From the NCBI RefSeq assembly GCF_000826645.1, contig NZ_JXJP01000003.1:62001-126000 (forward strand): a stretch of 64,000 nucleotides of DNA. The letters are read 5' to 3'. The DNA is from Psychroserpens mesophilus (GTDB lineage Bacteria; Bacteroidota; Bacteroidia; Flavobacteriales; Flavobacteriaceae). This document shows, in pieces, positions 1 through 64,000 of the stretch. Every line of letters begins with the position of its first letter. Within the stretch, counting starts at the first letter, position 1. A program made the position numbers and the translations under genes. A model generated the notes under the pieces. That model did not search any database. It saw only the letters and a program-made list of their open reading frames with translations, and had not been told where the DNA came from.

Positions 1-892
1 CTTCAATATTAGTTTGACTTTTAGCGAAATCGGCATCTTCTTTTTTATCATAAGAAATGGCATTAATACATCTCGAAACTTCTGCACCAGAAGCATAAGG
101 AGATCTCACTGCTAAAGAATTAGATATGTTAACTTGAGCACCATAATTAAACTCGTAATCATTAATACTTGACTTATAAGACACTAATTTTTCAAGGTTA
201 ACTTCACCACCAATAACGTTAAAGGAATTACCTTCACAGTAACTTACCATAACATTTTCTATAATAGTTTGTTGACCAACACCAGCCAGTGTTAATCCGT
301 TGAAGTATCCATAATCTTTAGTTCGCTTTCCGGCAAACTCAATTCTAACATATTTTAAAATTCCTGAATAGCTATCTGAGTTAGTTCCACCATAGCTTAT
401 ATCTTTAGCAGATGAAGAATTTAATCCAAAGTTTAACACATTTTCTTTACTAATTGTATTTGTTGGCGCATCACCAAGAATGAATAATCCGCCCCAATCT
501 CCTGGTTTTTTTAAACTTCTTCCAGAGGTAAATATTATTGGATCGGTATGCGTTCCATTAGCAACAATTTTAGATCCGTTACTTATAGTTAAAGAACCTT
601 TGGTTTTAAAATCACCTATGATGATTGTGCCAGGTTCGATAGTAAGTGTCGTGCTGTCTGTTACAAAGACATCTCCTAATAACATGTAAACATCTCCTTT
701 GTACAATTTGGTGTCTCTGGTAATGTTTCCACTTAAGATTTGAGTAGGCTTACCGTAATCAACTTTATTAGGTTTAAATTCAGTCCAAGGATTTAGCCAA
801 TTATCATAGCCAGTTATTCCCTTTTCTTGCTGGGCAAAAACGTTGCCATACACTAGTAAGAACAAAAGTGCAAATTGAGTAATTTTTTTCAT
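1..892 (-). CDS. Secreted beta-helix-like surface protein (C-terminus beyond window)
   Basis: The frame opens with an ATG at 892 and stays open to base 1, so at least 297 residues are present and the C-terminus is missing. Residues 1-21 form a signal peptide (hydrophobic core ending VFAQ). The body has short strand-rich repeats such as TLTIEPGTIIIGDFKTKGSL and DWGGLFILGDAPTN, the pattern of right-handed parallel beta-helix proteins common in Flavobacteriia. Those are usually exported and often carry a C-terminal T9SS sorting domain, which cannot be checked here. Similar proteins are sometimes misannotated as multidrug transporters. Role unknown; probably cell-surface. A strong promoter match lies at 943-973. 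Confidence 0.75.
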   Translation of the reverse strand, partial: MKKITQFALLFLLVYGNVFAQQEKGITGYDNWLNPWTEFKPNKVDYGKPTQILSGNITRDTKLYKGDVYMLLGDVFVTDSTTLTIEPGTIIIGDFKTKGSLTISNGSKIVANGTHTDPIIFTSGRSLKKPGDWGGLFILGDAPTNTISKENVLNFGLNSSSAKDISYGGTNSDSYSGILKYVRIEFAGKRTKDYGYFNGLTLAGVGQQTIIENVMVSYCEGNSFNVIGGEVNLEKLVSYKSSINDYEFNYGAQVNISNSLAVRSPYASGAEVSRCINAISYDKKEDADFAKSQTNIE

Positions 893-942
893 AGTGGTTA
901 AATTCATTTAGTTTAGATAAGTGGGCTCTTAAATATAAGTAT

Positions 943-973
943 CAAACATAGGCTTTATACTTATGAAATGCAA
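943..973 (-). promoter_or_regulatory. Bacteroidota-type promoter for the 892 gene
   Basis: On the minus strand there is a TTTG box ending at 971, a 20-nt spacer, then TATGTTTG at 950-943. This matches the Bacteroidota consensus TTG-N19..21-TAnnTTTG exactly. It lies about 50 nt upstream of the ATG at 892. The -33 box falls inside the conserved element at 963-991. Confidence 0.6.
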
Positions 974-991
974 ATAATATCGATGAAATAC
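963..991. repeat. Conserved 29-bp element, copy 1
   Basis: This stretch matches 1781-1809 at 25 of 29 positions, including the core ATGCAAATA and the end CGATGAAATAC. It covers the -33 box of the promoter for the 892 gene, so it could be an activator site. A weaker third version (AATGCACGTATTTAATCGAT) lies near 1961-1980. Confidence 0.55.
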
Positions 992-1112
992 ACTTTTTTG
1001 ATACTTGAATAGTATTTTTCTTACAAAATATAAGAATTTTAATGTTAAAGTGTAGTGATAAGCTAATGCTCAGATAATCAATTGTTTTAAAATTGAAACT
1101 ATGGTGCATTAA

Positions 1113-1143
1113 AAAAGCCTCAACATTTTGGGTTGAGGCTTTT
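1113..1143 (-). terminator. Rho-independent terminator of the 1171-1644 gene
   Basis: A 12-bp stem (AAAAGCCTCAAC with GTTGAGGCTTTT) encloses a 7-nt loop and is followed on the minus strand by a T run. It sits 28 nt after the stop codon at 1171. Confidence 0.85.
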
Positions 1144-1170
1144 CAAAAACGGAAATTAATATGGCTAATA

Positions 1171-1644
1171 CTAATCAGCTTTATAATCGTTATAGGTGTG
1201 TAAGGATTTTAGTGTTTCTTCGTAAAAAAGAATAGCAGCAATTAAATCTCTTGTGTCTGAATATGGTAATATAGTTTTCTGAAATTCAATTGTACTATCA
1301 AAATAACTTACAGAAGCTTCAACATTGTTTTCAAGTGCTTTTTTGTTTTCCTTAGTATCAGGAATCCCTAAATCGGACATCGTGATACCAGGTTTTGTGG
1401 CAAAAGCAATATTTGGTAAAATATTTACGATAACTTTAATACGTTCGGTATATAAAGTGAGTAATTCGCCTTTTGACATTCTGTCTAATTCATCATGACT
1501 ATGGTATTTAGAAATGTTCACTTTACCACTTATGATGTTCATTGAAGCATCTTTTTTCTTAGTTGAGGCTTTTTTATCCTGAGCGAAACTGATGCTAGCA
1601 ATCAGAAAAAAAGATAGGATTAATAAAGTAGATTTTGTTCTCAT
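1171..1644 (-). CDS. Small secreted protein of unknown function
   Basis: 157 residues with a clear signal peptide (residues 1-21, ending SISFAQ) followed by a lysine-rich linker. The mature part is mostly helical by composition and has no motif I recognise. It has its own promoter at 1675-1704 and terminator at 1113-1143, so it is monocistronic. It is divergent from the intradiol-dioxygenase-like gene at 2094. Probably periplasmic. Function unknown. Confidence 0.75.
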   Translation of the reverse strand: MRTKSTLLILSFFLIASISFAQDKKASTKKKDASMNIISGKVNISKYHSHDELDRMSKGELLTLYTERIKVIVNILPNIAFATKPGITMSDLGIPDTKENKKALENNVEASVSYFDSTIEFQKTILPYSDTRDLIAAILFYEETLKSLHTYNDYKAD

Positions 1645-1674
1645 TTTTCGAGTTTTTAGTTAATCTGGGTGAAA

Positions 1675-1704
1675 CAAATCTATACATTTTATTAAAAAAA
1701 ACAA
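1675..1704 (-). promoter_or_regulatory. Bacteroidota-type promoter for the 1644 gene
   Basis: On the minus strand TTG (1704-1702), a 19-nt spacer and TAGATTTG (1682-1675) match the consensus fully. The start codon at 1644 would give a leader of roughly 25 nt. Confidence 0.6.
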
Positions 1705-1766
1705 CAATATTTCAGATTTTTTTGCAAATTATTTTTCCATATGAAATGCATATTTCTTGGTTAAAC

Positions 1767-1809
1767 TGCATTTTTACTAGATAAAATGCAAATATTTACG
1801 ATGAAATAC
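1767..1809. repeat. Conserved 29-bp element, copy 2, joined to an inverted repeat
   Basis: Bases 1781-1809 match 963-991 at 25 of 29 positions. Its left edge forms a perfect 8-bp inverted repeat with upstream sequence (TGCATTTT 1767-1774, AAAATGCA 1783-1790), the usual look of a dimer-binding operator. Confidence 0.5.
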
Positions 1810-2036
1810 TATTGTGATTTAAGTGGTTTATATTCTCTTGAAATGTTCAATTTTGAATATTTTAACTTCAGTTTTTTCTACTTTAATGAAATTTTCTTCT
1901 TAATAATCAATATAAATTTTAGTCATTTATAAAACCATAATTCTATCGTTTTAAATTGAAAAATGCACGTATTTAATCGATAGATTTTGCAGATTGATTC
2001 ATTTCGTCGTACTAATGTTACGCTAATTCGATTTTA

Positions 2037-2068
2037 TTGAGTTATTGAATGAAAATCATAGAAATTTG
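2037..2068 (+). promoter_or_regulatory. Possible promoter for the 2094 gene
   Basis: TTG at 2037-2039, a 21-nt spacer and GAAATTTG at 2061-2068 match the Bacteroidota consensus with one mismatch (G for T in the -7 box). The leader would be about 20 nt. Confidence 0.4.
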
Positions 2069-2093
2069 ATGTATCCCAAAATACTTATTGACA

Positions 2094-2711
2094 ATGAAAT
2101 ACCTATTTACTTCGATTTGCCTTACTTTTTTTATTAGTAGTACCACGTTCGTGAATGCTCAAGCATCTATTGATAATTCTAAAGATTTTATAGAACGTAG
2201 CCCAGTATATGATTACACTGAAGCGCAATTAAATAACACAGATACGATTCCTGGATTTGAATCTAAATTGAATAAACTCAAGATTACAGGAACTATCTAT
2301 GAAAGTGATGGTGTTACTCCAGCAAAAGATGTAATATTATATATTGATCAGGCCGATGAGAATGGCGATTTTGATTTGCGTTATACTAATGAGAAGCGTT
2401 ATGTATATAACAGAGGCTGGATAAAAACTGATGCTGATGGAACGTATACATTTTACACGTACATACCTGGAAACGATAGACGCTACAATCAAATGCAACA
2501 ACTATTTCCTATTGTAAAAGAGCCTTCTAAAGACGCCTATGAGATTGCTTCATTTCTTTTTAATGACGACCCGTTTCTAACGAAAACATGTCGCAAAAGA
2601 TTAACTAAAAAAGGAGATCCTAGTCGAATACTGACTCCTAAAATTGTAGATGGATTACATGTGGTTGAAAAGGATATTATTCTCAAAACAGCAGAAAATT
2701 CTACAAAATAG
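2094..2711 (+). CDS. Secreted intradiol-dioxygenase-fold protein lacking the metal ligands
   Basis: I start at the ATG at 2094; an in-frame TTG two codons earlier is less likely. Residues 1-23 are a signal peptide. The rest follows the layout of Bacteroidota secreted intradiol ring-cleavage dioxygenase-like proteins: LKITGTIYESDG near residue 60, then RGWIKTDADGTYTFYTYIPG, then NDDPFLTK. Active members have a Tyr just after the PG (PGxYP) and a His-x-His pair about ten residues on as iron ligands. Here the PG is followed by NDRRYNQMQQ, so the Tyr and both His are gone. Fold assignment is fairly sure; loss of catalysis is inferred. It could be a structural or binding paralogue. Confidence 0.7.
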   Translation: MKYLFTSICLTFFISSTTFVNAQASIDNSKDFIERSPVYDYTEAQLNNTDTIPGFESKLNKLKITGTIYESDGVTPAKDVILYIDQADENGDFDLRYTNEKRYVYNRGWIKTDADGTYTFYTYIPGNDRRYNQMQQLFPIVKEPSKDAYEIASFLFNDDPFLTKTCRKRLTKKGDPSRILTPKIVDGLHVVEKDIILKTAENSTK

Positions 2712-2722
2712 GAGGTAAGTGA

Positions 2723-3631
2723 TTAATTTTCAATCACTAATTTTTGACCTGGTTTTATAACTGAAGTCTTACTTATGGCATTAGTTTTGCACAAAGCAGC
2801 GATTGATACATTATTTGTTCTGGAAATTCTAGACAATGTATCACCACGTTTTACGATATAAATTCTTTTTTGTTTTTTCAGACTCGTAAAGGCATCTTCT
2901 TCAGTAAGTATAGGAGATATTTTACTTTGGCGTAAGGAGTTGTGTACATAAGGTCGCGTCCACTGTTGAGTAACCCAAATTTCATTAGACCTGATCGCAT
3001 TGGATTCATCAAACTCAAATAAATATTCAGGATTTATAGCGATACCTTTATAATTTATAACCAAATGTAAATGACTACCTCTGGCATTTCCTGATACACC
3101 ACCTTTACCTAAATATTGTCCTTTGAATACAGAGTCGTTTTCTTTTACACCATATTCCGATAAATGTGCATAGACAGTTTCTAAGCCATTATAGTGTCTA
3201 ACGACTACAGTTTTACCATGACCTTTTGAGTAACGTGACATTCTTACAATGCCATCAAACATTGCATACAAACTGTCACCAGTTATTAAATCGATATCAA
3301 TACCTTTATGAGCTCTTCCTCGTCGCCAGCCATATCGAGACGTAACGACTTTATTTTTAGATATAGGAGATGCATAAGTTGAATCATTAAACTCAAGTTG
3401 TAGAGGAAATATGACCACTTCATCTTTATAAGGATTATAAACGGTATGATCCCAATATTCAGCTTTTATATCCTTGTGTATTATTGTATCCTGTTTGACA
3501 ACTAGATCGGTAGAGTCAATTTTTTTAATAACTTCGAAATCTAACTTATCAACAACTTTTAAATCTAATTTTTTTTGACTGTAAACACTTAAAGATAATA
3601 GAGTTATAAGGCAGGTGGAAAGTAACTTCAT
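2723..3631 (-). CDS. M23 family metallopeptidase with C-terminal LysM
   Basis: 302 residues: signal peptide 1-18, a linker, then an M23 (LytM-type) zinc endopeptidase domain with the ligand motifs RAHKGIDID (His108, Asp112) and HLHL (His187, His189), plus YAHL at about 154-157. A LysM peptidoglycan-binding domain occupies about 255-301 (YIVKRGDTLSRISR...GQKLVIEN). All active-site residues are present, so it should be an active peptidoglycan endopeptidase in the periplasm, with a role in wall remodelling or division. It converges on the 2094 gene with only 11 bp between stop codons and no obvious terminator. Confidence 0.9.
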   Translation of the reverse strand: MKLLSTCLITLLSLSVYSQKKLDLKVVDKLDFEVIKKIDSTDLVVKQDTIIHKDIKAEYWDHTVYNPYKDEVVIFPLQLEFNDSTYASPISKNKVVTSRYGWRRGRAHKGIDIDLITGDSLYAMFDGIVRMSRYSKGHGKTVVVRHYNGLETVYAHLSEYGVKENDSVFKGQYLGKGGVSGNARGSHLHLVINYKGIAINPEYLFEFDESNAIRSNEIWVTQQWTRPYVHNSLRQSKISPILTEEDAFTSLKKQKRIYIVKRGDTLSRISRTNNVSIAALCKTNAISKTSVIKPGQKLVIEN

Positions 3632-3918
3632 AAATAATAATAAAAATGCTAATTTTTTCGATTGCCGAATATAAAAAATTAAATATTTAAAAAATGTTAA
3701 AATTTTTTATAAATCACATGAAGACTTCATCACATATTGTTTTAATTACATAAAATTAACTGAAACACGTTGGTTTTCTTAAGGGTGTCTTTTATGTTGT
3801 TAGTGTAATCACCTAATTAATTTCCATTTGAGTTAAAGATTTGATGCTTAAAATCAATCACATTTAACGATAAGTAGCATATTACCTGTGAAAGTAATAG
3901 TTAAACAATAACACAAAC

Positions 3919-4545
3919 ATGGAAAACATATTAGTAGCAGGTGCCACAGGCACAACAGGAAAAAAAGTAATACAATTATTAAAATCCTCACAATATTTTG
4001 AGCCTATTGCAATGATTCGTAATGAAAATCAAAAGGCACAATTTGAAGCACAACACATCAAGACGGTATTTGGTGATCTTGAAAAGGAGGTTTCACATAC
4101 TTTACAGAATATAGATAAAGTTGTTTTTGCCGCTGGATCTGGAGGAAAGAAGGTAGTAGAAGTTGACCAAGAAGGCGCCAAAAAAATGATTAGGGCATCT
4201 GAAGATTCTAATATCAAGAAATTTGTAATGTTAAGTTCTATGGGAGCAGATAATCCCGAAGAAAGCAATGACCTTTTTGAATATTTAAAGGCTAAACATA
4301 ATGCTGATGAATATTTAAAGTCGTCAAATTTAAAATACACCATAGTTAGACCTGGTAGTTTGACTAACGAAAAAGGGACTGGTAAAATTAAATTGTCAAA
4401 ATCACTTAATGAGTTTGGAGAGATTTCTCGTGACGATGTAGCGCAAACTTTAGTTAGATCACTTCATGATGACGCACCAAATCTAACAACATTTGAAATT
4501 TTGAAAGGGGATACACTTATAGGTAAAGCTTTAGAAAACGCCTAA
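3919..4545 (+). CDS. NAD(P)-binding atypical SDR family oxidoreductase
   Basis: 208 residues. The N-terminus has the dinucleotide-binding loop GATGTTGKKV (residues 8-17), and the body carries LSSMGADNPEE and YTIVRPGSLT, typical of the atypical SDR (SDR5/NmrA-like, YwnB-like) group. These bind NAD(P)H as flavin-reductase-like or redox-sensing proteins; the substrate is not predictable. Length is normal and there is no signal peptide, so it is cytoplasmic. It stands alone, ends at a bidirectional terminator and is convergent with the aldehyde dehydrogenase operon. Confidence 0.85.
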   Translation: MENILVAGATGTTGKKVIQLLKSSQYFEPIAMIRNENQKAQFEAQHIKTVFGDLEKEVSHTLQNIDKVVFAAGSGGKKVVEVDQEGAKKMIRASEDSNIKKFVMLSSMGADNPEESNDLFEYLKAKHNADEYLKSSNLKYTIVRPGSLTNEKGTGKIKLSKSLNEFGEISRDDVAQTLVRSLHDDAPNLTTFEILKGDTLIGKALENA

Positions 4546-4575
4546 GAATTAAAACTTAAATAAGCAATAAAAAAA

Positions 4576-4603
4576 AACACCCAAATTATTACATTTGGGT
4601 GTT
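4576..4603. terminator. Bidirectional terminator
   Basis: An 11-bp perfect stem (AACACCCAAAT with ATTTGGGTGTT) with a 6-nt loop has an A tract before it and a T tract after it. It lies between two convergent genes and can serve both. Confidence 0.85.
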
Positions 4604-4617
4604 TTCTTATTTGTGAA

Positions 4618-6015
4618 TTAGTCTTCACTAATCATAATGGATTTAACATTCACGAATTCTTTCATTCCGAAACCACCATGTTCTCGTCCATAACCTGAAT
4701 CTTTTACGCCTCCAAAAGGCATGTTAGGTTCAGCTAATCCAAACGAATTGATAAATATCATACCAGTATCAAAATAGGTTTCAGCAAGTTTAGTAGCTCG
4801 TTGTATATCTTTTGAAAAAATACCACCTCCTAATCCAAAACGGCTATCATTTGCTATTCTCATCGCATCATCATCATCTTTAGCCATGATTAAGGATGCA
4901 ACTGGACCAAAAAGTTCATCATCATATGCTGGTTGTCCAGGTTTTACATCTTTTAAAACTGTTGCAGGATAATAATAACCTTCACCTTCCAAAGGTGTAC
5001 CTCCACAAAGTATAGTCGCACCGTTTTTAACACTTTCTGTTACCTGATCATGCAATTTGTCTCTTAAATCTTCTCTGGCCATTGGTCCGAGATCTGTGTC
5101 TTCATTTTTAGGATTTCCTAAATTTAATTCAGACATCGCCTTAACAAAAGCTTGTTTGAATTCCTCATAGACTGATGCTACAGCTATAAATCGTTTTGCA
5201 GCAATACATGTTTCTCCATTGTTGTAGATTCTTCCCTTTACCGACTTTTCAACAGCCTCTTCAATATCAGCATCATGAAGAATTAAATAGGCATCATTGC
5301 TACCTAGTTCCAATACTGTTTTTTTAAGTTGTTCTCCTGCTTTTTTACCAATGACTTTTCCAGCACTCGGACTTCCAGTTAAGGTGACACCTCTAATTAA
5401 TTTATGTTTGATGATTGCATCAGATTGGTCGTGATTAATAACCAAAACGCTAAACAATCCGTCAGGTAAGCCAGCGGCTTTAAAAATGGATTCTAATAGC
5501 TTCGCAGTTCCCGTAACATTACCTGCATGTTTTAAAAGCACACTATTTCCCGCCATGAGATTAGCTATAGCATAACGAATCACCTGATATGAAGGATAAT
5601 TCCATGGTTGAATACCGTATATAATTCCGATAGGCGCATAGGTAATAATTCCTTTTCCACCATTAGATAATTGGCGTTCTTCATTTTTTAGAGTTTCCGC
5701 TGCATGTTCAGCGCAATAATTACAAATGGCTTCACAAAGGTCAACTTCCTGATTACTTTGTGAAAGCAGTTTTCCCATTTCATCAGTCATTAACTCAGCA
5801 AGTTCCGACTTGTAATTCTGAAGTTCATTACCAATGGATTTAATAATTTCTGCACGTTCTTCAAACGACGTTAAGCGCCATTTTAAAAATGCCTGATGTG
5901 ATTGCTGAATTATTAATTCTACGACATCATCTGTCATATAAGAATACGTTTCCAAGGTCGTTCCATTGGAAGGATTTATAGTACTAAAGGTATCTGTTTT
6001 TGTTTGAGTTTGCAT
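4618..6015 (-). CDS. NAD(P)-dependent aldehyde dehydrogenase, succinate-semialdehyde dehydrogenase-like
   Basis: The frame extends to 6057, but that overlaps the upstream gene; the ATG at 6015 (MQTQTKTDTF) leaves a 19-nt gap and gives 465 residues, normal for this class. ALDH signatures are intact: the PWNYP turn, GNSVLLKHAGN, the catalytic Glu in LELGSND and the catalytic Cys in NNGETCIAAKRF. Closest by eye to GabD/Sad-type succinate-semialdehyde dehydrogenases, which oxidise the aldehyde to succinate. It is the second gene of an operon with the SDR at 6035-6775. Exact substrate not shown. Confidence 0.88.
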   Translation of the reverse strand: MQTQTKTDTFSTINPSNGTTLETYSYMTDDVVELIIQQSHQAFLKWRLTSFEERAEIIKSIGNELQNYKSELAELMTDEMGKLLSQSNQEVDLCEAICNYCAEHAAETLKNEERQLSNGGKGIITYAPIGIIYGIQPWNYPSYQVIRYAIANLMAGNSVLLKHAGNVTGTAKLLESIFKAAGLPDGLFSVLVINHDQSDAIIKHKLIRGVTLTGSPSAGKVIGKKAGEQLKKTVLELGSNDAYLILHDADIEEAVEKSVKGRIYNNGETCIAAKRFIAVASVYEEFKQAFVKAMSELNLGNPKNEDTDLGPMAREDLRDKLHDQVTESVKNGATILCGGTPLEGEGYYYPATVLKDVKPGQPAYDDELFGPVASLIMAKDDDDAMRIANDSRFGLGGGIFSKDIQRATKLAETYFDTGMIFINSFGLAEPNMPFGGVKDSGYGREHGGFGMKEFVNVKSIMISED

Positions 6016-6034
6016 TTGTTTGGTTTTAGTTTTA

Positions 6035-6775
6035 TTATTTCTGCTCACTAGGAACAATATATATGTCGTTTATATTCACACGTTTGGGTTGCGATAGTGC
6101 ATAATAAATGGCATTGGCAATGTCCTCTGATTCCAGTGTGGTCATTTTTTGCATCTCAGACAATTTATCTTTTATATCCTCATCGGTTATGGTACTTGTA
6201 AGATTTGTGTCAACAGCACCAGGCTCGATAGAAGTTACATTTATATTATACTTTGGTGCTAACTCCTGGCGCAAACCTTCCGAGAACATTTTTACAGCAG
6301 ATTTTGTTGCACAATACACTGCACCTCCAGGAAAATAGCGATGAGCGGCCATGGATGAAATATTTATGATATCACCACCATTATTTTCAATGAGTTGTGG
6401 TAAAACTGAAGACACACCGTTTAAAACACCTTTTATGTTAACATCTACCATTTGGTCCCATTCCTCTGTTTTTAGTTTCTCAACAAATGACAATGGCATC
6501 AAACCAGCATTATTAATTAGTCCGTCTACTTTTCCAAAAGTCGCCACAGATTTGGCAACAGCTTCATCAAAATCACCTTTCTTAGTCACATCGCCTGGTG
6601 TTACCAAAGCTTTTCCTCCTGCTTTTTCGATACTTGTTTTGAGCTTGTTCAATTTTTCAGTACTTCTTGACATCAATACCACATTTGCACCATGATTTGA
6701 TAATTTTTTTGCAGTGGCTTCGCCAATTCCGCTTGATGCTCCAGTGATAATAAAGGTTCTGTTTTCTAAATTCAT
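6035..6775 (-). CDS. Classical SDR family oxidoreductase
   Basis: I place the start at the ATG at 6775 (MNLENRTF); an upstream ATG at 6811 would add a lysine- and asparagine-rich tail not usual in the family. 246 residues. Cofactor motif TGASSGIGEA (about residues 11-20), NNAG (about 87-90), catalytic Ser in INISSMAA and YCATK (Tyr-x3-Lys) give a full SDR active site. Closest to broad-range YdfG-like NADP oxidoreductases. Co-transcribed with the aldehyde dehydrogenase, which suggests successive oxidation steps on one substrate; that pairing is inference. Confidence 0.88.
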   Translation of the reverse strand: MNLENRTFIITGASSGIGEATAKKLSNHGANVVLMSRSTEKLNKLKTSIEKAGGKALVTPGDVTKKGDFDEAVAKSVATFGKVDGLINNAGLMPLSFVEKLKTEEWDQMVDVNIKGVLNGVSSVLPQLIENNGGDIINISSMAAHRYFPGGAVYCATKSAVKMFSEGLRQELAPKYNINVTSIEPGAVDTNLTSTITDEDIKDKLSEMQKMTTLESEDIANAIYYALSQPKRVNINDIYIVPSEQK

Positions 6776-6946
6776 ATTTTTTTTTTTTGGGTTAAACTTA
6801 TTGAACTTCAATATAACTGTACAAATAAGAAGAGCTTTGCTGTTTTGTAAATGATGTTAACCCATATCATATGCATTGTGATTTTAGTTAAAACGAATGA
6901 GATCCTTAATTTGAACAGAAACCATAGTTACATAGTGAGAAATACA

Positions 6947-6954
6947 TATCTTTG
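6947..6954 (+). promoter_or_regulatory. -7 promoter box for the M13 peptidase gene
   Basis: TATCTTTG matches the Bacteroidota -7 consensus exactly, 21 nt before the start codon. I see no TTG at the expected -33 distance, so support is partial. Confidence 0.4.
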
Positions 6955-6975
6955 AGAAACAAAATTTAATGTATC

Positions 6976-9006
6976 ATGAAAAATATTTTTTGCTTCTCCA
7001 TAATTTTTCTAGTAGTAGTATCTTGTAAAAATGACAAAACGGTTGATCTTTCTGAAACAAGACAAGACATCAAACCAATCGTTTTTGAAGGTATTGATCC
7101 ATTGATACAACCAGGTGATGATTTCTTTAATCATGTGAATAAAACTTGGATGGATGATGCTGTTATTGCAGATGATCAGGTAGGTGTTGGTGCTTATCGA
7201 TTTTTAAACATTCCACAAGAAGAATTACTTAAAAATATATTGGAAGAGGTTTCTAAGGAGAGTCATCCAGAAGGTAGCATAGAGCAGAAGGTAGGCGATT
7301 TTTACGCTTCAGGAATGGATACTGTAAGCATTGATAATCGTGGCATGAAACCAATTCAGTCAATATTAGATAGAATTGACGCTATTGATAATATCGATTC
7401 AATGCTCGAGTTTGTAGCAACTCAGATGCAAACAGGAGATTATTCATTCATTAATCCATATATTTCTCCTGATCAAGAAGATAGCTCTGTAAATATGTTG
7501 CATTTTGCTCAAACGGGATTGGGTTTGCCAGATCGGGATTACTATTTTGTAGAAGACCCTTCAGTAGACCAAATTCAGAAGGCCTATAAAACCTATTTGG
7601 CAAAACTTTTTGAACTGGTTGGAGATGCTAATGTTTATGCCAAGTCAGACATAGTTTATAACATTGAAAAGCAACTTGCAGAATCTCATAAAACAAGAGT
7701 GCAACGTAGAATTATAAAGGAGAACTATCATAAAATGGCAGTTTCAGATTTACAAGTAAAGCACGCAAATATTGATTGGGTAAACATGCTTACTATTTTG
7801 GGAGCAGAGGTGGATTCAATTGATATTGCTCAGCCAGAGTATTACGACAGATTGAATAACATGCTGGTTTCGGTTCCTTTAAAAGATTGGAAGTTATTTC
7901 TTAAAGCGAATTCTATTGGTTCTCACGATAATATTCTAAGCAAGCCCTTTCAGGATGCATCCTTTGAATATTCTAAAGTATTATCTGGTCAGTCTGAGCA
8001 ACAATCACGTGCAAAACAAATGGTGCGTCGTGTGGATGGTCAAATTGGATTTGCTTTGGGGCAATTATATGTAAAGCGCTATTTTAACGAAGATGCTAAA
8101 AAGCGTGCACTAGATTTGGTTAATAATTTCCAGAAGGTCTTAGAAAAACGAATCGATAATCTCGATTGGATGAGTGATAGTACCAAAGTAAAAGCGAAAG
8201 ACAAACTTTATGCTATCAATAAAAAAATCGGCTATCCAGACGTTTGGAGAACTTACAATGTGTCCATTGATAGAAATACGTTTTTTGAAAACGTAGTAGC
8301 TTTACGCAGAGATGCTTATGAGTATGAATTAAAACAATTAAATCAAGCGCCTAACAGAGATGAATGGCATACAACTCCTTCAACGGTTACAGCGTATTAT
8401 AATCCGTCATTAAATGAAATCGTATTTCCAGCTGGTATTTTACAATCTCCATATTTTGATTTGTATGCCGATGATGCTTTAAATTATGGAGGAATAGGAA
8501 TGGTTATTGGTCACGAGTTTACCCATGCTTTTGATGATCAAGGTGCACAATACGACAAAAATGGAAATGTGACAAACTGGTGGACTGACGATGATTACAC
8601 AAAATTTAAAGCTAAAACGCAACAGATTATAGAGCAGTATGATGCATTTACGGTTTTAGACAGTGTACATTTAAAAGGCGCACTAACTGTTGGTGAAAAT
8701 ACAGCAGATAATGGAGGCATTGCTATTGCCTTTGATGCTTTTAAAATGACAAAGCAAGGTCAAGACACTACAAAAATTGGAGGTTATACGCCAAATCAAC
8801 GATTCTTTTTATCTGTTGCAAATATTTGGAAAGTAAAAATGCGTGATGAATATTTAAGAAATTATGTCGCTACTGATCCGCATTCGCCACCAATCTGGCG
8901 AGTTAACGGACCACTTATGAACTTTACACCGTTTTATGAAGCGTTTAATGTTCAGGAAGGCGAAGCAAATTATAGAAAAGAGGAGCAACGCATTAAGATC
9001 TGGTAA
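6976..9006 (+). CDS. M13 family metallopeptidase (PepO/neprilysin-like), lipoprotein
   Basis: 676 residues. The N-terminus is a lipoprotein signal with Cys at about residue 17 (VVVSCKN). The peptidase has HEFTH at 513-517 (zinc ligands and catalytic Glu), the third ligand in ENTAD (Glu574, Asp578), and the substrate-binding VNAF/NPSLNEI-type stretch before it. The C-terminal RVNGPLMNFTPFYEAF block is also family-typical. The length is normal and all catalytic residues are present. It should be anchored in an envelope membrane facing the periplasm or outside, cleaving oligopeptides. Monocistronic. Confidence 0.92.
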   Translation: MKNIFCFSIIFLVVVSCKNDKTVDLSETRQDIKPIVFEGIDPLIQPGDDFFNHVNKTWMDDAVIADDQVGVGAYRFLNIPQEELLKNILEEVSKESHPEGSIEQKVGDFYASGMDTVSIDNRGMKPIQSILDRIDAIDNIDSMLEFVATQMQTGDYSFINPYISPDQEDSSVNMLHFAQTGLGLPDRDYYFVEDPSVDQIQKAYKTYLAKLFELVGDANVYAKSDIVYNIEKQLAESHKTRVQRRIIKENYHKMAVSDLQVKHANIDWVNMLTILGAEVDSIDIAQPEYYDRLNNMLVSVPLKDWKLFLKANSIGSHDNILSKPFQDASFEYSKVLSGQSEQQSRAKQMVRRVDGQIGFALGQLYVKRYFNEDAKKRALDLVNNFQKVLEKRIDNLDWMSDSTKVKAKDKLYAINKKIGYPDVWRTYNVSIDRNTFFENVVALRRDAYEYELKQLNQAPNRDEWHTTPSTVTAYYNPSLNEIVFPAGILQSPYFDLYADDALNYGGIGMVIGHEFTHAFDDQGAQYDKNGNVTNWWTDDDYTKFKAKTQQIIEQYDAFTVLDSVHLKGALTVGENTADNGGIAIAFDAFKMTKQGQDTTKIGGYTPNQRFFLSVANIWKVKMRDEYLRNYVATDPHSPPIWRVNGPLMNFTPFYEAFNVQEGEANYRKEEQRIKIW

Positions 9007-9026
9007 TATAAGAATTTAACTTATAA

Positions 9027-9058
9027 TTGCTTAAGTTTGATTACTGGCATCATCTTTG
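9027..9058 (+). promoter_or_regulatory. Possible promoter of the cold-shock gene
   Basis: TTG at 9027-9029, a 21-nt spacer and CATCTTTG at 9051-9058 fit the Bacteroidota consensus with one mismatch. A leader of about 30 nt would follow. Confidence 0.4.
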
Positions 9059-9094
9059 TAATTCAGTAAGTAATATAAATTTAATTACATTACA

Positions 9095-9286
9095 ATGAGT
9101 AAAGGAACAGTAAAGTTTTTCAATGATGCCAAAGGATTTGGATTTATCACAGAAGAAGGCGTAAACAAAGATCACTTTGTGCACATTTCAGGATTAATAG
9201 ATGAGATTCGTGAAGGCGATTTGGTTGAATTTGATCTTAAAGAAGGAAACAAAGGATTAAACGCAGTGAACGTAAAAGTTATTTAA
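9095..9286 (+). CDS. Cold-shock domain protein (CspA family)
   Basis: 63 residues, one OB-fold cold-shock domain. RNP1 is KGFGFI (residues 13-18) and RNP2 is HFVHI (about 27-31), the aromatic and His residues that stack on single-stranded RNA or DNA. It likely acts as an RNA chaperone in the cytoplasm. It has its own promoter and is followed at once by a strong terminator, so it is a single-gene unit. Confidence 0.93.
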   Translation: MSKGTVKFFNDAKGFGFITEEGVNKDHFVHISGLIDEIREGDLVEFDLKEGNKGLNAVNVKVI

Positions 9287-9307
9287 AACATATACTTCTA
9301 GTTAAAA

Positions 9308-9338
9308 AAAAAGCTCACCAGTATTGGTGAGCTTTTTT
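9308..9338. terminator. Bidirectional terminator
   Basis: AAAAAGCTCACCA pairs with TGGTGAGCTTTTT around a 4-nt loop, with A and T tracts on the two sides. It ends the cold-shock gene and reaches into the stop codon of the convergent endonuclease gene. Confidence 0.85.
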
Positions 9339-10378
9339 TAATTATAAACCCTAGAAGCTAAAGTTGCATCAATTATAAAAGGATTGTCATTTCCTTGTTG
9401 AACTTTTATGGCATTATTTCTATCTATTTCATCTTGATCTACAGGGTCATTTTCATGCCATTGTAACAGCGTGGATTTCATTACATCAAAAAAAGCGTCA
9501 TTAGCATAAGATAGATATGAATTTTGGTTATTGCTATTATAAATCGCATAGAAATAAAAAATAGCGCGAGCAATATCTCCCTTTTTATCCTCTCTAGGCT
9601 CAAAATCGCATTGTTGACTGGCTTGTAAGGTGGCATAGATGGCATCGTTATCTTTTTCAGAATACAAATTTATATTGGCCGTTGGAATCGTATTAAATTC
9701 CTGATTTAGATAAAACCAAGATTCTGTGTCTGGATCTACAATATCATTATACGGACAATTACTTCTGGAAGAATTTACCTCAATTCTACTAGGAAATATA
9801 TTAAACATATCGCTTCGTGCTGGCTCATCAGCTGCACCCATACTTTGAGGAAATGCATGTTCAGTATTGATGCCTAGATTAAATGCATGATTACTTGGGT
9901 CTGGATCAGTACTGTAATCCATTAAAATAGTAAAATTTGAATATACACAAGATAATTCTTGAGTACTTGAATTTACGTCTATATTTCCATAGAGAACATC
10001 TCTTGCTGGACCATATCCAAGTGTTTGATTAGGCGTATAATTAGTTTGAATACAGATTAGAAACTCATTAAATGTAGTTGAAGACAAACAAACGAGCTCA
10101 TTTGAATCTGTGGTAATGGCATGCCATCTTGTACCATCAAAAATATTTAAAACATTTGTATCGGTATTATAAATAATAAGTCCGGCAGACGTACTCGAAA
10201 CTAAAATGTTATCTCTTTGCTCACTTGTCATTCTTGGAGGCAACATCCCTTTAGTAGTACTACTAATATCTAATGCGGATGACGTTTCGGGTGTGTTCGT
10301 TTGAATTCCAACTTGTGACCATGAACAGAGGCTAAATAGTAACACATATACTAATATGAATTGGCGAAATGACATCAT
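9338..10378 (-). CDS. Secreted endonuclease I (EndA/NucM family)
   Basis: 346 residues. Signal peptide 1-21; then a segment [18 protein letters not shown]...GTRWHAI seen at the N-terminus of many Bacteroidota surface proteins; then an endonuclease I domain with NTEHAFPQS (catalytic His), [19 protein letters not shown], and [18 protein letters not shown]. These residues are the beta-beta-alpha-metal nuclease core, so it should degrade DNA outside the cell or in the periplasm for nutrients or biofilm turnover. Its start overlaps the stop of the upstream gene by 4 bp (ATGA), so the two are translationally coupled. Confidence 0.88.
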
Positions 10379-11448
10379 TGGCTATTGGCTGTTCCTTTGG
10401 TATTTGCGTTGCCGTTTGACGTCCAAGCACCACTATTTGTACGTTCAATAGAACCATTTCCTGTGGTTGATGCTGTTTCAGACAAACCAATATCTGTACT
10501 TGTTACTCCACTAGCTGCACCATCAATGGCTGTTAAACTGCCTTCATAACTTATAAATTCAATAAGTCCTGAAGGTCCACTTAAAGCGATTCCATCTGGA
10601 GCTCCATTTTGTAAAGCAGCATCCCATACATAATAGCAATTAGATGCATCACAAGTTTGAGTAAGATTATTTAATGTTTCAGCAGCATAAGTAGATTGGT
10701 CAGAACCATTGTATAAAACAATTGTATACTGAGACAAATCACTTGGTTGATTAGAAAGGTTTTCAGTAATTCTAATTTCTACAAATTCATTAATATCAGT
10801 GCCTGAATTGTCATAATGAAACTCATTAATTCTTCCTACGTTTGACGTTATGGAAATAGGACCTTGATAACTACTTTTTGCTTCCACACCTACCAAAGCA
10901 CCAGTTTGAGCAATTGGAGTTATTCCGAAGGCAAAATACTGTCCATTGTCAGTGACAAGAACCGTATAATTGATAGCATTTTCTGAAGGAATAGCAACTT
11001 CATTTGTTCCTGAAGCATCATCGGCTCGATACCATTGATAGAGTGATGTAGCTTCTAAATCTGCTTCATTATCTAAATAATTGTAATTTCCAGACAAGGT
11101 ATTTCCTATACTTAAGGTTCCACTAAATCCAACATTCGTTGCATAAGGAACTGTATTGGTTGTTGGACAATAAATGTTTTCCCATCCTGTACCATTGTAC
11201 ACTTGCAAGCATTGTTGTGTACCATCAATTAGATAAATGAGCAATCCTATTGCAGGAGAGGTAATAGCATTCCGTTCGACTAAATTCATTCTTGGAAGTA
11301 ATAATCCACCACTGGTAGAACTAATATCTAAAGCTGCTGAAGGATCTGGATCTGTTGTACCTATTCCTACCTGAGCAAATGATAGTTGACAACAAATTAA
11401 AAATAGAATGATAAACTTATTCAAAGTGTAAAATAAATTAACCTTCAA
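10375..11448 (-). CDS. Secreted protein with lamin-tail-like domain, partner of the endonuclease
   Basis: 357 residues. Signal peptide about 1-25, then the same N-terminal module as the next gene ([18 protein letters not shown]...GTGWENIYC). A middle Ig-like segment is followed from about residue 200 by a lamin-tail-like domain ([47 protein letters not shown]), and it ends in [21 protein letters not shown], common after such domains. Lamin-tail domains are known fused to secreted nucleases. Here the two domains are on separate, overlapping genes, which suggests they work together on extracellular DNA (inference). Confidence 0.72.
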
Positions 11449-11576
11449 ATATATGCATTAGTTATCTGTTTTTATAAAATTAAAGGCTAATCTGATATTA
11501 TATTCGGTATTTTGTAACTATATAGAAAATAGGCTATTAAAGTGTAGAATTTATACTATATGTTTAAATATATAAA

Positions 11577-11604
11577 AGGTCATACGACGTATCGCATGAC
11601 CTTC
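11577..11604 (-). terminator. Terminator of the TonB-C gene
   Basis: AAGGTCATACG pairs with CGCATGACCTT (one G-T pair), loop 6 nt. It lies 20 nt after the stop codon at 11625. Confidence 0.65.
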
Positions 11605-11624
11605 AAAAAATTATTGATTTTACT

Positions 11625-12428
11625 TTAGCAACCCATTAAACCAAAAGACACAACAAGCTCTTGAATAACTGGTTCTCCATCACTATTTTTTGCTGGTGAC
11701 CATGTGCCTGGTAATTCGCTCATTAATTCAATCATCTTTTTATCGACTTCAGGATAACCCGAATCTCTATCTAATCTGATGTTTTTTAGAATTCCATTTT
11801 CAGAAATAGTAAAATAGAGTTTAGCAGATTTTAATTTTTCAGGATTAACACCAATCAATTCTGATTGGATTTGATCTTTAAGAAATAATTTGAGTGATTC
11901 TTTTCCTTCAGAATATCGTGCTTGTTCTTCAGGAACGATAGTATGATAAGGCGACCTGTAATTGTTAATCAATTGACCTGACGCCTTATCTTTTTCAGTG
12001 AAATCAACACGCATTACAAAACTTGAGGAATAATCAAAGTTTCGTAATATATCTAATTGTGCTTCAGTAAAATCCCTACTGTTTCCATAAGCTCTGATAT
12101 GCGATTCTTCGTCATCTACTACTAGAATAACGCTGGTAGATTTGATGTTTGCCATGTTTTGAATAACCTCATCCTCAAGAAAAGCTTCAATAGATGTTAT
12201 CTTACCGATTTCAGATTTTGTAATAGGACCAAATCGTGGACCAATATCATATATAAAATCACTAAAGATTTTAAATTCTTTAGTTACCATGTTTTGGTCA
12301 GTTTCAGGTATACTATTAGTAGACTTGGCTAAGAGGTCTTCTTTTGGTGAATCCCGATTTATTAGTCCGAATCCTAAAGCAGCTAATGTAATCACTAATG
12401 CGAATGCAATTAAAGTTTGTTTTTTCAT
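11625..12428 (-). CDS. Membrane-anchored protein with TonB C-terminal-like domain
   Basis: The ATG at 12428 (MKKQTLIAFALV) is preferred to an upstream start at 12488 because it gives a normal N-terminal membrane anchor (residues 1-21) and leaves the operator upstream. 267 residues. The last 70 or so residues match a TonB-C domain: YFTISENGILKNIRLDRDSGYPEVDKKMIELM, then W-SPAKNSDGEPV. In Bacteroidota many such proteins occur outside TonB-ExbBD systems, so energy transduction is not certain. It shares an upstream direct-repeat motif with the 13159 gene. Confidence 0.7.
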   Translation of the reverse strand: MKKQTLIAFALVITLAALGFGLINRDSPKEDLLAKSTNSIPETDQNMVTKEFKIFSDFIYDIGPRFGPITKSEIGKITSIEAFLEDEVIQNMANIKSTSVILVVDDEESHIRAYGNSRDFTEAQLDILRNFDYSSSFVMRVDFTEKDKASGQLINNYRSPYHTIVPEEQARYSEGKESLKLFLKDQIQSELIGVNPEKLKSAKLYFTISENGILKNIRLDRDSGYPEVDKKMIELMSELPGTWSPAKNSDGEPVIQELVVSFGLMGC

Positions 12429-12482
12429 ATCTGTAAAGTTTTTTGATGATGACGTAAAACTATTAGAATGAAACTTTAAAAT

Positions 12483-12500
12483 TGTCAAACAACTGTCAAA
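12483..12500. promoter_or_regulatory. Direct-repeat operator (Pho-box-like), copy 1
   Basis: TGTCAAA occurs twice with an 11-bp period (12483 and 12494), 55-72 bp upstream of the 12428 start. The same arrangement precedes the neighbouring gene. Two TGTCA heptamers one helical turn apart is the layout of OmpR/PhoB-family sites (Pho box CTGTCAT-N4-CTGTCAT), although it reads opposite to the gene direction. Confidence 0.5.
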
Positions 12501-12565
12501 ATAGTGTGAAAAGTTTACAGAATATGACTGAATTTGACTTTTATGCTCATGAATTTCAAGGCAAT

Positions 12566-13159
12566 TTAATTTGGACAGATTTCTTTTATTACACTAATCT
12601 TGTTTAGTTTATCCCAAATAGGTTCATTGTAATTCTTAGGCGAAAACTTAAATACAATAACTGACTCCTTTGTTTGTTTACATGATATCAGATGACCTAA
12701 AAAGTTGATTTTGATAATTTTTCCTGTATGAAAACCGTCAAAAAAAGTTAGCTTTCCTGCAAATCTAAAACCGTTTGTTGTAGTCACAGGATGTGAAAAT
12801 TCTGCTAATGGTATTGGGAATTCATTAGCCCAATGGTTTGGTTTCATTAATCCGTCAAAATAGTGTATTAAGTTAAACTCAAGTTCATAAAGAGGTATTT
12901 CTGAGATGGTTTTTACCTTCCAAGCCATTACCAACGACCAAAACTCTTCATGTTCTTCATTAGACCATTGTGGAGCAAAGTGCAATTCCTCAAAACCTTC
13001 TAATGTCAGTTTTGGAGCCCAATCGATGGGAAATTTAATAATTTCTTTTCCCCAAGAACTATCTACTAAGATTATGTGCAATTGATCTGTCTCCTGAGCA
13101 TTGGTTATTAATGTTGCAATTAAAAACAGTGAGATAATTATTGATTTTAAAAGCTTCAT
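12566..13159 (-). CDS. Secreted protein of unknown function
   Basis: 197 residues with a signal peptide (1-21, ending LITNAQ). The mature part is rich in Trp, Phe and His (SSWGKEIIKFPIDWAPK, EEFWSLVMAWKV), suggesting a compact beta-rich periplasmic or surface domain. I recognise no family. It precedes the TonB-C gene on the same strand with its own promoter region; both share the TGTCAAA direct repeats, so they are probably co-regulated. Confidence 0.7.
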   Translation of the reverse strand: MKLLKSIIISLFLIATLITNAQETDQLHIILVDSSWGKEIIKFPIDWAPKLTLEGFEELHFAPQWSNEEHEEFWSLVMAWKVKTISEIPLYELEFNLIHYFDGLMKPNHWANEFPIPLAEFSHPVTTTNGFRFAGKLTFFDGFHTGKIIKINFLGHLISCKQTKESVIVFKFSPKNYNEPIWDKLNKISVIKEICPN

Positions 13160-13496
13160 TTAATTTGTATTTAGTTTTAGTAAAACTAATGTAATACGAC
13201 AACTAAACTTTCAAATAATTGTCAAAGAATTGTCAAAAAAATAGATTGACACCTAAAATGGATAAAATTTTAATCACAATCGACCGGACAGAAACTTTAA
13301 AGGGACATTGTACCTTTGTGATGCAAAGAGTACTATCCTGACGTTAATAATTAATATTTAGATTTTTACAAATCTTTAATTTAAGATGTTCACCTATTTA
13401 CTTGAAAGTCTTCAAAACACATTCACTATTTTTTATGTGTTTTATTACGCTACTTTAATCTATGATAACATATGAATCCTTTTGAATGTTCATAAT
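13160..13496. other. Intergenic region with operator, orphan promoter box and repeat
   Basis: 337 bases hold the second direct-repeat operator (13220-13237), an orphan -7 box TACCTTTG at 13311-13318 that points to the right with no gene after it, a hairpin AAAACACAT/ATGTGTTTT at 13414-13443, and a repeat copy at 13401-13502. No terminator is seen for the desaturase. Confidence 0.5.
13220..13237. promoter_or_regulatory. Direct-repeat operator (Pho-box-like), copy 2
   Basis: TGTCAAA at 13220 and 13231, again with an 11-bp period, 61-78 bp upstream of the 13159 start. Read on the minus strand, both copies continue into similar sequence (TTTGACAATT, AAAGTTT, TAGTTTTAC), so the whole upstream regions look homologous. 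Confidence 0.5.
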
Positions 13497-13502
13497 TTAA
13501 TC
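13401..13502. repeat. Degenerate ~100-bp intergenic repeat, copy A
   Basis: Resembles 19662-19765 along its length. Best-conserved blocks are CTTGAAAG at the left, TTTATGYGTTTTAT in the middle and ATATGAAT...ATGTTCATAATTTAATC at the right end. Identity is about two thirds by eye, with small gaps. The right end runs 6 bp into the desaturase stop region. Confidence 0.45.
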
Positions 13503-14243
13503 TTTTACCCTAATAGGCTTCAACTGAATAAGTCCAATGGCATGTAACACTTTTATAATTACATAGGTGATATCAATTTCATACCATTTCACACCAAAAT
13601 TTGCTCTGCTGGCATGTTTATGATGATTATTATGATAACCTTCTCCCATCATTAAAAAATCAAAACGAAATAAGTTTTTACTCGTATTTTTCATTTGGTA
13701 ATTAACATAGCCATAAATATGACCAAACCAGTTAATAATCACACCATGAATTGGTGCCATTAAAAATGTGATTGGTAATAATAACCATTGCCACCACGCA
13801 GTTGCAAAGAATACAAAAATTAAGACGTAAATAGAAATCCATAACAATCTAGAAAAACGAGAACTTGCAAACGAATCAAAGCTTTTCCATTGTGGCACAT
13901 TTTTAGTAAAACGTTCGTCAATGGTTATACGTTGTTTATTGATGTCTTGATATATGGTTTTTGTTTTCCACATCATGGCAAATAGATTTGCATCGTGAGA
14001 TGGTGAATGAGGATCCTTTTCTGTATCTGTATAAGCATGATGCATACGATGCATAATACCATAACCATAAGCACTTAAATAACTGGATCCTTGAAAAATC
14101 CAGGTTAGAATAAAAGTTAACCGTTCCATAGGTTTAGACATGGTGAATACCTGATGTGCTGCATATCGATGCAAAAAGAACGACTGAAAAAATAGACCTC
14201 CATACCAAAGTACAATAACGAAAACAACAATGATCATATTCAT
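13497..14243 (-). CDS. Acyl-CoA/acyl-lipid desaturase
   Basis: 248 residues of an integral membrane fatty acid desaturase. The three His clusters that hold the di-iron centre are intact: HRYAAH (about residues 25-30), HRMHHAYTD (about 65-73) and HNNHHKH (about 206-212). Hydrophobic segments lie at 1-23, 39-60, 135-175. It introduces a double bond into acyl chains, keeping membranes fluid at low temperature. The length is short but normal for the flavobacterial group. A perfect promoter match ends only 8 nt before the ATG, so the mRNA may be nearly leaderless. Confidence 0.9.
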   Translation of the reverse strand: MNMIIVVFVIVLWYGGLFFQSFFLHRYAAHQVFTMSKPMERLTFILTWIFQGSSYLSAYGYGIMHRMHHAYTDTEKDPHSPSHDANLFAMMWKTKTIYQDINKQRITIDERFTKNVPQWKSFDSFASSRFSRLLWISIYVLIFVFFATAWWQWLLLPITFLMAPIHGVIINWFGHIYGYVNYQMKNTSKNLFRFDFLMMGEGYHNNHHKHASRANFGVKWYEIDITYVIIKVLHAIGLIQLKPIRVKD

Positions 14244-14250
14244 TTTTTCG

Positions 14251-14281
14251 CAAAGATAGACTGGTGTTTTATGCGAAACAA
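14251..14281 (-). promoter_or_regulatory. Promoter of the desaturase gene
   Basis: On the minus strand TTG (14281-14279), a 20-nt spacer and TATCTTTG (14258-14251) match the consensus without mismatch. Only 7 bases separate the -7 box from the start codon at 14243, which implies a leaderless or very short-leader transcript. Confidence 0.6.
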
Positions 14282-14328
14282 TGAACCTGAATCAATTAAT
14301 TAGGAAATAAATTATAGCGTAACTTAAA

Positions 14329-14898
14329 TTATATGCGTTTTCTAATTCTGCTTAAAGCTTGTGCTGTCACTCCAATATAAGAGCTAATATATTTGAGAGG
14401 AATTATGTTTAAAAGCTCAGGACGCTCTTTAAATAATTTTAAATAACGTTCTTCTGCAGTAAGATTTAATAAGTATTGTTCGCGTTTTGATTTCAATAAA
14501 AAAAGACGTTCAGCCGTTAATCTACCAATAAGATTGCCTATTTGGGTAGTTTTATAAACCTCTTGTAAATCGTTATAGGAGATGCTTAAAATAGTTGTTT
14601 CAGCAAGGGCTTGAAGCTGATATGCTGAAGGCTTTTGAGTTAAGAAAGAATCATAAGCACTAACAAATTGATTTTTGAAACTAAAACCAAATGTGATTTC
14701 TTTTTCAGGATCATCTTTTGGAATATATAATCGTACGACACCAGATTCAATAAAAGAAATATGATTTTCCACCTCATTGTGTTTTAAAAAGACAGTCTTC
14801 TTCGGAATGACGCGACGATGCAATTTAGAAGTAAAAAAATCCCAATCGGTTTCTGAAATACTAGCTATTTGCTCTAAGTAGGCTTTTATTTGTTTCAC
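14329..14898 (-). CDS. Crp/Fnr family transcriptional regulator
   Basis: I choose the GTG at 14898 (MKQIKAYLEQIASISETDWDFF), which matches where relatives begin, yields 189 residues and leaves 14 bp after the upstream stop. An ATG at 14949 would overlap the upstream gene by 37 bp. The N-terminal half is a cyclic-nucleotide-binding-like beta-roll (HISFIESGVVRLYI). The C-terminus is a short winged helix ending in IPLKYISSYIGVTAQALSRIRKRI. The effector is unknown; flavobacterial members often lack the cAMP-binding residues. It follows the SGNH esterase gene and may be in its operon. Confidence 0.82.
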   Translation of the reverse strand: MKQIKAYLEQIASISETDWDFFTSKLHRRVIPKKTVFLKHNEVENHISFIESGVVRLYIPKDDPEKEITFGFSFKNQFVSAYDSFLTQKPSAYQLQALAETTILSISYNDLQEVYKTTQIGNLIGRLTAERLFLLKSKREQYLLNLTAEERYLKLFKERPELLNIIPLKYISSYIGVTAQALSRIRKRI

Positions 14899-14912
14899 AA
14901 ATTTTAATGCTT

Positions 14913-15635
14913 TTATTGCTTTTTGAGTAAAGGTCTTAAAATTTCCCAAACCGTATTTGCAAGTATTTTATGACCTTCAACATTTGGATGTATGCCATCA
15001 CTTTGATTGAGTGCTTTAATACCTCCAACGTCTTTCAGAATAAAGGGAATAAATGCCAGATTATTTTCTTTAGCTAATTCTGCGTAGATTTCTCTAAATT
15101 GACTTGTGTAATCTTGTCCCATATTAGGCGGCAACTCCATACCAGCCAGTATAATGGTTGTATCTGGACTTTTCTTTTTTACACTATCTATAATAGCTTG
15201 TAAATTTGAACGTGTTTCGGTAAGTGGTACACCACGCAAACCATCGTTGGCTCCAAGTTCTAACAAGAAAATAGAAATATCTTGATTTAAAATCCAATTG
15301 ATGCGACTTTTCCCACCTGCTGAAGTTTCACCGCTTAATCCTGAATTGACAACGGTATAATTTAAACCTAAAGAATCTATCTTTTGTTGTAATAAAGCTG
15401 GATAAGCATCATTATTATCATCTAGTCCATAGCCTGCTGTAATACTATCTCCAAAGCATAAAATGGTTTTGGTTGAAGTCGTTGTAACTTCTTCAGTTTT
15501 TTGATCTGATTGTGATTCTTCAGTTTGCGCTTTGGTCTTAGTCTCACCACAGGTCATCAACAAAAATGGCAGTGAAATAATATAACAAAACTTTAAGAGT
15601 TTATGGGCAATTGATTTTAGTGAGTTTGAATTCAT
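14913..15635 (-). CDS. SGNH-hydrolase arylesterase (TesA-like) lipoprotein
   Basis: Start set at the ATG at 15635 (MNSNSLKS); an in-frame ATG at 15659 is also possible. A lipoprotein signal ends LLMTCGE. The hydrolase has block I FGDSITAGYG (catalytic Ser), block II Gly in NSGLSGETSAGG, block III GANDGL and block V DGIHPN (catalytic Asp and His). This matches TesA/TAP, a thioesterase/lysophospholipase. It is divergent from an ABC exporter pair, as tesA is from ybbA-ybbP in E. coli, which supports the assignment. Confidence 0.88.
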   Translation of the reverse strand: MNSNSLKSIAHKLLKFCYIISLPFLLMTCGETKTKAQTEESQSDQKTEEVTTTSTKTILCFGDSITAGYGLDDNNDAYPALLQQKIDSLGLNYTVVNSGLSGETSAGGKSRINWILNQDISIFLLELGANDGLRGVPLTETRSNLQAIIDSVKKKSPDTTIILAGMELPPNMGQDYTSQFREIYAELAKENNLAFIPFILKDVGGIKALNQSDGIHPNVEGHKILANTVWEILRPLLKKQ

Positions 15636-15685
15636 TTGTTTATTTTGAGCCTTCGGCATAAGCTATCATCTAAATTAAAATTAAT

Positions 15686-16378
15686 ATGTCAAAGATATTA
15701 AAGATTAATGGGCTAGAAAAGACATATTCTAGTGGTAACAAACAATTAACGGTTTTACAAAATATCACGTTTGACGTTGAAAAAGGACAAACATTTTCAA
15801 TTGTCGGACCTTCGGGAAGTGGAAAAACAACCTTATTAGGGTTGTGTGCAGGTTTAGATCAACCTAACGCAGGAACTGTAGAATTATGTGGACAAGATTT
15901 AAGTGCTCTAAATGAAGATCAACGTGCACAATTGCGAAATAAGGAAGTTGGATTTATTTTTCAAAATTTTCAATTGTTACCGACATTAACAGCTCTTGAA
16001 AATGTAAGTGTACCACTTGAACTGCAAGGGGATAAAGATGCTACTATAAAAAGTAAGACCTTGTTAGAAAAAGTGGGTTTAGGAAACCGCTTTCATCACT
16101 ATCCTTCACAATTATCTGGAGGTGAGCAACAACGTGTTGCCTTAGCCAGAGCCTTTGCAAATGCACCATCAATTTTGTTTGCAGATGAACCAACAGGGAA
16201 TTTAGATGAGGACACTGGTGAAAAAGTAATTCAGTTATTATTTGATCTTAACAAAGAAGCTGGAACAACTTTAGTAATCATTTCTCATGATTTAGATTTA
16301 GCTAACCGAACGCAACAAATTTTACGACTTAAAGGCGGACAAATAGTAGCAAACGAATGTACAGAAAAAGTACTGTAA
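15686..16378 (+). CDS. ABC transporter ATP-binding protein, YbbA/LolD-like
   Basis: 230 residues. Walker [11 protein letters not shown] (about residues 39-48), Q-loop [10 protein letters not shown], signature [15 protein letters not shown] and Walker [13 protein letters not shown] are all complete. This is the MacB/LolD/YbbA subfamily, which drives mechanotransmission-type permeases rather than conventional transport. The permease follows 19 bp later, so both form one operon, divergent from the SGNH esterase. Confidence 0.93.
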
Positions 16379-16397
16379 TTCTCAATTAATAAGCACA

Positions 16398-18923
16398 ATG
16401 AATCAACATACAACATGGCTTTTTAAGATGGCTTGGCGAGATGCTAAAGCAAGTAGAGTACGTTTACTTTTGTTTATGGCATCAATTATTTTGGGTATTG
16501 CTGCTGTTGTATCAATACAGTTGTTTAGTACTAATCTTAAAGATAATATACAACGTCAATCTAAATCCTTAATGGGAGCAGATTACATTATTGATGCCAG
16601 ACAGCAACCTACAGATCGGGCTCAAACGATTATTGATTCCTTAAAGCCTGATGCTTTAGAAGTTAATTTCGTTTCTATGATAGCCTTTCCGAAGAATGGA
16701 GGCACTAAATTAGTTAAAGTACGTGGTATTGATGGTGACTTTCCGTTTTATGGCTCAATGAACACTGAACCCGTTTCTGCTGCTACAACGTATCAAGAAT
16801 TAGGTGGAGCGTTAGTTGATGCGACGTTATTGCTTCAATTTAATATTCAACCAGGTGATTCTATTAAAGTAGGAGAATTGACAATGCCTGTTATTGGTGC
16901 TTTAAAATCAATTCCAGGAAGCACAGCAATCGGAACATCTGTGGCACCACCAATAGTCATTCCACATCGTTTTATCAATGCCACAGAATTATTACAATTT
17001 GGGAGTCGAAAGGAATATCAGTTTTTTTACAAAGCTTCAGATACGCTGGATTTAAATCGCTTTGAAGAAAAGATTGGTCCTATGCTGGATAAAGAAAATG
17101 CCGATCTAGACACGCACACAAGTACTAGTAAACGTTTAGGACAACGGTATGAAAATGTAGGTAAATTTTTAAATCTGGCAGCTTTTATTGCTTTGCTGTT
17201 AGGCTGTATTGGTATTGCAAGTTCTGTTCATATTTACATTAAAGAAAAACTTAAATCTATTGCTGTTTTAAAGTGTATAGGAGCTTCAAGACGACAAAGT
17301 TTTATGATTTTCTTAATTCAAATTGCAGGAATTGGTATTATTGGTGGTTTTATAGGTTCTATGATTGGTGTGGCTTTACAGGAGTTGTTTCCATATATCT
17401 TAAAAGGATTTTTACCTTTTACTGTTGAAGTTAGCATTACAGCTCAACCTATTGTTATGGGTGTTTTTCTTGGTTTATTCATGTCTGTTTTATTTGCCTC
17501 ATTACCACTTCTTAGCACCTGGTATGTATCTCCATTAGAAGTGCTTAGAGTTGATGAGACTGCTTCAAAAGGCCCAAAAAAAGCACGTATAATAGTATTT
17601 TCTTTAATATTAATATTTTTGTTTTTGTTTTCGTTCTGGTTATTAGGTAGTTTTATTTATACCTTCGGTTTTGTAGTGGCAACACTTATTACATTTGCTG
17701 TATTAGCTGGTATTGCATTGCTTTTTATGAAGGTCATACGTAAGTTTTTTCCAAAGCGATTTGGATTTACTAGCCGTCAAAGTTTATTAAATTTATTCAG
17801 ACCTAACAATCAAACTGTTGTTTTGGTTGTAGCCATAGGTTTAGGAACATTTTTAATTAGCACTTTATATTTTACTAAGGATATTTTGCTGGCAAAAACA
17901 GAAGTTGGTCAATCAAATACCAATGCTAATATGATTATTTTGGATGTGCAAAGTGAACAGCGTGCCACTATCGAGCAGACCATTAAAGCGAAAGGATTAC
18001 CAGTACTTGATAATATTCCCTTAGTAACCATGCGTATTCATAGTTTAAAAGGTAAACTGGTTAATGAATTACGTCAAGATAGCACACGACAGGTGAGAGG
18101 TTGGCTTTTAAATCATGAGTTTAGAACAACCTATCGCAATACGCTTATTGATTCTGAAGAAGTGATAGAAGGTTCATGGATACCAGAGTTAAAATCTGAA
18201 GATTCTGTTGTTATTTCTATTTCAGACAATCTTGCTGCAGATGCGAAACTTAATGTAGGAGATGCTATGGTCTTTAATGTTCAAGGCGTACTTATGCAGA
18301 CTACAGTTGGTAGCATACGCAAAGTCGATTGGACACAATTGCAACTTAATTTTTCCATACTATTTCCAAAAGGCGTTTTAGAAGATGCACCTCAGTTTAA
18401 TGTGATCACTACAGCTGTACCAGATGAAGTGACTTCAGCTAATCTACAGCATGATTTAGTAGTTAAATTCCCTAATGTTACAGTCATAGATTTGAGACAG
18501 GTATATACCATTATTGAAGATATCTTAGACAAAGTATCATGGATAATCAATTTTATGGCGTTCTTTAGTATTCTTACAGGAATAATTGTATTAATTGGTT
18601 CAGTGAGAACAAGTAAATACCAGCGCATTAAAGAAAGTGTATTACTACGAACACTTGGTGCAACTAATAAACAGATATTAAAGATTTCTGCTCTTGAATA
18701 CATCTTTTTAGGACTCCTCGGAAGTCTGGTCGGTATTTTACTTGCTTTAATAAGCAGCTTTTGCTTGGCGCTGTTGGTATTCAAAGAGCCATTTGTGCCA
18801 TCAGCCATACCTTTTTTGGTTTTTTTGCCAGGTATTACGTTATTGGTTTTAGGTATAGGATTGAGTAATATACAAACCGTATTACGAAGTTCACCATTAG
18901 AAGTCTTAAGGCGAGAAGGCTAA
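16398..18923 (+). CDS. ABC transporter permease, YbbP-like (two FtsX domains)
   Basis: 841 residues. An N-terminal membrane helix (about 22-42) is followed by a large periplasmic domain and an FtsX-type three-helix block (about 258-385, with IKEKLKSIAVLKCIGASRRQSFMIF). A second part has two helices, another extracytoplasmic domain and a second FtsX block (about 720-835, with LLRTLGATNKQILKIS). Both end in SPLEVLR. This architecture is that of YbbP. The substrate is unknown; linkage to a TesA-like lipase suggests lipid or lipoprotein handling. Confidence 0.9.
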   Translation: MNQHTTWLFKMAWRDAKASRVRLLLFMASIILGIAAVVSIQLFSTNLKDNIQRQSKSLMGADYIIDARQQPTDRAQTIIDSLKPDALEVNFVSMIAFPKNGGTKLVKVRGIDGDFPFYGSMNTEPVSAATTYQELGGALVDATLLLQFNIQPGDSIKVGELTMPVIGALKSIPGSTAIGTSVAPPIVIPHRFINATELLQFGSRKEYQFFYKASDTLDLNRFEEKIGPMLDKENADLDTHTSTSKRLGQRYENVGKFLNLAAFIALLLGCIGIASSVHIYIKEKLKSIAVLKCIGASRRQSFMIFLIQIAGIGIIGGFIGSMIGVALQELFPYILKGFLPFTVEVSITAQPIVMGVFLGLFMSVLFASLPLLSTWYVSPLEVLRVDETASKGPKKARIIVFSLILIFLFLFSFWLLGSFIYTFGFVVATLITFAVLAGIALLFMKVIRKFFPKRFGFTSRQSLLNLFRPNNQTVVLVVAIGLGTFLISTLYFTKDILLAKTEVGQSNTNANMIILDVQSEQRATIEQTIKAKGLPVLDNIPLVTMRIHSLKGKLVNELRQDSTRQVRGWLLNHEFRTTYRNTLIDSEEVIEGSWIPELKSEDSVVISISDNLAADAKLNVGDAMVFNVQGVLMQTTVGSIRKVDWTQLQLNFSILFPKGVLEDAPQFNVITTAVPDEVTSANLQHDLVVKFPNVTVIDLRQVYTIIEDILDKVSWIINFMAFFSILTGIIVLIGSVRTSKYQRIKESVLLRTLGATNKQILKISALEYIFLGLLGSLVGILLALISSFCLALLVFKEPFVPSAIPFLVFLPGITLLVLGIGLSNIQTVLRSSPLEVLRREG

Positions 18924-18991
18924 GCATGTGTATTTGTTGGTAGTGAAGGTTTAAACCATCCATAATATTTTATTTACTTACAATGACTTAC

Positions 18992-18999
18992 TATATTTG
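18992..18999 (+). promoter_or_regulatory. -7 promoter box
   Basis: TATATTTG matches the -7 consensus exactly. It overlaps the in-frame TTG at 18997, which argues that translation starts at the ATG at 19033 instead. Confidence 0.4.
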
Positions 19000-19032
19000 G
19001 TACTAACTCACCTTACAATAAAACATATTATT

Positions 19033-19602
19033 ATGCTATTAATACGTTCATTGCTTTTAACTGCTCTATTTTTTTCTTTGCAAAGTATGGGCCAGAATAA
19101 TGAAACTTCTCTCACGTTTTGGAACACACTGAAATCTCATTGTGGAAATGCTTATGCTGGTACACTTGAAATCCCGAAAGAAGATGAGGCTTTCGGAGGT
19201 AAAACATTAATGATGCATGTAAAGTCTTGCTCTGAGAATGAAATAAAGATTCCATTTTATGTAGGAGATGATAAATCGCGAACATGGATTTTAACTATGA
19301 ATGATGGTATTATCACCTTAAAACATGACCATCGCCATAAAGATGGTACTATGGAAACTGTAAACTTTTATGGTGGAACTTCAACCAATCAAGGGAAATC
19401 AGATATTCAGTTTTTTCCAGCAGACGTACATACACAAAAAAGCATACCAGATGCAGCAACAAACGTATGGTGGATTACTATTGATGACACAACGTTTACT
19501 TATAATTTACGACGCTTAGGTACTGATCGTGTTTTTAGAGTCGTCATGGATTTAACAAAACCTATTGCGACTCCCGAAGCTCCTTGGGGCTGGAAAGATT
19601 AA
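19033..19602 (+). CDS. Secreted protein of unknown function
   Basis: I use the ATG at 19033 because the longer frame starts inside a promoter box. 189 residues; signal peptide about 1-21 (LLLTALFFSLQSMGQ). The mature protein contains FWNTLKSHCGNAYAGTLEIP and HDHRHKDG, then NFYGGTS and WWITIDDTTFTYNLRRLGTDRVFRV, a conserved-looking beta-rich domain with two Cys. I have seen similar proteins as conserved hypotheticals but know no function. Single gene. Confidence 0.75.
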   Translation: MLLIRSLLLTALFFSLQSMGQNNETSLTFWNTLKSHCGNAYAGTLEIPKEDEAFGGKTLMMHVKSCSENEIKIPFYVGDDKSRTWILTMNDGIITLKHDHRHKDGTMETVNFYGGTSTNQGKSDIQFFPADVHTQKSIPDAATNVWWITIDDTTFTYNLRRLGTDRVFRVVMDLTKPIATPEAPWGWKD

Positions 19603-19661
19603 GTCATATCTAGCTAAATTAAGTTTCATAACGCATATTGACTCAAACCCTTCGCTTATTG

Positions 19662-19765
19662 CTTGAAAGCCTACAAAAAAGAATTAGCTATGTATTTATG
19701 CGTTTTATAGCACTACCTTGTTTTATTATTAAATATGAATTTTTCTTTATGTTCATAATTTAATC
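19662..19765. repeat. Degenerate ~100-bp intergenic repeat, copy B
   Basis: Partner of 13401-13502; see that entry for the shared blocks. It sits 75 bp before the TPR-histidine kinase gene. A fragment like its left end (CGCTAACGGCTTGAAA) occurs at 28739-28754. Confidence 0.45.
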
Positions 19766-19840
19766 GTTATTTAGCCTAAATTAACTGTCGTTTAATAAAA
19801 ATGCAATTGATAGTTTCGCAATAAATTTGTTGTTAAATTC

Positions 19841-22030
19841 ATGAAAATCATTAAATCTTGTCTTGTTTCTCTAATTTGTTTTATCTGTTTAACGACAACT
19901 ATCGAATCACAGAATAGAGCGATTGATAGTCTAGAAAATGCCTTAATTATTCATAAGGAAAAAGACACAACTAGAGTTAATAATTTGGATCATTTGTCTT
20001 TTTTGTACTACAGAAAAGATATTGATAAAGCAAAAGAATACATTGAACGAGCAGATGAACTTGCAAAAGAATTGAATTATGCCAAAGGAATAGGTAATGC
20101 TACTTATATGAGAGCTGTAGTAGAAATGGTGCAATCAAATTTTGATTTGTCAATTGAATACTTTGAAGAAGCTGCTAAAATCTATGAGGAGAATAACTTA
20201 ATAAAGAGCATGACAGGTTGTTATAATGGTTTAGGCATAATTTATTCTCACTTAAGTGACTATGAGCAATCAACAATGTATTACGAAAAAGCGCTTCAGT
20301 TAGAGGAGGAGGTTGGTGTAAAACGAAATATTCCGAACTATATCATCAACATTGGATCAAATCAAATGAAAACAGGTCAATATGCTGAAGCACTTACTAG
20401 TTTTGAAAAAAGCTTAGAATTGTATACTGATCTCAATCATACATTGGGAATAGCAAACAGCTTAAAAAACATGGCCTTAATTTATAAGACGCAAGGAAAC
20501 TATCCCTTGTCGCTAGAATATAATAATAAAGCACTTGTCTTAGCTGAGAAAATACAAGACTCTACAGGCATCTCAAATTCTTTAAATAATATAAGTATTT
20601 TATACAAAATCCAAGGCCACTATGACAAATCTTTAGAGTTGTTAGAAAAATCGCTAACCATCCAAGAACGTCTTAAAAATAGAAGCAGAGTTGCTGGAAT
20701 AAAAACTAATATTGGTTCTATTTATATAGAAAAAGAGGACAATACAACTGCCATAAAATATTTAAATGAAGCTTTGGAAATAAACAGAGAAATTTCCGAT
20801 AAATCGCAACAAGCTGAGAGCCTAAATAATCTTGGTTATATTTATGTAACGCTCAAAAAATATGAAGATGCTTATAACTACTATAATGAAGCAAAAAACA
20901 TCAATATAGAAATAGATAACCAAGAAGGGATAAGTTTGTCTAATTTAGGGATTGCAGATTGCTATATGGAACAAAAGAAATATGATAAAGCATTGCCTCA
21001 TATATTGAGGAGCTTTGAAATTTCTAAAAAACTTGATTTATTAGACCATCAAAAAGATGCTTATAAGTTTCTTTCAATCATTTATGAAAACAATGGTGAT
21101 TATAAAAACGCCTATAAAAACCATAAGCAATTCAAAATAATAAACGATAGTCTTTTTAATACAGAAAATACAGAAAAATTCACACAATTAGAATATGAGC
21201 ACAAATACAAACAAGCACTCGATTCAGCTAGTATTCGAGAATTAAAACTCACAAAAACGGTTCAAGCAACGTCGCAGGATTTACAAAAATCTCAACGAAA
21301 TTATTTGTGGGCTATTATTGGAGTGCTTCTAGTTTCAATACTCTTAGGTGCTATCATTTTTTATCAAAAACTAAGACATGTCAAAGCAAAGACACAAAAC
21401 ATCATTATGGAGCAAAAATTATTACGCTCACAAATGACACCGCATTTTATCTTTAATTCGTTATCTGTGTTACAAGGGATGATTCTGAACAAGGAAGAAA
21501 AAAAATCAGTACACTACCTTTCAAAATTCTCAAAACTTTTGCGTATTACTCTTGAAAATTCAAGGGATAAGACGGTTTCATTATCTCAGGAATTAGCAGC
21601 AGTTCAAGACTATCTTACCCTTCAGAATTTAGAAAATGAAGCCTACAAATGTACTATCTTAGTAGAAGATAGCATTGATGTCGAATTGTTTGAAGTGCCA
21701 CCAATGCTTATTCAGCCCTTTGTTGAAAATGCTATAGAACATGCCTTTGTTAATCAATCGGATGATCGAAAAATAGATATTAGATTAACCTATTTAGATA
21801 AAAAGCTGGTGTGTACAATTACAGATAATGGTATTGGAATTAATTACAAATGTGAACACAAAAATAACGGTAAAAAATCGTTGGCAACGACCATTACATC
21901 AGAACGATTAAAAGTGCTCTCAAAAGACTTTAAAATGGAAGGTTCTGTAACTATTGAAGATCGACAAAAATTTAATGAAACGGGAACACGAGTAACCTTA
22001 GTGATTCCTCATAAATTAGTATTAGGATGA
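19841..22030 (+). CDS. TPR-containing LytS-type sensor histidine kinase
   Basis: 729 residues. Signal peptide 1-23, then at least ten TPR units (about 30-440, e.g. CYNGLGIIYSHLSDYEQSTMYYEKAL), a coiled segment and one membrane helix (about 487-508, LWAIIGVLLVSILLGAIIF). The cytoplasmic part is a His_kinase (LytS/YehU) domain with phospho-acceptor His535 in MTPHFIFNSL and an ATPase with IQPFVENAIEHAF and ITDNGIGI. The periplasmic TPR part probably senses a protein or peptide. The stop overlaps the next start by 4 bp. Confidence 0.92.
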   Translation: MKIIKSCLVSLICFICLTTTIESQNRAIDSLENALIIHKEKDTTRVNNLDHLSFLYYRKDIDKAKEYIERADELAKELNYAKGIGNATYMRAVVEMVQSNFDLSIEYFEEAAKIYEENNLIKSMTGCYNGLGIIYSHLSDYEQSTMYYEKALQLEEEVGVKRNIPNYIINIGSNQMKTGQYAEALTSFEKSLELYTDLNHTLGIANSLKNMALIYKTQGNYPLSLEYNNKALVLAEKIQDSTGISNSLNNISILYKIQGHYDKSLELLEKSLTIQERLKNRSRVAGIKTNIGSIYIEKEDNTTAIKYLNEALEINREISDKSQQAESLNNLGYIYVTLKKYEDAYNYYNEAKNINIEIDNQEGISLSNLGIADCYMEQKKYDKALPHILRSFEISKKLDLLDHQKDAYKFLSIIYENNGDYKNAYKNHKQFKIINDSLFNTENTEKFTQLEYEHKYKQALDSASIRELKLTKTVQATSQDLQKSQRNYLWAIIGVLLVSILLGAIIFYQKLRHVKAKTQNIIMEQKLLRSQMTPHFIFNSLSVLQGMILNKEEKKSVHYLSKFSKLLRITLENSRDKTVSLSQELAAVQDYLTLQNLENEAYKCTILVEDSIDVELFEVPPMLIQPFVENAIEHAFVNQSDDRKIDIRLTYLDKKLVCTITDNGIGINYKCEHKNNGKKSLATTITSERLKVLSKDFKMEGSVTIEDRQKFNETGTRVTLVIPHKLVLG

Positions 22031-22767
22031 TGAAGACATTACTGGTAGAAGATAAAGCTTACATTAGAAAAGGCCTACTTAATTTATTACAACTAGTAGA
22101 AAGTGATGTACAAGTTATAGGAGAATGTGAATCGGTAAAAGATGCTGTTATTGTTGCTAATGCTTGTCTGCCAGACCTAATTTTTCTAGATATTAATCTT
22201 ACTGATGGCAATGCTTTTGATTTTTTGGAGCAAACCCAGCATCTTAATTTTAAAGTTATATTTATTACAGCTTATGAAGAATTTGCGCTTAAAGCATTAA
22301 AAATTGGAGCAGTAGATTATCTTTTAAAACCTGTAGATATCAAGGATCTCGAAGTAGCACTGCACAAAGTGTCTAAGTTACCACTAACAGAACAAAAGCA
22401 ACAAATAAACGCGGTGAAGTCGGCCTGGGATAATGAAAACGCGAAACTCATATTATCACTTCATGACAGCTTTCAAGTCATTGATTTAAGTGAACTTATG
22501 TTTTGTGAATCTGATAAAGGCTATACGTCGTTTTATTGTAGTGATGGTAAAAAACATGTCGTTTCAAAAACCTTAAAGGAATTTGAAGCGCAGCTGACAT
22601 TAGCTAATTTTACGCGTCCACATCAATCATATATGGTGAATCTGAAATTCATCGACAAATATGACAAATCAGGAGTGATTCATTTAAAAAATGGAAAAAA
22701 AATACCAGTATCTTCACGTAAAAAGGAACAGTTCGTATCGTCTTTATTAAAACGGAAGTCGAACTAA
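22027..22767 (+). CDS. LytTR family response regulator
   Basis: 246 residues. Receiver domain 1-120 with phospho-acceptor Asp55 in LIFLDINLTDG, Thr/Lys partners in FITAYEEFAL and YLLKPVD. A LytTR DNA-binding domain occupies about 140-240 (MFCESDKGYTSFY, SHQSYMVNLKFIDKY-like, PVSSRKKEQF). It forms a two-component system with the overlapping upstream kinase. Targets are not evident; LytTR proteins bind pairs of short direct repeats. Confidence 0.92.
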   Translation: MMKTLLVEDKAYIRKGLLNLLQLVESDVQVIGECESVKDAVIVANACLPDLIFLDINLTDGNAFDFLEQTQHLNFKVIFITAYEEFALKALKIGAVDYLLKPVDIKDLEVALHKVSKLPLTEQKQQINAVKSAWDNENAKLILSLHDSFQVIDLSELMFCESDKGYTSFYCSDGKKHVVSKTLKEFEAQLTLANFTRPHQSYMVNLKFIDKYDKSGVIHLKNGKKIPVSSRKKEQFVSSLLKRKSN

Positions 22768-22914
22768 ACCTTATATAACTCATTATATCGACATCTTTAG
22801 TTTACAAATATGTCATAAGGTATCACGCTTATTTATTTATTCCTATCATAAATAGGTTCTCTATTTCGTACTTCATTTGTTGGATATACTTTTATCAGTA
22901 AATCTACAAACATT

Positions 22915-23502
22915 ATGAAATTAACCTACTTAAAACAAAACTACACACAACTTATACTAATAGCTTTAACGCTCACATTAGTATGCTCTTGCGGAACAGG
23001 CACAAGTAAACAATCAGCAAATGCTGAAGGATTTACAAATATAGAGCAAGAGCTAAATAGCAAATTTGGTAAAAATGCCTATTACACAGATTTAAGTATT
23101 TCTTACGATGCAACTATTGGTAATATGATTTCTGTAACGGTTACCGAAGATCCTGAATCCTTAAAAATGGAACAATGGATCAATTCTCAAGATTCGTGGG
23201 AACAGACCTCTGAAATCACTCTTGAAGTCCCACAAGGTAGCAAAGCAGCAGATTTTATGTTTCAGTTAAATGATGCTATAAGTTTGTCTCAATTGGGAGC
23301 GTTGGTAGCAAATTCCTGCGATCAATTGAAGTCTGAAAAAAACATTGAAAATCCAACACTAAGTATCGCTCATGTGAAATTTCCTAAGAATGGAGAGTTT
23401 TCCAAAGCAGAATATGCTATAAATCTTAAACCAGAAAATGGAGGTACAACCTTTAGATTCTATTATAAGCTAAATGGTGAACTTATTAAAATGGACTATT
23501 AA
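22915..23502 (+). CDS. Lipoprotein of unknown function
   Basis: 195 residues with an unusually long N-terminal region before the lipobox (LTLVCSCGTG, Cys about residue 26). The mature part has a helical patch ending SCDQLKSEKN and a C-terminal beta region (FRFYYKLNGELIKMDY). No family recognised. It sits 46 bp before the BspA-like surface protein gene on the same strand and may be the first gene of that unit. Confidence 0.7.
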   Translation: MKLTYLKQNYTQLILIALTLTLVCSCGTGTSKQSANAEGFTNIEQELNSKFGKNAYYTDLSISYDATIGNMISVTVTEDPESLKMEQWINSQDSWEQTSEITLEVPQGSKAADFMFQLNDAISLSQLGALVANSCDQLKSEKNIENPTLSIAHVKFPKNGEFSKAEYAINLKPENGGTTFRFYYKLNGELIKMDY

Positions 23503-23547
23503 AAAAATAATTCAAAACAATTAATTCTAATTTAAAAACCCAATATC

Positions 23548-25575
23548 ATGAAAAAACAACTACTTATTATTACAACATTAATAATAGCTTCAATAGGCTA
23601 TTCACAATCGGTTGGAGATCTCTTTACTGAGAATTTTATAGACTATCAAGTGTCTTCTATTACTCCTTATGAGGTTAAAATTGATAACTATGATGCTAAT
23701 GGAGGTGCGATTGTAAATATCCCAGCCAATGTCACAAATATGGGTACAACTTATAGTGTCACTACAATTGATCAAACTAGTTTTTTCAATAAAGGATTAA
23801 CCAGTGTAACTATACCTAATACTATAACTACTATAGAAACAGCAGCTTTTACCACTAATAATTTAACTAGCATTACTATTCCAAATAGTGTTATTTCTAT
23901 TGGGATCTCAAGCTTTCAAAATAATCAAATAACAGATCTTGTAATTCCGAGTAGTGTGACCAATATTGCTGAATCTGCTTTTAAAAATAACCCATTAATT
24001 ACTATTAATTCATTAGCAATGACTCCACCTACTATAACTACTGGAGGTGGAGGAGATACTTTTAATAGCGACAGAAGTGGTATCGATTTAACAATACCAA
24101 CTGGAACATCTGCAGCTTATGTTTCTGCGCAATGGACAGGCTTTAATTCGGTTACAGAAACAGGATCAGCACAGGTTGGAGATACTTTTGTTGACAATTT
24201 TATAACTTATGAAATTACGTCTTTAACACCTGATACGGTTGAGGCAATAGATTATGATATGGCTGGAGGTACTGTTGTTAATATACCTAGCACAGTTACT
24301 AATAGTGCTATACCTTACAATGTTGTAGGTATTGGAAATTCTGCTTTTTATAACAAAAATTTAAGTGCCATCAATTTACCTAATAGTTTAGTGAGTATTG
24401 GTGATGATGCGTTTAGACTTAATCAAATAAGCTCACTTACGATCATTCCAAATACAGTTACAAGCATTGGTGAAAGAGCATTTAGAAGTAACCAATTGAC
24501 TAGTGTTATTATTCCTAATGGTGTGATATTTCTAGGGTCGCATGCTTTTGCGCAAAATCTATTAACGAGCGCTGATATTGCCGATAGTGTAACAACTATT
24601 GAAGGATATCTCTTCTGGCAAAATAGTTTTACCGATTTGTCAAATGTTATATTCCCTTTGGGAACGACTGATATTCCTGAAGGATGTTTTTATGAAAACC
24701 CGTTTACCAATGTTGTTATACCTGAAGGTATAACAAGTATTGGTGACGTTGCATTTGAAGAAAATCTAATAACCTCTGTGACTTTACCGAGTAGTCTAAT
24801 TAGTATTGGTAATCAAGCCTTTAAGGATAATCAAATAACAAATATTACGATACCAAACGGTGTTATTAGTATAGGAGATTCTGCTTTTATGATTAATCAG
24901 TTAGTGAGCTTAGACATTCCAGATTCTGTAACCAATATGGGAAACAGTGCATTTAAAAACAATGTATTAACAAGTGTTGTATTAGGAAATGGAATTGCTA
25001 GCATTGGCGAGCTTTGTTTTCAAAATAATCAATTAACCAATATTGCTATGTCTGATAGTGTCACTACTATTCAAGATGGTGCATTTGAAAACAACTTACT
25101 GACTAATATTGTTATACCATCAAATGTGACTGTCATTCAAGGAAATGCGTTTATTGGCAATCCATTAACGAGTGTTACATCTGAAAACACGACACCTCCA
25201 GGTGTTGTTACGGGTTCTGAAGATACTTTTGCTGCCAATCGTGGTGGAATTGATTTAATAATTCCTACGGGAACAACCAATGATTATTTGGCAAATGGGT
25301 GGACAGGCTTTAATTCGGTTACTGAAGCAGTATTAAGTGTTTCTGATTATGGACTAGCTAATACTGTAAAAGTCTTAACAACTCCTGATGAAATAAAAAT
25401 TGTTTCAAATGAAGGAGCTAAACTTAATAACTATGCTATTTACAATATCTCTGGAGCTAAAGTTGCTTCAGGTACTGAACGTGTGATATCTAAATCATTT
25501 TTAGCTGAGGGTGTTTATATTTTAAAACTTACCTTTAATAAAGGAACACTCACTAAAAAAGTTATAGTTAATTAA
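23548..25575 (+). CDS. BspA-like leucine-rich repeat surface protein, T9SS-exported
   Basis: 675 residues. Signal peptide 1-19. The body is LRR_5 (BspA/TpLRR) units of about 23 residues with the pattern LTSVTIPNSVISIG...AF-NN. The protein is internally duplicated: two blocks each start VGD-F--NFI-Y and end with GIDL-IPTGT...WTGFNSVTE (about 23-205 and 208-595). Residues about 600-675 are a T9SS type A sorting domain (VYILKLTFNKGTLTKKVIVN). It is expected at the cell surface, in adhesion or protein binding. The next gene begins 1 bp after the stop, an odd fusion of a surface-protein gene with acetyltransferases. Confidence 0.9.
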   Translation: MKKQLLIITTLIIASIGYSQSVGDLFTENFIDYQVSSITPYEVKIDNYDANGGAIVNIPANVTNMGTTYSVTTIDQTSFFNKGLTSVTIPNTITTIETAAFTTNNLTSITIPNSVISIGISSFQNNQITDLVIPSSVTNIAESAFKNNPLITINSLAMTPPTITTGGGGDTFNSDRSGIDLTIPTGTSAAYVSAQWTGFNSVTETGSAQVGDTFVDNFITYEITSLTPDTVEAIDYDMAGGTVVNIPSTVTNSAIPYNVVGIGNSAFYNKNLSAINLPNSLVSIGDDAFRLNQISSLTIIPNTVTSIGERAFRSNQLTSVIIPNGVIFLGSHAFAQNLLTSADIADSVTTIEGYLFWQNSFTDLSNVIFPLGTTDIPEGCFYENPFTNVVIPEGITSIGDVAFEENLITSVTLPSSLISIGNQAFKDNQITNITIPNGVISIGDSAFMINQLVSLDIPDSVTNMGNSAFKNNVLTSVVLGNGIASIGELCFQNNQLTNIAMSDSVTTIQDGAFENNLLTNIVIPSNVTVIQGNAFIGNPLTSVTSENTTPPGVVTGSEDTFAANRGGIDLIIPTGTTNDYLANGWTGFNSVTEAVLSVSDYGLANTVKVLTTPDEIKIVSNEGAKLNNYAIYNISGAKVASGTERVISKSFLAEGVYILKLTFNKGTLTKKVIVN

Positions 25576-25576
25576 T

Positions 25577-26035
25577 ATGTTAGGCATTCATCCTTATAAC
25601 AACACCTATCAAAGTGAAATCGATATTATGATGAATGCCATTACTAATGAATTTGAGTTGCCAATTTCTAATAAGGATAAAACGACAACTATAAAGCTTG
25701 ATGCATACTGGGTAGCCATTTATAACAAAGAACTGGTTGGTACAATTGGAATTTTGAAAATTGATAATACCTATTCAGTTCTTAAAAATATGTTCGTTAA
25801 AAAAGACTATCGAGGAAGGGATTATGGTATTGCTCAAGCCTTACTAAAAACAGTATACGATTGGTGTAACAATGAAGGTATTAACTTTTTGTATTTAGGG
25901 ACAATGAGCCAGTTTAAAGCAGCTCATAAATTCTACGAAAAAAGTGGATTTATGAGTGTAAATAGTGATGAACTACCTACAAATTTTATAAGGAATCCAG
26001 TCGATACTGTGTTTTATGTAAATCATCTTATATAA
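25577..26035 (+). CDS. GNAT family N-acetyltransferase (first of three)
   Basis: 152 residues, single GNAT domain. The acetyl-CoA pyrophosphate loop is YRGRDYGIAQALL (about residues 77-89), preceded by strand VLKNMFVKKD and followed by YLGTMSQFKAAHKFYEKSGF, the usual C-terminal motif. Cytoplasmic; the acetyl acceptor is not predictable. It begins 1 bp after the LRR gene. Confidence 0.88.
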   Translation: MLGIHPYNNTYQSEIDIMMNAITNEFELPISNKDKTTTIKLDAYWVAIYNKELVGTIGILKIDNTYSVLKNMFVKKDYRGRDYGIAQALLKTVYDWCNNEGINFLYLGTMSQFKAAHKFYEKSGFMSVNSDELPTNFIRNPVDTVFYVNHLI

Positions 26036-26041
26036 TCAAAT

Positions 26042-26542
26042 ATGAATTTGAGGTATAGGAAAGGGCAACTCAATGATTTAGTACGCTTAAAACAATTAGC
26101 AATGTTGTCTTGGAACCGTTACGAGAAAGAATTGTCACCAAGCAACTGGAAAAAACTATCAGTAAGTTTAACTAATGATAATACGTATTTAACTCTTTTA
26201 GAAGATTCTGATTCTATGATATGTGAGACAGATGATGAAAAAATTATAGGTATGGCATTTATAGTTCCAAGTGGAAATCCAACAGAAATTTTTGATGAAA
26301 CTTGGTCATATATAAGATTTGTGACAGTACATCCAGAATTTGCTGGTCAAGGTATAGGCAGGAAATTAACAGAACATTGTATAGAAATTGCAAAGCATAA
26401 CAATGAAAAAAGTATTGCGTTGCATACGTCAGTTATGATGAAAGAAGCCATACACCTGTATGAGAGTTTGGGTTTTAAAGTCTTACTTGAAATTGAACCT
26501 AGACTAGGAAAACAATATTGGTTATACATTTTGCATTTATAA
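26042..26542 (+). CDS. GNAT family N-acetyltransferase (second of three)
   Basis: 166 residues. The acetyl-CoA loop is FAGQGIGRKLTEHC (about residues 100-113) after FVTVHPE, and the C-terminal motif is HLYESLGFKVL. Only 6 bp follow the previous acetyltransferase. It is divergent in sequence from its neighbours, so this is not a recent tandem duplication. Confidence 0.88.
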   Translation: MNLRYRKGQLNDLVRLKQLAMLSWNRYEKELSPSNWKKLSVSLTNDNTYLTLLEDSDSMICETDDEKIIGMAFIVPSGNPTEIFDETWSYIRFVTVHPEFAGQGIGRKLTEHCIEIAKHNNEKSIALHTSVMMKEAIHLYESLGFKVLLEIEPRLGKQYWLYILHL

Positions 26543-26544
26543 AT

Positions 26545-26958
26545 ATGATTACGTATCAAATAGAAAAAAACTTAGCAGCAGAAGAGTTTATTAGTGTGCT
26601 CAATAGATCAACTTTAGGTGAAAGAAGACCAGTTAAAGAGCCTGAAAGGATATTGCAAATGCTGGAACATGGTAATTTAATAATTACTGCTAGAGATCAT
26701 AATAGGCTCATTGGAGTCGCAAGATCATTGACCGATTTTACATACTGCACGTATTTATCAGATTTAGCAGTTGATCTAGCGTATCAACATCAAGGAATTG
26801 GTAAAAAATTAATTAGACTTACTAAATTAGAAACATCTAAAGCAAAACTAATCTTATTAGCAGCACCAAAAGCAATAGCCTATTATCCCAAAATTGGAAT
26901 GAAACAATGGGAACATTGTTATTTTATTGACAACGAAGAGGAAATTATTTCCAGTTAA
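26545..26958 (+). CDS. GNAT family N-acetyltransferase (third of three)
   Basis: I use the ATG at 26545 (MITYQIEKN); a longer frame from 26518 would overlap the previous gene. 137 residues. The acetyl-CoA loop is YQHQGIGKKLIRLT (about 78-91) after SDLAVDLA. The end AYYPKIGMKQWEHCYFI replaces the more usual Tyr-GF motif; this resembles the YhbS-like small GNAT group. Gap to the previous gene is 2 bp. Confidence 0.86.
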   Translation: MITYQIEKNLAAEEFISVLNRSTLGERRPVKEPERILQMLEHGNLIITARDHNRLIGVARSLTDFTYCTYLSDLAVDLAYQHQGIGKKLIRLTKLETSKAKLILLAAPKAIAYYPKIGMKQWEHCYFIDNEEEIISS

Positions 26959-27023
26959 CATCAGACCGTGTTAAAAGTGTAACAAATTCTGAAAAACATC
27001 ATCCTTAAATGAAACTCTAACCA

Positions 27024-28334
27024 ATGAAAAATACAGTTCCTCTATTCATTTTTATACTATCAATTTTAGGATGTGATCACAAAGCGAAAAATTCAAATCA
27101 AAACATTATCTCGTCCGATATTGCTAACTTTTGGAATGCTTATGACCTGATTGTGGCTACTAATGATTCTATAATGCAATACAAATACCTTGATAGTTTG
27201 TATATCCAGAAAGGAACTTTGGGCTTAAAGGGAATTATGAAGGCTAGAAATTATTCACAACAGGATTACATTGATGCTATTAACTCGTATCCCAAATTCT
27301 GGAAATCTATTCGGGAAAACACACTTAAAACTGATGCTTATGTTTCCGAACTAAATTCTGGTATAGAAAGAATTAAAAAGGTCTATCCAGAATTAAAACC
27401 TGCTAAAATCTATTTCACCATTGGAGCGTTACGTACTCCAGGAACTACAATCGATAGCTTGGTTCTTATTGGTAGTGAATTGGCAATGACAGATGGAAAC
27501 ACAGTGTCTTCAGAATTTCAAGGAGATATTCAAAGAGGAAGACGTATTTATTTTGACAGTAACCCAATTGATAATTTAGTACTGTTGAATGTTCATGAAT
27601 ACGTCCATACACAACAAAAACCAGTTGTGAATAACCTTCTGTCATACGTTTTACACGAAGGCATAGCTGAATTTGTTTCGGTAACTGCACTCGGAGTGCC
27701 TTCATCTGCTCCAGCTATAGAATATGGCAAACAAAATGAAGCCGTAAAAACTAAATTTGAAAACGAACTATTCTTTGGGTATAACCGACATGAATGGCTA
27801 TGGAGTGATTATAAAAACGAGTTTAATGTGAGAGATTTAGGCTACTATATTGGCTATCAAATTGCCGAAATAAACTATAACAAAGCTGAAGACAAACAAG
27901 CTGCAATTAAAGAAATGATAGAATTAGACTATACCAACGAATCACAGGTTGAAGATTTTGTTGATAGAACGCATTTCTTTTCTAAACCTTTAGAAGTCAT
28001 GTATGAAGATTTTGATAAATCAAGACCAACAGTATTAAAAATAAAACAATTTGAAAATAACAGTACAATGGTTAATCCAGAAACTAAAGAAATCACTGTT
28101 GAGTTTTCAGAGCCTCTCAACGGACTCAATACGAGTGTGGATTTTGGTGAATTAGGTGCAGAAAGTTTTCCGAAGGTCACAGATCGATTTTGGGAGCCAG
28201 GTAATCAGGCATGGACCTTAGTTGTTAGTTTAGAACCTAACAAACACTATCAGATTTTAATTTCAAATAATTTCAGAACGGAAAAAGGTATACCGCTAAA
28301 ACCTTTTCTTATTGAATTTCAAACGACTAAATAA
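27024..28334 (+). CDS. Gluzincin-like zinc protease lipoprotein with C-terminal Ig-like domain
   Basis: 436 residues. Lipoprotein signal with Cys at about residue 17 (SILGCDHK). The catalytic core has HEYVH (about residues 191-195) and, about 20 residues on, HEGIAEFV, giving an HExxH...E zinc site. This fits a DUF2268/gluzincin-type protease. From about 340 to the end there is an Ig-like domain (NPETKEITVEFSEPLNGL...LEPNKHYQILISNNFRTEKG). Envelope-anchored; the substrate is unknown. The next gene starts 1 bp after the stop. Confidence 0.78.
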   Translation: MKNTVPLFIFILSILGCDHKAKNSNQNIISSDIANFWNAYDLIVATNDSIMQYKYLDSLYIQKGTLGLKGIMKARNYSQQDYIDAINSYPKFWKSIRENTLKTDAYVSELNSGIERIKKVYPELKPAKIYFTIGALRTPGTTIDSLVLIGSELAMTDGNTVSSEFQGDIQRGRRIYFDSNPIDNLVLLNVHEYVHTQQKPVVNNLLSYVLHEGIAEFVSVTALGVPSSAPAIEYGKQNEAVKTKFENELFFGYNRHEWLWSDYKNEFNVRDLGYYIGYQIAEINYNKAEDKQAAIKEMIELDYTNESQVEDFVDRTHFFSKPLEVMYEDFDKSRPTVLKIKQFENNSTMVNPETKEITVEFSEPLNGLNTSVDFGELGAESFPKVTDRFWEPGNQAWTLVVSLEPNKHYQILISNNFRTEKGIPLKPFLIEFQTTK

Positions 28335-28335
28335 T

Positions 28336-28722
28336 ATGACAAAAACAATGACTATTAAAAATGAATATAACTCCTTAGAAACACTTTATAATCGTCTTAA
28401 AAATGAAGCCACTAATGGATGTTATATTGATTTTGATATTTGGGACTTTAGATTAGACACCAACGGTCAATTGGAAGAATGTCTGGTACTCAAAAAAAGC
28501 AGCATGCATGCCATCAAAGTCTATTTTACAGAAGGGAATACAGCCAAATTGTCTTACATCATTCCTAACAAAATGATGAACTCATATTTTGGTAAAAGCA
28601 AGCGAATCCGACAGAATATAATTGAATTCATAGCTGAAAAATTAAAGCAGACCATGCTTGCTGGTTCGCAACAAAAAGCCTTTGACGAACTGGAAACGAT
28701 TGTAAGAAAAGCAGCTCTATAA
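28336..28722 (+). CDS. Small cytoplasmic protein of unknown function
   Basis: 128 residues from the ATG at 28336; the longer frame from 28312 would overlap the previous gene. No signal peptide or membrane segment. It has a mixed alpha/beta composition (CYIDFDIWDFRLDTNGQLEECLVLKKSS) and a helical C-terminus. No family recognised. It is the last gene of the run that starts at 22915 or 23548. The 98 bp after it hold a fragment of the intergenic repeat. Confidence 0.7.
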   Translation: MTKTMTIKNEYNSLETLYNRLKNEATNGCYIDFDIWDFRLDTNGQLEECLVLKKSSMHAIKVYFTEGNTAKLSYIIPNKMMNSYFGKSKRIRQNIIEFIAEKLKQTMLAGSQQKAFDELETIVRKAAL

Positions 28723-28819
28723 TTAAATTAAGACGTATCGCTAACGGCTTGAAAAAACAGATATCTAATTATAGAAGAAATGGGAAGCCATGAAAATTCT
28801 GTTTAAATAATAGTAGCTG

Positions 28820-30910
28820 TTAGTTATTGTTACTTCGAATAACAAAAATAACCAAACCAATAACAATCAAAGCGACCACACCTATAATTAAAAAAATAAT
28901 GGTCGTTACTGTTGAAGCCATTTCATCACTTAAAAGAGGTTTCTGAAAACTTCGATTTTTAGACTCGCTTTTTGGGATATAAATATAGTAGGCAATTATT
29001 TGTTCAACTTCTTTGATTTTTGTGTAGTAATCATCAAAATCTTCAGGGTTAACGAAACTATGTTTATTTCTGTATTCATAATTGAGATACAAAATGTCTC
29101 TTGAAGGATTCATTTTAGCCTTCATTGAAAAATCAAAACTTTTAGAATTCACACTAATATCATCTTTAGCAAGACTCCATCGCTGAGGAAGTTTAACCGT
29201 AATTTGATGCTTTTTATGTGTTGGATAATATAACGCAAATGGCGTTTTTCGTTCTTTGTCATTAGGTGAGATAAAAACATCAGAAATGCTGTAAGGAGAA
29301 AATTCTACAGTAATATTTTTATCGTCGGCAAGCATCTGTGTCCAAATATCATTGATTTTGTAGGACTCTTCAACGAGAATTTTGTTTGCTAAACTATCAT
29401 CATCAAAAATAGGGTCTTTCAAGACTTCTACGCCATCGTAAAGTTTATCGTAATAGTTTTTAAAATCTTTACGCATAGAAGATAAACTACTCGATTTATA
29501 ATATGATCGCATGGCATCAGCTTCGGCATCGCGATAAACCGTCATAATATTGAGCGTCCCAAATCCGCCTACAGAAGGCAAATCAAATGTATCAAATACC
29601 TCGACTAAATCTTCACTTTTAGACGTAATTTGTTCTAATGAAGTATTGCCTTTTTTTATCACTAAAGCTTTACTATAATTTGGAAATGCGACCGACTTAT
29701 AACTCCCAAATTGATTGCTGATGGTTGGGTCGTAAAAAAAATTGTTATCAGTACTATCGACAACCTTTACAACAACGTGATCAAAGACCTTTGGCGATGG
29801 TAAAAATTGATGAAGTGATTCGCCATAAACAGAGTTAATGAGTACAGGATAGGCTTCAATATCCATATGTCTTAGCATGGTTACCATAAGCCAGCTTTTA
29901 TCTTTGCAATCACCAAATCGCTGCTCTAATACTTTATTTGGTGAAAATGGTTTATAAGCTCCAATACCAGATTCCAGACCAAGATACCTAATATCATCTT
30001 GCACAAATTTTAATGTAGCACTAATACGTCCGCCTTCATTATCATAACTGTGTTTTATCTGATCAATTTTAGTCTTTAGTGCATGAGATGGTTTTAATTC
30101 ATCTTCATAAACGGTTAGAGCCCAATTCACAACATCATTCCAAGATTTATAATCGGTAACAAATACATTTTGATAAGGTAAATACCAACTCGGCATATTA
30201 TCTTCAAAAGTTGGCTTTTCAGTTAAGGTCGTTTGCCAATGATATGTGAGGTACCCATTATAAGTCCCTTTTTGGGGTTGTATATCTGAATTTATGGTTT
30301 TGTATTGCAGCGTATTTTTAGAAATGAGATAGAAGTTAATTTTACCTACAGGTTGAAAATCGTTTAGCGAAGTAGCAACTGAAAAATGTGAACCATGGAT
30401 AGGATTAAATCCTTTGATGGTATAGCTTACATCCATAATATCACCATTACGAATATCGGCTAGGTTGGCGATAGCGTTGAGACTTCCGTCATAAATATAG
30501 CTCTCTGCGTTTGATTCTTGACGAATGGTCTGAAAATCGTTGACGTTAAGTTTGTTTATGATTTTACCCTCTCTAAAAACAGTAATCTTATGTAAATAAA
30601 GCTCTTGATACGTAGGATCGAAATTAATTGATACAGCTGAGCCATCTTGAACACCAACATTGTCTGTAATTTTTTGAACATATCTTATGTAACGCTCCTT
30701 TTTAGGAATGTGAATCTGCTCATCACTCAATAAGGTAAGTAAGCCATAGGAAATTTCTTTCAAATCTATATCTGGTTCTTTTTCATAGGTTTGTTGAACA
30801 ACCCATTGTGGAGTTTCACTAATTTTAATTTGAGCCTGATAAATGCTAAAACTAAAAAAACAAATGATAATAAATAGATAGTGGCTGGTAGTTGTAGTCC
30901 TCATGCTCAT
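28820..30910 (-). CDS. DUF3857 and transglutaminase-like domain protein
   Basis: 696 residues. Signal peptide about 1-27, DUF3857 domain (about 55-240), then a transglutaminase-like fold with Cys in FGDCKDKSWLMVTML, His in VFDHVVVKV and Asp in FFYDPTIS, so the papain-like triad is intact. A C-terminal membrane helix (about 665-690) ends in a short basic tail. Frequent in Bacteroidota; probably a periplasmic peptidase or cross-linking enzyme anchored in the inner membrane. Single gene, divergent from the S9 peptidase. Confidence 0.9.
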   Translation of the reverse strand: MSMRTTTTSHYLFIIICFFSFSIYQAQIKISETPQWVVQQTYEKEPDIDLKEISYGLLTLLSDEQIHIPKKERYIRYVQKITDNVGVQDGSAVSINFDPTYQELYLHKITVFREGKIINKLNVNDFQTIRQESNAESYIYDGSLNAIANLADIRNGDIMDVSYTIKGFNPIHGSHFSVATSLNDFQPVGKINFYLISKNTLQYKTINSDIQPQKGTYNGYLTYHWQTTLTEKPTFEDNMPSWYLPYQNVFVTDYKSWNDVVNWALTVYEDELKPSHALKTKIDQIKHSYDNEGGRISATLKFVQDDIRYLGLESGIGAYKPFSPNKVLEQRFGDCKDKSWLMVTMLRHMDIEAYPVLINSVYGESLHQFLPSPKVFDHVVVKVVDSTDNNFFYDPTISNQFGSYKSVAFPNYSKALVIKKGNTSLEQITSKSEDLVEVFDTFDLPSVGGFGTLNIMTVYRDAEADAMRSYYKSSSLSSMRKDFKNYYDKLYDGVEVLKDPIFDDDSLANKILVEESYKINDIWTQMLADDKNITVEFSPYSISDVFISPNDKERKTPFALYYPTHKKHQITVKLPQRWSLAKDDISVNSKSFDFSMKAKMNPSRDILYLNYEYRNKHSFVNPEDFDDYYTKIKEVEQIIAYYIYIPKSESKNRSFQKPLLSDEMASTVTTIIFLIIGVVALIVIGLVIFVIRSNNN

Positions 30911-31071
30911 GGATTATAAAAACAAATAAACTAAAAATATATATCATTTCTAAAGCCAAAAAGTATAAAATTCAAATACTTAGTCGCTTTCTCATTAATA
31001 ATAAAAAATTAGAATACATATACTTAGCGATTACTATGCCTTGATCAACCTAAAACCATGATTTAGTTTCT

Positions 31072-31079
31072 TATATTTG
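31072..31079 (+). promoter_or_regulatory. -7 promoter box for the S9 peptidase gene
   Basis: TATATTTG matches the -7 consensus exactly, 44 bp before the ATG. The nearest TTG (31041) is too far upstream, so the -33 box is not identified. Confidence 0.35.
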
Positions 31080-31123
31080 TCTAATTCATTTCAGTAATCA
31101 TCAAATTATCTTACCAATCCATT

Positions 31124-33862
31124 ATGAGAAGCTTCCAAAACCAACGTTTTTTTAAAGTAATTTTAGTCTTTTTTATTTGTAGTCAATTTAGTTTCGGTCA
31201 AACGAAAAAGCCGCTAACGCTGGAAGATTATGCCCAATGGAATAGAATAAACAATGTAAATCTATCGCCTGATGGAAATTATATGACGTATGCCTACGAA
31301 CCAAACGAAGGTGATGCTACACTACATATTCGAAAAGTAGATGCTGATACATTACGTACTGCAATCAACGGAAAACAAGCCGATTTTTCAGAAGACAGCA
31401 AATGGTTAGCTTTTTTAACAGACCCTACAAAAGAGGCTGCTGAAAAACTTAAAAAAGCCAAAGAACCTGTCTTAAGTGATGTGAAACTTGTAAACCTCGA
31501 AACCAATGTAGTTACAGATATTAAAAGTGTAAAAGACTTTAGCTTTTCTAAAACAGCAAAGTTTATAGCTATTCTTAAAAATCCTGCCGACAAAAAAGCC
31601 GATCATAAAGGCAGCGATCTATTACTGAAAGATTTAACTGCAGATAAAACGATCAATATTGGTAATGTGTCAGACTATGCGTTTAATGAAGAAGGCACAT
31701 TGTTTTCATATACAGTTGATGCCGATGGTGATAATGGAAATGGGTTATATCTAATTGATCTTAGTAACTTACGTACGTGGCCTTTGCATACTGGTGCGTA
31801 TACTTATTCTGAGATCTCTTGGAATGATAAGCGTAACCAAATCGCTGTTTTATTCGGAACTAAAGACGAGGAAAACACAGAATTTCAGAACACAATTTAT
31901 TGGACCTCTAATCTCGCGCCTGGCATGACTACTGCTGGTTTGGAAGAAACTTATAATCCACATGAAGATGCTAATTTTCCTAAAAACATGGTCATCAGTG
32001 AGCATCGTAATTTAAGCTGGAATGAAGCTGGAACCCAACTATATCTTGGGGTTAAAGAACAACAAACCGAAATAAAAGAGGAAGATGAGCTTAAAGCCAA
32101 CGTCGATGTTTGGCACTGGAAAGATGAACGCATTCAATCTCGTCAAATCGTTCAGGCAAAAAGAGATCAAAGGTCAACGTTTAAATCGGTATTAAATCTC
32201 GAAAACAAAAAGTTTCTACAATTAGAAAATGAGGACATGCCTTCAATACTGGTTTCAGAAAGAAATATATGGGCTGTTGGTGGCGTAGATACATTGTATC
32301 GTAAAAACCTAAAAATTCCTGGTGGCTTCGAAGATTTATACAGCATTAATACAATTACAGGAGCAAAACAGCTTATCGCTAAAAATGTATATAGATTTTT
32401 GGGCATGTCTCCAAATGGTGAATGGACACTCTTTTCTAAAGATGGTGAAGTTATGGGTTATAATTTCCAAAAGGCAAACCTGAAGAATTTATCTGCTAAA
32501 ACCGGACTAAATTTTAGTGATGTGGACTATGATAAACCAGTAGAAAAACCAACCTATGGTGTGGCTGGATGGTCTAAAGATGGTAATACCCTAATCCTCA
32601 ATCATCAATATGATTTATGGACTATTGCTCTCAATTCAGACATGACAGCAAATATAACTCAAGGTATGGGTACAAAGGAAGAAATTCGTTTCAGACTGGT
32701 ACAATTAGATCCAGAAGCGAAAGCTTTCGATCTTACTAAGCCTTTATTACTGTCTGCATATGGCGATAAAACAAAGAAATTAGGATATTATGAAGTAGAA
32801 CTGGGCAAAGCTCCTAAAGTGTTGCGCTACGAAGATAAATTTATACGAGGTATCACTAAAGCTAAGTATGCAGATAAAGTCATATTTACCCAACAGTCAT
32901 TTGTAGAGTTTCCTGATTATTGGATGTCTGACTTGTCGTTCAATAAACCAAAAAAAATAACCAATGCTAATCCGCAACAATCAAATTATAAATGGGGAAA
33001 ACGTGTGTTGATTGATTATACCGATGCACGTGGCCATAAATTACAGGCAACCTTAGCGTTACCTGCAGATTATGATGCCTCTAAAAAATACCCAATGATT
33101 GTGTATTTCTATGAAAAACTGTCGCAAAGACATCACGTGTATTCTATGCCTAGCTATGACGATAGGCCTCACATGTCAACCTACGCAAGTAATGGTTATT
33201 TGGTGTTAATGCCAGATATCGTTTATGATACAGGCTTGCCAGGATCTTCTGCTTTAGATGATGTCACTAGTGCTGTTAAGGAAGTCATTAAACAAGGCTA
33301 TGCAGATCCAGCAAGAATTGGTTTACAAGGGCATAGTTGGGGAGGTTATGAAACGTCTTTTATCGTGACTCAAACCGATATGTTTGCGACTGTGGTGACT
33401 GGTGCTCCTCTGACCAACTTAATAAGTATGTACAATATCACTTACAAGCGTTCGGGTAATTTTAACGGACCTATTCTTGAGTGGTCTCAAGGTAGAATGG
33501 GAGTGAGCCCTTGGGAAAATATGGAGCTGTATTACAGCCAATCACCTTTGCATCATGCGCCTAACATCAAAACACCTTTTCTAATACTTCATGGTACAGC
33601 TGATGGTGCTGTAGATTGGAATCAAGGGTTAGAGTTCTATTCTGCGGCTAGACGACTTGGGAAAGAAGTGATCCTCCTGTCATATCCTGATGAACCACAT
33701 CATTTACAAAACGAAGATAATCAGAAAGATTTTCAGATTCGCATGAAGCAATATTTTGATCACTATCTCAAGGATGCACCAGCACCACTTTGGATGACCA
33801 AAGGAGTCGATCATTTAGATAAAAAACGAATTGGGCCAGAGGTGATTGAAAATGGTAATTAA
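31124..33862 (+). CDS. S9 family peptidase (prolyl oligopeptidase/DPP-like), secreted
   Basis: 912 residues. Signal peptide 1-25, a beta-propeller region (about 40-630) and a C-terminal alpha/beta hydrolase. Catalytic residues: Ser738 in GHSWGGY, Asp827 in HGTADGAVDW and His859 in DEPHHL. The enzyme should cleave dipeptides or oligopeptides, often after proline, in the periplasm. It has no C-terminal sorting domain. Single gene. Confidence 0.93.
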   Translation: MRSFQNQRFFKVILVFFICSQFSFGQTKKPLTLEDYAQWNRINNVNLSPDGNYMTYAYEPNEGDATLHIRKVDADTLRTAINGKQADFSEDSKWLAFLTDPTKEAAEKLKKAKEPVLSDVKLVNLETNVVTDIKSVKDFSFSKTAKFIAILKNPADKKADHKGSDLLLKDLTADKTINIGNVSDYAFNEEGTLFSYTVDADGDNGNGLYLIDLSNLRTWPLHTGAYTYSEISWNDKRNQIAVLFGTKDEENTEFQNTIYWTSNLAPGMTTAGLEETYNPHEDANFPKNMVISEHRNLSWNEAGTQLYLGVKEQQTEIKEEDELKANVDVWHWKDERIQSRQIVQAKRDQRSTFKSVLNLENKKFLQLENEDMPSILVSERNIWAVGGVDTLYRKNLKIPGGFEDLYSINTITGAKQLIAKNVYRFLGMSPNGEWTLFSKDGEVMGYNFQKANLKNLSAKTGLNFSDVDYDKPVEKPTYGVAGWSKDGNTLILNHQYDLWTIALNSDMTANITQGMGTKEEIRFRLVQLDPEAKAFDLTKPLLLSAYGDKTKKLGYYEVELGKAPKVLRYEDKFIRGITKAKYADKVIFTQQSFVEFPDYWMSDLSFNKPKKITNANPQQSNYKWGKRVLIDYTDARGHKLQATLALPADYDASKKYPMIVYFYEKLSQRHHVYSMPSYDDRPHMSTYASNGYLVLMPDIVYDTGLPGSSALDDVTSAVKEVIKQGYADPARIGLQGHSWGGYETSFIVTQTDMFATVVTGAPLTNLISMYNITYKRSGNFNGPILEWSQGRMGVSPWENMELYYSQSPLHHAPNIKTPFLILHGTADGAVDWNQGLEFYSAARRLGKEVILLSYPDEPHHLQNEDNQKDFQIRMKQYFDHYLKDAPAPLWMTKGVDHLDKKRIGPEVIENGN

Positions 33863-33928
33863 TGAAAGAACAGTAAGAGGCGTTTCCTTTTTTGGTAGCT
33901 TTTTAAAGGTTCATAACTCTATATCCAG

Positions 33929-34660
33929 ATGTTCAAAAAAACAATAACACTCATCGGTTGTATAATTTGTTTTGTGGCTTGTAAACAATCATACAAACAT
34001 GATGCCAGTAATAGTGAAGCAGGAGAGAGCTCTAATGCAATATCACACGTTAACTTAGATAGTTCTAAAACATCTCTAAAATTTGGAATATACCCAACAA
34101 CTACCAAGAACGATTTTAATGCCAATACTTATAAAGATTTTGATGTCTTGTCTTATGCTGGCTATGCCATAGATCCCTTCACAGGAGACGCTATGCATAC
34201 AAATAATTGGGAGTTGTCACCTGTAGTTGATTCCTTACAGTATATAGGTGTTGACTGTATACTATTGGCTACAATTACTGACTCAACAGCGAATCGGCAG
34301 TTTTTAAATAATACGAAGGCTATGGCCACCTTTATCGTTAACTCTTCAAGTAAACTGGCAATACAAAATGCTGAAGGGATTCACCTCCAATTAGACGCAG
34401 TAGCTCTCGCAGATCGTCACAAATTAACAAATTTCGTTACTATGCTCGCGACACACACCCATAAACAAGGGAAGTATGTCGTTTTGAGCTTGCCCAATAC
34501 GTATCCAAATGCTTTTGATGTAAAGGCCTTAAGTAAATATGTTGATTATTATGTGTTGATGCCAATGTCAAACACTGAAGCACAAGACAAGGTCATGAAA
34601 GCCTATCTCAATCTAGGAGTGCCGATTGAATTATTACAAGTAGTGAAACCTATAGAATAG
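33929..34660 (+). CDS. GH18-like lipoprotein, truncated and without the catalytic motif
   Basis: 243 residues. Lipoprotein signal with Cys at about residue 18 (CFVACKQS). The rest resembles the first part of a bacterial GH18 TIM barrel: DVLSYAGYAIDPFTG, SLQYIGVDCILLATI, FIVNSSSKLAIQNAEG and HKLTNFVTMLATHTHKQGKYVVLSLP. In active GH18 enzymes the fourth strand reads like GVNLDFE; here it is GIHLQLDAV, so the catalytic Glu is missing. The barrel also ends early (family about 350 or more). It could be a carbohydrate-binding relic or a decaying gene. The assignment is by eye. Confidence 0.6.
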   Translation: MFKKTITLIGCIICFVACKQSYKHDASNSEAGESSNAISHVNLDSSKTSLKFGIYPTTTKNDFNANTYKDFDVLSYAGYAIDPFTGDAMHTNNWELSPVVDSLQYIGVDCILLATITDSTANRQFLNNTKAMATFIVNSSSKLAIQNAEGIHLQLDAVALADRHKLTNFVTMLATHTHKQGKYVVLSLPNTYPNAFDVKALSKYVDYYVLMPMSNTEAQDKVMKAYLNLGVPIELLQVVKPIE

Positions 34661-34775
34661 TATGAAAGTACAATACCTTATTGTCTTTGTTTTTTTCTTG
34701 AGAAATATTTCATTACGGTTTCCGGTATATTTTAACATGTAATTAGTATGTATAATATAAACCTCACCAATCCAT

Positions 34776-34808
34776 AAAAAAAGCAAGCTTTAATAAGCTT
34801 GCTTTTTT
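34776..34808. terminator. Bidirectional terminator
   Basis: A 14-bp perfect stem (AAAAAAGCAAGCTT with AAGCTTGCTTTTTT) around a 4-nt loop lies between two convergent genes and has A/T tracts on both sides. Confidence 0.88.
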
Positions 34809-34832
34809 CAATTTAAACGATATCTATTAATT

Positions 34833-37800
34833 TTAATTAATGATCAGTTTTTTTATTTTTTTAGTGCTACCATTTGACAATTGCACGATATAAACGCCAC
34901 TACTTAATGTAGTAACATCGACAGCATTTGTCAGGATTGAATTATCAAGATTTTTGTGTCTTACCAAACGCCCTTGGATATCATAAATATTCACTTTGCT
35001 CATTTCTGATAACTGACCTTTAATAATAATTTCACGACTGGAGTTATCCGAATAAATTAAAATATCATTTAATGCCAGAGTTTGTAGTGATAAGGTGTCA
35101 CTAGAATATCTTAAAAAGAAACGACCTGCACCTGCTAAAGCTGTATCTGGTGTAAAAACATAGTCAGAATCATTTAAAAGCGTTAAAGTATTTAATAAGG
35201 TATCATCAAGATATACATTTACAGAATTTGGTAAGGTAGCGTTATCTCCTAAACTAATTGTTAAAGGTGTTCCAGATGGTGCTTTTACGCCCAACGGAAT
35301 AACAACATCATTGAAATCATAATATGGTAACGATTGAATTGCAAATTCTAAACCTTGATTATCTTCAACAAGGTGCGTAAAGATTGAAAAATCATCTGAG
35401 GCACCTCCAAAAGCACAAGCATCATATCCAATATCTAAGCCTCTGGTAGTTCCTTCTATAAAATATAGTCGTGAACTGTAAGATTCAGTAGCATTTGATA
35501 ATACTAATGTGCTTAATACTGAATTGGCATCATTTTGCGATCGTCCTAATATAAAATCATCACTAGTTCCAGTAGCTCTCATAGCTGGAGTAAACTCTAA
35601 ATCATATAAAGATTCGTAAGGAATATTAGCACTTACAAAGAATCCTTGACCAGGAGCTATAAGTGTTGAAGGGGTTGTAGTTGCTAAATTATAAATAGTC
35701 CAGCCATCTAGTGCATCACCATCATAGCCATATATGGCTGCAGTACTGGCCTGCAATAAAGTCATATTACTCACTTCTGGACCTAATTCATGAGTCAAAA
35801 ATGCTTGGACATTTAGATAGGAAGGGTATGGGTTTCCGACAAGATTCCATTCTCCTGTATCTGATTGTGGTTCAAAATTAGTGATGTTATAAGTCACAAC
35901 GCCAGTATTAGCTGTTCCTGTAAACGTAAAGGTGTCATTGTCACTTGATGCTGCTCTATAACCTATTCCTGGATCTAATGTTACTGAAGACGTGCCAGCA
36001 TAAGTGGCATATTCAGCTGTGCTGTTATCAAAATGACCAAATAGATATAAGGTGCCATTGTTTAAAATATTAGGATTTGCTAATGCAAAATCATTAAATG
36101 TCTGACCGGTTAATGGCGCCGAAATTAAGTCGTTACTTCCAGTTTCTCCTGATCCATTTACATTCACATGGCGTTCGTAATTTATGGTTCCAGTTAAAGA
36201 ACCATCCAGGATTAAACTGGAATACATCTGAGATGTTGATTTTAAAGTTGTTGTATTTGCCGTTAAAGTTACGCCTGGATTTATTGTTAAAGCGGCACCA
36301 GCTTCAACTGTTATAAGGTCAATTGCAGTATCCATAGAAATCACAGCATTACCATCCATAACGACAATAGTGTCGGTATTATTCGAGACATTATTAGGAT
36401 CACTAGGCGACCAAACATCGTTATTATAGGTATACACTGATGGGTATTCATCCAAACAGAAATTCGTGGTCTCAGAGTTTGTAAAGCTTCCACCAGAAGC
36501 AACTGTTAATCCGTTAGCAGTGACACTATAGGATCCGTTGCCATATCCACAGCAAATACCATCTCCGTAAGTATCATAGATGATAAAGTCATAGCAGCCA
36601 TCTTCGAGGCATTCTACAATAGTAACTGTTGAACCATCGGGTTCACTATTATAAGTCCCTCCTGAAGCAACAGTCTCTCCTGAACTGTTTAAGATGGCCC
36701 AGCTTGTTTCTTCTGGGTAATTGTCAAGTATAATAGAAACCGTGACGTCTGTACAAGGAGGCGGACCAGGACAAGCATCTGGACAAGAGCCACCGCAATC
36801 AATTCCAGTTTCATCACCATTTTGAATACCATCAAAGCATGTTGGTGTTGGTTCAGTTTCTAGAATATGTAAAAATTGATTTATTGCCGGATTAAGGATT
36901 TCATCCACAATTCCTGAAGGCCATTTAACGACCACTTTATCAACTTGCGTACTGACTCCAAGACCGAAATGTTGCGTAAACGAATTTACCAAACCATAGC
37001 CTTCACCTGATTTCACATCTCTTATCTGAATTCCCCAACTACCATGTAATTCTACTCGAGCACCAATACCATTGATATTACTTACCGTTCCTTCACATTG
37101 AATGTTAAGAAAGTTGTTGGCGTTTCCTTCATTTAACCAGATTCTATCTTTTATGGTCGTTGGAGAATTAAATCCGTTAGCATATCCAGCGTAAATATCT
37201 AAGAAACCATCGTGATTAATATCTCCTACAGAGAACGAATGAATTTGATCGGAGTTAAACGGATTTGTTGCATTCTGAAACGTGCCATTTCCATTATTAT
37301 AAAAGAGGAAGTGGCTATTAGTTCCTGAAACCATTAAATCTATAAATCCATCATTATTGAAATCTTTAAAGAATCCTTGTATCCCTGTAATATTTTGCGA
37401 ATCTAATGTTGGCATAAGTCCACTTCCTGCAGTAATTTCAGTAAAAGTGCCATCACCATTGTTTCGCATTAAATTTGGACCTTCAAAGTGGTTTATTATT
37501 ATAGCATCTAAATCACCATCATTATCAATATCACCGAAATCTGATAACCAGGTTTGCGCTCCTATTTTAAGATTTGCTTGTTCAGCAACCTCAGTATAAT
37601 TGTTATCACCATCATTTTGCCATAACATGTTTAAACGACGCGGATCAGTATCACTGGTGACACCACCTCTACATTTGGAAATATAAAGATCAAGATCACC
37701 ATCATTATCATAATCAATCCACATACTTGCATAATTTCCAGAATTATCACTGGTTGGTGTGGTAAACGTCCGTATTAAATCTTGATTGTAGGAGAGTGTT

Positions 37801-39728
37801 CCATCTTGATTATTTTGAAAAGCTCGTGATTCTGCATCATCATGACAAGCAAAGATATCAGCCCAGCCATCATTATTGATGTCCGCAAAATTTGCACCTT
37901 GCAAGAAGATGTTTGAGTTAAATAGATTTGACTGCGAGTAGGAGTTATTCCCATTATTATTCTTGATAATTTTTAAGTTATCATAGGCACCACCTGCCAT
38001 AATATCATTATAGCCATTATGATCAAAATCTGCAATGACTGTTCCCCATTGATTTTGGTTACTCACATTACCATGATCGAAACTTGTAAATGGTTGTCCA
38101 GGTCCATTTTGATATTGAATACGAAGACTTCTGGCATTATTAAACTGAACGATATCATCTTTTCCGTCGCCATTCATATCGATAACTCCCATCGGTAAAC
38201 CACTAAAATTGTCTTGACCCAGAAGCGCTGTTCCGTCGGTAAAGGCTACTGCATTTCCTCCAGGATTCGTCGTATTGACTGCAATGGTCGTTGTGGCTTG
38301 GTCAGATTGAAGTCCATCACTAACAATTAACATTGCTGTATATTCAGCTGAAGTCGTATAGACATGACTGGTCGTAACACCTGAAGCTGTAGTGCCATCA
38401 CCAAAATCCCATGAGTATGTTAACGGATCATTATCAGGATCTGTTGAAGCCGACGCATCAAAATCAACACTCAATGGTGCTATTCCATTAACTGTAGAAG
38501 CAGAAAACAAAGCTACTGGTGGAGAAGAGGTGGTAGGTGTCAAGCTATTAATCCAGTCTTCAATTAATTGCACACCTGCTGCGTCAACAACATCTTTTGC
38601 TATAGGTGGCATTTCAATGCCAGTTTGTGTAGAATTCATTCTAAAATGTGCCATTGAATTGGCGACATCTTGAGGAATAATCACCTTAGGATCATTCAAA
38701 CCTTCGTCATAGATGACATCACCATAAACCATGTTCTGATTTCCTAAGGGTGTGGTATAACGCGCATCAAACATAGCAATATTATCCACTGTTGGGTTAT
38801 GACAACTTGAACAGTTGACATCAATATACGATCTGGCTCTATCTTCAAGTGACTTACTTAAATCGTCTTTTGCTGCAACGGCTGGATAACTAGCAACATT
38901 GCCTGTGGTAATGGTTTCCGTGATAAGTCCGAGCTGACTTAAATTAACCAGTTGGTTCATCGTAATCCCTGTACTCGGGTAAAAGATAGCCTTATTCAAA
39001 TTTCTTGTTTTTGGACCAAGAACACTTCCATTTTGAGGAAAGTGGCACGACACACACTCGGTTCGACTTGGGTAATGCCAGGATTGTGTAACGCCGTTTA
39101 CTACGACATCTTCATCAACGGCAGCATCTAATAGGTCGGCATCTGTTTGAGCAGCATTCCATTTATAGGTTAGATAGTAATAGACATCATCGTCTCCTTT
39201 CACTTCAAATCGTGTTTCCAGTCGTTGTCCATCAATCTCAAAATGTTTGATAAGAACAGAACCTCTTGGAAAGTCCCAAGCCTCATCATTTGAAAATGTA
39301 ATTTGCTCGTCAGCAGTATCGTAAGTACCATCATTTGGTACAGCCATCCATCTTGTTTTGTCAGCGCCATCAGACCAAAACGGTTCAATCATATCATAAG
39401 GAATGAGTCCTGGGCTTGGCGTCAAGGTGTTCAAATTAGAAAAAGCACCTGTTTGCGAAAGTAAAAGTGGCACTCCAGTATTGCCTGAAGGCGTCGTTGT
39501 GGGAAAATTTGAATTCAGAAATTTGGCAATCGCTGCGGCATTATTGGCTTGCTCTGCCAGTAAATCTTCAACCTCGTAAGAAGCTAAGGCCAACATTTTA
39601 TTATCTGGAAGTTCTATGTCTTCATAGTCTGAATAATGTGAAGCATTAATTGGTAAATCAATAACAAATAGAACGGCAAGCGTTACTATTGTTAATAGTA
39701 AACCTGTGATAAGTTTCTTTTTAGCCAT
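34833..39728 (-). CDS. Giant secreted diheme cytochrome / PKD / FG-GAP / T9SS protein
   Basis: 1631 residues. An N-terminal hydrophobic signal is followed by an SO2930-type diheme cytochrome region (about 60-395; LIPYDMIEPFWSDGADKTRWM, heme sites CVSCH and CSSCH). Next come a PKD domain (about 403-488), six or more FG-GAP/VCBS calcium-type repeats (DYDNDGDLDLYIS, DIDNDGDLDAII) and an ASPIC/UnbV block (GIGARVELHGSWG). Then there is a Cys-rich linker (CFDGIQNGDETGIDCGGSC), a DGICCGYGNGSY domain, a long beta-rich region and a type A sorting domain (MSKVNIYDIQGRLV...GSTKKIKKLIIN). It should be T9SS-exported. The mix of redox and propeller domains suggests extracellular oxidation or metal work; function unproven. 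Confidence 0.85.
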   Translation of the reverse strand: MAKKKLITGLLLTIVTLAVLFVIDLPINASHYSDYEDIELPDNKMLALASYEVEDLLAEQANNAAAIAKFLNSNFPTTTPSGNTGVPLLLSQTGAFSNLNTLTPSPGLIPYDMIEPFWSDGADKTRWMAVPNDGTYDTADEQITFSNDEAWDFPRGSVLIKHFEIDGQRLETRFEVKGDDDVYYYLTYKWNAAQTDADLLDAAVDEDVVVNGVTQSWHYPSRTECVSCHFPQNGSVLGPKTRNLNKAIFYPSTGITMNQLVNLSQLGLITETITTGNVASYPAVAAKDDLSKSLEDRARSYIDVNCSSCHNPTVDNIAMFDARYTTPLGNQNMVYGDVIYDEGLNDPKVIIPQDVANSMAHFRMNSTQTGIEMPPIAKDVVDAAGVQLIEDWINSLTPTTSSPPVALFSASTVNGIAPLSVDFDASASTDPDNDPLTYSWDFGDGTTASGVTTSHVYTTSAEYTAMLIVSDGLQSDQATTTIAVNTTNPGGNAVAFTDGTALLGQDNFSGLPMGVIDMNGDGKDDIVQFNNARSLRIQYQNGPGQPFTSFDHGNVSNQNQWGTVIADFDHNGYNDIMAGGAYDNLKIIKNNNGNNSYSQSNLFNSNIFLQGANFADINNDGWADIFACHDDAESRAFQNNQDGTLSYNQDLIRTFTTPTSDNSGNYASMWIDYDNDGDLDLYISKCRGGVTSDTDPRRLNMLWQNDGDNNYTEVAEQANLKIGAQTWLSDFGDIDNDGDLDAIIINHFEGPNLMRNNGDGTFTEITAGSGLMPTLDSQNITGIQGFFKDFNNDGFIDLMVSGTNSHFLFYNNGNGTFQNATNPFNSDQIHSFSVGDINHDGFLDIYAGYANGFNSPTTIKDRIWLNEGNANNFLNIQCEGTVSNINGIGARVELHGSWGIQIRDVKSGEGYGLVNSFTQHFGLGVSTQVDKVVVKWPSGIVDEILNPAINQFLHILETEPTPTCFDGIQNGDETGIDCGGSCPDACPGPPPCTDVTVSIILDNYPEETSWAILNSSGETVASGGTYNSEPDGSTVTIVECLEDGCYDFIIYDTYGDGICCGYGNGSYSVTANGLTVASGGSFTNSETTNFCLDEYPSVYTYNNDVWSPSDPNNVSNNTDTIVVMDGNAVISMDTAIDLITVEAGAALTINPGVTLTANTTTLKSTSQMYSSLILDGSLTGTINYERHVNVNGSGETGSNDLISAPLTGQTFNDFALANPNILNNGTLYLFGHFDNSTAEYATYAGTSSVTLDPGIGYRAASSDNDTFTFTGTANTGVVTYNITNFEPQSDTGEWNLVGNPYPSYLNVQAFLTHELGPEVSNMTLLQASTAAIYGYDGDALDGWTIYNLATTTPSTLIAPGQGFFVSANIPYESLYDLEFTPAMRATGTSDDFILGRSQNDANSVLSTLVLSNATESYSSRLYFIEGTTRGLDIGYDACAFGGASDDFSIFTHLVEDNQGLEFAIQSLPYYDFNDVVIPLGVKAPSGTPLTISLGDNATLPNSVNVYLDDTLLNTLTLLNDSDYVFTPDTALAGAGRFFLRYSSDTLSLQTLALNDILIYSDNSSREIIIKGQLSEMSKVNIYDIQGRLVRHKNLDNSILTNAVDVTTLSSGVYIVQLSNGSTKKIKKLIIN

Positions 39729-40252
39729 AGTCTTTATGGAATTAACAAAACAGACCTTAAAAAAATCATGTGCTAGTCATTCCTAAACAAAAAAGAACAT
39801 ATAGTTGTAACAATGAAAGCAGTAATGAAGACTCTAGTGCGTAGTTTTAGTAATAGTTAGTTGGTTTTAGTTGTATGTTATATCCTTGAAATCAATGTCA
39901 AGCATAATTATTTAAAAGACAAGATACTAATAATTTCGTGTTGTGGTACTATTTTCGTTTAACGTATTGATTTTTTGGTTTATGGGTGGTCGTACTTTTG
40001 ACTAAAATTATGGCGAGGTTTTAATTACTAATTCTCAGAACCAATTTAGGCATAACCTGTTAGTTGATTTGGATGGATAACAGAACACTATCCTGTTGAT
40101 CATTTTAGCAGGATACCATATAGCTTGAATGCGCTTGCTATGTTCCTTTATAACAATAAAACGATCGTTACACTCGCATGGAATAGTGCATATAAAAAAC
40201 CCTACTCTAGAAGATTTATCGAGCTGCTAGAGTAGGGTAGTTTTGGATTAAG
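39729..40252. other. Intergenic region, no gene seen
   Basis: About 0.5 kb without a coding frame. It holds the upstream region of the giant cytochrome gene, an inverted repeat TATCCTG/CAGGATA (40089-40095, 40109-40115) and the terminator at 40198-40239. The same motif returns as a palindrome at 40253-40270. Confidence 0.5.
40198..40239 (-). terminator. Terminator of the 40262 gene
   Basis: AACCCTACTCTAG pairs with CTAGAGTAGGGTAGTT over about 12 bp, enclosing a 16-nt loop. On the minus strand a T run (GGGTTTTTTA) follows, as expected for a gene ending at 40262. Confidence 0.75.
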
Positions 40253-40270
40253 ACAGGATACTTATCCTGT
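40253..40270. repeat. Perfect palindrome ACAGGATA-CT-TATCCTGT
   Basis: This 18-bp palindrome spans the stop codon of the 40262 gene. The half-site also occurs twice, inverted, at 40089-40115, so four copies lie within 180 bp. It could be a binding site or chance; the spacing differs between the pairs. Confidence 0.3.
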
Positions 40271-41062
40271 AACAGATACCATCATAGTATTGCCTTGTGC
40301 AAACTCGTATAAGTCTCCATTAATATCTTGGTAGAATACAATACCAATACCAACAAATACAGCCGAGCTAGCAGGTATGGCACCAAGAGATGATACATCT
40401 ACCTCTAATGCAATGTCACTACCTACCATACCACCAAGCGGGATTGGTGCACTATAGGCAGTACCACCATTACCATTAACGGTATCCTCATCTGGCTCAT
40501 AGCTGCGCATCACAGGAATGTATTCATAATTGCTAACATAGCCAGTAGCTAACACCAGTTTAAAATGTGTAGCACCTTCTGGAGCTGTAATAAAAGCATC
40601 TGTATCGAAATCTGTGACTAACCAGTCTATGATATCACGAGACGCATTGATATTAGGAAGTGCATAAGGTGCATAGAAGATGCTTTTAAACGGGAGTTTA
40701 TTATTAAACTCGAAGCCTTTAAAGATGTCTCTCATGCTAACCAGATCCATGTCACGTTCTCCACGTTTACCTGCACCAGCGCTGATTATTCGTCTCATTA
40801 TACCGCTTAAGCGAGAACTTATATAGGAATCTCCCATAAGTTTTACCATGTTGGCGAAGGCATCTCTAAAGGCTTTTCCAGCTTTAGAAGCACCAGAGAA
40901 CTCCATCATGTTTTCGCGTGTACGTTTAAACGCAGGATCGTTCATGATGCGTTTTTTACTAATTCTGCTTTGGGTTTTCACAAAATTTTGTCCGTTTTTT
41001 CTGTAAAATGTTAGTCCGTCTAGGGTACCATCTAATTTTACAAATGAATTGTTTCTTGCCAT
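40262..41062 (-). CDS. Cytoplasmic protein of unknown function, Bacteroidota conserved hypothetical
   Basis: Start at the ATG at 41062 (MARNNSFVKLDGTLDG); the frame upstream to 41113 looks noncoding. 267 residues, no signal peptide. The N-terminus LDGLTFYRKNGQNFVKTQSRISKKRIMNDPAFKRTRENMMEF is basic and recalls a family of flavobacterial hypotheticals that begin the same way. The C-terminal half is beta-rich (THFKLVLATGYVSNYEYIPV). I do not know its function; a structural or phage-derived role is possible but unsupported. It lies at the edge of the accessory region. Confidence 0.72.
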   Translation of the reverse strand: MARNNSFVKLDGTLDGLTFYRKNGQNFVKTQSRISKKRIMNDPAFKRTRENMMEFSGASKAGKAFRDAFANMVKLMGDSYISSRLSGIMRRIISAGAGKRGERDMDLVSMRDIFKGFEFNNKLPFKSIFYAPYALPNINASRDIIDWLVTDFDTDAFITAPEGATHFKLVLATGYVSNYEYIPVMRSYEPDEDTVNGNGGTAYSAPIPLGGMVGSDIALEVDVSSLGAIPASSAVFVGIGIVFYQDINGDLYEFAQGNTMMVSVTG

Positions 41063-41230
41063 AATAAAAGGTTTTACAAGTTGCTGCAAAAGGCAAATAT
41101 GTTTTACAGTCACTTAGGTTCATATTAAGGAAATAGACTTGGGTCTGATCCTGTTATTGGGTTATTTATGCCCAGGGATTATATAAGGCAATTAGGTTTT
41201 AAATACTCTAGACTATTAGCACCGCGAATA

Positions 41231-41242
41231 CTATACGTATAG
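41231..41242. promoter_or_regulatory. 12-bp perfect palindrome, possible operator
   Basis: CTATACGTATAG is self-complementary over all 12 bases. It lies about 170 bp upstream of the 41062 start and 420 bp upstream of the ROCO gene. No protein partner is suggested by the sequence. Confidence 0.25.
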
Positions 41243-41441
41243 ATTATTTACTCAAATGTATAAAAACAATTTTAAATGAAACCGTATTTTAATTGAATGA
41301 TAATCAGTTAAATGCATAAATTAATAGACAAACGGTAAATTATTATAGAAAATAGTCTATTAGTTTGTAGTATTTTCATTAGTAGCCGACTACCTTATGA
41401 GAATATCATAAAAATGCATCCTAGTAAAAAAAAGTGTTTGT

Positions 41442-41506
41442 ACCCGAATAGACCCGAAGTAAACCCGAAGTAAACCCGAAGTAAACCCGAAGGAGACCCG
41501 AAGTAG
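41442..41506. repeat. Tandem array of six 11-bp repeats (ACCCGAAGTAA)
   Basis: Six head-to-tail units: one of 10 bp (ACCCGAATAG), three exact ACCCGAAGTAA, then ACCCGAAGGAG and ACCCGAAGTAG. The GC content is far above the flanks. The period is one helical turn, so all sites face the same side of the DNA, as in iteron or multi-site operator arrays. There are no spacers and the units are short, so it is not a CRISPR. It lies 114-178 bp before the -7 box of the ROCO gene. Confidence 0.85.
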
Positions 41507-41586
41507 CGTTAGTGGAAATGAGGTGGATTAAGGATTTTTTTTGGGATATGCTTTTGTTGAAGCGACGATAGGAGCGTAGTGGAATG
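41505..41586. repeat. Degenerate direct repeat pair upstream of ROCO gene
   Basis: AGCGTTAGTGGAAATG at 41505-41520 and AGCGTAGTGGAATG at 41573-41586 differ by two single-base gaps, and each is followed by GTGGA after 2-3 bases. The octamer GGAGCGTA recurs on the far side of the ROCO gene at about 44478. Confidence 0.35.
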
Positions 41587-41619
41587 TGTGTGGAATGGTA
41601 TTAATACTTCAAATTATCT

Positions 41620-41627
41620 TATATTTG
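41620..41627 (+). promoter_or_regulatory. -7 promoter box for the ROCO gene
   Basis: TATATTTG matches the Bacteroidota -7 consensus exactly, 33 bp before the ATG. No clear TTG is found at the -33 position, which would suit a promoter that needs an activator bound upstream, for example at the 11-bp array. Confidence 0.4.
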
Positions 41628-41660
41628 GAATAGCTTACAGTTTAATTTCAAAATTTTTTT

Positions 41661-44435
41661 ATGAAGCCAGATATTAAGAATAAAATTAATGCAAAAAATC
41701 CAAATAAAGTTAAAGATTTAAGATTAGAAAATGGCAGATTAAAAGAAGTTCCTAACGAGTTAATAGATTTTAAGAGATTAAAATTTTTGAATTTATTTAA
41801 TAATAGTTTGACTGAATTACCTGAATTTTTTGAAAATTTTGTGTTGCTAGAGAACTTAAATTTAAGTAATAATAAATTCATTCTTTTTCCAGAAGTAATT
41901 ACTTTATGTAAAAACCTTAAGGTTTTAAACTTTAGAGATAATAGAGTAACTGATTTAATAGGCTTACAAAAACTATCTAATTCATTAGAAAAAATTGATT
42001 TATCATCTAATAACTTACAAACATTAAGAGTCGATTTTTCATCTTTCTACAAATTAAAAGAAGCTGATTTAAGCAATAATGGAATAAGTAAATTCCCAAA
42101 ATCTTTACTTCTAGAAAGACTTAAGCATCTAAATTTATCTTCAAATTCTATAGATAATTTGCCGGAAGATATAAACAAACTAAAATCTATTAGACATTTA
42201 GATTTAAGCTATAATAATATTACTGAATTGCCTGAAGAAATATGTGAGCTTACAGAACTTCGCTATTTAAATTTAACTGGTAATAACATAATTACATTGC
42301 CAAAATCGTTTTCCAAGCTTAATAAGTTACAAGATTTGAACTTAAGTGGAAACCCAATAGGTGATGTTCCAGTTGAAATCTCTAAGCAAGGGTTAAAGGG
42401 TGTTTTAAACTATTATATGCATTTAGGAGCTTCAGTACGTTTGAATGAAGCTAAATTATTGGTTGTTGGTCAAGGAGCTGTAGGTAAAACTTATCTAATT
42501 AATAAAATGATTAATGGCAGTAGTCCTGAAACATATACAACAGAAGGAATTGATATTTTCAAATGGCACCTTAGCTGCGAAACGGAAAATGAAGGAAATC
42601 AGAGAATTCGCTTAAATGCTTGGGATTTTGGAGGGCAAGAAATTTATCATTCAACCCATCAATTTTTTCTAACCAAAAGATCCATTTATTTGTTTTTATG
42701 GGAAGCTAGAAAAGATGAATCACTAATCAATTTTGATTATTGGTTGAATATAATAAAAATGCTTAGTAATTCCTCACCAGTAATAATTGTTCTAAATAAA
42801 ATTGATGAAAGGCTAAAAGAAATAGATGAAAAATCTCTGAAAGAGAAATTTCCTAATATTAAAGCTTTTAAATCTGTAAGTGCAAAGGAAGGTACAAATA
42901 TTGAAGATTTAATTAATTGTATTAAAACTAATATTATTACTCTTCCGCATATTGGAGATAAACTACCTGAAGTTTGGAGTAATATTAGAGAAGAATTAGA
43001 GGCTCTAACGGATAATTATATATCGTATGAAGCCTATATTGATATTTGTCATAGCTATGGGCTAAATAAAACTGAATCAAAACATTTGAGTAATTATTTT
43101 CATGATTTGGGTGTTTTCTTGCATTTTATTGATAATCCAATCTTAAAACCTGTGGTTTTCTTAAAACCAGAATGGGCAACGAATTGCGTATACAGAATAC
43201 TAGATTTAAATGACGTAATAAAAAATTTTGGTGAGTTTGATAATGAATTACTTGAAAAACATATATCTGATTATGATTCTCAACAGATGAGTTACATTAT
43301 TGAACTAATGAAGAAATTTGAGCTTTGTTTTGAAATAAACAAAGGCACATTTATTATACCAGAATTATTAAAACCAAGTTCCCCTGATTTAGATATACAG
43401 ATTATTAACCCAATTAGTTTAGTTTATAAATATGACTTTATGCCAGCTGGTATTTTATCTCGTTTGACAGTGAGGTTAAAAGATTCTATTTATGATAACT
43501 TTTACTGGAAAAATGGGCTTTATGTTCAACACAATGACTCTATTGGAATAATTGAAAGTAACCAATTTTCTAGAACCATAAAAATCAAAGTATCTGGCGA
43601 TAGCAAGGCTACATTATTAAGTATTATTAAAAGAGAATTAGATATTATTAACCAAACATTAAATTTTCCACACCACGAAACTAATATTCAATGCAATTGT
43701 GATAAGTGTCTTGTTGAAGATTCTCCATTCATGTTTGATTATGAATATCTTGAAAGAGCAAGAATTGCTAAAATTCAAACAGTTCAATGCCAATTGCATT
43801 TAAAAAATGTAGATTTATCTAAATTAATTGGACCTTATGATATGTCGTCAGGTGAATATAAAACTGAATTTGGTTTTACAAAAGAAGATTTGACTTATGA
43901 TATATGGGAAATATCTTCTAGGATTTTAGAACGAAAAAGCATAGTTAAAATTGAGGATTTAATTACAGATAACTTCACTGATAATCTTCGGTCAAAAGGG
44001 TATTTTGTTACTGACCAAACAAGAAGCGGTAAGGCTAAAAAATTTAGTGGAGAGTTAGATATAATGGTTAGAAATTCAAGAAATATGCCAGTAGCTATTG
44101 TTGAAGCAATGAGATTAAGCTCTTTTAATTCTGGAAATAAAACGATTATTAATCATTTGAATAAATTATTAATTGATTATGATACAAATGGGTTATCAAG
44201 AAATTTTATGCTTATCTATTCTGAGACCGAGAAATTTTCGGAGTTTCAAGATAAATATATTGATTACATAAAAGAATTACCTTTAAAAGAAGAATATGAT
44301 GAAAGAGCTAAACTTATTTCATATAGTAAGAATATTGAATTAAGTAAAAATGACAGTTTAAAGGTTATTAAATCTATGCATCAAAGGGATAATACCATTT
44401 GTGAAGTTTATCATTTCTTAATTAAAATGAATTAG
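41661..44435 (+). CDS. LRR-Roc-COR (ROCO) GTPase with C-terminal nuclease-like domain
   Basis: 924 residues. Leucine-rich repeats cover about 18-250 (LKHLNLSSNSIDNLPEDINKL type). The Roc GTPase has P-loop GQGAVGKT at 270-277, switch DFGGQE and NKID for guanine recognition. A COR dimerisation domain follows (about 435-660, FLKPEWATNCVYRILD). A Cys cluster CNCDKC (about 677-682) is typical of bacterial ROCO proteins and probably binds zinc. The C-terminus holds GELDIMV (Asp800) and AIVEAMRL (Glu815), the spacing of a PD-(D/E)XK nuclease core, but with Met817 where Lys is usual. LRR-ROCO proteins with variable effectors are proposed immune sensors; that role is inferred here. No signal peptide, monocistronic, AT-rich. 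Confidence 0.85.
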   Translation: MKPDIKNKINAKNPNKVKDLRLENGRLKEVPNELIDFKRLKFLNLFNNSLTELPEFFENFVLLENLNLSNNKFILFPEVITLCKNLKVLNFRDNRVTDLIGLQKLSNSLEKIDLSSNNLQTLRVDFSSFYKLKEADLSNNGISKFPKSLLLERLKHLNLSSNSIDNLPEDINKLKSIRHLDLSYNNITELPEEICELTELRYLNLTGNNIITLPKSFSKLNKLQDLNLSGNPIGDVPVEISKQGLKGVLNYYMHLGASVRLNEAKLLVVGQGAVGKTYLINKMINGSSPETYTTEGIDIFKWHLSCETENEGNQRIRLNAWDFGGQEIYHSTHQFFLTKRSIYLFLWEARKDESLINFDYWLNIIKMLSNSSPVIIVLNKIDERLKEIDEKSLKEKFPNIKAFKSVSAKEGTNIEDLINCIKTNIITLPHIGDKLPEVWSNIREELEALTDNYISYEAYIDICHSYGLNKTESKHLSNYFHDLGVFLHFIDNPILKPVVFLKPEWATNCVYRILDLNDVIKNFGEFDNELLEKHISDYDSQQMSYIIELMKKFELCFEINKGTFIIPELLKPSSPDLDIQIINPISLVYKYDFMPAGILSRLTVRLKDSIYDNFYWKNGLYVQHNDSIGIIESNQFSRTIKIKVSGDSKATLLSIIKRELDIINQTLNFPHHETNIQCNCDKCLVEDSPFMFDYEYLERARIAKIQTVQCQLHLKNVDLSKLIGPYDMSSGEYKTEFGFTKEDLTYDIWEISSRILERKSIVKIEDLITDNFTDNLRSKGYFVTDQTRSGKAKKFSGELDIMVRNSRNMPVAIVEAMRLSSFNSGNKTIINHLNKLLIDYDTNGLSRNFMLIYSETEKFSEFQDKYIDYIKELPLKEEYDERAKLISYSKNIELSKNDSLKVIKSMHQRDNTICEVYHFLIKMN

Positions 44436-44532
44436 TTTTCGACCTCATAAAATTTTGGTAAAACAATAGGTGAGTGGAGCGTACATATTTTAGGCTTTGC
44501 AAATGCAATTATACTGGATGATTTATTTATAA

Positions 44533-44550
44533 TTCTATTTTACATAATAT
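44533..44550 (+). repeat. 18-bp inverted repeat, left arm
   Basis: TTCTATTTTACATAATAT is the exact reverse complement of 45160-45177. The arms enclose 609 bp. The inner part (ATGTAAAATAGAA) occurs a third time at 45094-45106. Confidence 0.7.
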
Positions 44551-44624
44551 TTCACATTGTAAATTGTACTAATTATAAAAAGCAAACAAAAATCTCTTAA
44601 ATGGATCATGACTCATAAAAGTAT

Positions 44625-44755
44625 GAAATACGGGATTCTTAGCGATTGGTTTTTTTTCAATAGACAATTACATATTGACCTTCGGGTTATGAGCCCGACG
44701 ATTTACATAAATTAAAATTATTAGAATTTTTTATTCGCTGAGAATCGTGTATTTC
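44625..44755. repeat. 131-bp long hairpin
   Basis: Arms at 44625-44646 and 44733-44755 pair at 18 of the first 21 positions: GAAATACGGGATTCTTAGCG on the left with CGCTGAGAATCGTGTATTTC on the right. The midpoint (44690) falls exactly in the 7-nt loop of a second, perfect 5-bp stem (TCGGG/CCCGA, 44682-44698). The A/T-rich stretch between the two stems pairs poorly. Confidence 0.65.
44677..44701 (-). pseudogene. Isolated initiator tRNA-Met anticodon-arm fragment
   Basis: Read on the minus strand, these 25 bases equal the E. coli initiator tRNA-Met sequence from the end of the D arm through the variable loop. The core is CGGGCTCATAACCCG: three consecutive G-C pairs, a mark of initiator tRNAs, around the CAU anticodon loop. 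The acceptor stem, D arm and T arm are absent, so it is not a functional tRNA gene. It may be an integrase attachment core copied from a tRNA gene, or an RNA mimic of the anticodon arm. Confidence 0.65.
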
Positions 44756-44760
44756 AAAAT

Positions 44761-44780
44761 TTCTGGACGATTGTCCAGAA
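44761..44780. repeat. Perfect 8-bp hairpin
   Basis: TTCTGGAC-GATT-GTCCAGAA, 8 bp with a tetraloop, 5 bp after the long hairpin. No T run follows, so it is not a standard terminator. Confidence 0.5.
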
Positions 44781-44890
44781 TATTTAAATTATATGAACCT
44801 CGTTAAATCGTTTAAAACATAACTTCTTAATCATTGTACCGAATACTCAAATTATAAAAACGCTTTTTATTAATAATTTTATTGTTTAGC

Positions 44891-45004
44891 CACAATTAGC
44901 TTGTACATAATCACATTAGATATAAAACACTTGGGTGTTGTGAATTGTATTATAATTATACTCATGAGAAGAATGTCACAATTAGCTGTTACATAATTAC
45001 TCAC
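44891..45004. repeat. Direct repeat pair CACAATTAGCT...ACATAAT...CAC
   Basis: 44891-44914 and 44977-45004 share CACAATTAGCT, then ACATAAT and CAC with a few changes. Similar ACATAAT-TCAC strings lie at 44542-44556. The period (86 bp) is not repeated elsewhere in the tract. Confidence 0.4.
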
Positions 45005-45060
45005 GTATTTTAATTTAATTGATAGGAGTTCGTGAATCTCCTAAAGTCGATTTGTCTAAC

Positions 45061-45085
45061 GATATGAACCTAAAGGCGTCATATC
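45061..45085. repeat. Perfect 7-bp hairpin
   Basis: GATATGA and TCATATC enclose 11 nt. The left arm overlaps a decamer (ATATGAACCT) also present at 44791-44800. A further stem (AGGAG/CTCCT, 45024-45042) with loop TTCGTGAAT lies just upstream. Confidence 0.4.
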
Positions 45086-45094
45086 TGCAACTAT

Positions 45095-45131
45095 GTAAAA
45101 TAGAACCCAAAAGTTCTATTCGCTATTTTAC
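45095..45131. repeat. Nested hairpin
   Basis: An outer 9-bp stem GTAAAATAG (45095-45103) / CTATTTTAC (45123-45131) and an alternative inner stem AGAAC/GTTCT (45102-45117). The outer arm belongs to the repeat family ATGTAAAATAGAA. Confidence 0.45.
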
Positions 45132-45159
45132 TCACATGAATACATTTGTATTATAATTT

Positions 45160-45177
45160 ATATTATGTAAAATAGAA
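45160..45177 (-). repeat. 18-bp inverted repeat, right arm
   Basis: ATATTATGTAAAATAGAA, exact reverse complement of 44533-44550. It lies 180 bp before the end of the DUF481-like gene. Confidence 0.7.
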
Positions 45178-45258
45178 ATATTTAGGTTATCAAAGATACA
45201 TTTCCTTAATTGCATATACAGAAGCAATCTCCTCTTTAGTTGTATTTAAAATTAATCA

Positions 45259-45339
45259 TCCACTGGATGATCAATCTTAAATAGTGTATTCAGAATCAAA
45301 CCTCCACAGGATAATCAATCTCAATAGTCTCTACAGAAT
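45259..45339. repeat. Degenerate direct repeat of about 37 bp
   Basis: 45259-45296 and 45303-45339 align with common blocks TCCAC-GGAT-ATCAATCT and CAGAAT. They are head to tail just downstream of the DUF481-like gene. Confidence 0.45.
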
Positions 45340-45357
45340 TATAGCGACACCAACATA

Positions 45358-46158
45358 TTATTTGTAATTCTTCAAGGTAAACCCAAAAGTCAAAAATTGA
45401 TCTTGACGCTCTTGATTGGCAATCACCAAGCTTTCAAATGTGTGACGATAATTAATCTTAAAATTTAAATGCTTCACTAATGGAAATTCTACACCTAAAT
45501 CGGCCTGCCATCTATAATTGTCTGAAGCCTCTAATGATGGCTGTACATAACTTTCATGGCTTAAAATAATTTTATCTTTAAAAGCATAATACTTTCCATT
45601 AACCCATAAAGTTCCACGAATTGTATTAATAGACGTGTTTCCATTATAGTTGGAAAGATTAAAATGTGCTTGCTTAAATAGCGTGCGTTCAAATTCGCTG
45701 GTCACAGATAACTTAAGCCAGTTGGTTTTATGCTTGATGATTTCAAAACTAACGCCTGCGCCACATAAATAACGTGCATTAATTTCTCTTCTGTAATTGG
45801 TACTGAAAAATCCCAGCATTAACGGATAAACAGTGCGTTTCGGATTGATATATAAAAAGTTTAAACTTAAAATATCCTCGTCTGCTTTTTCTTTTCCAAA
45901 CTCTTGATACACATAAGAATTTTGTGTTTTAAATACCCAATCACTCCAAGGTTTAAAACTTAAATCAGATTTAGCTCTAAAAATAAACGTCTCCACATTT
46001 CCAGATTGCCAAAATCCGGTTAACGACAAATTGGCCTTAATCTTTAACGAATCTGTGGCACTTTCATTAATCTGACTGTACATGGTACTGGTCGTAAAAA
46101 AGAAACCGTAAACCAGTAGTTTCATCATAGGTATTGTAAATAGTTTAAGCCTACCCAA
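45358..46158 (-). CDS. DUF481-like outer-membrane beta-barrel protein
   Basis: 266 residues; the ATG at 46158 or a second at 46128 could be used. Signal peptide to about residue 29 (TSTMYSQ). The mature part is alternating beta strands rich in aromatic residues (NLSLTGFWQSGNVETFIFRAKSDL, YRWQADLGVEFPLVKHLNFKINYRHTFES) ending QFLTFGFTLKNYK with a C-terminal Phe/Tyr pattern, as in salt-stress-induced DUF481 outer-membrane proteins. It is third in a run with two DUF6090 genes, 10 bp after the second. Role unknown. Confidence 0.75.
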   Translation of the reverse strand: MGRLKLFTIPMMKLLVYGFFFTTSTMYSQINESATDSLKIKANLSLTGFWQSGNVETFIFRAKSDLSFKPWSDWVFKTQNSYVYQEFGKEKADEDILSLNFLYINPKRTVYPLMLGFFSTNYRREINARYLCGAGVSFEIIKHKTNWLKLSVTSEFERTLFKQAHFNLSNYNGNTSINTIRGTLWVNGKYYAFKDKIILSHESYVQPSLEASDNYRWQADLGVEFPLVKHLNFKINYRHTFESLVIANQERQDQFLTFGFTLKNYK

Positions 46159-46168
46159 AACCTCAAAA

Positions 46169-46858
46169 TTAATTTACTACAAGACCTTCGAGTTCTGCTT
46201 TTGCTGAAATCAAATCCTCATGAAAACCTTCTACAATACTGCCATAGCCATTGACATACAAAAAGCGCAGCGTCGCAATTCTTGATTTGTGATCTTCATT
46301 TTTCAGTAAGTAATTGATGCAATCATTTCTGCATATAAAATCTGTAATCAATTCGGAATACCAGGATTGGGTTTCTTCAATCACAGCTAAATTATGGGTC
46401 ATTTTATCATATATAATCGCTTCAATATCATCAATATCTTTTAAATATATTTTATACATACTGTTGATATCAATCATTTTTTCCGAAGCATGACTATTAT
46501 CTAATGTAGCATTGTCTATCAAATTATTTAAATGTTTATCTAATGACAAGGTATTTACTGAAAACAACACTGTGCTAATCATACCTTGCTCATTAACTTT
46601 CGCTTTATCGTAGTCTCGACCTAACACTTTAAGGTAAGTCTGATTTAAACTTTCGATATCTTCCTGAAACTCTTTTAAAAAATCGATGTCCTTCGTCAGT
46701 TGCGCCAAAACCTTTTTTTGAAGTGCCCTATTTGCACTTTTTAGTTGATTTTCCTGGTTCCAATTATTAATAGCTAAAGCAATTAAAATTCCTATAATTA
46801 CCAGGATGATCTCTCCAATGGCATAGACCATGTACTTTCGAAATTGTTTTCCATTCAT
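46169..46858 (-). CDS. DUF6090 family membrane protein (second of two)
   Basis: 229 residues. One membrane helix near the N-terminus (about 10-28) within KYMVYAIGEIILVIIGILIALAINNWN, the mark of DUF6090. The remainder is helical and faces one side of the membrane. DUF6090 is common and often multi-copy in Flavobacteriia, without a known function. It is a paralogue of the preceding gene at 46888-47607 and shares its operon. Confidence 0.85.
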   Translation of the reverse strand: MNGKQFRKYMVYAIGEIILVIIGILIALAINNWNQENQLKSANRALQKKVLAQLTKDIDFLKEFQEDIESLNQTYLKVLGRDYDKAKVNEQGMISTVLFSVNTLSLDKHLNNLIDNATLDNSHASEKMIDINSMYKIYLKDIDDIEAIIYDKMTHNLAVIEETQSWYSELITDFICRNDCINYLLKNEDHKSRIATLRFLYVNGYGSIVEGFHEDLISAKAELEGLVVN

Positions 46859-46887
46859 AAATGCATAACGTTGTTTATTAAATAGCT

Positions 46888-47607
46888 TTATGTCTGTTTT
46901 TGATTTAAGAATGCAATCATATGTTTTAAATCGTCTCTATATTGATTAATGTAATACAGATAGTTATCAAAAAAGAGCGCTTCATAATAGGTCAAACGGT
47001 TTATATAGTCACTACTTTCAAAATAATCAAGGCATTCAGTATTACATTCTGTGTCTTTAAAATAGGCAGCAAACCAGCTAAAATTATCTCGTAAATATTG
47101 CATGTTGCTAACAATTTCTTCAATAATTATTTTATTTTGAAACGTCATATGATCCTTATTATAAACGCCATAAAAATTAACTAATGAATCCACAAAAATA
47201 TTGGATTGTTTTACTTCCTTATTAAAGTTAACTAAGAGTTCATATCCTTTTGATTTAAACTCAGAGATGTCACCTGCAGTCATTAAATACCTACAATCTA
47301 AACATGTTCTAATAGAATCTTTAAATGTGCTATCGTATAAAATCTTTTCTATCAGTATTTGAGGTTGTTCAGATCGTTCAATCAAGGCTGTTGCCAGTTT
47401 TAAATCGGCTTCTAAATCAGCGTGTATAACGTTTATTATGCGATGTAATTCTTTTTCATCTGCCTTATGATTGTTCCAATCATTAACTGCCAAGGCAATC
47501 AAAATACCTATAACGACTAAAATAATTTCACCTAAAGCATAGGCAATATACTTTTGAAAACGCTTTCCTTTTAAAAGTTGAAATCGTTGTGCATTAAATA
47601 ACTTCAT
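46888..47607 (-). CDS. DUF6090 family membrane protein (first of two)
   Basis: 239 residues. N-terminal RFQKYIAYALGEIILVVIGILIALAVNDWN is the same signature as in its neighbour (helix about 22-40), then a helical domain with Cys pairs (TCLDCRY, DTECNTECLDYF). Cys-x2/3-Cys is also present in the neighbour (CRNDC). Function unknown. Gap to the next gene 29 bp. Confidence 0.85.
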   Translation of the reverse strand: MKLFNAQRFQLLKGKRFQKYIAYALGEIILVVIGILIALAVNDWNNHKADEKELHRIINVIHADLEADLKLATALIERSEQPQILIEKILYDSTFKDSIRTCLDCRYLMTAGDISEFKSKGYELLVNFNKEVKQSNIFVDSLVNFYGVYNKDHMTFQNKIIIEEIVSNMQYLRDNFSWFAAYFKDTECNTECLDYFESSDYINRLTYYEALFFDNYLYYINQYRDDLKHMIAFLNQKQT

Positions 47608-47767
47608 AGGTTTGTCTAGTTATTCTCAAATATAACAGAACTATTCAGAAATAAAAAGGCAGACAATACAAATACGTAGGATGATGACCTGCGAAATTCA
47701 TATGAGATAATAATCTTAAGAAATGCGTCATCTATAACCAGTAAATTCTGTTATCATTAATGAACAA

Positions 47768-47786
47768 ACACTAAACGAGTTAGTGT
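47768..47786. promoter_or_regulatory. Inverted repeat upstream of hpf
   Basis: ACACTAA-ACGAG-TTAGTGT, a perfect 7-bp inverted repeat, lies 22 bp before the hpf start codon. It could be an operator or a hairpin that covers the leader of the mRNA. Confidence 0.35.
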
Positions 47787-47808
47787 GTTATAATTAAAAA
47801 CACAATTT

Positions 47809-48111
47809 ATGAAAGTTATATTTGAATATCATGATGTATCACCAAGTGAAAGTTTAGAAGCTTTTACTAAGGAAAAATTAGAACCCGTATTTAACCGTTT
47901 CGAATTTGTCATTCGTGCAGATGTCTTCTTTAAGACAGAAAACACATCAAGTGATAAAACAGGAATGATTTGTGGCATCAGATTAAGTGCTCCTGGTCCT
48001 CGCCTATTTGCTGAAGCTTCGCATGATGAGTTTCATGCTTCCGTTGTTGAAACCATTAATGAATTGACCCGACAATTGCAAAAACGTAAAGAAAAAATGA
48101 AGACGTATTAA
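47809..48111 (+). CDS. hpf: Ribosome hibernation-promoting factor, short HPF/RaiA family
   Basis: 100 residues. The beta-alpha-beta-beta-beta-alpha HPF domain is clear: MKVIFEYHDVSPSESLEAFTKEKLEPV, RADVFFKTEN, CGIRLSAPGPRLFAEASHDEFHASV and a basic C-terminal helix RQLQKRKEKMK. It binds the 30S subunit and protects idle ribosomes in stationary phase. The short form lacks the dimerising C-terminal domain. Single gene with an inverted repeat in its leader. Confidence 0.9.
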   Translation: MKVIFEYHDVSPSESLEAFTKEKLEPVFNRFEFVIRADVFFKTENTSSDKTGMICGIRLSAPGPRLFAEASHDEFHASVVETINELTRQLQKRKEKMKTY

Positions 48112-48224
48112 AAGACGTTTTTCAACAAATTCATCCTAAAAAAATCTTAAAATTGGTTTTAAAACATCTATATCTGTGTTAGAACCGTAAATAAGACATA
48201 ACTATTAACTCTTAAACCAAAATT

Positions 48225-49052
48225 ATGAAACGATTATCATTAATTGTATTATCAGCTTTATTTTTAACAGCCTGTGTGTCAAAGAAAAAATATGTTGCTC
48301 TAGAGCAAGATAATGGCGAATTAAAAAGTGAGCTGACAAAGACTAAAGTTGAAAAGGAAGAACTTGAAGCTAAATTTCAAGCCATTGAAGCTCGTGTAGA
48401 TAGTTACAATTCTAAAATAAATTCCTTAACTAAAGATAACAATGCTAAACTTGTAAATGTTGATGGTGTTGTGATTTCTGAAAATCAAAAAGTAGCCTTG
48501 AGAGAATCTTTAAAAAAGGTACCTCCTGCTTACTTGGCAACAGCTAAAACACTTAAAGACTCGATGAATCTTGCAGTGCAATTTAATTTAAAACAGTCGA
48601 TGGATACCATTGAAGAAGATGAAGATATTTCTATCAATATTCAAGAAACTGTAGTTATGATTTCTATATCAGATAAGATGTTATTCGATTCTGGAAGTTA
48701 TAGAATTAGCGATAAAGCGAATGAAATCCTTCAAAAAATTGCAAACGTCGTGAATTCTGAAGAAAGTTTAGACATTATGGTTGAAGGTCATACAGATGAC
48801 AAAGCTTTAAAAAGTACAGCATCTGTTAAAGATAACTGGGATTTAAGTGTATTGCGTGCAACATCTGTAGTTAAAAAACTTCAGAAAGATCATAACGTAG
48901 CACCTGAAAAACTCATTGCTGCAGGACGTAGCTTCTACCAGCCTTTAGTACCAAATGATACAAAAGAAAACAGAGCGACCAACAGAAGAACGCGAATTGT
49001 CATTTTACCAAATATTGATAAATTCTTTGCGCTGATGTCGTCAAATGAATAA
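48225..49052 (+). CDS. OmpA family lipoprotein with coiled coil
   Basis: 275 residues. Lipoprotein signal with Cys at residue 17 (ALFLTACVSK). A coiled coil lies at about 23-70 (EQDNGELKSELTKTKVEKEELEAK). The C-terminal OmpA-like domain (about 145-268) carries MLFDSGSYRIS, DIMVEGHTDDKAL and NRATNRRTRIVI, the residues that bind diaminopimelate in peptidoglycan. It links outer membrane to cell wall. Followed by a strong terminator. Confidence 0.9.
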   Translation: MKRLSLIVLSALFLTACVSKKKYVALEQDNGELKSELTKTKVEKEELEAKFQAIEARVDSYNSKINSLTKDNNAKLVNVDGVVISENQKVALRESLKKVPPAYLATAKTLKDSMNLAVQFNLKQSMDTIEEDEDISINIQETVVMISISDKMLFDSGSYRISDKANEILQKIANVVNSEESLDIMVEGHTDDKALKSTASVKDNWDLSVLRATSVVKKLQKDHNVAPEKLIAAGRSFYQPLVPNDTKENRATNRRTRIVILPNIDKFFALMSSNE

Positions 49053-49084
49053 AGCTTAACCTCTTTAATGTTAATTAATCCATG

Positions 49085-49113
49085 AAAGACTACTGTAAAT
49101 TACAGTAGTCTTT
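49085..49113 (+). terminator. Terminator of the OmpA-like gene
   Basis: AAAGACTACTGTAA pairs perfectly with TTACAGTAGTCTTT (14 bp, very short loop) and is followed by a T tract, 33 nt after the stop. Confidence 0.88.
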
Positions 49114-49236
49114 TTTTTATATGGTATCTCTCATTATCTATCCTTAAGGTTACTTCATCGAAGATAATTGGTCATTATTTTGTCAATTGGAAAACTTTTA
49201 TACTTTTATAGGATAAATTTTAACCTGCTGATTATC

Positions 49237-51417
49237 ATGAAGAAAATTACACTATTACTTGTCGTATGTTTTTCTATTATCTACACATCACCTGCGCAGC
49301 AATCTGTTGCTCGTGAATGGAATGAAGTATTGTTAGATGCTGTGCGTTCCGATTTTGCACGTCCTACCGTTCATGCCAGGAATTTATTTCATAGTTCTGT
49401 TTTAATGTATGATGCCTGGGCAGTTTTTGATGCGCAAGCGGAAACTGTTTTCCTCGGAAAAAACTTTAGTGGTTACAACTGCGTGTTCAATGGCATAACA
49501 ACTCCTACAGATGCAGATGCAGCAACGCACGAAGTGATGAGTTTTGCCATCATGAGATTATTAAAGCACAGATTCTCTAATTCTCCAGGCGTCAATGAGA
49601 TTACTGCTGAGATAGACAATTTATTTGCTAGTTATGGTTACGATGATACATTTACTTCTGAAGATTATAGCACTGGATCGTATGCCGCTTTAGGAAATTA
49701 TCTGGCTGCTCAAATGATTGCTTTTGGTCTTGATGATTTTTCATATGAACAGTTCAATTATCCTAACGTGTTTTACATACCTGATAATCCACCTTTAATT
49801 TTAGAAATGTATCAGGATAACACTGCAATCGATCCCAATAAATGGCAACCCTTAGCTTTTTCAACCTTTGTAGATCAAAGTGGAAATATTTTTCCTGATG
49901 ATACACCAGCGTTTTTAAGTCCGGAATGGGGAAACGTCAAACCTTTCTGTCTGGTTCCTGAAGATTTGGAGATTTTAAACGACGGATTTGATTGTTATGT
50001 ATATAACGATCCAGGACCACCAGTTTATATTCAGAATTCTAATGAAGATGGCATTGACGATCCGTATAAATGGCACTTCTCGCTTGTGGCTTCTTGGTCA
50101 TCACATTTAGATCCTAATGATCCTACTATGATTGATATTTCACCTGGAGCCATTGGGAATTTTGATTTGAATAACTTACCACAAACTTTTGAGGAATATA
50201 AAGCCTTTTACGACTTCACCAATGGTGGTGATGCAAGTACAGGTCATGCCCTTAATCCGGCTACAGGAATGCCTTATGCTCCCAATATCGTAAAACGATC
50301 TGACTATGCCAGAGTTCTTGCCGAATTCTGGGCTGATGGTCCAGATTCTGAAACACCTCCTGGTCACTGGTTTACGCTTATGAATTATGTAAGTGATCAT
50401 CCTGATGTGGTTAAAAAAATAGGTGGTCAAGGTCCTACTGTAAGTAATTTAGAATGGGATGTGAAATGTTATATGGCACTTGGTGGTGCTATGCATGACG
50501 TTGCCATAAATACATGGGGAATTAAAGGTTACTACGATTATATTCGTCCGATTTCTGCTATTCGTTATATGGCTGGAAAAGGTCAAAGTAGTGATGCCTC
50601 TTTACCTAATTATGATCCACATGGAATGCCATTAATTCCAGGTTTGATAGAACTGGTGCAATCTGGTGAAGAACTGGCTGGTTCAGGTGATGAAAATGTG
50701 GGTAAAATTAAAATATATGCTTGGAGAGGTCCAGATTTTATTAATGATCCCGAAACAGATGTTGCGGGTGTTGACTGGATTTTAGGTGAACATTGGTGGC
50801 CTTATCAAAGAGGTACATTTGTAACACCGCCTTTTGCTGGTTATTTGTCTGGTCATTCTACCTTTTCTAGAGCAGCTGCTGAAGTGTTGACGCGTTTAAC
50901 TGGAGATCCGTTTTTTCCAGGAGGAATGGGAACCTTCGACTTAACACAAAATGACTTTTTAGTTTTTGAAGTGGGTCCAACAGAAAATATGACCTTACAA
51001 TGGGCAACCTATCGTGATGCGTCAGATCAAACCAGCTTATCGAGAATTTGGGGAGGAATTCATCCTCCTATTGATGATATCAGAGGACGAATCATTGGTG
51101 ATAAAATTGGAAATGAAGCTTTTAACTTAGCGCAACAGTATTTTGAAGGTACTTTGAGTACTCCATCAATAGCACTTGAGGAAACGATTCGCCTCTATCC
51201 TATTCCATTTCAAAATGAACTGACTATTTCAAATCCTGGAAATGATGCATTGTACGTAGAATTGTATAGCTTGGACGGTAAACGCGTTTTTAAATCGAAC
51301 TTGCTTCAAAATAAAACACAATTGGAGTTATCTTCGCTAGGAACAGGCTTATATTTTGCTAAATTCATCGATACGAATAACAATACAGCATTCGTTAAAA
51401 AAGTTGTTAAAAACTAG
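49237..51417 (+). CDS. Vanadium haloperoxidase-like (PAP2-type) secreted protein, T9SS sorted
   Basis: I use the ATG at 49237; the longer frame begins at a TTG in noncoding-looking sequence. 726 residues. Signal peptide 1-20. All vanadate/phosphate-site motifs are present: K430-x6-R437-P (KGYYDYIRP), SGHSTF (His540) and SR-x5-H (Ser602, Arg603, His609). The last 75 residues are a T9SS type A sorting domain. It should be a surface or secreted haloperoxidase or acid phosphatase; the motif set alone does not separate the two. Marine flavobacteria have iodide-specific members. Confidence 0.85.
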   Translation: MKKITLLLVVCFSIIYTSPAQQSVAREWNEVLLDAVRSDFARPTVHARNLFHSSVLMYDAWAVFDAQAETVFLGKNFSGYNCVFNGITTPTDADAATHEVMSFAIMRLLKHRFSNSPGVNEITAEIDNLFASYGYDDTFTSEDYSTGSYAALGNYLAAQMIAFGLDDFSYEQFNYPNVFYIPDNPPLILEMYQDNTAIDPNKWQPLAFSTFVDQSGNIFPDDTPAFLSPEWGNVKPFCLVPEDLEILNDGFDCYVYNDPGPPVYIQNSNEDGIDDPYKWHFSLVASWSSHLDPNDPTMIDISPGAIGNFDLNNLPQTFEEYKAFYDFTNGGDASTGHALNPATGMPYAPNIVKRSDYARVLAEFWADGPDSETPPGHWFTLMNYVSDHPDVVKKIGGQGPTVSNLEWDVKCYMALGGAMHDVAINTWGIKGYYDYIRPISAIRYMAGKGQSSDASLPNYDPHGMPLIPGLIELVQSGEELAGSGDENVGKIKIYAWRGPDFINDPETDVAGVDWILGEHWWPYQRGTFVTPPFAGYLSGHSTFSRAAAEVLTRLTGDPFFPGGMGTFDLTQNDFLVFEVGPTENMTLQWATYRDASDQTSLSRIWGGIHPPIDDIRGRIIGDKIGNEAFNLAQQYFEGTLSTPSIALEETIRLYPIPFQNELTISNPGNDALYVELYSLDGKRVFKSNLLQNKTQLELSSLGTGLYFAKFIDTNNNTAFVKKVVKN

Positions 51418-51463
51418 ATAAAACAAAGAACATAAGGTACTTTTGTATTCAAATTTGACGCTT

Positions 51464-51754
51464 ATGTTTTCGTTATTTAACAGCTTTAAAGTTATAGCCT
51501 TATTAGAGGGTATATCTTATATTTTATTGCTATTTGTAGCAGTTCCAATTAAATATCTTGCCAATGATCCGCAATATGTGAAACTTCTTGGAATGCCACA
51601 CGGATTACTATTTGTGGCCTACATTGTTTTGGCAGTTTTGCTGGCATCACAACTGAAATGGCATGGTAAAACCTTATTGATTGTACTAGCCGCTTCAGTA
51701 ATTCCTTTTGGAACCTTTTATGTGGATAGAACGTATTTGAAAAAAGCGAAATAA
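51464..51754 (+). CDS. DUF3817 family membrane protein
   Basis: 96 residues from the ATG at 51464. Three membrane helices. The family motifs LEGISYILLLFVAVPIKY and MPHGLLFVAYIV are complete. Integral membrane protein of unknown function, often called YdzA-like. The stop directly abuts the ATG of the MscS gene, so the two are translated together. Confidence 0.85.
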   Translation: MFSLFNSFKVIALLEGISYILLLFVAVPIKYLANDPQYVKLLGMPHGLLFVAYIVLAVLLASQLKWHGKTLLIVLAASVIPFGTFYVDRTYLKKAK

Positions 51755-52999
51755 ATGGAAGCCATACGTCATTTTTTTTACGATTATTTTATTTTATTAG
51801 GACTTTCTGAAATTGTAGCAAAGTATCTCAATATGATATCCTTATTTATCATATTAGCGATCTTTCTATTTATTGCCGACAGATTAGCGAGGCGAATTAT
51901 CATAGGTTTTTTTAATCGTATTTCAGAACGTACAAAAACAAATTTTGACGATTTATTAGTCAATCATCGTGCGCCAAGACGTATTGCGCATTTAGTGCCA
52001 TTAGTACTTACGATCAAACTATTTCCTTTAGTATTTCATGATTTTCCGCAATTTGAAGGCTATATTTTGATTCTGATAAAGATTTATGGAATCATTTTAA
52101 CGATTTGGATTATAAGAAGTATTCTAAACACGTTTGAATCCTATTTCAAAACTTTGCCAAGATTAAAAGATAAACCTATCGATAGTTATATTCAGGTAGT
52201 TATGCTATTTATCTGGATTATTGCAATCGCTTCCATATTAGCCATTTTAATCAATTTATCATTTCTCAAATTTTTCACCACACTTGGTGCAGCTTCAGCC
52301 ATATTGCTATTAATATTTAAAGATACTATTCTGGGATTTGTAGCCAGTATTCAAGTTGCAATCAATGATAGCGTGCGTATTGGAGATTGGATTACTATGG
52401 AGAAGTATGGTGCAGATGGAAGCGTGATTGAAATAAATTTATCTACGGTTCAGGTTCAAAATTTTGATATGACCATTACCAATATTCCGACGTATGCCTT
52501 AATTTCTGATTCTTATAAAAACTGGAGAGGTATGCAATCTTCCGGAGGTCGTCGTATCAAACGCTCTATTATATTGAAAGCAAAAAGTATTAAGTATTTA
52601 ACTGATGATGACATAAAAAAACTAAAAGGCATTGAGCTAATATCAAGTTATCTGGAGTCGCGTCAGAAAGATATTTCTAATTTCAATACCGAAAAAAGTA
52701 TTGATAAATCTGTTTTAATTAACGGTCGTAACATGACTAACGTTGGTGTGTTTAGAAAGTATATGCAAACTTATATTGAAAACCACTCTGCTGTAAACAA
52801 AGACATGACTATAATGGTGAGGCAATTAGAACCAACACCACATGGTTTGCCCTTAGAGATTTACTGTTTTAGTAGTGATAAACGCTGGGAGAACTACGAA
52901 TATATCATGGCCGATATTTTTGATCATGCGCTCGCAGCTGTTACTTATTTTGATTTAGAAGTCTTTGAATATCCAACCAAGTTTATGGATGTTAATTAA
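51755..52999 (+). CDS. Mechanosensitive channel, MscS family (YbdG-like)
   Basis: 414 residues. Several N-terminal membrane helices (about 20-190), the pore helix region LKFFTTLGAASAILLLIFKDTILGFVASIQVAINDSVRIGDW, then the MscS beta domain (ENMEKYGADG-like, NFDMTITNIPTYALI) and a long cytoplasmic C-terminus. It resembles YbdG/YnaI-type larger channels that release solutes on hypo-osmotic shock. In an operon with the DUF3817 gene. Confidence 0.9.
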   Translation: MEAIRHFFYDYFILLGLSEIVAKYLNMISLFIILAIFLFIADRLARRIIIGFFNRISERTKTNFDDLLVNHRAPRRIAHLVPLVLTIKLFPLVFHDFPQFEGYILILIKIYGIILTIWIIRSILNTFESYFKTLPRLKDKPIDSYIQVVMLFIWIIAIASILAILINLSFLKFFTTLGAASAILLLIFKDTILGFVASIQVAINDSVRIGDWITMEKYGADGSVIEINLSTVQVQNFDMTITNIPTYALISDSYKNWRGMQSSGGRRIKRSIILKAKSIKYLTDDDIKKLKGIELISSYLESRQKDISNFNTEKSIDKSVLINGRNMTNVGVFRKYMQTYIENHSAVNKDMTIMVRQLEPTPHGLPLEIYCFSSDKRWENYEYIMADIFDHALAAVTYFDLEVFEYPTKFMDVN

Positions 53000-53003
53000 A
53001 TAA

Positions 53004-53396
53004 TTACTTGTCTTCTAATCGGTCTTTAACAAACTCAATCTCTGTTTTGCCATGAGGTTTTGGCTTTCCGTCGTCTCCAAGGTTAACCATGATGATACTG
53101 TCAACTGTTAAAATGGTCTCTCTTGTCATTTTATTACGGACTTCACATTTTAAGGTTAATGATGATTTTCCAAACTTTAGAACTTCAATACCAATCTCGA
53201 CTATATCGCCTTGTTTTGCTGATGCCATAAAGTTTATTTCAGACATATACTTTGTGACCACTTTAGAGTTTTCTAATTGAATAACGGTATAAAGCGCAAC
53301 TTCTTCATCAATCCATGCTAGTAATTGTCCGCCAAATAAAGTTTGATTCGGATTTAAATCTTCGGGTTTTACCCATTTTCTTGTATGAAATCTCAT
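53004..53396 (-). CDS. Acyl-CoA thioesterase, hotdog fold (YciA-like)
   Basis: 130 residues. The 4HBT motifs are evident: LNPNQTLFGGQLLAWIDEEVAL with the catalytic Asp, then INFMASAKQGDIVEIGIEVLKFGKSSLTL and TVDSIIMVNLGDDGKP. It hydrolyses acyl-CoA in the cytoplasm. The gene is convergent with the MscS gene (4 bp between stops). Confidence 0.9.
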   Translation of the reverse strand: MRFHTRKWVKPEDLNPNQTLFGGQLLAWIDEEVALYTVIQLENSKVVTKYMSEINFMASAKQGDIVEIGIEVLKFGKSSLTLKCEVRNKMTRETILTVDSIIMVNLGDDGKPKPHGKTEIEFVKDRLEDK

Positions 53397-53695
53397 ATAT
53401 GTTTTGTTATTAAGTCGTTAATTTTTAAAGTTGTTCTATGTAGTTTAACATAATGTATCAATTAATACTTGCGAAAAACTTACATCAAAATCTTAAAGAT
53501 TATTCAAGCTTCCAGATGTTATGATAATACGTGTACCAAAGATAATTGTTTGTAGCTTTAAACTAAAGCTATTGATATTACTATACGCTATAGTTTAATA
53601 TAAAAAACAGATTTGTTAATAACGCAGTTAACAAGATATAGTCAAGTCGGCAAATTAGCCTCTCATAATCTCTATTTTTATTTAAAATTAAAGCC
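53397..53695. other. Intergenic region with hairpins
   Basis: 299 bases, no coding frame. It holds a perfect hairpin TAGCTTTA-AAC-TAAAGCTA at 53553-53571 and, overlapping it, a wider pair TAAACTA/TAGTTTA. Neither has a T run. The region is probably the promoter area for two divergent genes. Confidence 0.45.
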
Positions 53696-54109
53696 ATGAA
53701 TGATCGATCTACCAATTTAAAATCTATCAGACCTGTAATTGCTTCAGCGCAAGTAAATGATACAATGTCTGCTGATGAGTGCTTTCAGAATGCTACGTTA
53801 CGACCTATTATCAAAATGCAAAATCACCTGTTAATTGTCGTATTTAGAAATTATATCGCTAAACGAAAAAATGTCTTTTATGATTTGTCTTTAGTTAAGC
53901 AGTTGGACTATATTGAAAATGCTATTCAGAAAGATATGAAGTTTAGAAATTCAGTCAAAGGCATGATTATCGGACAATTTACTGTGGAAGAGTATGATTT
54001 GTATATCCAAAATTCTTCAGCTTTAAATAAACGCATGATGTCTATTGTAAAAGAACGCTTGGTAAGCAACATTCAATTATTCACACAACCTCTTGCGCAA
54101 GCTATATGA
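53696..54109 (+). CDS. Conserved hypothetical protein of Flavobacteriia
   Basis: 137 residues, cytoplasmic, helical. ATLRPIIKMQNHLLIVVFRNYIAKRKNVFYDL and GMIIGQFTVEEYDLYIQNSSALNKRM are strongly conserved in flavobacterial relatives, which are often mislabelled glyoxalase; I see no glyoxalase motif. It overlaps the next gene by 4 bp, so the two proteins probably act together. Confidence 0.8.
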   Translation: MNDRSTNLKSIRPVIASAQVNDTMSADECFQNATLRPIIKMQNHLLIVVFRNYIAKRKNVFYDLSLVKQLDYIENAIQKDMKFRNSVKGMIIGQFTVEEYDLYIQNSSALNKRMMSIVKERLVSNIQLFTQPLAQAI

Positions 54110-54555
54110 GTACTTTAAAATCTAAATTGTTCGACATCTGTTTGACTCATGTGAATAAGCGTATTTCAAGTTATAAAGACGAAATTGAAACCATTAAAGA
54201 ATCGATTGACAGTAATGATAAAAGTACAGATGAAGATGATGATTCTGGAAATGGAAAACTCATGAACGATTTAGAAAAAAATGCACAATATTTGAGTGAT
54301 GCTCATAAAATGCTAGACATTATTAAATTGATTAATCCGAAAACAACACATCAAAATGTGGTGTTAGGAAGTTTGGTAAAGACTAGTTCGGCTAACTTTT
54401 ATATCGCTGTAAGTATTGGCAAAGTGGATGTTGACGATGAACCTTATTTTATTATTTCAAAATCTTCACCAATTGGACAATTGCTACTAAACAAAGTGGT
54501 GGGAGACGAAATTGCTTTTAATGAGAACCGTTATAAAATTCTAGACATCAAATAA
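54106..54555 (+). CDS. GreA/GreB C-terminal-like domain protein
   Basis: 149 residues. An N-terminal coiled segment with an acidic stretch (DSNDKSTDEDDDSGNG) and a C-terminal domain SLVKTSSANFYIAVSIGK...SPIGQLLLNKVVGDEIAFN, matching the FKBP-like C-terminal half of Gre transcript-cleavage factors. Flavobacterial relatives are often mislabelled 3-oxoacyl-ACP synthase. It lacks a full Gre coiled-coil, so it may bind RNA polymerase without cleavage activity (inference). It overlaps the convergent DUF2461 gene by 8 bp. Confidence 0.75.
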   Translation: MSTLKSKLFDICLTHVNKRISSYKDEIETIKESIDSNDKSTDEDDDSGNGKLMNDLEKNAQYLSDAHKMLDIIKLINPKTTHQNVVLGSLVKTSSANFYIAVSIGKVDVDDEPYFIISKSSPIGQLLLNKVVGDEIAFNENRYKILDIK

Positions 54556-55228
54556 TTGTTTCTCCATTAAGATTGGTAGTTAATACATCGCTCATATAAT
54601 CGAAAAATGGTCGAATGGTTTTGAATGATGTATTGACATCATTTAAAAAGTCATCACTTATAACTTCTTTATCTGTATAATTCTTGGTAAAAATGTATTG
54701 TTTCTTTCGGATTAAATCAATGGCAGGATGATCCTTGTCGAAATCTCTTGGTGCTGTTTTTAATTCATCTCCAACAAATTTGCCCCAAACAGATTTAAAC
54801 GTATTGTCATTAATGATGGCTCTAATTTCCTGATCATCTTGCTCAAATTCACGTCTGATTCTCAATAAATCCTCTTTGTTAGGTTCCCAAAATCCTGTGG
54901 CGATAAATGATTTGTTATTGGGTTGAATGTGTACATAATAACCACCTCTTAATTCAGGTTTTTTTCTTTTGAATGAACCACCAAAGTACGTTTTATATGG
55001 TAATTTATTTTTAGAAAAACGAACATCTCTATAAATTCTAAACAGTTTAAATTCATCAACGAGATCATGTGTATTTAAAGATTCGTAAATGAATTTGTAG
55101 GCCTCTTTAGCTTTAGCCTCAAGAGTTTTAAATTCTTTTTTATGGTCGTTAAACCAGTCTCTGTCATTATGGTGTTCTAGTTTATTAAAAAAGTCAAGAA
55201 TATCTTTTGAGAATTTAGGTGTCGCCAT
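54548..55228 (-). CDS. DUF2461 family protein
   Basis: 226 residues, cytoplasmic. Family motifs: FFNKLEHHNDRDWFNDHKKEF, LFRIYRDVRFSKNKLPYKTYFGG and GGYYVHIQPNNKSFIATGFWEP. TIGR02453-type protein without a known function. Single gene. Confidence 0.9.
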   Translation of the reverse strand: MATPKFSKDILDFFNKLEHHNDRDWFNDHKKEFKTLEAKAKEAYKFIYESLNTHDLVDEFKLFRIYRDVRFSKNKLPYKTYFGGSFKRKKPELRGGYYVHIQPNNKSFIATGFWEPNKEDLLRIRREFEQDDQEIRAIINDNTFKSVWGKFVGDELKTAPRDFDKDHPAIDLIRKKQYIFTKNYTDKEVISDDFLNDVNTSFKTIRPFFDYMSDVLTTNLNGETII

Positions 55229-55260
55229 GGTTTACATTTGAAGTTTAAAAGTACAAAAAA

Positions 55261-55283
55261 AGTCCCGACAAGATATCGAGACT
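55261..55283 (-). terminator. Terminator of the 55308-55853 gene
   Basis: AGTCCCGA pairs with TCGAGACT with one mismatch around a 7-nt loop. On the minus strand a run of seven T follows. It lies 24 nt after the stop. Confidence 0.7.
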
Positions 55284-55307
55284 TCCAGTAATTACTACCG
55301 AGATGTA

Positions 55308-55853
55308 TTAGAACTTAGTGTCACTTTTAAACTCTTTAGTTACTAACATTTCTAAATCAGCATTATAATATTCTACGACAAAATTACCAGCTTCATTAAA
55401 ATATCCAACTCCCGAATAATTATCCATAGTAAGAATATAGTATTCGTTGTTTGTTGAGCGAGCTGCGAATCCAATATCGTTACTCTCGGCATCACTCATT
55501 GTAAATCCTTTTTTATTGGATGTAAACAGATACTTTCCATTTTCATCTGTATAATAAATGACTTTATCTGTCGTGTCGTAAAACGGATCGTTGTCGTTAT
55601 CTACACTAATTGTTTTAGTGACTTTGACTTTTGGAAACACTCTTTGGTTATTTATGGTACTACTGTCTTTAGGAGTTGTCATAACTTCTTGAGTTTTGGA
55701 AGTCGTAACTTTAACTTTGTTTTCAACAATTTTACCGTCCTTATTAACTTTTATAGTTTTTGTTTTCGTCTCCTCTACCTTATCAACTGGTTTATTTTGA
55801 GCATAAGCTCCAGTTACCATTAGTAAAGAAAATGCATAAATTAAATATTTCAT
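55308..55853 (-). CDS. Secreted protein of unknown function
   Basis: 181 residues. Signal peptide 1-18 (MVTGAYAQ). A Lys/Thr-rich charged region (VEETKTKTIKVNKDGKIVENKVKV) leads into a domain with YYTDENGKYLFTSN and DNYSGVGYFNEAGNFVVEYYN, possibly small beta hairpins. No family recognised. Third in a likely operon with two acidic lipoproteins; ends in a terminator. Confidence 0.7.
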   Translation of the reverse strand: MKYLIYAFSLLMVTGAYAQNKPVDKVEETKTKTIKVNKDGKIVENKVKVTTSKTQEVMTTPKDSSTINNQRVFPKVKVTKTISVDNDNDPFYDTTDKVIYYTDENGKYLFTSNKKGFTMSDAESNDIGFAARSTNNEYYILTMDNYSGVGYFNEAGNFVVEYYNADLEMLVTKEFKSDTKF

Positions 55854-55897
55854 TTTTTTGTGTTTAATGGTTATTCGTTATTAATCAGTCTTTCTAA

Positions 55898-56116
55898 TTA
55901 ATTATTGTCATCACCTGCTTCTTCAGCGACTTCTTCGATTTCATCTTGTAAATCTTCAGCAGCATCTTTAACGTCATCTGCGGTATTTTCAAGATCTTCA
56001 TTGACCTCTTCCATCGCAGCTTCTATTTTCTCTTCAGGTGTTTTCTCTTCTCTACAGCCAATCATTATGAGTCCTAAAGCACATATGATTGTGAATGTTG
56101 TGATTATTTTTTTCAT
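55898..56116 (-). CDS. Small acidic lipoprotein (second of a pair)
   Basis: 72 residues. Lipobox IMIGC with Cys at 21, then REEKTPEEKIEAAMEEVNED and a run of Glu/Asp with almost no basic residues. The mature peptide is one amphipathic acidic helix with about 25 acidic residues. It is a tandem paralogue of the gene at 56131-56313 (14-bp gap). It is probably an envelope stress lipoprotein; such small DUF-like lipoproteins have no known activity. Confidence 0.72.
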   Translation of the reverse strand: MKKIITTFTIICALGLIMIGCREEKTPEEKIEAAMEEVNEDLENTADDVKDAAEDLQDEIEEVAEEAGDDNN

Positions 56117-56130
56117 AATAAATAGATTAA

Positions 56131-56313
56131 TTAGTTATCATCTGCAAGGTCTTCAACTTCATCTTCAACGTCGTCTGCAGCATCTTCAATAGCATCTCCT
56201 GTATCTTCTACAGCTTCTTCTACTTTTTCTCCAGCAGATTTCTCTTCTCTACAGCTTGTGGTTAATAAACTTAAGCTAAATAATGCGATAAATACAAAGG
56301 TTAATTTTTTCAT
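56131..56313 (-). CDS. Small acidic lipoprotein (first of a pair)
   Basis: 60 residues. Lipobox LTTSC (Cys21) and REEKSAGEKVEEAVEDTGDA, then repeated EDAADDVEDEVED heptad-like units. Shares the CREEK start of the mature protein with its neighbour, so the two arose by duplication. Located between a DUF1328 gene and the other lipoprotein in a run of stress-type envelope genes. Confidence 0.72.
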   Translation of the reverse strand: MKKLTFVFIALFSLSLLTTSCREEKSAGEKVEEAVEDTGDAIEDAADDVEDEVEDLADDN

Positions 56314-56358
56314 TTTGAATTGATTTTAGATTAATATAATTTGTTTTAAAACGTGCGT

Positions 56359-56520
56359 TTATTTTTTTACTAGTCCTTTTAATAATGATAGTGCAAATAG
56401 TACTATAAATATGAAAAAGATGATTTTAGCAATGCCTGCAGCTGCTCCAGCGATTCCACCGAATCCTAAAATTGCAGCAATTATTGCTATTACTATAAAT
56501 GTGATTGTCCAACGTAACAT
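56359..56520 (-). CDS. DUF1328 (YtjA-like) small membrane protein
   Basis: 53 residues starting [16 protein letters not shown] at 56520. Two membrane helices (about 4-25 and 30-48) around [15 protein letters not shown], which is the DUF1328 signature. These proteins are induced by envelope or osmotic stress in several phyla; function unknown. It stands between the MscS gene and the acidic lipoproteins, all on one strand. Confidence 0.85.
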
Positions 56521-56638
56521 AATTTTATGGTTTTAATAATTAGTATATATGAGTCACTGTCGATCAGTACTCTTTGAAATCAAGCTTAGCAGCTTACTCT
56601 ATGATATGTGAGTTAACATACGTTTGCATGACGAATTT

Positions 56639-57541
56639 TTAGTTATTAGAAAATGATTCTTCTAGAGTATCAGCTTTGACATTTAAATTGTTGTCAAATT
56701 GTAAGGTTCTGATAGGGAATGGAATATTAATACCTTCATTATCATAGGCCTTTTTAATTTCAATGATGGCTTTGGTTTTAGCTCTCAATTTTTCAAGCAT
56801 GCTTTCAGCATCAATCCAGAAACGACATAAATAATTGATGGAACTATCTCCAAATTCTGTGTAATAGAACTCTACATCCTCAGGACTTTCAACTTGATCG
56901 AAAGTATTTGCAATAGTTGACTTGGTTAATTTTTCAACCAATTCTAAATCGGATTCATAACCCACACCACATTCTAAAAACACTCTCATTTTTGTTGTTA
57001 AAGAATAATTCTTGATAGGGTTTTCTAATATCATTTTATTCGGAACAACAACAATATTATTATCAGCCTCTTTTAGAATAAACGTGTTCAAATTGATATC
57101 TATAACTTCACCAGAATACCCATTGGTTTCAACCCAGTTGCCTATTCTAATTCTGTTTCTGAAGGATAACACAATACCAGAAACCGTGTTTGATAGTGTG
57201 CCTTGTAAAGCAAGACCTACGACTAAACCAATAACACCTGCACCAGCGAGAAGCGATGTTAATGCCTGACTTAGATTAAGTATCCCTAATGCCAAAAATA
57301 ATCCCACTAATACTGTTATAACTGAAGCGATTCTAGAAACTACTAAACTTATAGATTTTTGTTCAACGCGTTTGCCCACTAGTTTTTCTACTAGCTTACT
57401 TACATATCTTGCTACAAAAAACGCAGTGACAAATACTACGATTGCCAAAACTAAATTTGGTAAATTCTCTATAATAGCATTAAACCAACCTAAAAGTTTA
57501 TCTTTTAAATTACCGAATGCTGTGCTCAATTGTTCTTCCAT
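56639..57541 (-). CDS. Small-conductance mechanosensitive channel (MscS)
   Basis: 300 residues, the classical MscS size. Membrane helices at about 27-50, 65-90 and the pore helix TSLLAGAGVIGLVVGLALQGTLSNTVSGIVLSF with Ala/Gly packing, then the beta domain VETNGYSGEVIDINLNTFILKE and VVVPNKMILENPIKNYS and the C-terminal alpha/beta domain. It opens under membrane tension on osmotic downshift. It is the second MscS gene in the window and differs from the larger one at 51755. Confidence 0.93.
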   Translation of the reverse strand: MEEQLSTAFGNLKDKLLGWFNAIIENLPNLVLAIVVFVTAFFVARYVSKLVEKLVGKRVEQKSISLVVSRIASVITVLVGLFLALGILNLSQALTSLLAGAGVIGLVVGLALQGTLSNTVSGIVLSFRNRIRIGNWVETNGYSGEVIDINLNTFILKEADNNIVVVPNKMILENPIKNYSLTTKMRVFLECGVGYESDLELVEKLTKSTIANTFDQVESPEDVEFYYTEFGDSSINYLCRFWIDAESMLEKLRAKTKAIIEIKKAYDNEGINIPFPIRTLQFDNNLNVKADTLEESFSNN

Positions 57542-57682
57542 TTTCGTTTCTTTTTATTATTTAATAATGTTGGAGGTTTAAAGCATCAAACCAACATACG
57601 CAATATAGTTATGTTGGTTTGGTAGGGTTTGCTTATTTGATTTTATTCTTTGCTCTAATAAGCAATTCGTGATGTTTCAGTG

Positions 57683-58186
57683 TTATGAGGTGATGGTATC
57701 CACTTTCAATTTATCGGAAGTGTTTTTAGTCCATGCATTTAACATCCAGCTTGATTTCTCCATCTCTCTGATGTAAGCTCCAATTAAATCAATAGTACCT
57801 TCATCTGAAGCACTTTCAGCTTTTTCAATAACGACACTCATTTGGTGCAGCAAGATTTTATGGTCGTTTAAAATTTCTAAAACCATGTCTCTATCAGATT
57901 TTAATGGTGATACCTCTTTAACATCTGAAATTTCTAAATAATCACTCAATTTACTCATTGGATGATGTCTGAGTGTCAACACACGTTCAGCGATTTCATC
58001 AATCTTAGTGCGTGCGTCAGTGTATAATTCTTCAAATTTATTGTGTAAATCGAAAAAGTTTTCTCCTAGAATGTTCCAATGGAAACTTCTTAATTTTTGA
58101 TAGTATACGTGGTAATTTGCAGATAATGTATTTAATTCTACAACAACAGGTATTAAATTTTCGTCTTTCATGTTCAAATAACTCAT
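57683..58186 (-). CDS. dps: Dps family DNA-binding ferritin-like protein
   Basis: 167 residues. The ferroxidase-site residues are in FHWNILGENFFDLHNKFEELY (His, Asp, Glu) in a four-helix ferritin fold. The N-terminus is short and only weakly basic, so DNA binding is not certain. It forms 12-subunit cages that oxidise and store iron and protect against peroxide. Located in a run of stress genes; the upstream region (58187-58305) carries a TTGACA-like box but no clear TAnnTTTG. Confidence 0.9.
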   Translation of the reverse strand: MSYLNMKDENLIPVVVELNTLSANYHVYYQKLRSFHWNILGENFFDLHNKFEELYTDARTKIDEIAERVLTLRHHPMSKLSDYLEISDVKEVSPLKSDRDMVLEILNDHKILLHQMSVVIEKAESASDEGTIDLIGAYIREMEKSSWMLNAWTKNTSDKLKVDTITS

Positions 58187-58305
58187 GGTTCTATGTTTTT
58201 TAGTGTTAATAATTAATTACACTATATAAACTATAGGTTATTTGAACTTTGTCAAGCGGTTTAACGACCTTTAACTGTATTAAGAATCAATTAACTTAAA
58301 TTATG

Positions 58306-59376
58306 TTAAAGCCATTTCTTTCTTCTAAAATATATTAACATAATAATGAAGAGAACCAACATTGCACCCAGTAAAACGAAGTAGCCATTTTTGTATTGTA
58401 ATTCAGGAATGTATGTGAAATTCATACCATAAATACCAGCAATAAACGTTAACGGAATAAAAATAGTAGCAATAATGGTTAAGACTTTCATGACTTCATT
58501 CATTTTATTACTAATGATAGTCATGTACATATCCATCAAACTCCAAACCATCTCGCGATATAAATCGATAGCTTCATTCACTTGGATGATGTGATCATAC
58601 AAATCTCTTATGTAGCTTACCGATTTTTCGTTAATAATTGAATTATCAGATTTCTCAAGTCTGTTGATGACTTCCCTCAAAGGAAATATGGAACGTCTTA
58701 TTTTTAATACTTCCTGTTTTAATTGCTGAATTTGTCCAGGTGTGGTTGAATTATCGGTTTGAGATTCAAAAATACTGGCTTCTAAATCTTCTATTTTATC
58801 ACCTATGACTTCAATAACAGTAAAATAATTATCGACAATAGCATCCAATATAGCATACATTAAGTAATCTGCACCTTGTGATCGAATTCGGCCTTTAGCA
58901 GCTTTGATTCGTTCTCTCAAATCATCAAAAACATCACCATCAGATTCTTGAAAGGTTAACACATAATCTGAACCAACGACCATACTTAAGTGCTCATATT
59001 GCAAATCATCATCATCCTTAAAATAGAGCATTTTAAACACTACAAAAAAATAGTTCTCAAATTCTTCAAGTTTAGGTCTTTGGCTTGTGTTTACAATATC
59101 TTCTAAGGTTAAAGGATGTAGTTTGTAATGGGTTCCAAGTTTTTCAATATCTTCTATATTATTGAGTCCGTTTATATTAATCCATGTTACCTGTTCATTT
59201 CCTTCAAAGTGAAAGCCATCTTCAACATCATTGCAATCAAGTTTTGTAAACGTTTGATTAGAATAATTAATGATATCAATGACAGTTTTTAAAGAGGTCT
59301 TTTTTCCTTTGTAGGCCATTGTGCCTGGAGGTAAATTGGATGCTTTATAAGCTCTTTTTTTCTTTTTGACTTTCAT
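58306..59376 (-). CDS. corA: CorA-type magnesium/cobalt transporter
   Basis: 356 residues. A large N-terminal cytoplasmic domain is followed by two C-terminal membrane helices (about 300-320 and 332-352). The selectivity motif YGMNF lies between them, with the loop TYIPEL. The C-terminal basic tail RRKKW is also typical. It carries Mg2+ (and Co2+/Ni2+) inward as a pentamer. Single gene at the upstream end of the stress cluster. Confidence 0.93.
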   Translation of the reverse strand: MKVKKKKRAYKASNLPPGTMAYKGKKTSLKTVIDIINYSNQTFTKLDCNDVEDGFHFEGNEQVTWININGLNNIEDIEKLGTHYKLHPLTLEDIVNTSQRPKLEEFENYFFVVFKMLYFKDDDDLQYEHLSMVVGSDYVLTFQESDGDVFDDLRERIKAAKGRIRSQGADYLMYAILDAIVDNYFTVIEVIGDKIEDLEASIFESQTDNSTTPGQIQQLKQEVLKIRRSIFPLREVINRLEKSDNSIINEKSVSYIRDLYDHIIQVNEAIDLYREMVWSLMDMYMTIISNKMNEVMKVLTIIATIFIPLTFIAGIYGMNFTYIPELQYKNGYFVLLGAMLVLFIIMLIYFRRKKWL

Positions 59377-59470
59377 TAAATATGAGATTATTGACGTGTG
59401 TTAAAAGTATAAAAACTTTTTCGGATAGCATTAGTCTATTTATTTATAAGTATTAGCTATTATAAATACA

Positions 59471-59500
59471 TTGTAGTCGTATATTATACATTTACCTTTG
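59471..59500 (+). promoter_or_regulatory. Consensus promoter of the 59576 gene
   Basis: TTG (59471-59473), 19-nt spacer, TACCTTTG (59493-59500): a perfect match to the Bacteroidota consensus. The leader would be about 70 nt. Confidence 0.6.
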
Positions 59501-59575
59501 ATAAATTAAAGTAAGGCTTGCATATTGATTATATTTTTACTAATATGCAAATTAATCCTTCATAAAATATAATTC

Positions 59576-59800
59576 ATGGGAAGACCTCCAACTAAACCTA
59601 TAAAATTCAGAGACGGATTTTATATCGAAATAAGAAACAAAGGAAAAAATACAGGGATCAAGTTACATCGAGATACCAAAGAACAAATGTTAAGAACAAT
59701 CAAAGAATATGAACAAACTAAGGATGTTCTTATTCTTGGTGAATCGAAAAACGGAAAGTGGGTTAATAAAACACCTGTTTTACACGTTGTAGAAGATTAG
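59576..59800 (+). CDS. Small basic conserved hypothetical protein
   Basis: 74 residues starting MGRPPTKPIKFRDGFYIEIRNK. It has many Lys/Arg residues and an RGTKEQM-like helical stretch (RDTKEQMLRTIKEYEQTKDV). Small proteins like this are widespread in Flavobacteriia with no known role; nucleic-acid binding is plausible from the charge but unproven. Its own promoter and terminator make it monocistronic. Confidence 0.78.
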   Translation: MGRPPTKPIKFRDGFYIEIRNKGKNTGIKLHRDTKEQMLRTIKEYEQTKDVLILGESKNGKWVNKTPVLHVVED

Positions 59801-59821
59801 CAATAAATTTTTTAGAATATA

Positions 59822-59867
59822 CCTTTCTTAGATTTACAACTTCTGTAAATCTTAGAGAGGTTTTTTT
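59822..59867 (+). terminator. Terminator of the 59576 gene
   Basis: CCTTTCTTAGATTTACA pairs with TGTAAATCTTAGAGAGG (15 of 17 positions) around a 5-nt loop, followed by seven T. Confidence 0.88.
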
Positions 59868-59926
59868 ATGTATTATTATTAATTTTCTTAAATTGTTGTC
59901 AATAACTAACTAAAATCATAAATATT

Positions 59927-60349
59927 ATGACGACTATTTCTACTACGAAACCACCTGTTGGGTTTTGGATTATTGCAGTTGTAGCCCTTATCTGGAATGC
60001 TATGGGTGTTATGGCTTATCTTGTTCAGGCCTTTATAACAGATGAAGCAATTGCATCATTACCTGAAGAACAACAAGCAGAGTTTTTAATTGAACATCCT
60101 GCTTGGTATACTGCAGCATTTGCTTTAGCAGTTTTTTGCGGAGCCTTGGGCTGCCTTGCCTTACTTCTAAGAAAGAAATGGGCGTATATGCTGTTTGTAG
60201 TTTCATTTATATCAGCTACGATTCAGCAAGTGTACCTCATGGTAACGGTTGAAGGCATTAGTGTAGTGATGCCTATCATGATTATTATAATTTGCGCATT
60301 CTTAGTGTGGTTTTCAAAAATGGCTAGCACAAAAGGATGGCTTAAATAA
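59927..60349 (+). CDS. Four-helix membrane protein of unknown function
   Basis: 140 residues with four hydrophobic helices (about 12-34, 60-80, 88-108, 113-132). Between helices 1 and 2 lies a short acidic loop (TDEAIASLPEEQQAEFL). The C-terminus ends SKMASTKGWLK. Small integral membrane proteins of this kind in Flavobacteriia are annotated only as hypothetical or sugar transporter. Single gene ending at a strong terminator. Confidence 0.75.
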   Translation: MTTISTTKPPVGFWIIAVVALIWNAMGVMAYLVQAFITDEAIASLPEEQQAEFLIEHPAWYTAAFALAVFCGALGCLALLLRKKWAYMLFVVSFISATIQQVYLMVTVEGISVVMPIMIIIICAFLVWFSKMASTKGWLK

Positions 60350-60371
60350 TATATATTTGATGTTAAAGTAT

Positions 60372-60407
60372 AAAAAAAAGGCATTCGGTAATTGAATGCC
60401 TTTTTTT
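60372..60407. terminator. Bidirectional terminator
   Basis: AAAAAAAGGCATTC pairs with GAATGCCTTTTTTT around a 7-nt loop; it lies between convergent genes. Confidence 0.88.
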
Positions 60408-60433
60408 GTGTTATAATGTTTTTAAACTGTTAC

Positions 60434-61294
60434 TTATAATTGATTGGTATGATAAGCCACCAAACCTTCAATCGGACGTCTTTCAAAATTTCCAACGGTA
60501 AAGCCTAATTCATTGGCAACCTGTCGAATTTCATTTTCAGAAAAGAATGCAATAGAACCAGCGAAATGCACAGGAACTGTTTTCAATTCTTCTTTAAATT
60601 GAAAAATCATATTTTTAACAAACACACGAATACCTTTTTTTATTAATTCTATGATGTATTCAGAGTCTTTATTTAAGAACATGAATTCAGCAAAACTAGC
60701 TAAATAGGCATTTGGGTTGGGTTGTTTATAAAGATTGTATTTGATATAATCTGCATCTAAATTATATTTATGCTCAAATGCCACTTTAATATCTTCTGGC
60801 ATTTTATTAAAGTAGTAATCTTTGATTAATTCCTTTCCGTAGTAATTTCCTGAAGCATCATCCATTAAAATATATCCTAGTGATACGACGCGCTGATGTA
60901 GTTTTTTACCATCGTAATAGCTACAGTTTGAGCCTGTTCCCATGATACAAACAACAGCAGCTTCATTGCTATGATTTATGGTTGCTCGAACAGCTGCCAT
61001 TGTATCTTCTTGGACTTCAATAGTAGCATTAGTGAAAATAGATTCAAGAATTTCTGCAAGCATTAATCTTGGCTTACTTGTTCCACAACCAGCTCCATAA
61101 AAAAATACATGTGTAACCTTGTCTTTAAACTGCATTAAATCATCACTATTTCTAATGATTTTATTTAGTTTTTTTTCTTTTAGAATGGCAGGATTAAGAC
61201 CTTTAGTTCGAATTTTTTCATGCAGTTGATTGCCGTTATCATCAATGACAATCCAATCGCACTTTGTTGAGCCACTATCTGTTATTAAAATCAT
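60434..61294 (-). CDS. BadF/BadG/BcrA/BcrD-type ATPase, N-acetylglucosamine kinase-like
   Basis: 286 residues of the ASKHA fold. The phosphate-1 loop is DSGSTKCDWIV (residues 6-16), a GAGCGTSKP loop follows, and the phosphate-2 and adenosine parts are IMGTGSN and HFAGSIAFF. Eukaryotic and bacterial members phosphorylate N-acetylglucosamine or related amino sugars; the substrate here is not fixed by sequence. It follows pfkA and gap on the same strand, in keeping with sugar catabolism, but a hairpin separates it from gap. Confidence 0.85.
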   Translation of the reverse strand: MILITDSGSTKCDWIVIDDNGNQLHEKIRTKGLNPAILKEKKLNKIIRNSDDLMQFKDKVTHVFFYGAGCGTSKPRLMLAEILESIFTNATIEVQEDTMAAVRATINHSNEAAVVCIMGTGSNCSYYDGKKLHQRVVSLGYILMDDASGNYYGKELIKDYYFNKMPEDIKVAFEHKYNLDADYIKYNLYKQPNPNAYLASFAEFMFLNKDSEYIIELIKKGIRVFVKNMIFQFKEELKTVPVHFAGSIAFFSENEIRQVANELGFTVGNFERRPIEGLVAYHTNQL

Positions 61295-61314
61295 GCTAAA
61301 AAGTTAGAAAATTT

Positions 61315-61357
61315 AATCCGTAGTTAAAGAAACCAGTCGTTTCAATACCTACGGATT
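61315..61357 (-). terminator. Hairpin between gap and the kinase gene
   Basis: A 9-bp perfect outer stem AATCCGTAG/CTACGGATT and a 5-bp inner stem GAAAC/GTTTC with a 5-nt loop. Downstream on the minus strand the sequence is A/T-rich but has no long T run. It may partly terminate gap transcripts or stabilise their 3' ends. Confidence 0.45.
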
Positions 61358-61373
61358 TTATAGAAATACATTT

Positions 61374-62369
<996 letters not shown>

Positions 62370-62410
62370 TTATAATTTTCTAGTGTTAATATTTAATAAG
62401 GTTCTATCAC

Positions 62411-63397
62411 TTATATCGACATGATATCTGATACTCGTAATAATTCTAAATTTATTTTTGACTTTCCTTTTACAGCTTGATCTAAAGGTGTTAAAGTCAT
62501 CACATCATTTTTTAAACCAACCATACAATTTGTTTTTCCTGTAATTAAACTTTCTACAGCTTTTACGCCCATTCTGCTTGCCAGTACACGATCAAAACAA
62601 GAAGGTGATCCACCGCGTTGCATGTGCCCGAGAACCGAAACTCTTACTTCATACTCTGTCATGTGTTCTTCTACGTAATCTTTTAGTTCAAAGACATTTT
62701 TCCCAATTTTATCACCTTCAGCAACGACAACAATACTTGACGATTTACCAGACTGCTTACTGCGTCGTAAAGATTCTAAAAGTCGGTCAAGGCCAAGGTC
62801 TTCTTCCGGAATTAAGATTTCTTCTGCTCCTGCTCCAACACCTACATTTAAAGCAATATGACCAGCATCTCTTCCCATCACTTCAATAAAAAATAATCGG
62901 TTATGAGAACTTGCTGTATCACGAATTTTATCGATGACATCAACGACAGTATTTAAGGCAGTGTCGTAACCTAAGGTATGTGTTGTACCGAAGATATCAT
63001 TATCGATAGTCCCAGGAATTCCCATAACTGGCATGCCATATTCCTGACTAAAAATCATGGCTCCCGTAAAGCTTCCGTCTCCACCGATAACAATAAACGC
63101 GTCGATACCAGCTTTCGTTAACTCATCGTAGGCTTTTTTACGTCCTTCTGCTGTTCTAAATTCTTTAGAGCGTGCCGACTTTAAAATTGTGCCTCCTTTG
63201 TTAATGATTCCTTTTACGCTTCGCGCATCCATAGATTTGAAATCCCCTTCAATCATACCTTCATATCCTCTATAAATCCCGATACATTCGATATTATGAA
63301 ACGCACAGGCTCTAACGACAGAACGTATACCTGCATTCATTCCTGGAGAATCTCCTCCAGAGGTCATTACTCCTATTTTCTTTATGGTATGTAACAT
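62411..63397 (-). CDS. pfkA: ATP-dependent 6-phosphofructokinase
   Basis: Start at the ATG at 63397 (MLHTIKKIGVMTSGG), with 328 residues; an upstream start at 63433 is unlikely. The phosphate-binding GGDSPGMNA, GGDGSFTGA (ATP-type rather than PPi-type, which has GGDDT) and catalytic TIDND are complete; MGRDAGHIA and GHMQRGG match the family. It makes fructose 1,6-bisphosphate, the committed glycolysis step. First gene of the pfkA-gap run. Confidence 0.96.
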   Translation of the reverse strand: MLHTIKKIGVMTSGGDSPGMNAGIRSVVRACAFHNIECIGIYRGYEGMIEGDFKSMDARSVKGIINKGGTILKSARSKEFRTAEGRKKAYDELTKAGIDAFIVIGGDGSFTGAMIFSQEYGMPVMGIPGTIDNDIFGTTHTLGYDTALNTVVDVIDKIRDTASSHNRLFFIEVMGRDAGHIALNVGVGAGAEEILIPEEDLGLDRLLESLRRSKQSGKSSSIVVVAEGDKIGKNVFELKDYVEEHMTEYEVRVSVLGHMQRGGSPSCFDRVLASRMGVKAVESLITGKTNCMVGLKNDVMTLTPLDQAVKGKSKINLELLRVSDIMSI

Positions 63398-63534
63398 AAA
63401 AACCACTTTTGTTTTAGTAAAATTAGTAAACAAAATCTATATAAACCGTTGTATTTATGATAATTTAACGGCACGAAAAAAATTCAAACGTTTTCGTTAA
63501 TAACTAATTGATGATTGTGATAAAAAGGCGATGT

Positions 63535-64000
63535 TTAATTGTTTTTTTTATCTGTTTCTGATGTCACAGTAATGAATTCTGGAAGTAAATTATCGTCTTC
63601 TTTTTTGGGTGGTTTCTTCTCGTCCTTCTCTTCCTTTTTATTTTTTCCAGAGAAGATGATTTCAATTAATTCTTTAAATGTATCAAATTCCACATTATAG
63701 GATAAACCTACACCTTGTGTGTAACCAATTTCTTCACCAAAATTTCGAATATTATTTTCTCTATTAAAAAATTTGGCAGTAAGCGTTCCTTCTTCGTTTA
63801 AAAGCACATCAATTTGTACATCTCCAGCAATGACCGTTTCGCTTACACCTCCTATGGGAACACCAACTTTTCCATTTATAAGAACTCTATCACTTATTTT
63901 CGTACTTAAGGTGAGTCCGATTTCATCATTAGTTTCATACTCGGTTGTTTGTTGACCAACTTGATAATTCACACCAATATTAATTTTATCACTACCATCG
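63535..64000 (-). CDS. TamB-like translocation/assembly module protein, C-terminus only
   Basis: The frame is open to the right-hand end of the window, so the N-terminus lies outside. At least 155 residues are seen, in the frame reading DKINIGVNYQVGQQTTEYE. The pattern SDRVLINGKVGVPIGG, GTLTAKFFNRENN and IGYTQGVGLSYNVEFDTF is the end of the DUF490/TamB beta-helix domain; the last 35 residues are a charged tail (KKEEKDEKKPPKK). TamB spans the periplasm and helps insert outer-membrane proteins or move lipids. It is transcribed toward pfkA, 137 bp upstream of it. Confidence 0.8.
   Translation of the reverse strand, partial: DGSDKINIGVNYQVGQQTTEYETNDEIGLTLSTKISDRVLINGKVGVPIGGVSETVIAGDVQIDVLLNEEGTLTAKFFNRENNIRNFGEEIGYTQGVGLSYNVEFDTFKELIEIIFSGKNKKEEKDEKKPPKKEDDNLLPEFITVTSETDKKNN

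Follow-up and report, generated by a model that had tools for sequence, protein, structure and literature searches.

We analysed a 64,000-nt stretch of DNA from Psychroserpens mesophilus (the window), in which an orphan anticodon arm of the initiator tRNA-Met lies downstream of a gene for an LRR-Roc-COR (Roco) protein (41661-44435, plus strand; Pfam domains LRR, Roc, COR-A and COR-B), a neighbour for which no link to the arm was shown. Directly after the Roco stop codon comes a block (44439-44530, plus strand) that, by sequence matches, recurs near dif in relatives. It is followed by an extra copy of the XerD side of dif (44533-44549, minus strand, 0 mismatches), a 131-nt hairpin (44625-44755, minus strand) with the arm near its centre (44676-44701, minus strand), a degenerate extra copy of the XerD side (45089-45105, plus strand, 2 mismatches) and the predicted dif site itself (45146-45173, plus strand), about 445 bp from the arm. 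PADLOC found nothing on five window ORFs, including the Roco gene. By eye, the C-terminal part of the Roco protein looked nuclease-like, with what we take to be a nuclease-like motif. Another window gene (40262-41113), without a Pfam hit and presumably DUF6266-like, has further copies near dif in two relatives and close to the G085 element described below (L139, L145, L163, L086); it had no match among phages.

The first-pass annotation had read the minus strand at 44677-44701 as 25 nt of an initiator tRNA-Met, and this was confirmed: the 25-mer matches the anticodon arm, presumably also that of the E. coli initiator tRNA, with 0 mismatches, and dinucleotide shuffles gave no match with up to three mismatches (0/100). 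The intact tRNA-fMet gene, which the annotation had advised searching for, was located by ARAGORN on another contig (L001, 1477-1550), the one such gene detected in this genome. It shares 26 consecutive nt with the window arm, and this identity refutes a chance match, the objection that the annotation had raised against itself. With up to two mismatches, a 24-mer of the arm occurred at exactly two places in the genome: the tRNA-fMet gene and the window site. The window copy has its core CGTC...AGGT at 44678-44700, with a 5-bp stem TCGGG/CCCGA, a 7-nt loop CTCATAA (from sequence and fold) and the tail AGGT; it ends 1 nt past GGTC (GGTCA) and the T-arm is absent. That no further tRNA part is present agrees with ARAGORN and Rfam, which reported neither a tRNA nor an RNA family in the window; Rfam also gave nothing on the 1-kb zone at E up to 1. 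A search for promoter signals at the arm found 7 against 8.0 expected in shuffles, none above chance.

The long hairpin was likewise substantiated: the 131 nt of the minus strand fold at -31.3 kcal/mol (z -4.93; shuffles as good, 0/200) and 18 of the 21 positions of the outer arms are paired. Conservation in relatives, which the annotation had proposed as a check, failed to appear: a search of the 22 other genomes of the genus did not find the arm-bearing hairpin, and phage and plasmid sequences gave no BLAST match to it. Its right outer arm is a copy of an imperfect palindrome, motif A (44729-44798, plus strand; found in a scan of genome contigs), and its left outer arm, as read from the sequence, repeats the start of motif A in inverted and degenerate form (44625-44649, minus strand). 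One genome-contig scan gave 45 copies of motif A in 42 Bacteroidota stretches (L057-L098), with hosts that include Tenacibaculum, Aquimarina, Leeuwenhoekiella and Flammeovirgaceae, and a viral scan gave a single stretch, which was motif A. A dif-like 24-mer (up to two mismatches) lay within 600 bp of 19/45 copies and further off in 3 more; these are raw counts, to be set against an expectation of about one dif per genome. In relatives, parts of motif A have matches close to dif as well.

The 0.9-kb non-coding stretch 3' of the Roco gene occurs once in this genome if the tRNA match is set aside. Pieces of it match all 22 other genus genomes (G315 only via its tRNA-fMet), and in the fetched loci these pieces cluster round a 24-mer, TATAATTTA(T/C)ATTATGTAAAATAG, present in the window and in 17/23 relative loci (21 genomes), once per such locus. 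Extended leftward, the 24-mer becomes TTGTATTATAA-TTTATA-TTATGTAAAAT, the 11-6-11 XerC/XerD layout of dif, which we compared with what we take to be the E. coli site. GC skew at the predicted dif was higher on the left than on the right in 17/18 loci (the exception being L152) and changed sign in 11/18; in the window, cumulative GC skew peaks broadly at about 42-56 kb. A single strongly conserved 11-6-11 site and a position at the GC-skew switch are expected of dif, and 45146-45173, where both were found, is taken as the predicted dif by layout, conservation among relatives and skew. The site of the arm is a dif-side hotspot common to the genus. Extra XerD-side copies are to be expected at sites with a turnover of XerCD-dependent elements (compare PMC7062461). 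Just upstream of dif, in the window (45036-45145) and in relatives, we noted a conserved-looking inverted structure containing XerD-like arms. Integron attC was one candidate for the hairpins that flank dif; 15/18 dif flanks (leaving out L147, L156 and L157, visibly without the structure) gave no covarying pair in RNAalifold, and attC is therefore not claimed.

Orphan Met arms without the rest of a tRNA were found in at least seven copies in five genomes: the window genome (G000, one), G085 (two), G152 (two), G817 (one) and G819 (one); the seven are a lower bound, as both search patterns miss arms that start GTCGGG and keep C after AGGT. A pattern requiring a base other than C before TCGTC hit 2/397 family genomes (G000 and G085) and 1/395 in a phylum sample overlapping the family one. 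A pattern for both Met isoacceptors, requiring a base other than C after AGGT, hit two places each in G085 and G152 among the 397 genomes, and G152, G817 and G819 among 8 genomes of the G152 genus. The constant borders of the arms are in part set by these patterns, which demand a mismatch before TCGTC or after AGGT; the window copy and the two G085 copies alone were found without border-fixing patterns. CGTC precedes the stem in 7/7 orphan copies, and stem pairing is kept where the arm varies (U27-G43 or U27-A43). Five copies occupy one intercistronic gap of a mobile element, one lies beside tandem tyrosine recombinase genes and one is that of the window. A look through 155 loci (1.24 Mb), chosen for other purposes, showed no free-standing arm of any other tRNA.

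No arm-only copy was seen in any viral stretch. In one viral scan, ARAGORN recognised a tRNA in 5 of 7 stretches, and two (L099 and L103) were tRNA 3' halves; in another, of 10 stretches (L167 and L171 by ARAGORN, the others by eye), L167 was a 3' half; in a third, 8 of 9 held a tRNA and L305 was cut by its end; a further scan gave 0 stretches. The G085 segment matched 149 plasmid records; nearly all of the 20 listed were 24-nt matches, and the two examined were tRNA genes. The window site is real, is not a chance match and is not a tRNA gene; it belongs to a small group of orphan Met arms that occur with mobile DNA.

In G085, G152, G817 and G819 an arm starts where a Rep-like gene has its stop codon, and an ATPase gene follows; these arms lie in sense orientation between stop and start codon. 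The gap of G085 holds, in order, an elongator arm, an initiator arm and a TGTC palindrome, with RteC and HTH_17 genes upstream of the junction. G085 and G152 agree in all of 26 nt of arm, against 69-73% identity of the genes on either side. Downstream of the arm, the window and the G085 initiator copy resemble each other (0.002 in 1000 shuffles); for the upstream flank the value was 0.078. The ATPase is present in 76/249 genomes. Among the 30 homologous loci listed, G085's alone has arms, and CGTC/TGTC palindromes were counted by eye in the gap of five, a script that proved too strict having flagged only L183. The closest relative of the G085 element among these loci (L182, 95% ATPase identity) has neither arms nor palindrome. 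Three stretches folded round element arms were no more stable than shuffles. PADLOC gave two weak hits on G085, and a 946-aa PIN_12 protein is encoded two genes downstream of the tandem arms (L161, 15259-18099).

The second copy of G152 lies on a 4.5-kb contig (contig 21, L281) with two tandem tyrosine recombinase genes and a CHC2/Toprim primase gene, in an element unrelated to the Rep-like/ATPase one and flanked by inverted Xer-like hairpin sites, one of which folds with z -4.70. Over about 29 nt this arm is closer to the G817 and G819 copies than to G152's own tRNA: A43 and GTTT are common to the three, whereas the elongator tRNA of G152 differs (GGAGGTC). Compared with the 3-kb G817 and G819 loci, L281 gave this 29-nt arm match and no other. 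This likeness is the chief argument for a unit passing between elements.

Copies of another kind occur within the genus. Four att copies, two in G303 and one each in G309 and G300, run from GTCGGG or TCGGG onward to the tRNA end. In G303 the distances to the intact tRNA-fMet are 36 and 76 kb. Beside this tRNA starts a tyrosine integrase gene (PF00589 by Pfam), and a second one, 31% identical to the first, follows the first 3'-half copy. These four copies, with the integrase gene beside the G303 tRNA, indicate that elements do integrate in tRNA-fMet at this arm in the genus. Islands in tRNA-fMet with displaced tRNA 3' halves were noted on G303 contig 1 at 105.4-182 kb (L321-L324) and in L316 and L325. 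Compared with the genus att copies, the window copy has two extra 5' bases (TCGTCGG) and no T-arm. A tRNA 3' half, restored or displaced, was found in the genus islands and not at the window site, where ARAGORN counted 0. An integrase near the window arm, which the first-pass annotation had advised looking for, did not turn up either among seven ORFs between 33.9 and 47.6 kb (Pfam) or as a relative of the G303 or L281 recombinases (tblastn).

The arm derives from a tRNA, lies beside the predicted dif and recurs in two unrelated kinds of mobile element. Because similar orphan arms occur inside mobile elements of related bacteria, the perfect initiator-tRNA anticodon arm in the hairpin probably represents a tRNA fragment that mobile DNA has carried along. 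The annotation's proposal of a footprint left by an integrated element therefore holds as far as the link to mobile DNA goes, through the dif hotspot and the six other orphan arms in mobile-element-like loci; for its attachment-site version the evidence points both ways. The predicted dif, the nature of the outer arms and the orphan arms elsewhere were not noted in that annotation. The reading that we prefer, tentatively and at less than even confidence, is that of a tRNA-derived, CGTC-tagged hairpin that spread like a REP, outside the described CGTC families. The 26-mer would then be a tRNA-Met-derived hairpin that has travelled as a short unit (CGTC, stem-loop, AGGT), either with mobile elements or from one to another, in the manner of CGTC-tagged REP palindromes. 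In the window the unit would have ended up among element remains next to dif, with an inverted pair of the dif-linked palindrome around it that makes the long hairpin, and the unit itself may be copied by a single-strand DNA process that acts on CGTC-tagged hairpins. Such a unit is favoured by its CGTC tag, by its place after a stop codon, by the TGTC palindrome next to it and by the passage from one element to another. Several observations weaken it: the copies are few and all Met; most features of the described CGTC families are missing from the arm; 5/7 stand in one junction of related elements and may reflect one old event; no other tRNA's arm appeared in the 1.24 Mb; and tRNA-fMet is a working integration site in the genus. 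The genus 3'-half att copies and the bias of the patterns towards constant borders lower its weight further.

The same four att copies, which had appeared as 23-24 nt matches in the genus, raise the weight of an alternative that we consider doubtful: the arm could be an attachment-site derivative, a core for an integrase targeting Met-tRNA anticodon arms, which an element left behind or brought along and whose tRNA 3' half either was never there or has gone. Near-symmetry of the arm about the anticodon loop, as expected of a core site, and the orphan arm beside tandem recombinase genes in L281 speak for it, together with the integrase genes beside the G303 tRNA and after its first 3'-half copy. 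All seven orphan arms, however, are without the T-arm and acceptor half, which are kept in the four copies from the genus and in three from viruses (L099, L103, L167), and the tandem elongator and initiator arms of G085, inside an operon, are unlike element ends. The window, moreover, has no relative of the G303 or L281 recombinases. With one tRNA-fMet detected in this genome, integration at the arm alone would break the gene, since islands in tRNA genes bring sequence that restores it (Islander; PMC4383910).

An inert relic, that is, a one-off DNA or RNA copy of a tRNA captured in repair or recombination and passed on with element debris, with no function or mobility of its own, we hold to be unlikely. 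It would suit the sporadic occurrence (2/397 family genomes for each of the two patterns, 1/395 in the overlapping phylum sample), the 22 other genus genomes where the hairpin was not found, and the armless L182; recurrence at dif as well as in two kinds of mobile element, the 26 nt kept between G085 and G152 despite the divergence of the flanking genes, and the representation of both Met isoacceptors argue against it. Those two isoacceptors, the sense arms between stop and start codons in four genomes, the pairing maintained at the variable stem position and the PIN_12-domain gene of G085 would fit instead a transcribed arm that imitates Met tRNAs, to decoy an anticodon nuclease or to act as a control element where stop and start codons meet in mobile-element operons. 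We rate this RNA mimic the least probable explanation, in view of the unremarkable folding of the three element-arm stretches, the promoter signal at chance level in the window, the lack of conservation in the genus and the restriction of arms to G085's among the 30 ATPase loci listed. To return to the REP-like hairpin, its widest form seems quite unlikely: Met arms would have turned into a mobile CGTC hairpin of Bacteroidota elements, with REP-like formation still under way, possibly kept as a mimic of both Met tRNAs at the stop/start junction or as a landing site for integrases that target tRNA-Met.

PMC3733652 names as open questions whether CGTC repeats are still being formed de novo and by what they are mobilised. 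A tRNA hairpin with a CGTC tag, lying next to such a repeat and found in unrelated elements, would, if our reading is true, make the origin and mobilisation of CGTC repeats testable. The predicted dif and its linked palindrome also mark terminus integration hotspots across Bacteroidota. Literature searches, covering listings and passages of PMC3733652, PMC6006769, PMC3025954 and PMC7062461, gave no orphan anticodon arm described as a repeat.

Several known systems resemble this one in part. The tRNA gene fragments of prokaryotes (see PMC9897764) are also partial tRNA sequences outside a functional gene; here, an internal arm alone recurs in mobile elements. The excerpts of PMC3025954 and PMC7062461 consulted describe dif sites and XerCD-dependent elements, which the window resembles in having variable genes and additional XerD-side copies next to a predicted dif; a tRNA arm within the dif-side debris sets the window apart, none being described in those excerpts. 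The tRNA-gene attachment sites (Islander, PMC4383910; the G303, G309 and G300 islands) involve the same tRNA and the same arm as core, but keep the tRNA 3' half and have an adjoining integrase, whereas the orphan arms are without the 3' half. CGTC-tagged REPs, as PMC3733652 presents them, have no dedicated transposase and lie mostly downstream of genes; the arms share with them the CGTC tag followed by a stem-loop, the post-stop position, the want of a known transposase and, in G085, an adjoining TGTC palindrome. The tag (CGTC, or TGTC or CCTC) at one end was found in 7/7 copies. The described families have a stem of 8-9 bp with AT in the first two positions, a 4-5 nt loop, an unpaired tail that is mostly CCA and repetition within a genome; the arm has the stem (5 bp) and loop (7 nt) of a genuine tRNA, the tail AGGT, and one or two copies per genome (one besides the tRNA in G000, two each in G085 and G152). 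Since stem, loop, tail and copy number differ from those families, we say only that the arm would work like a CGTC REP.
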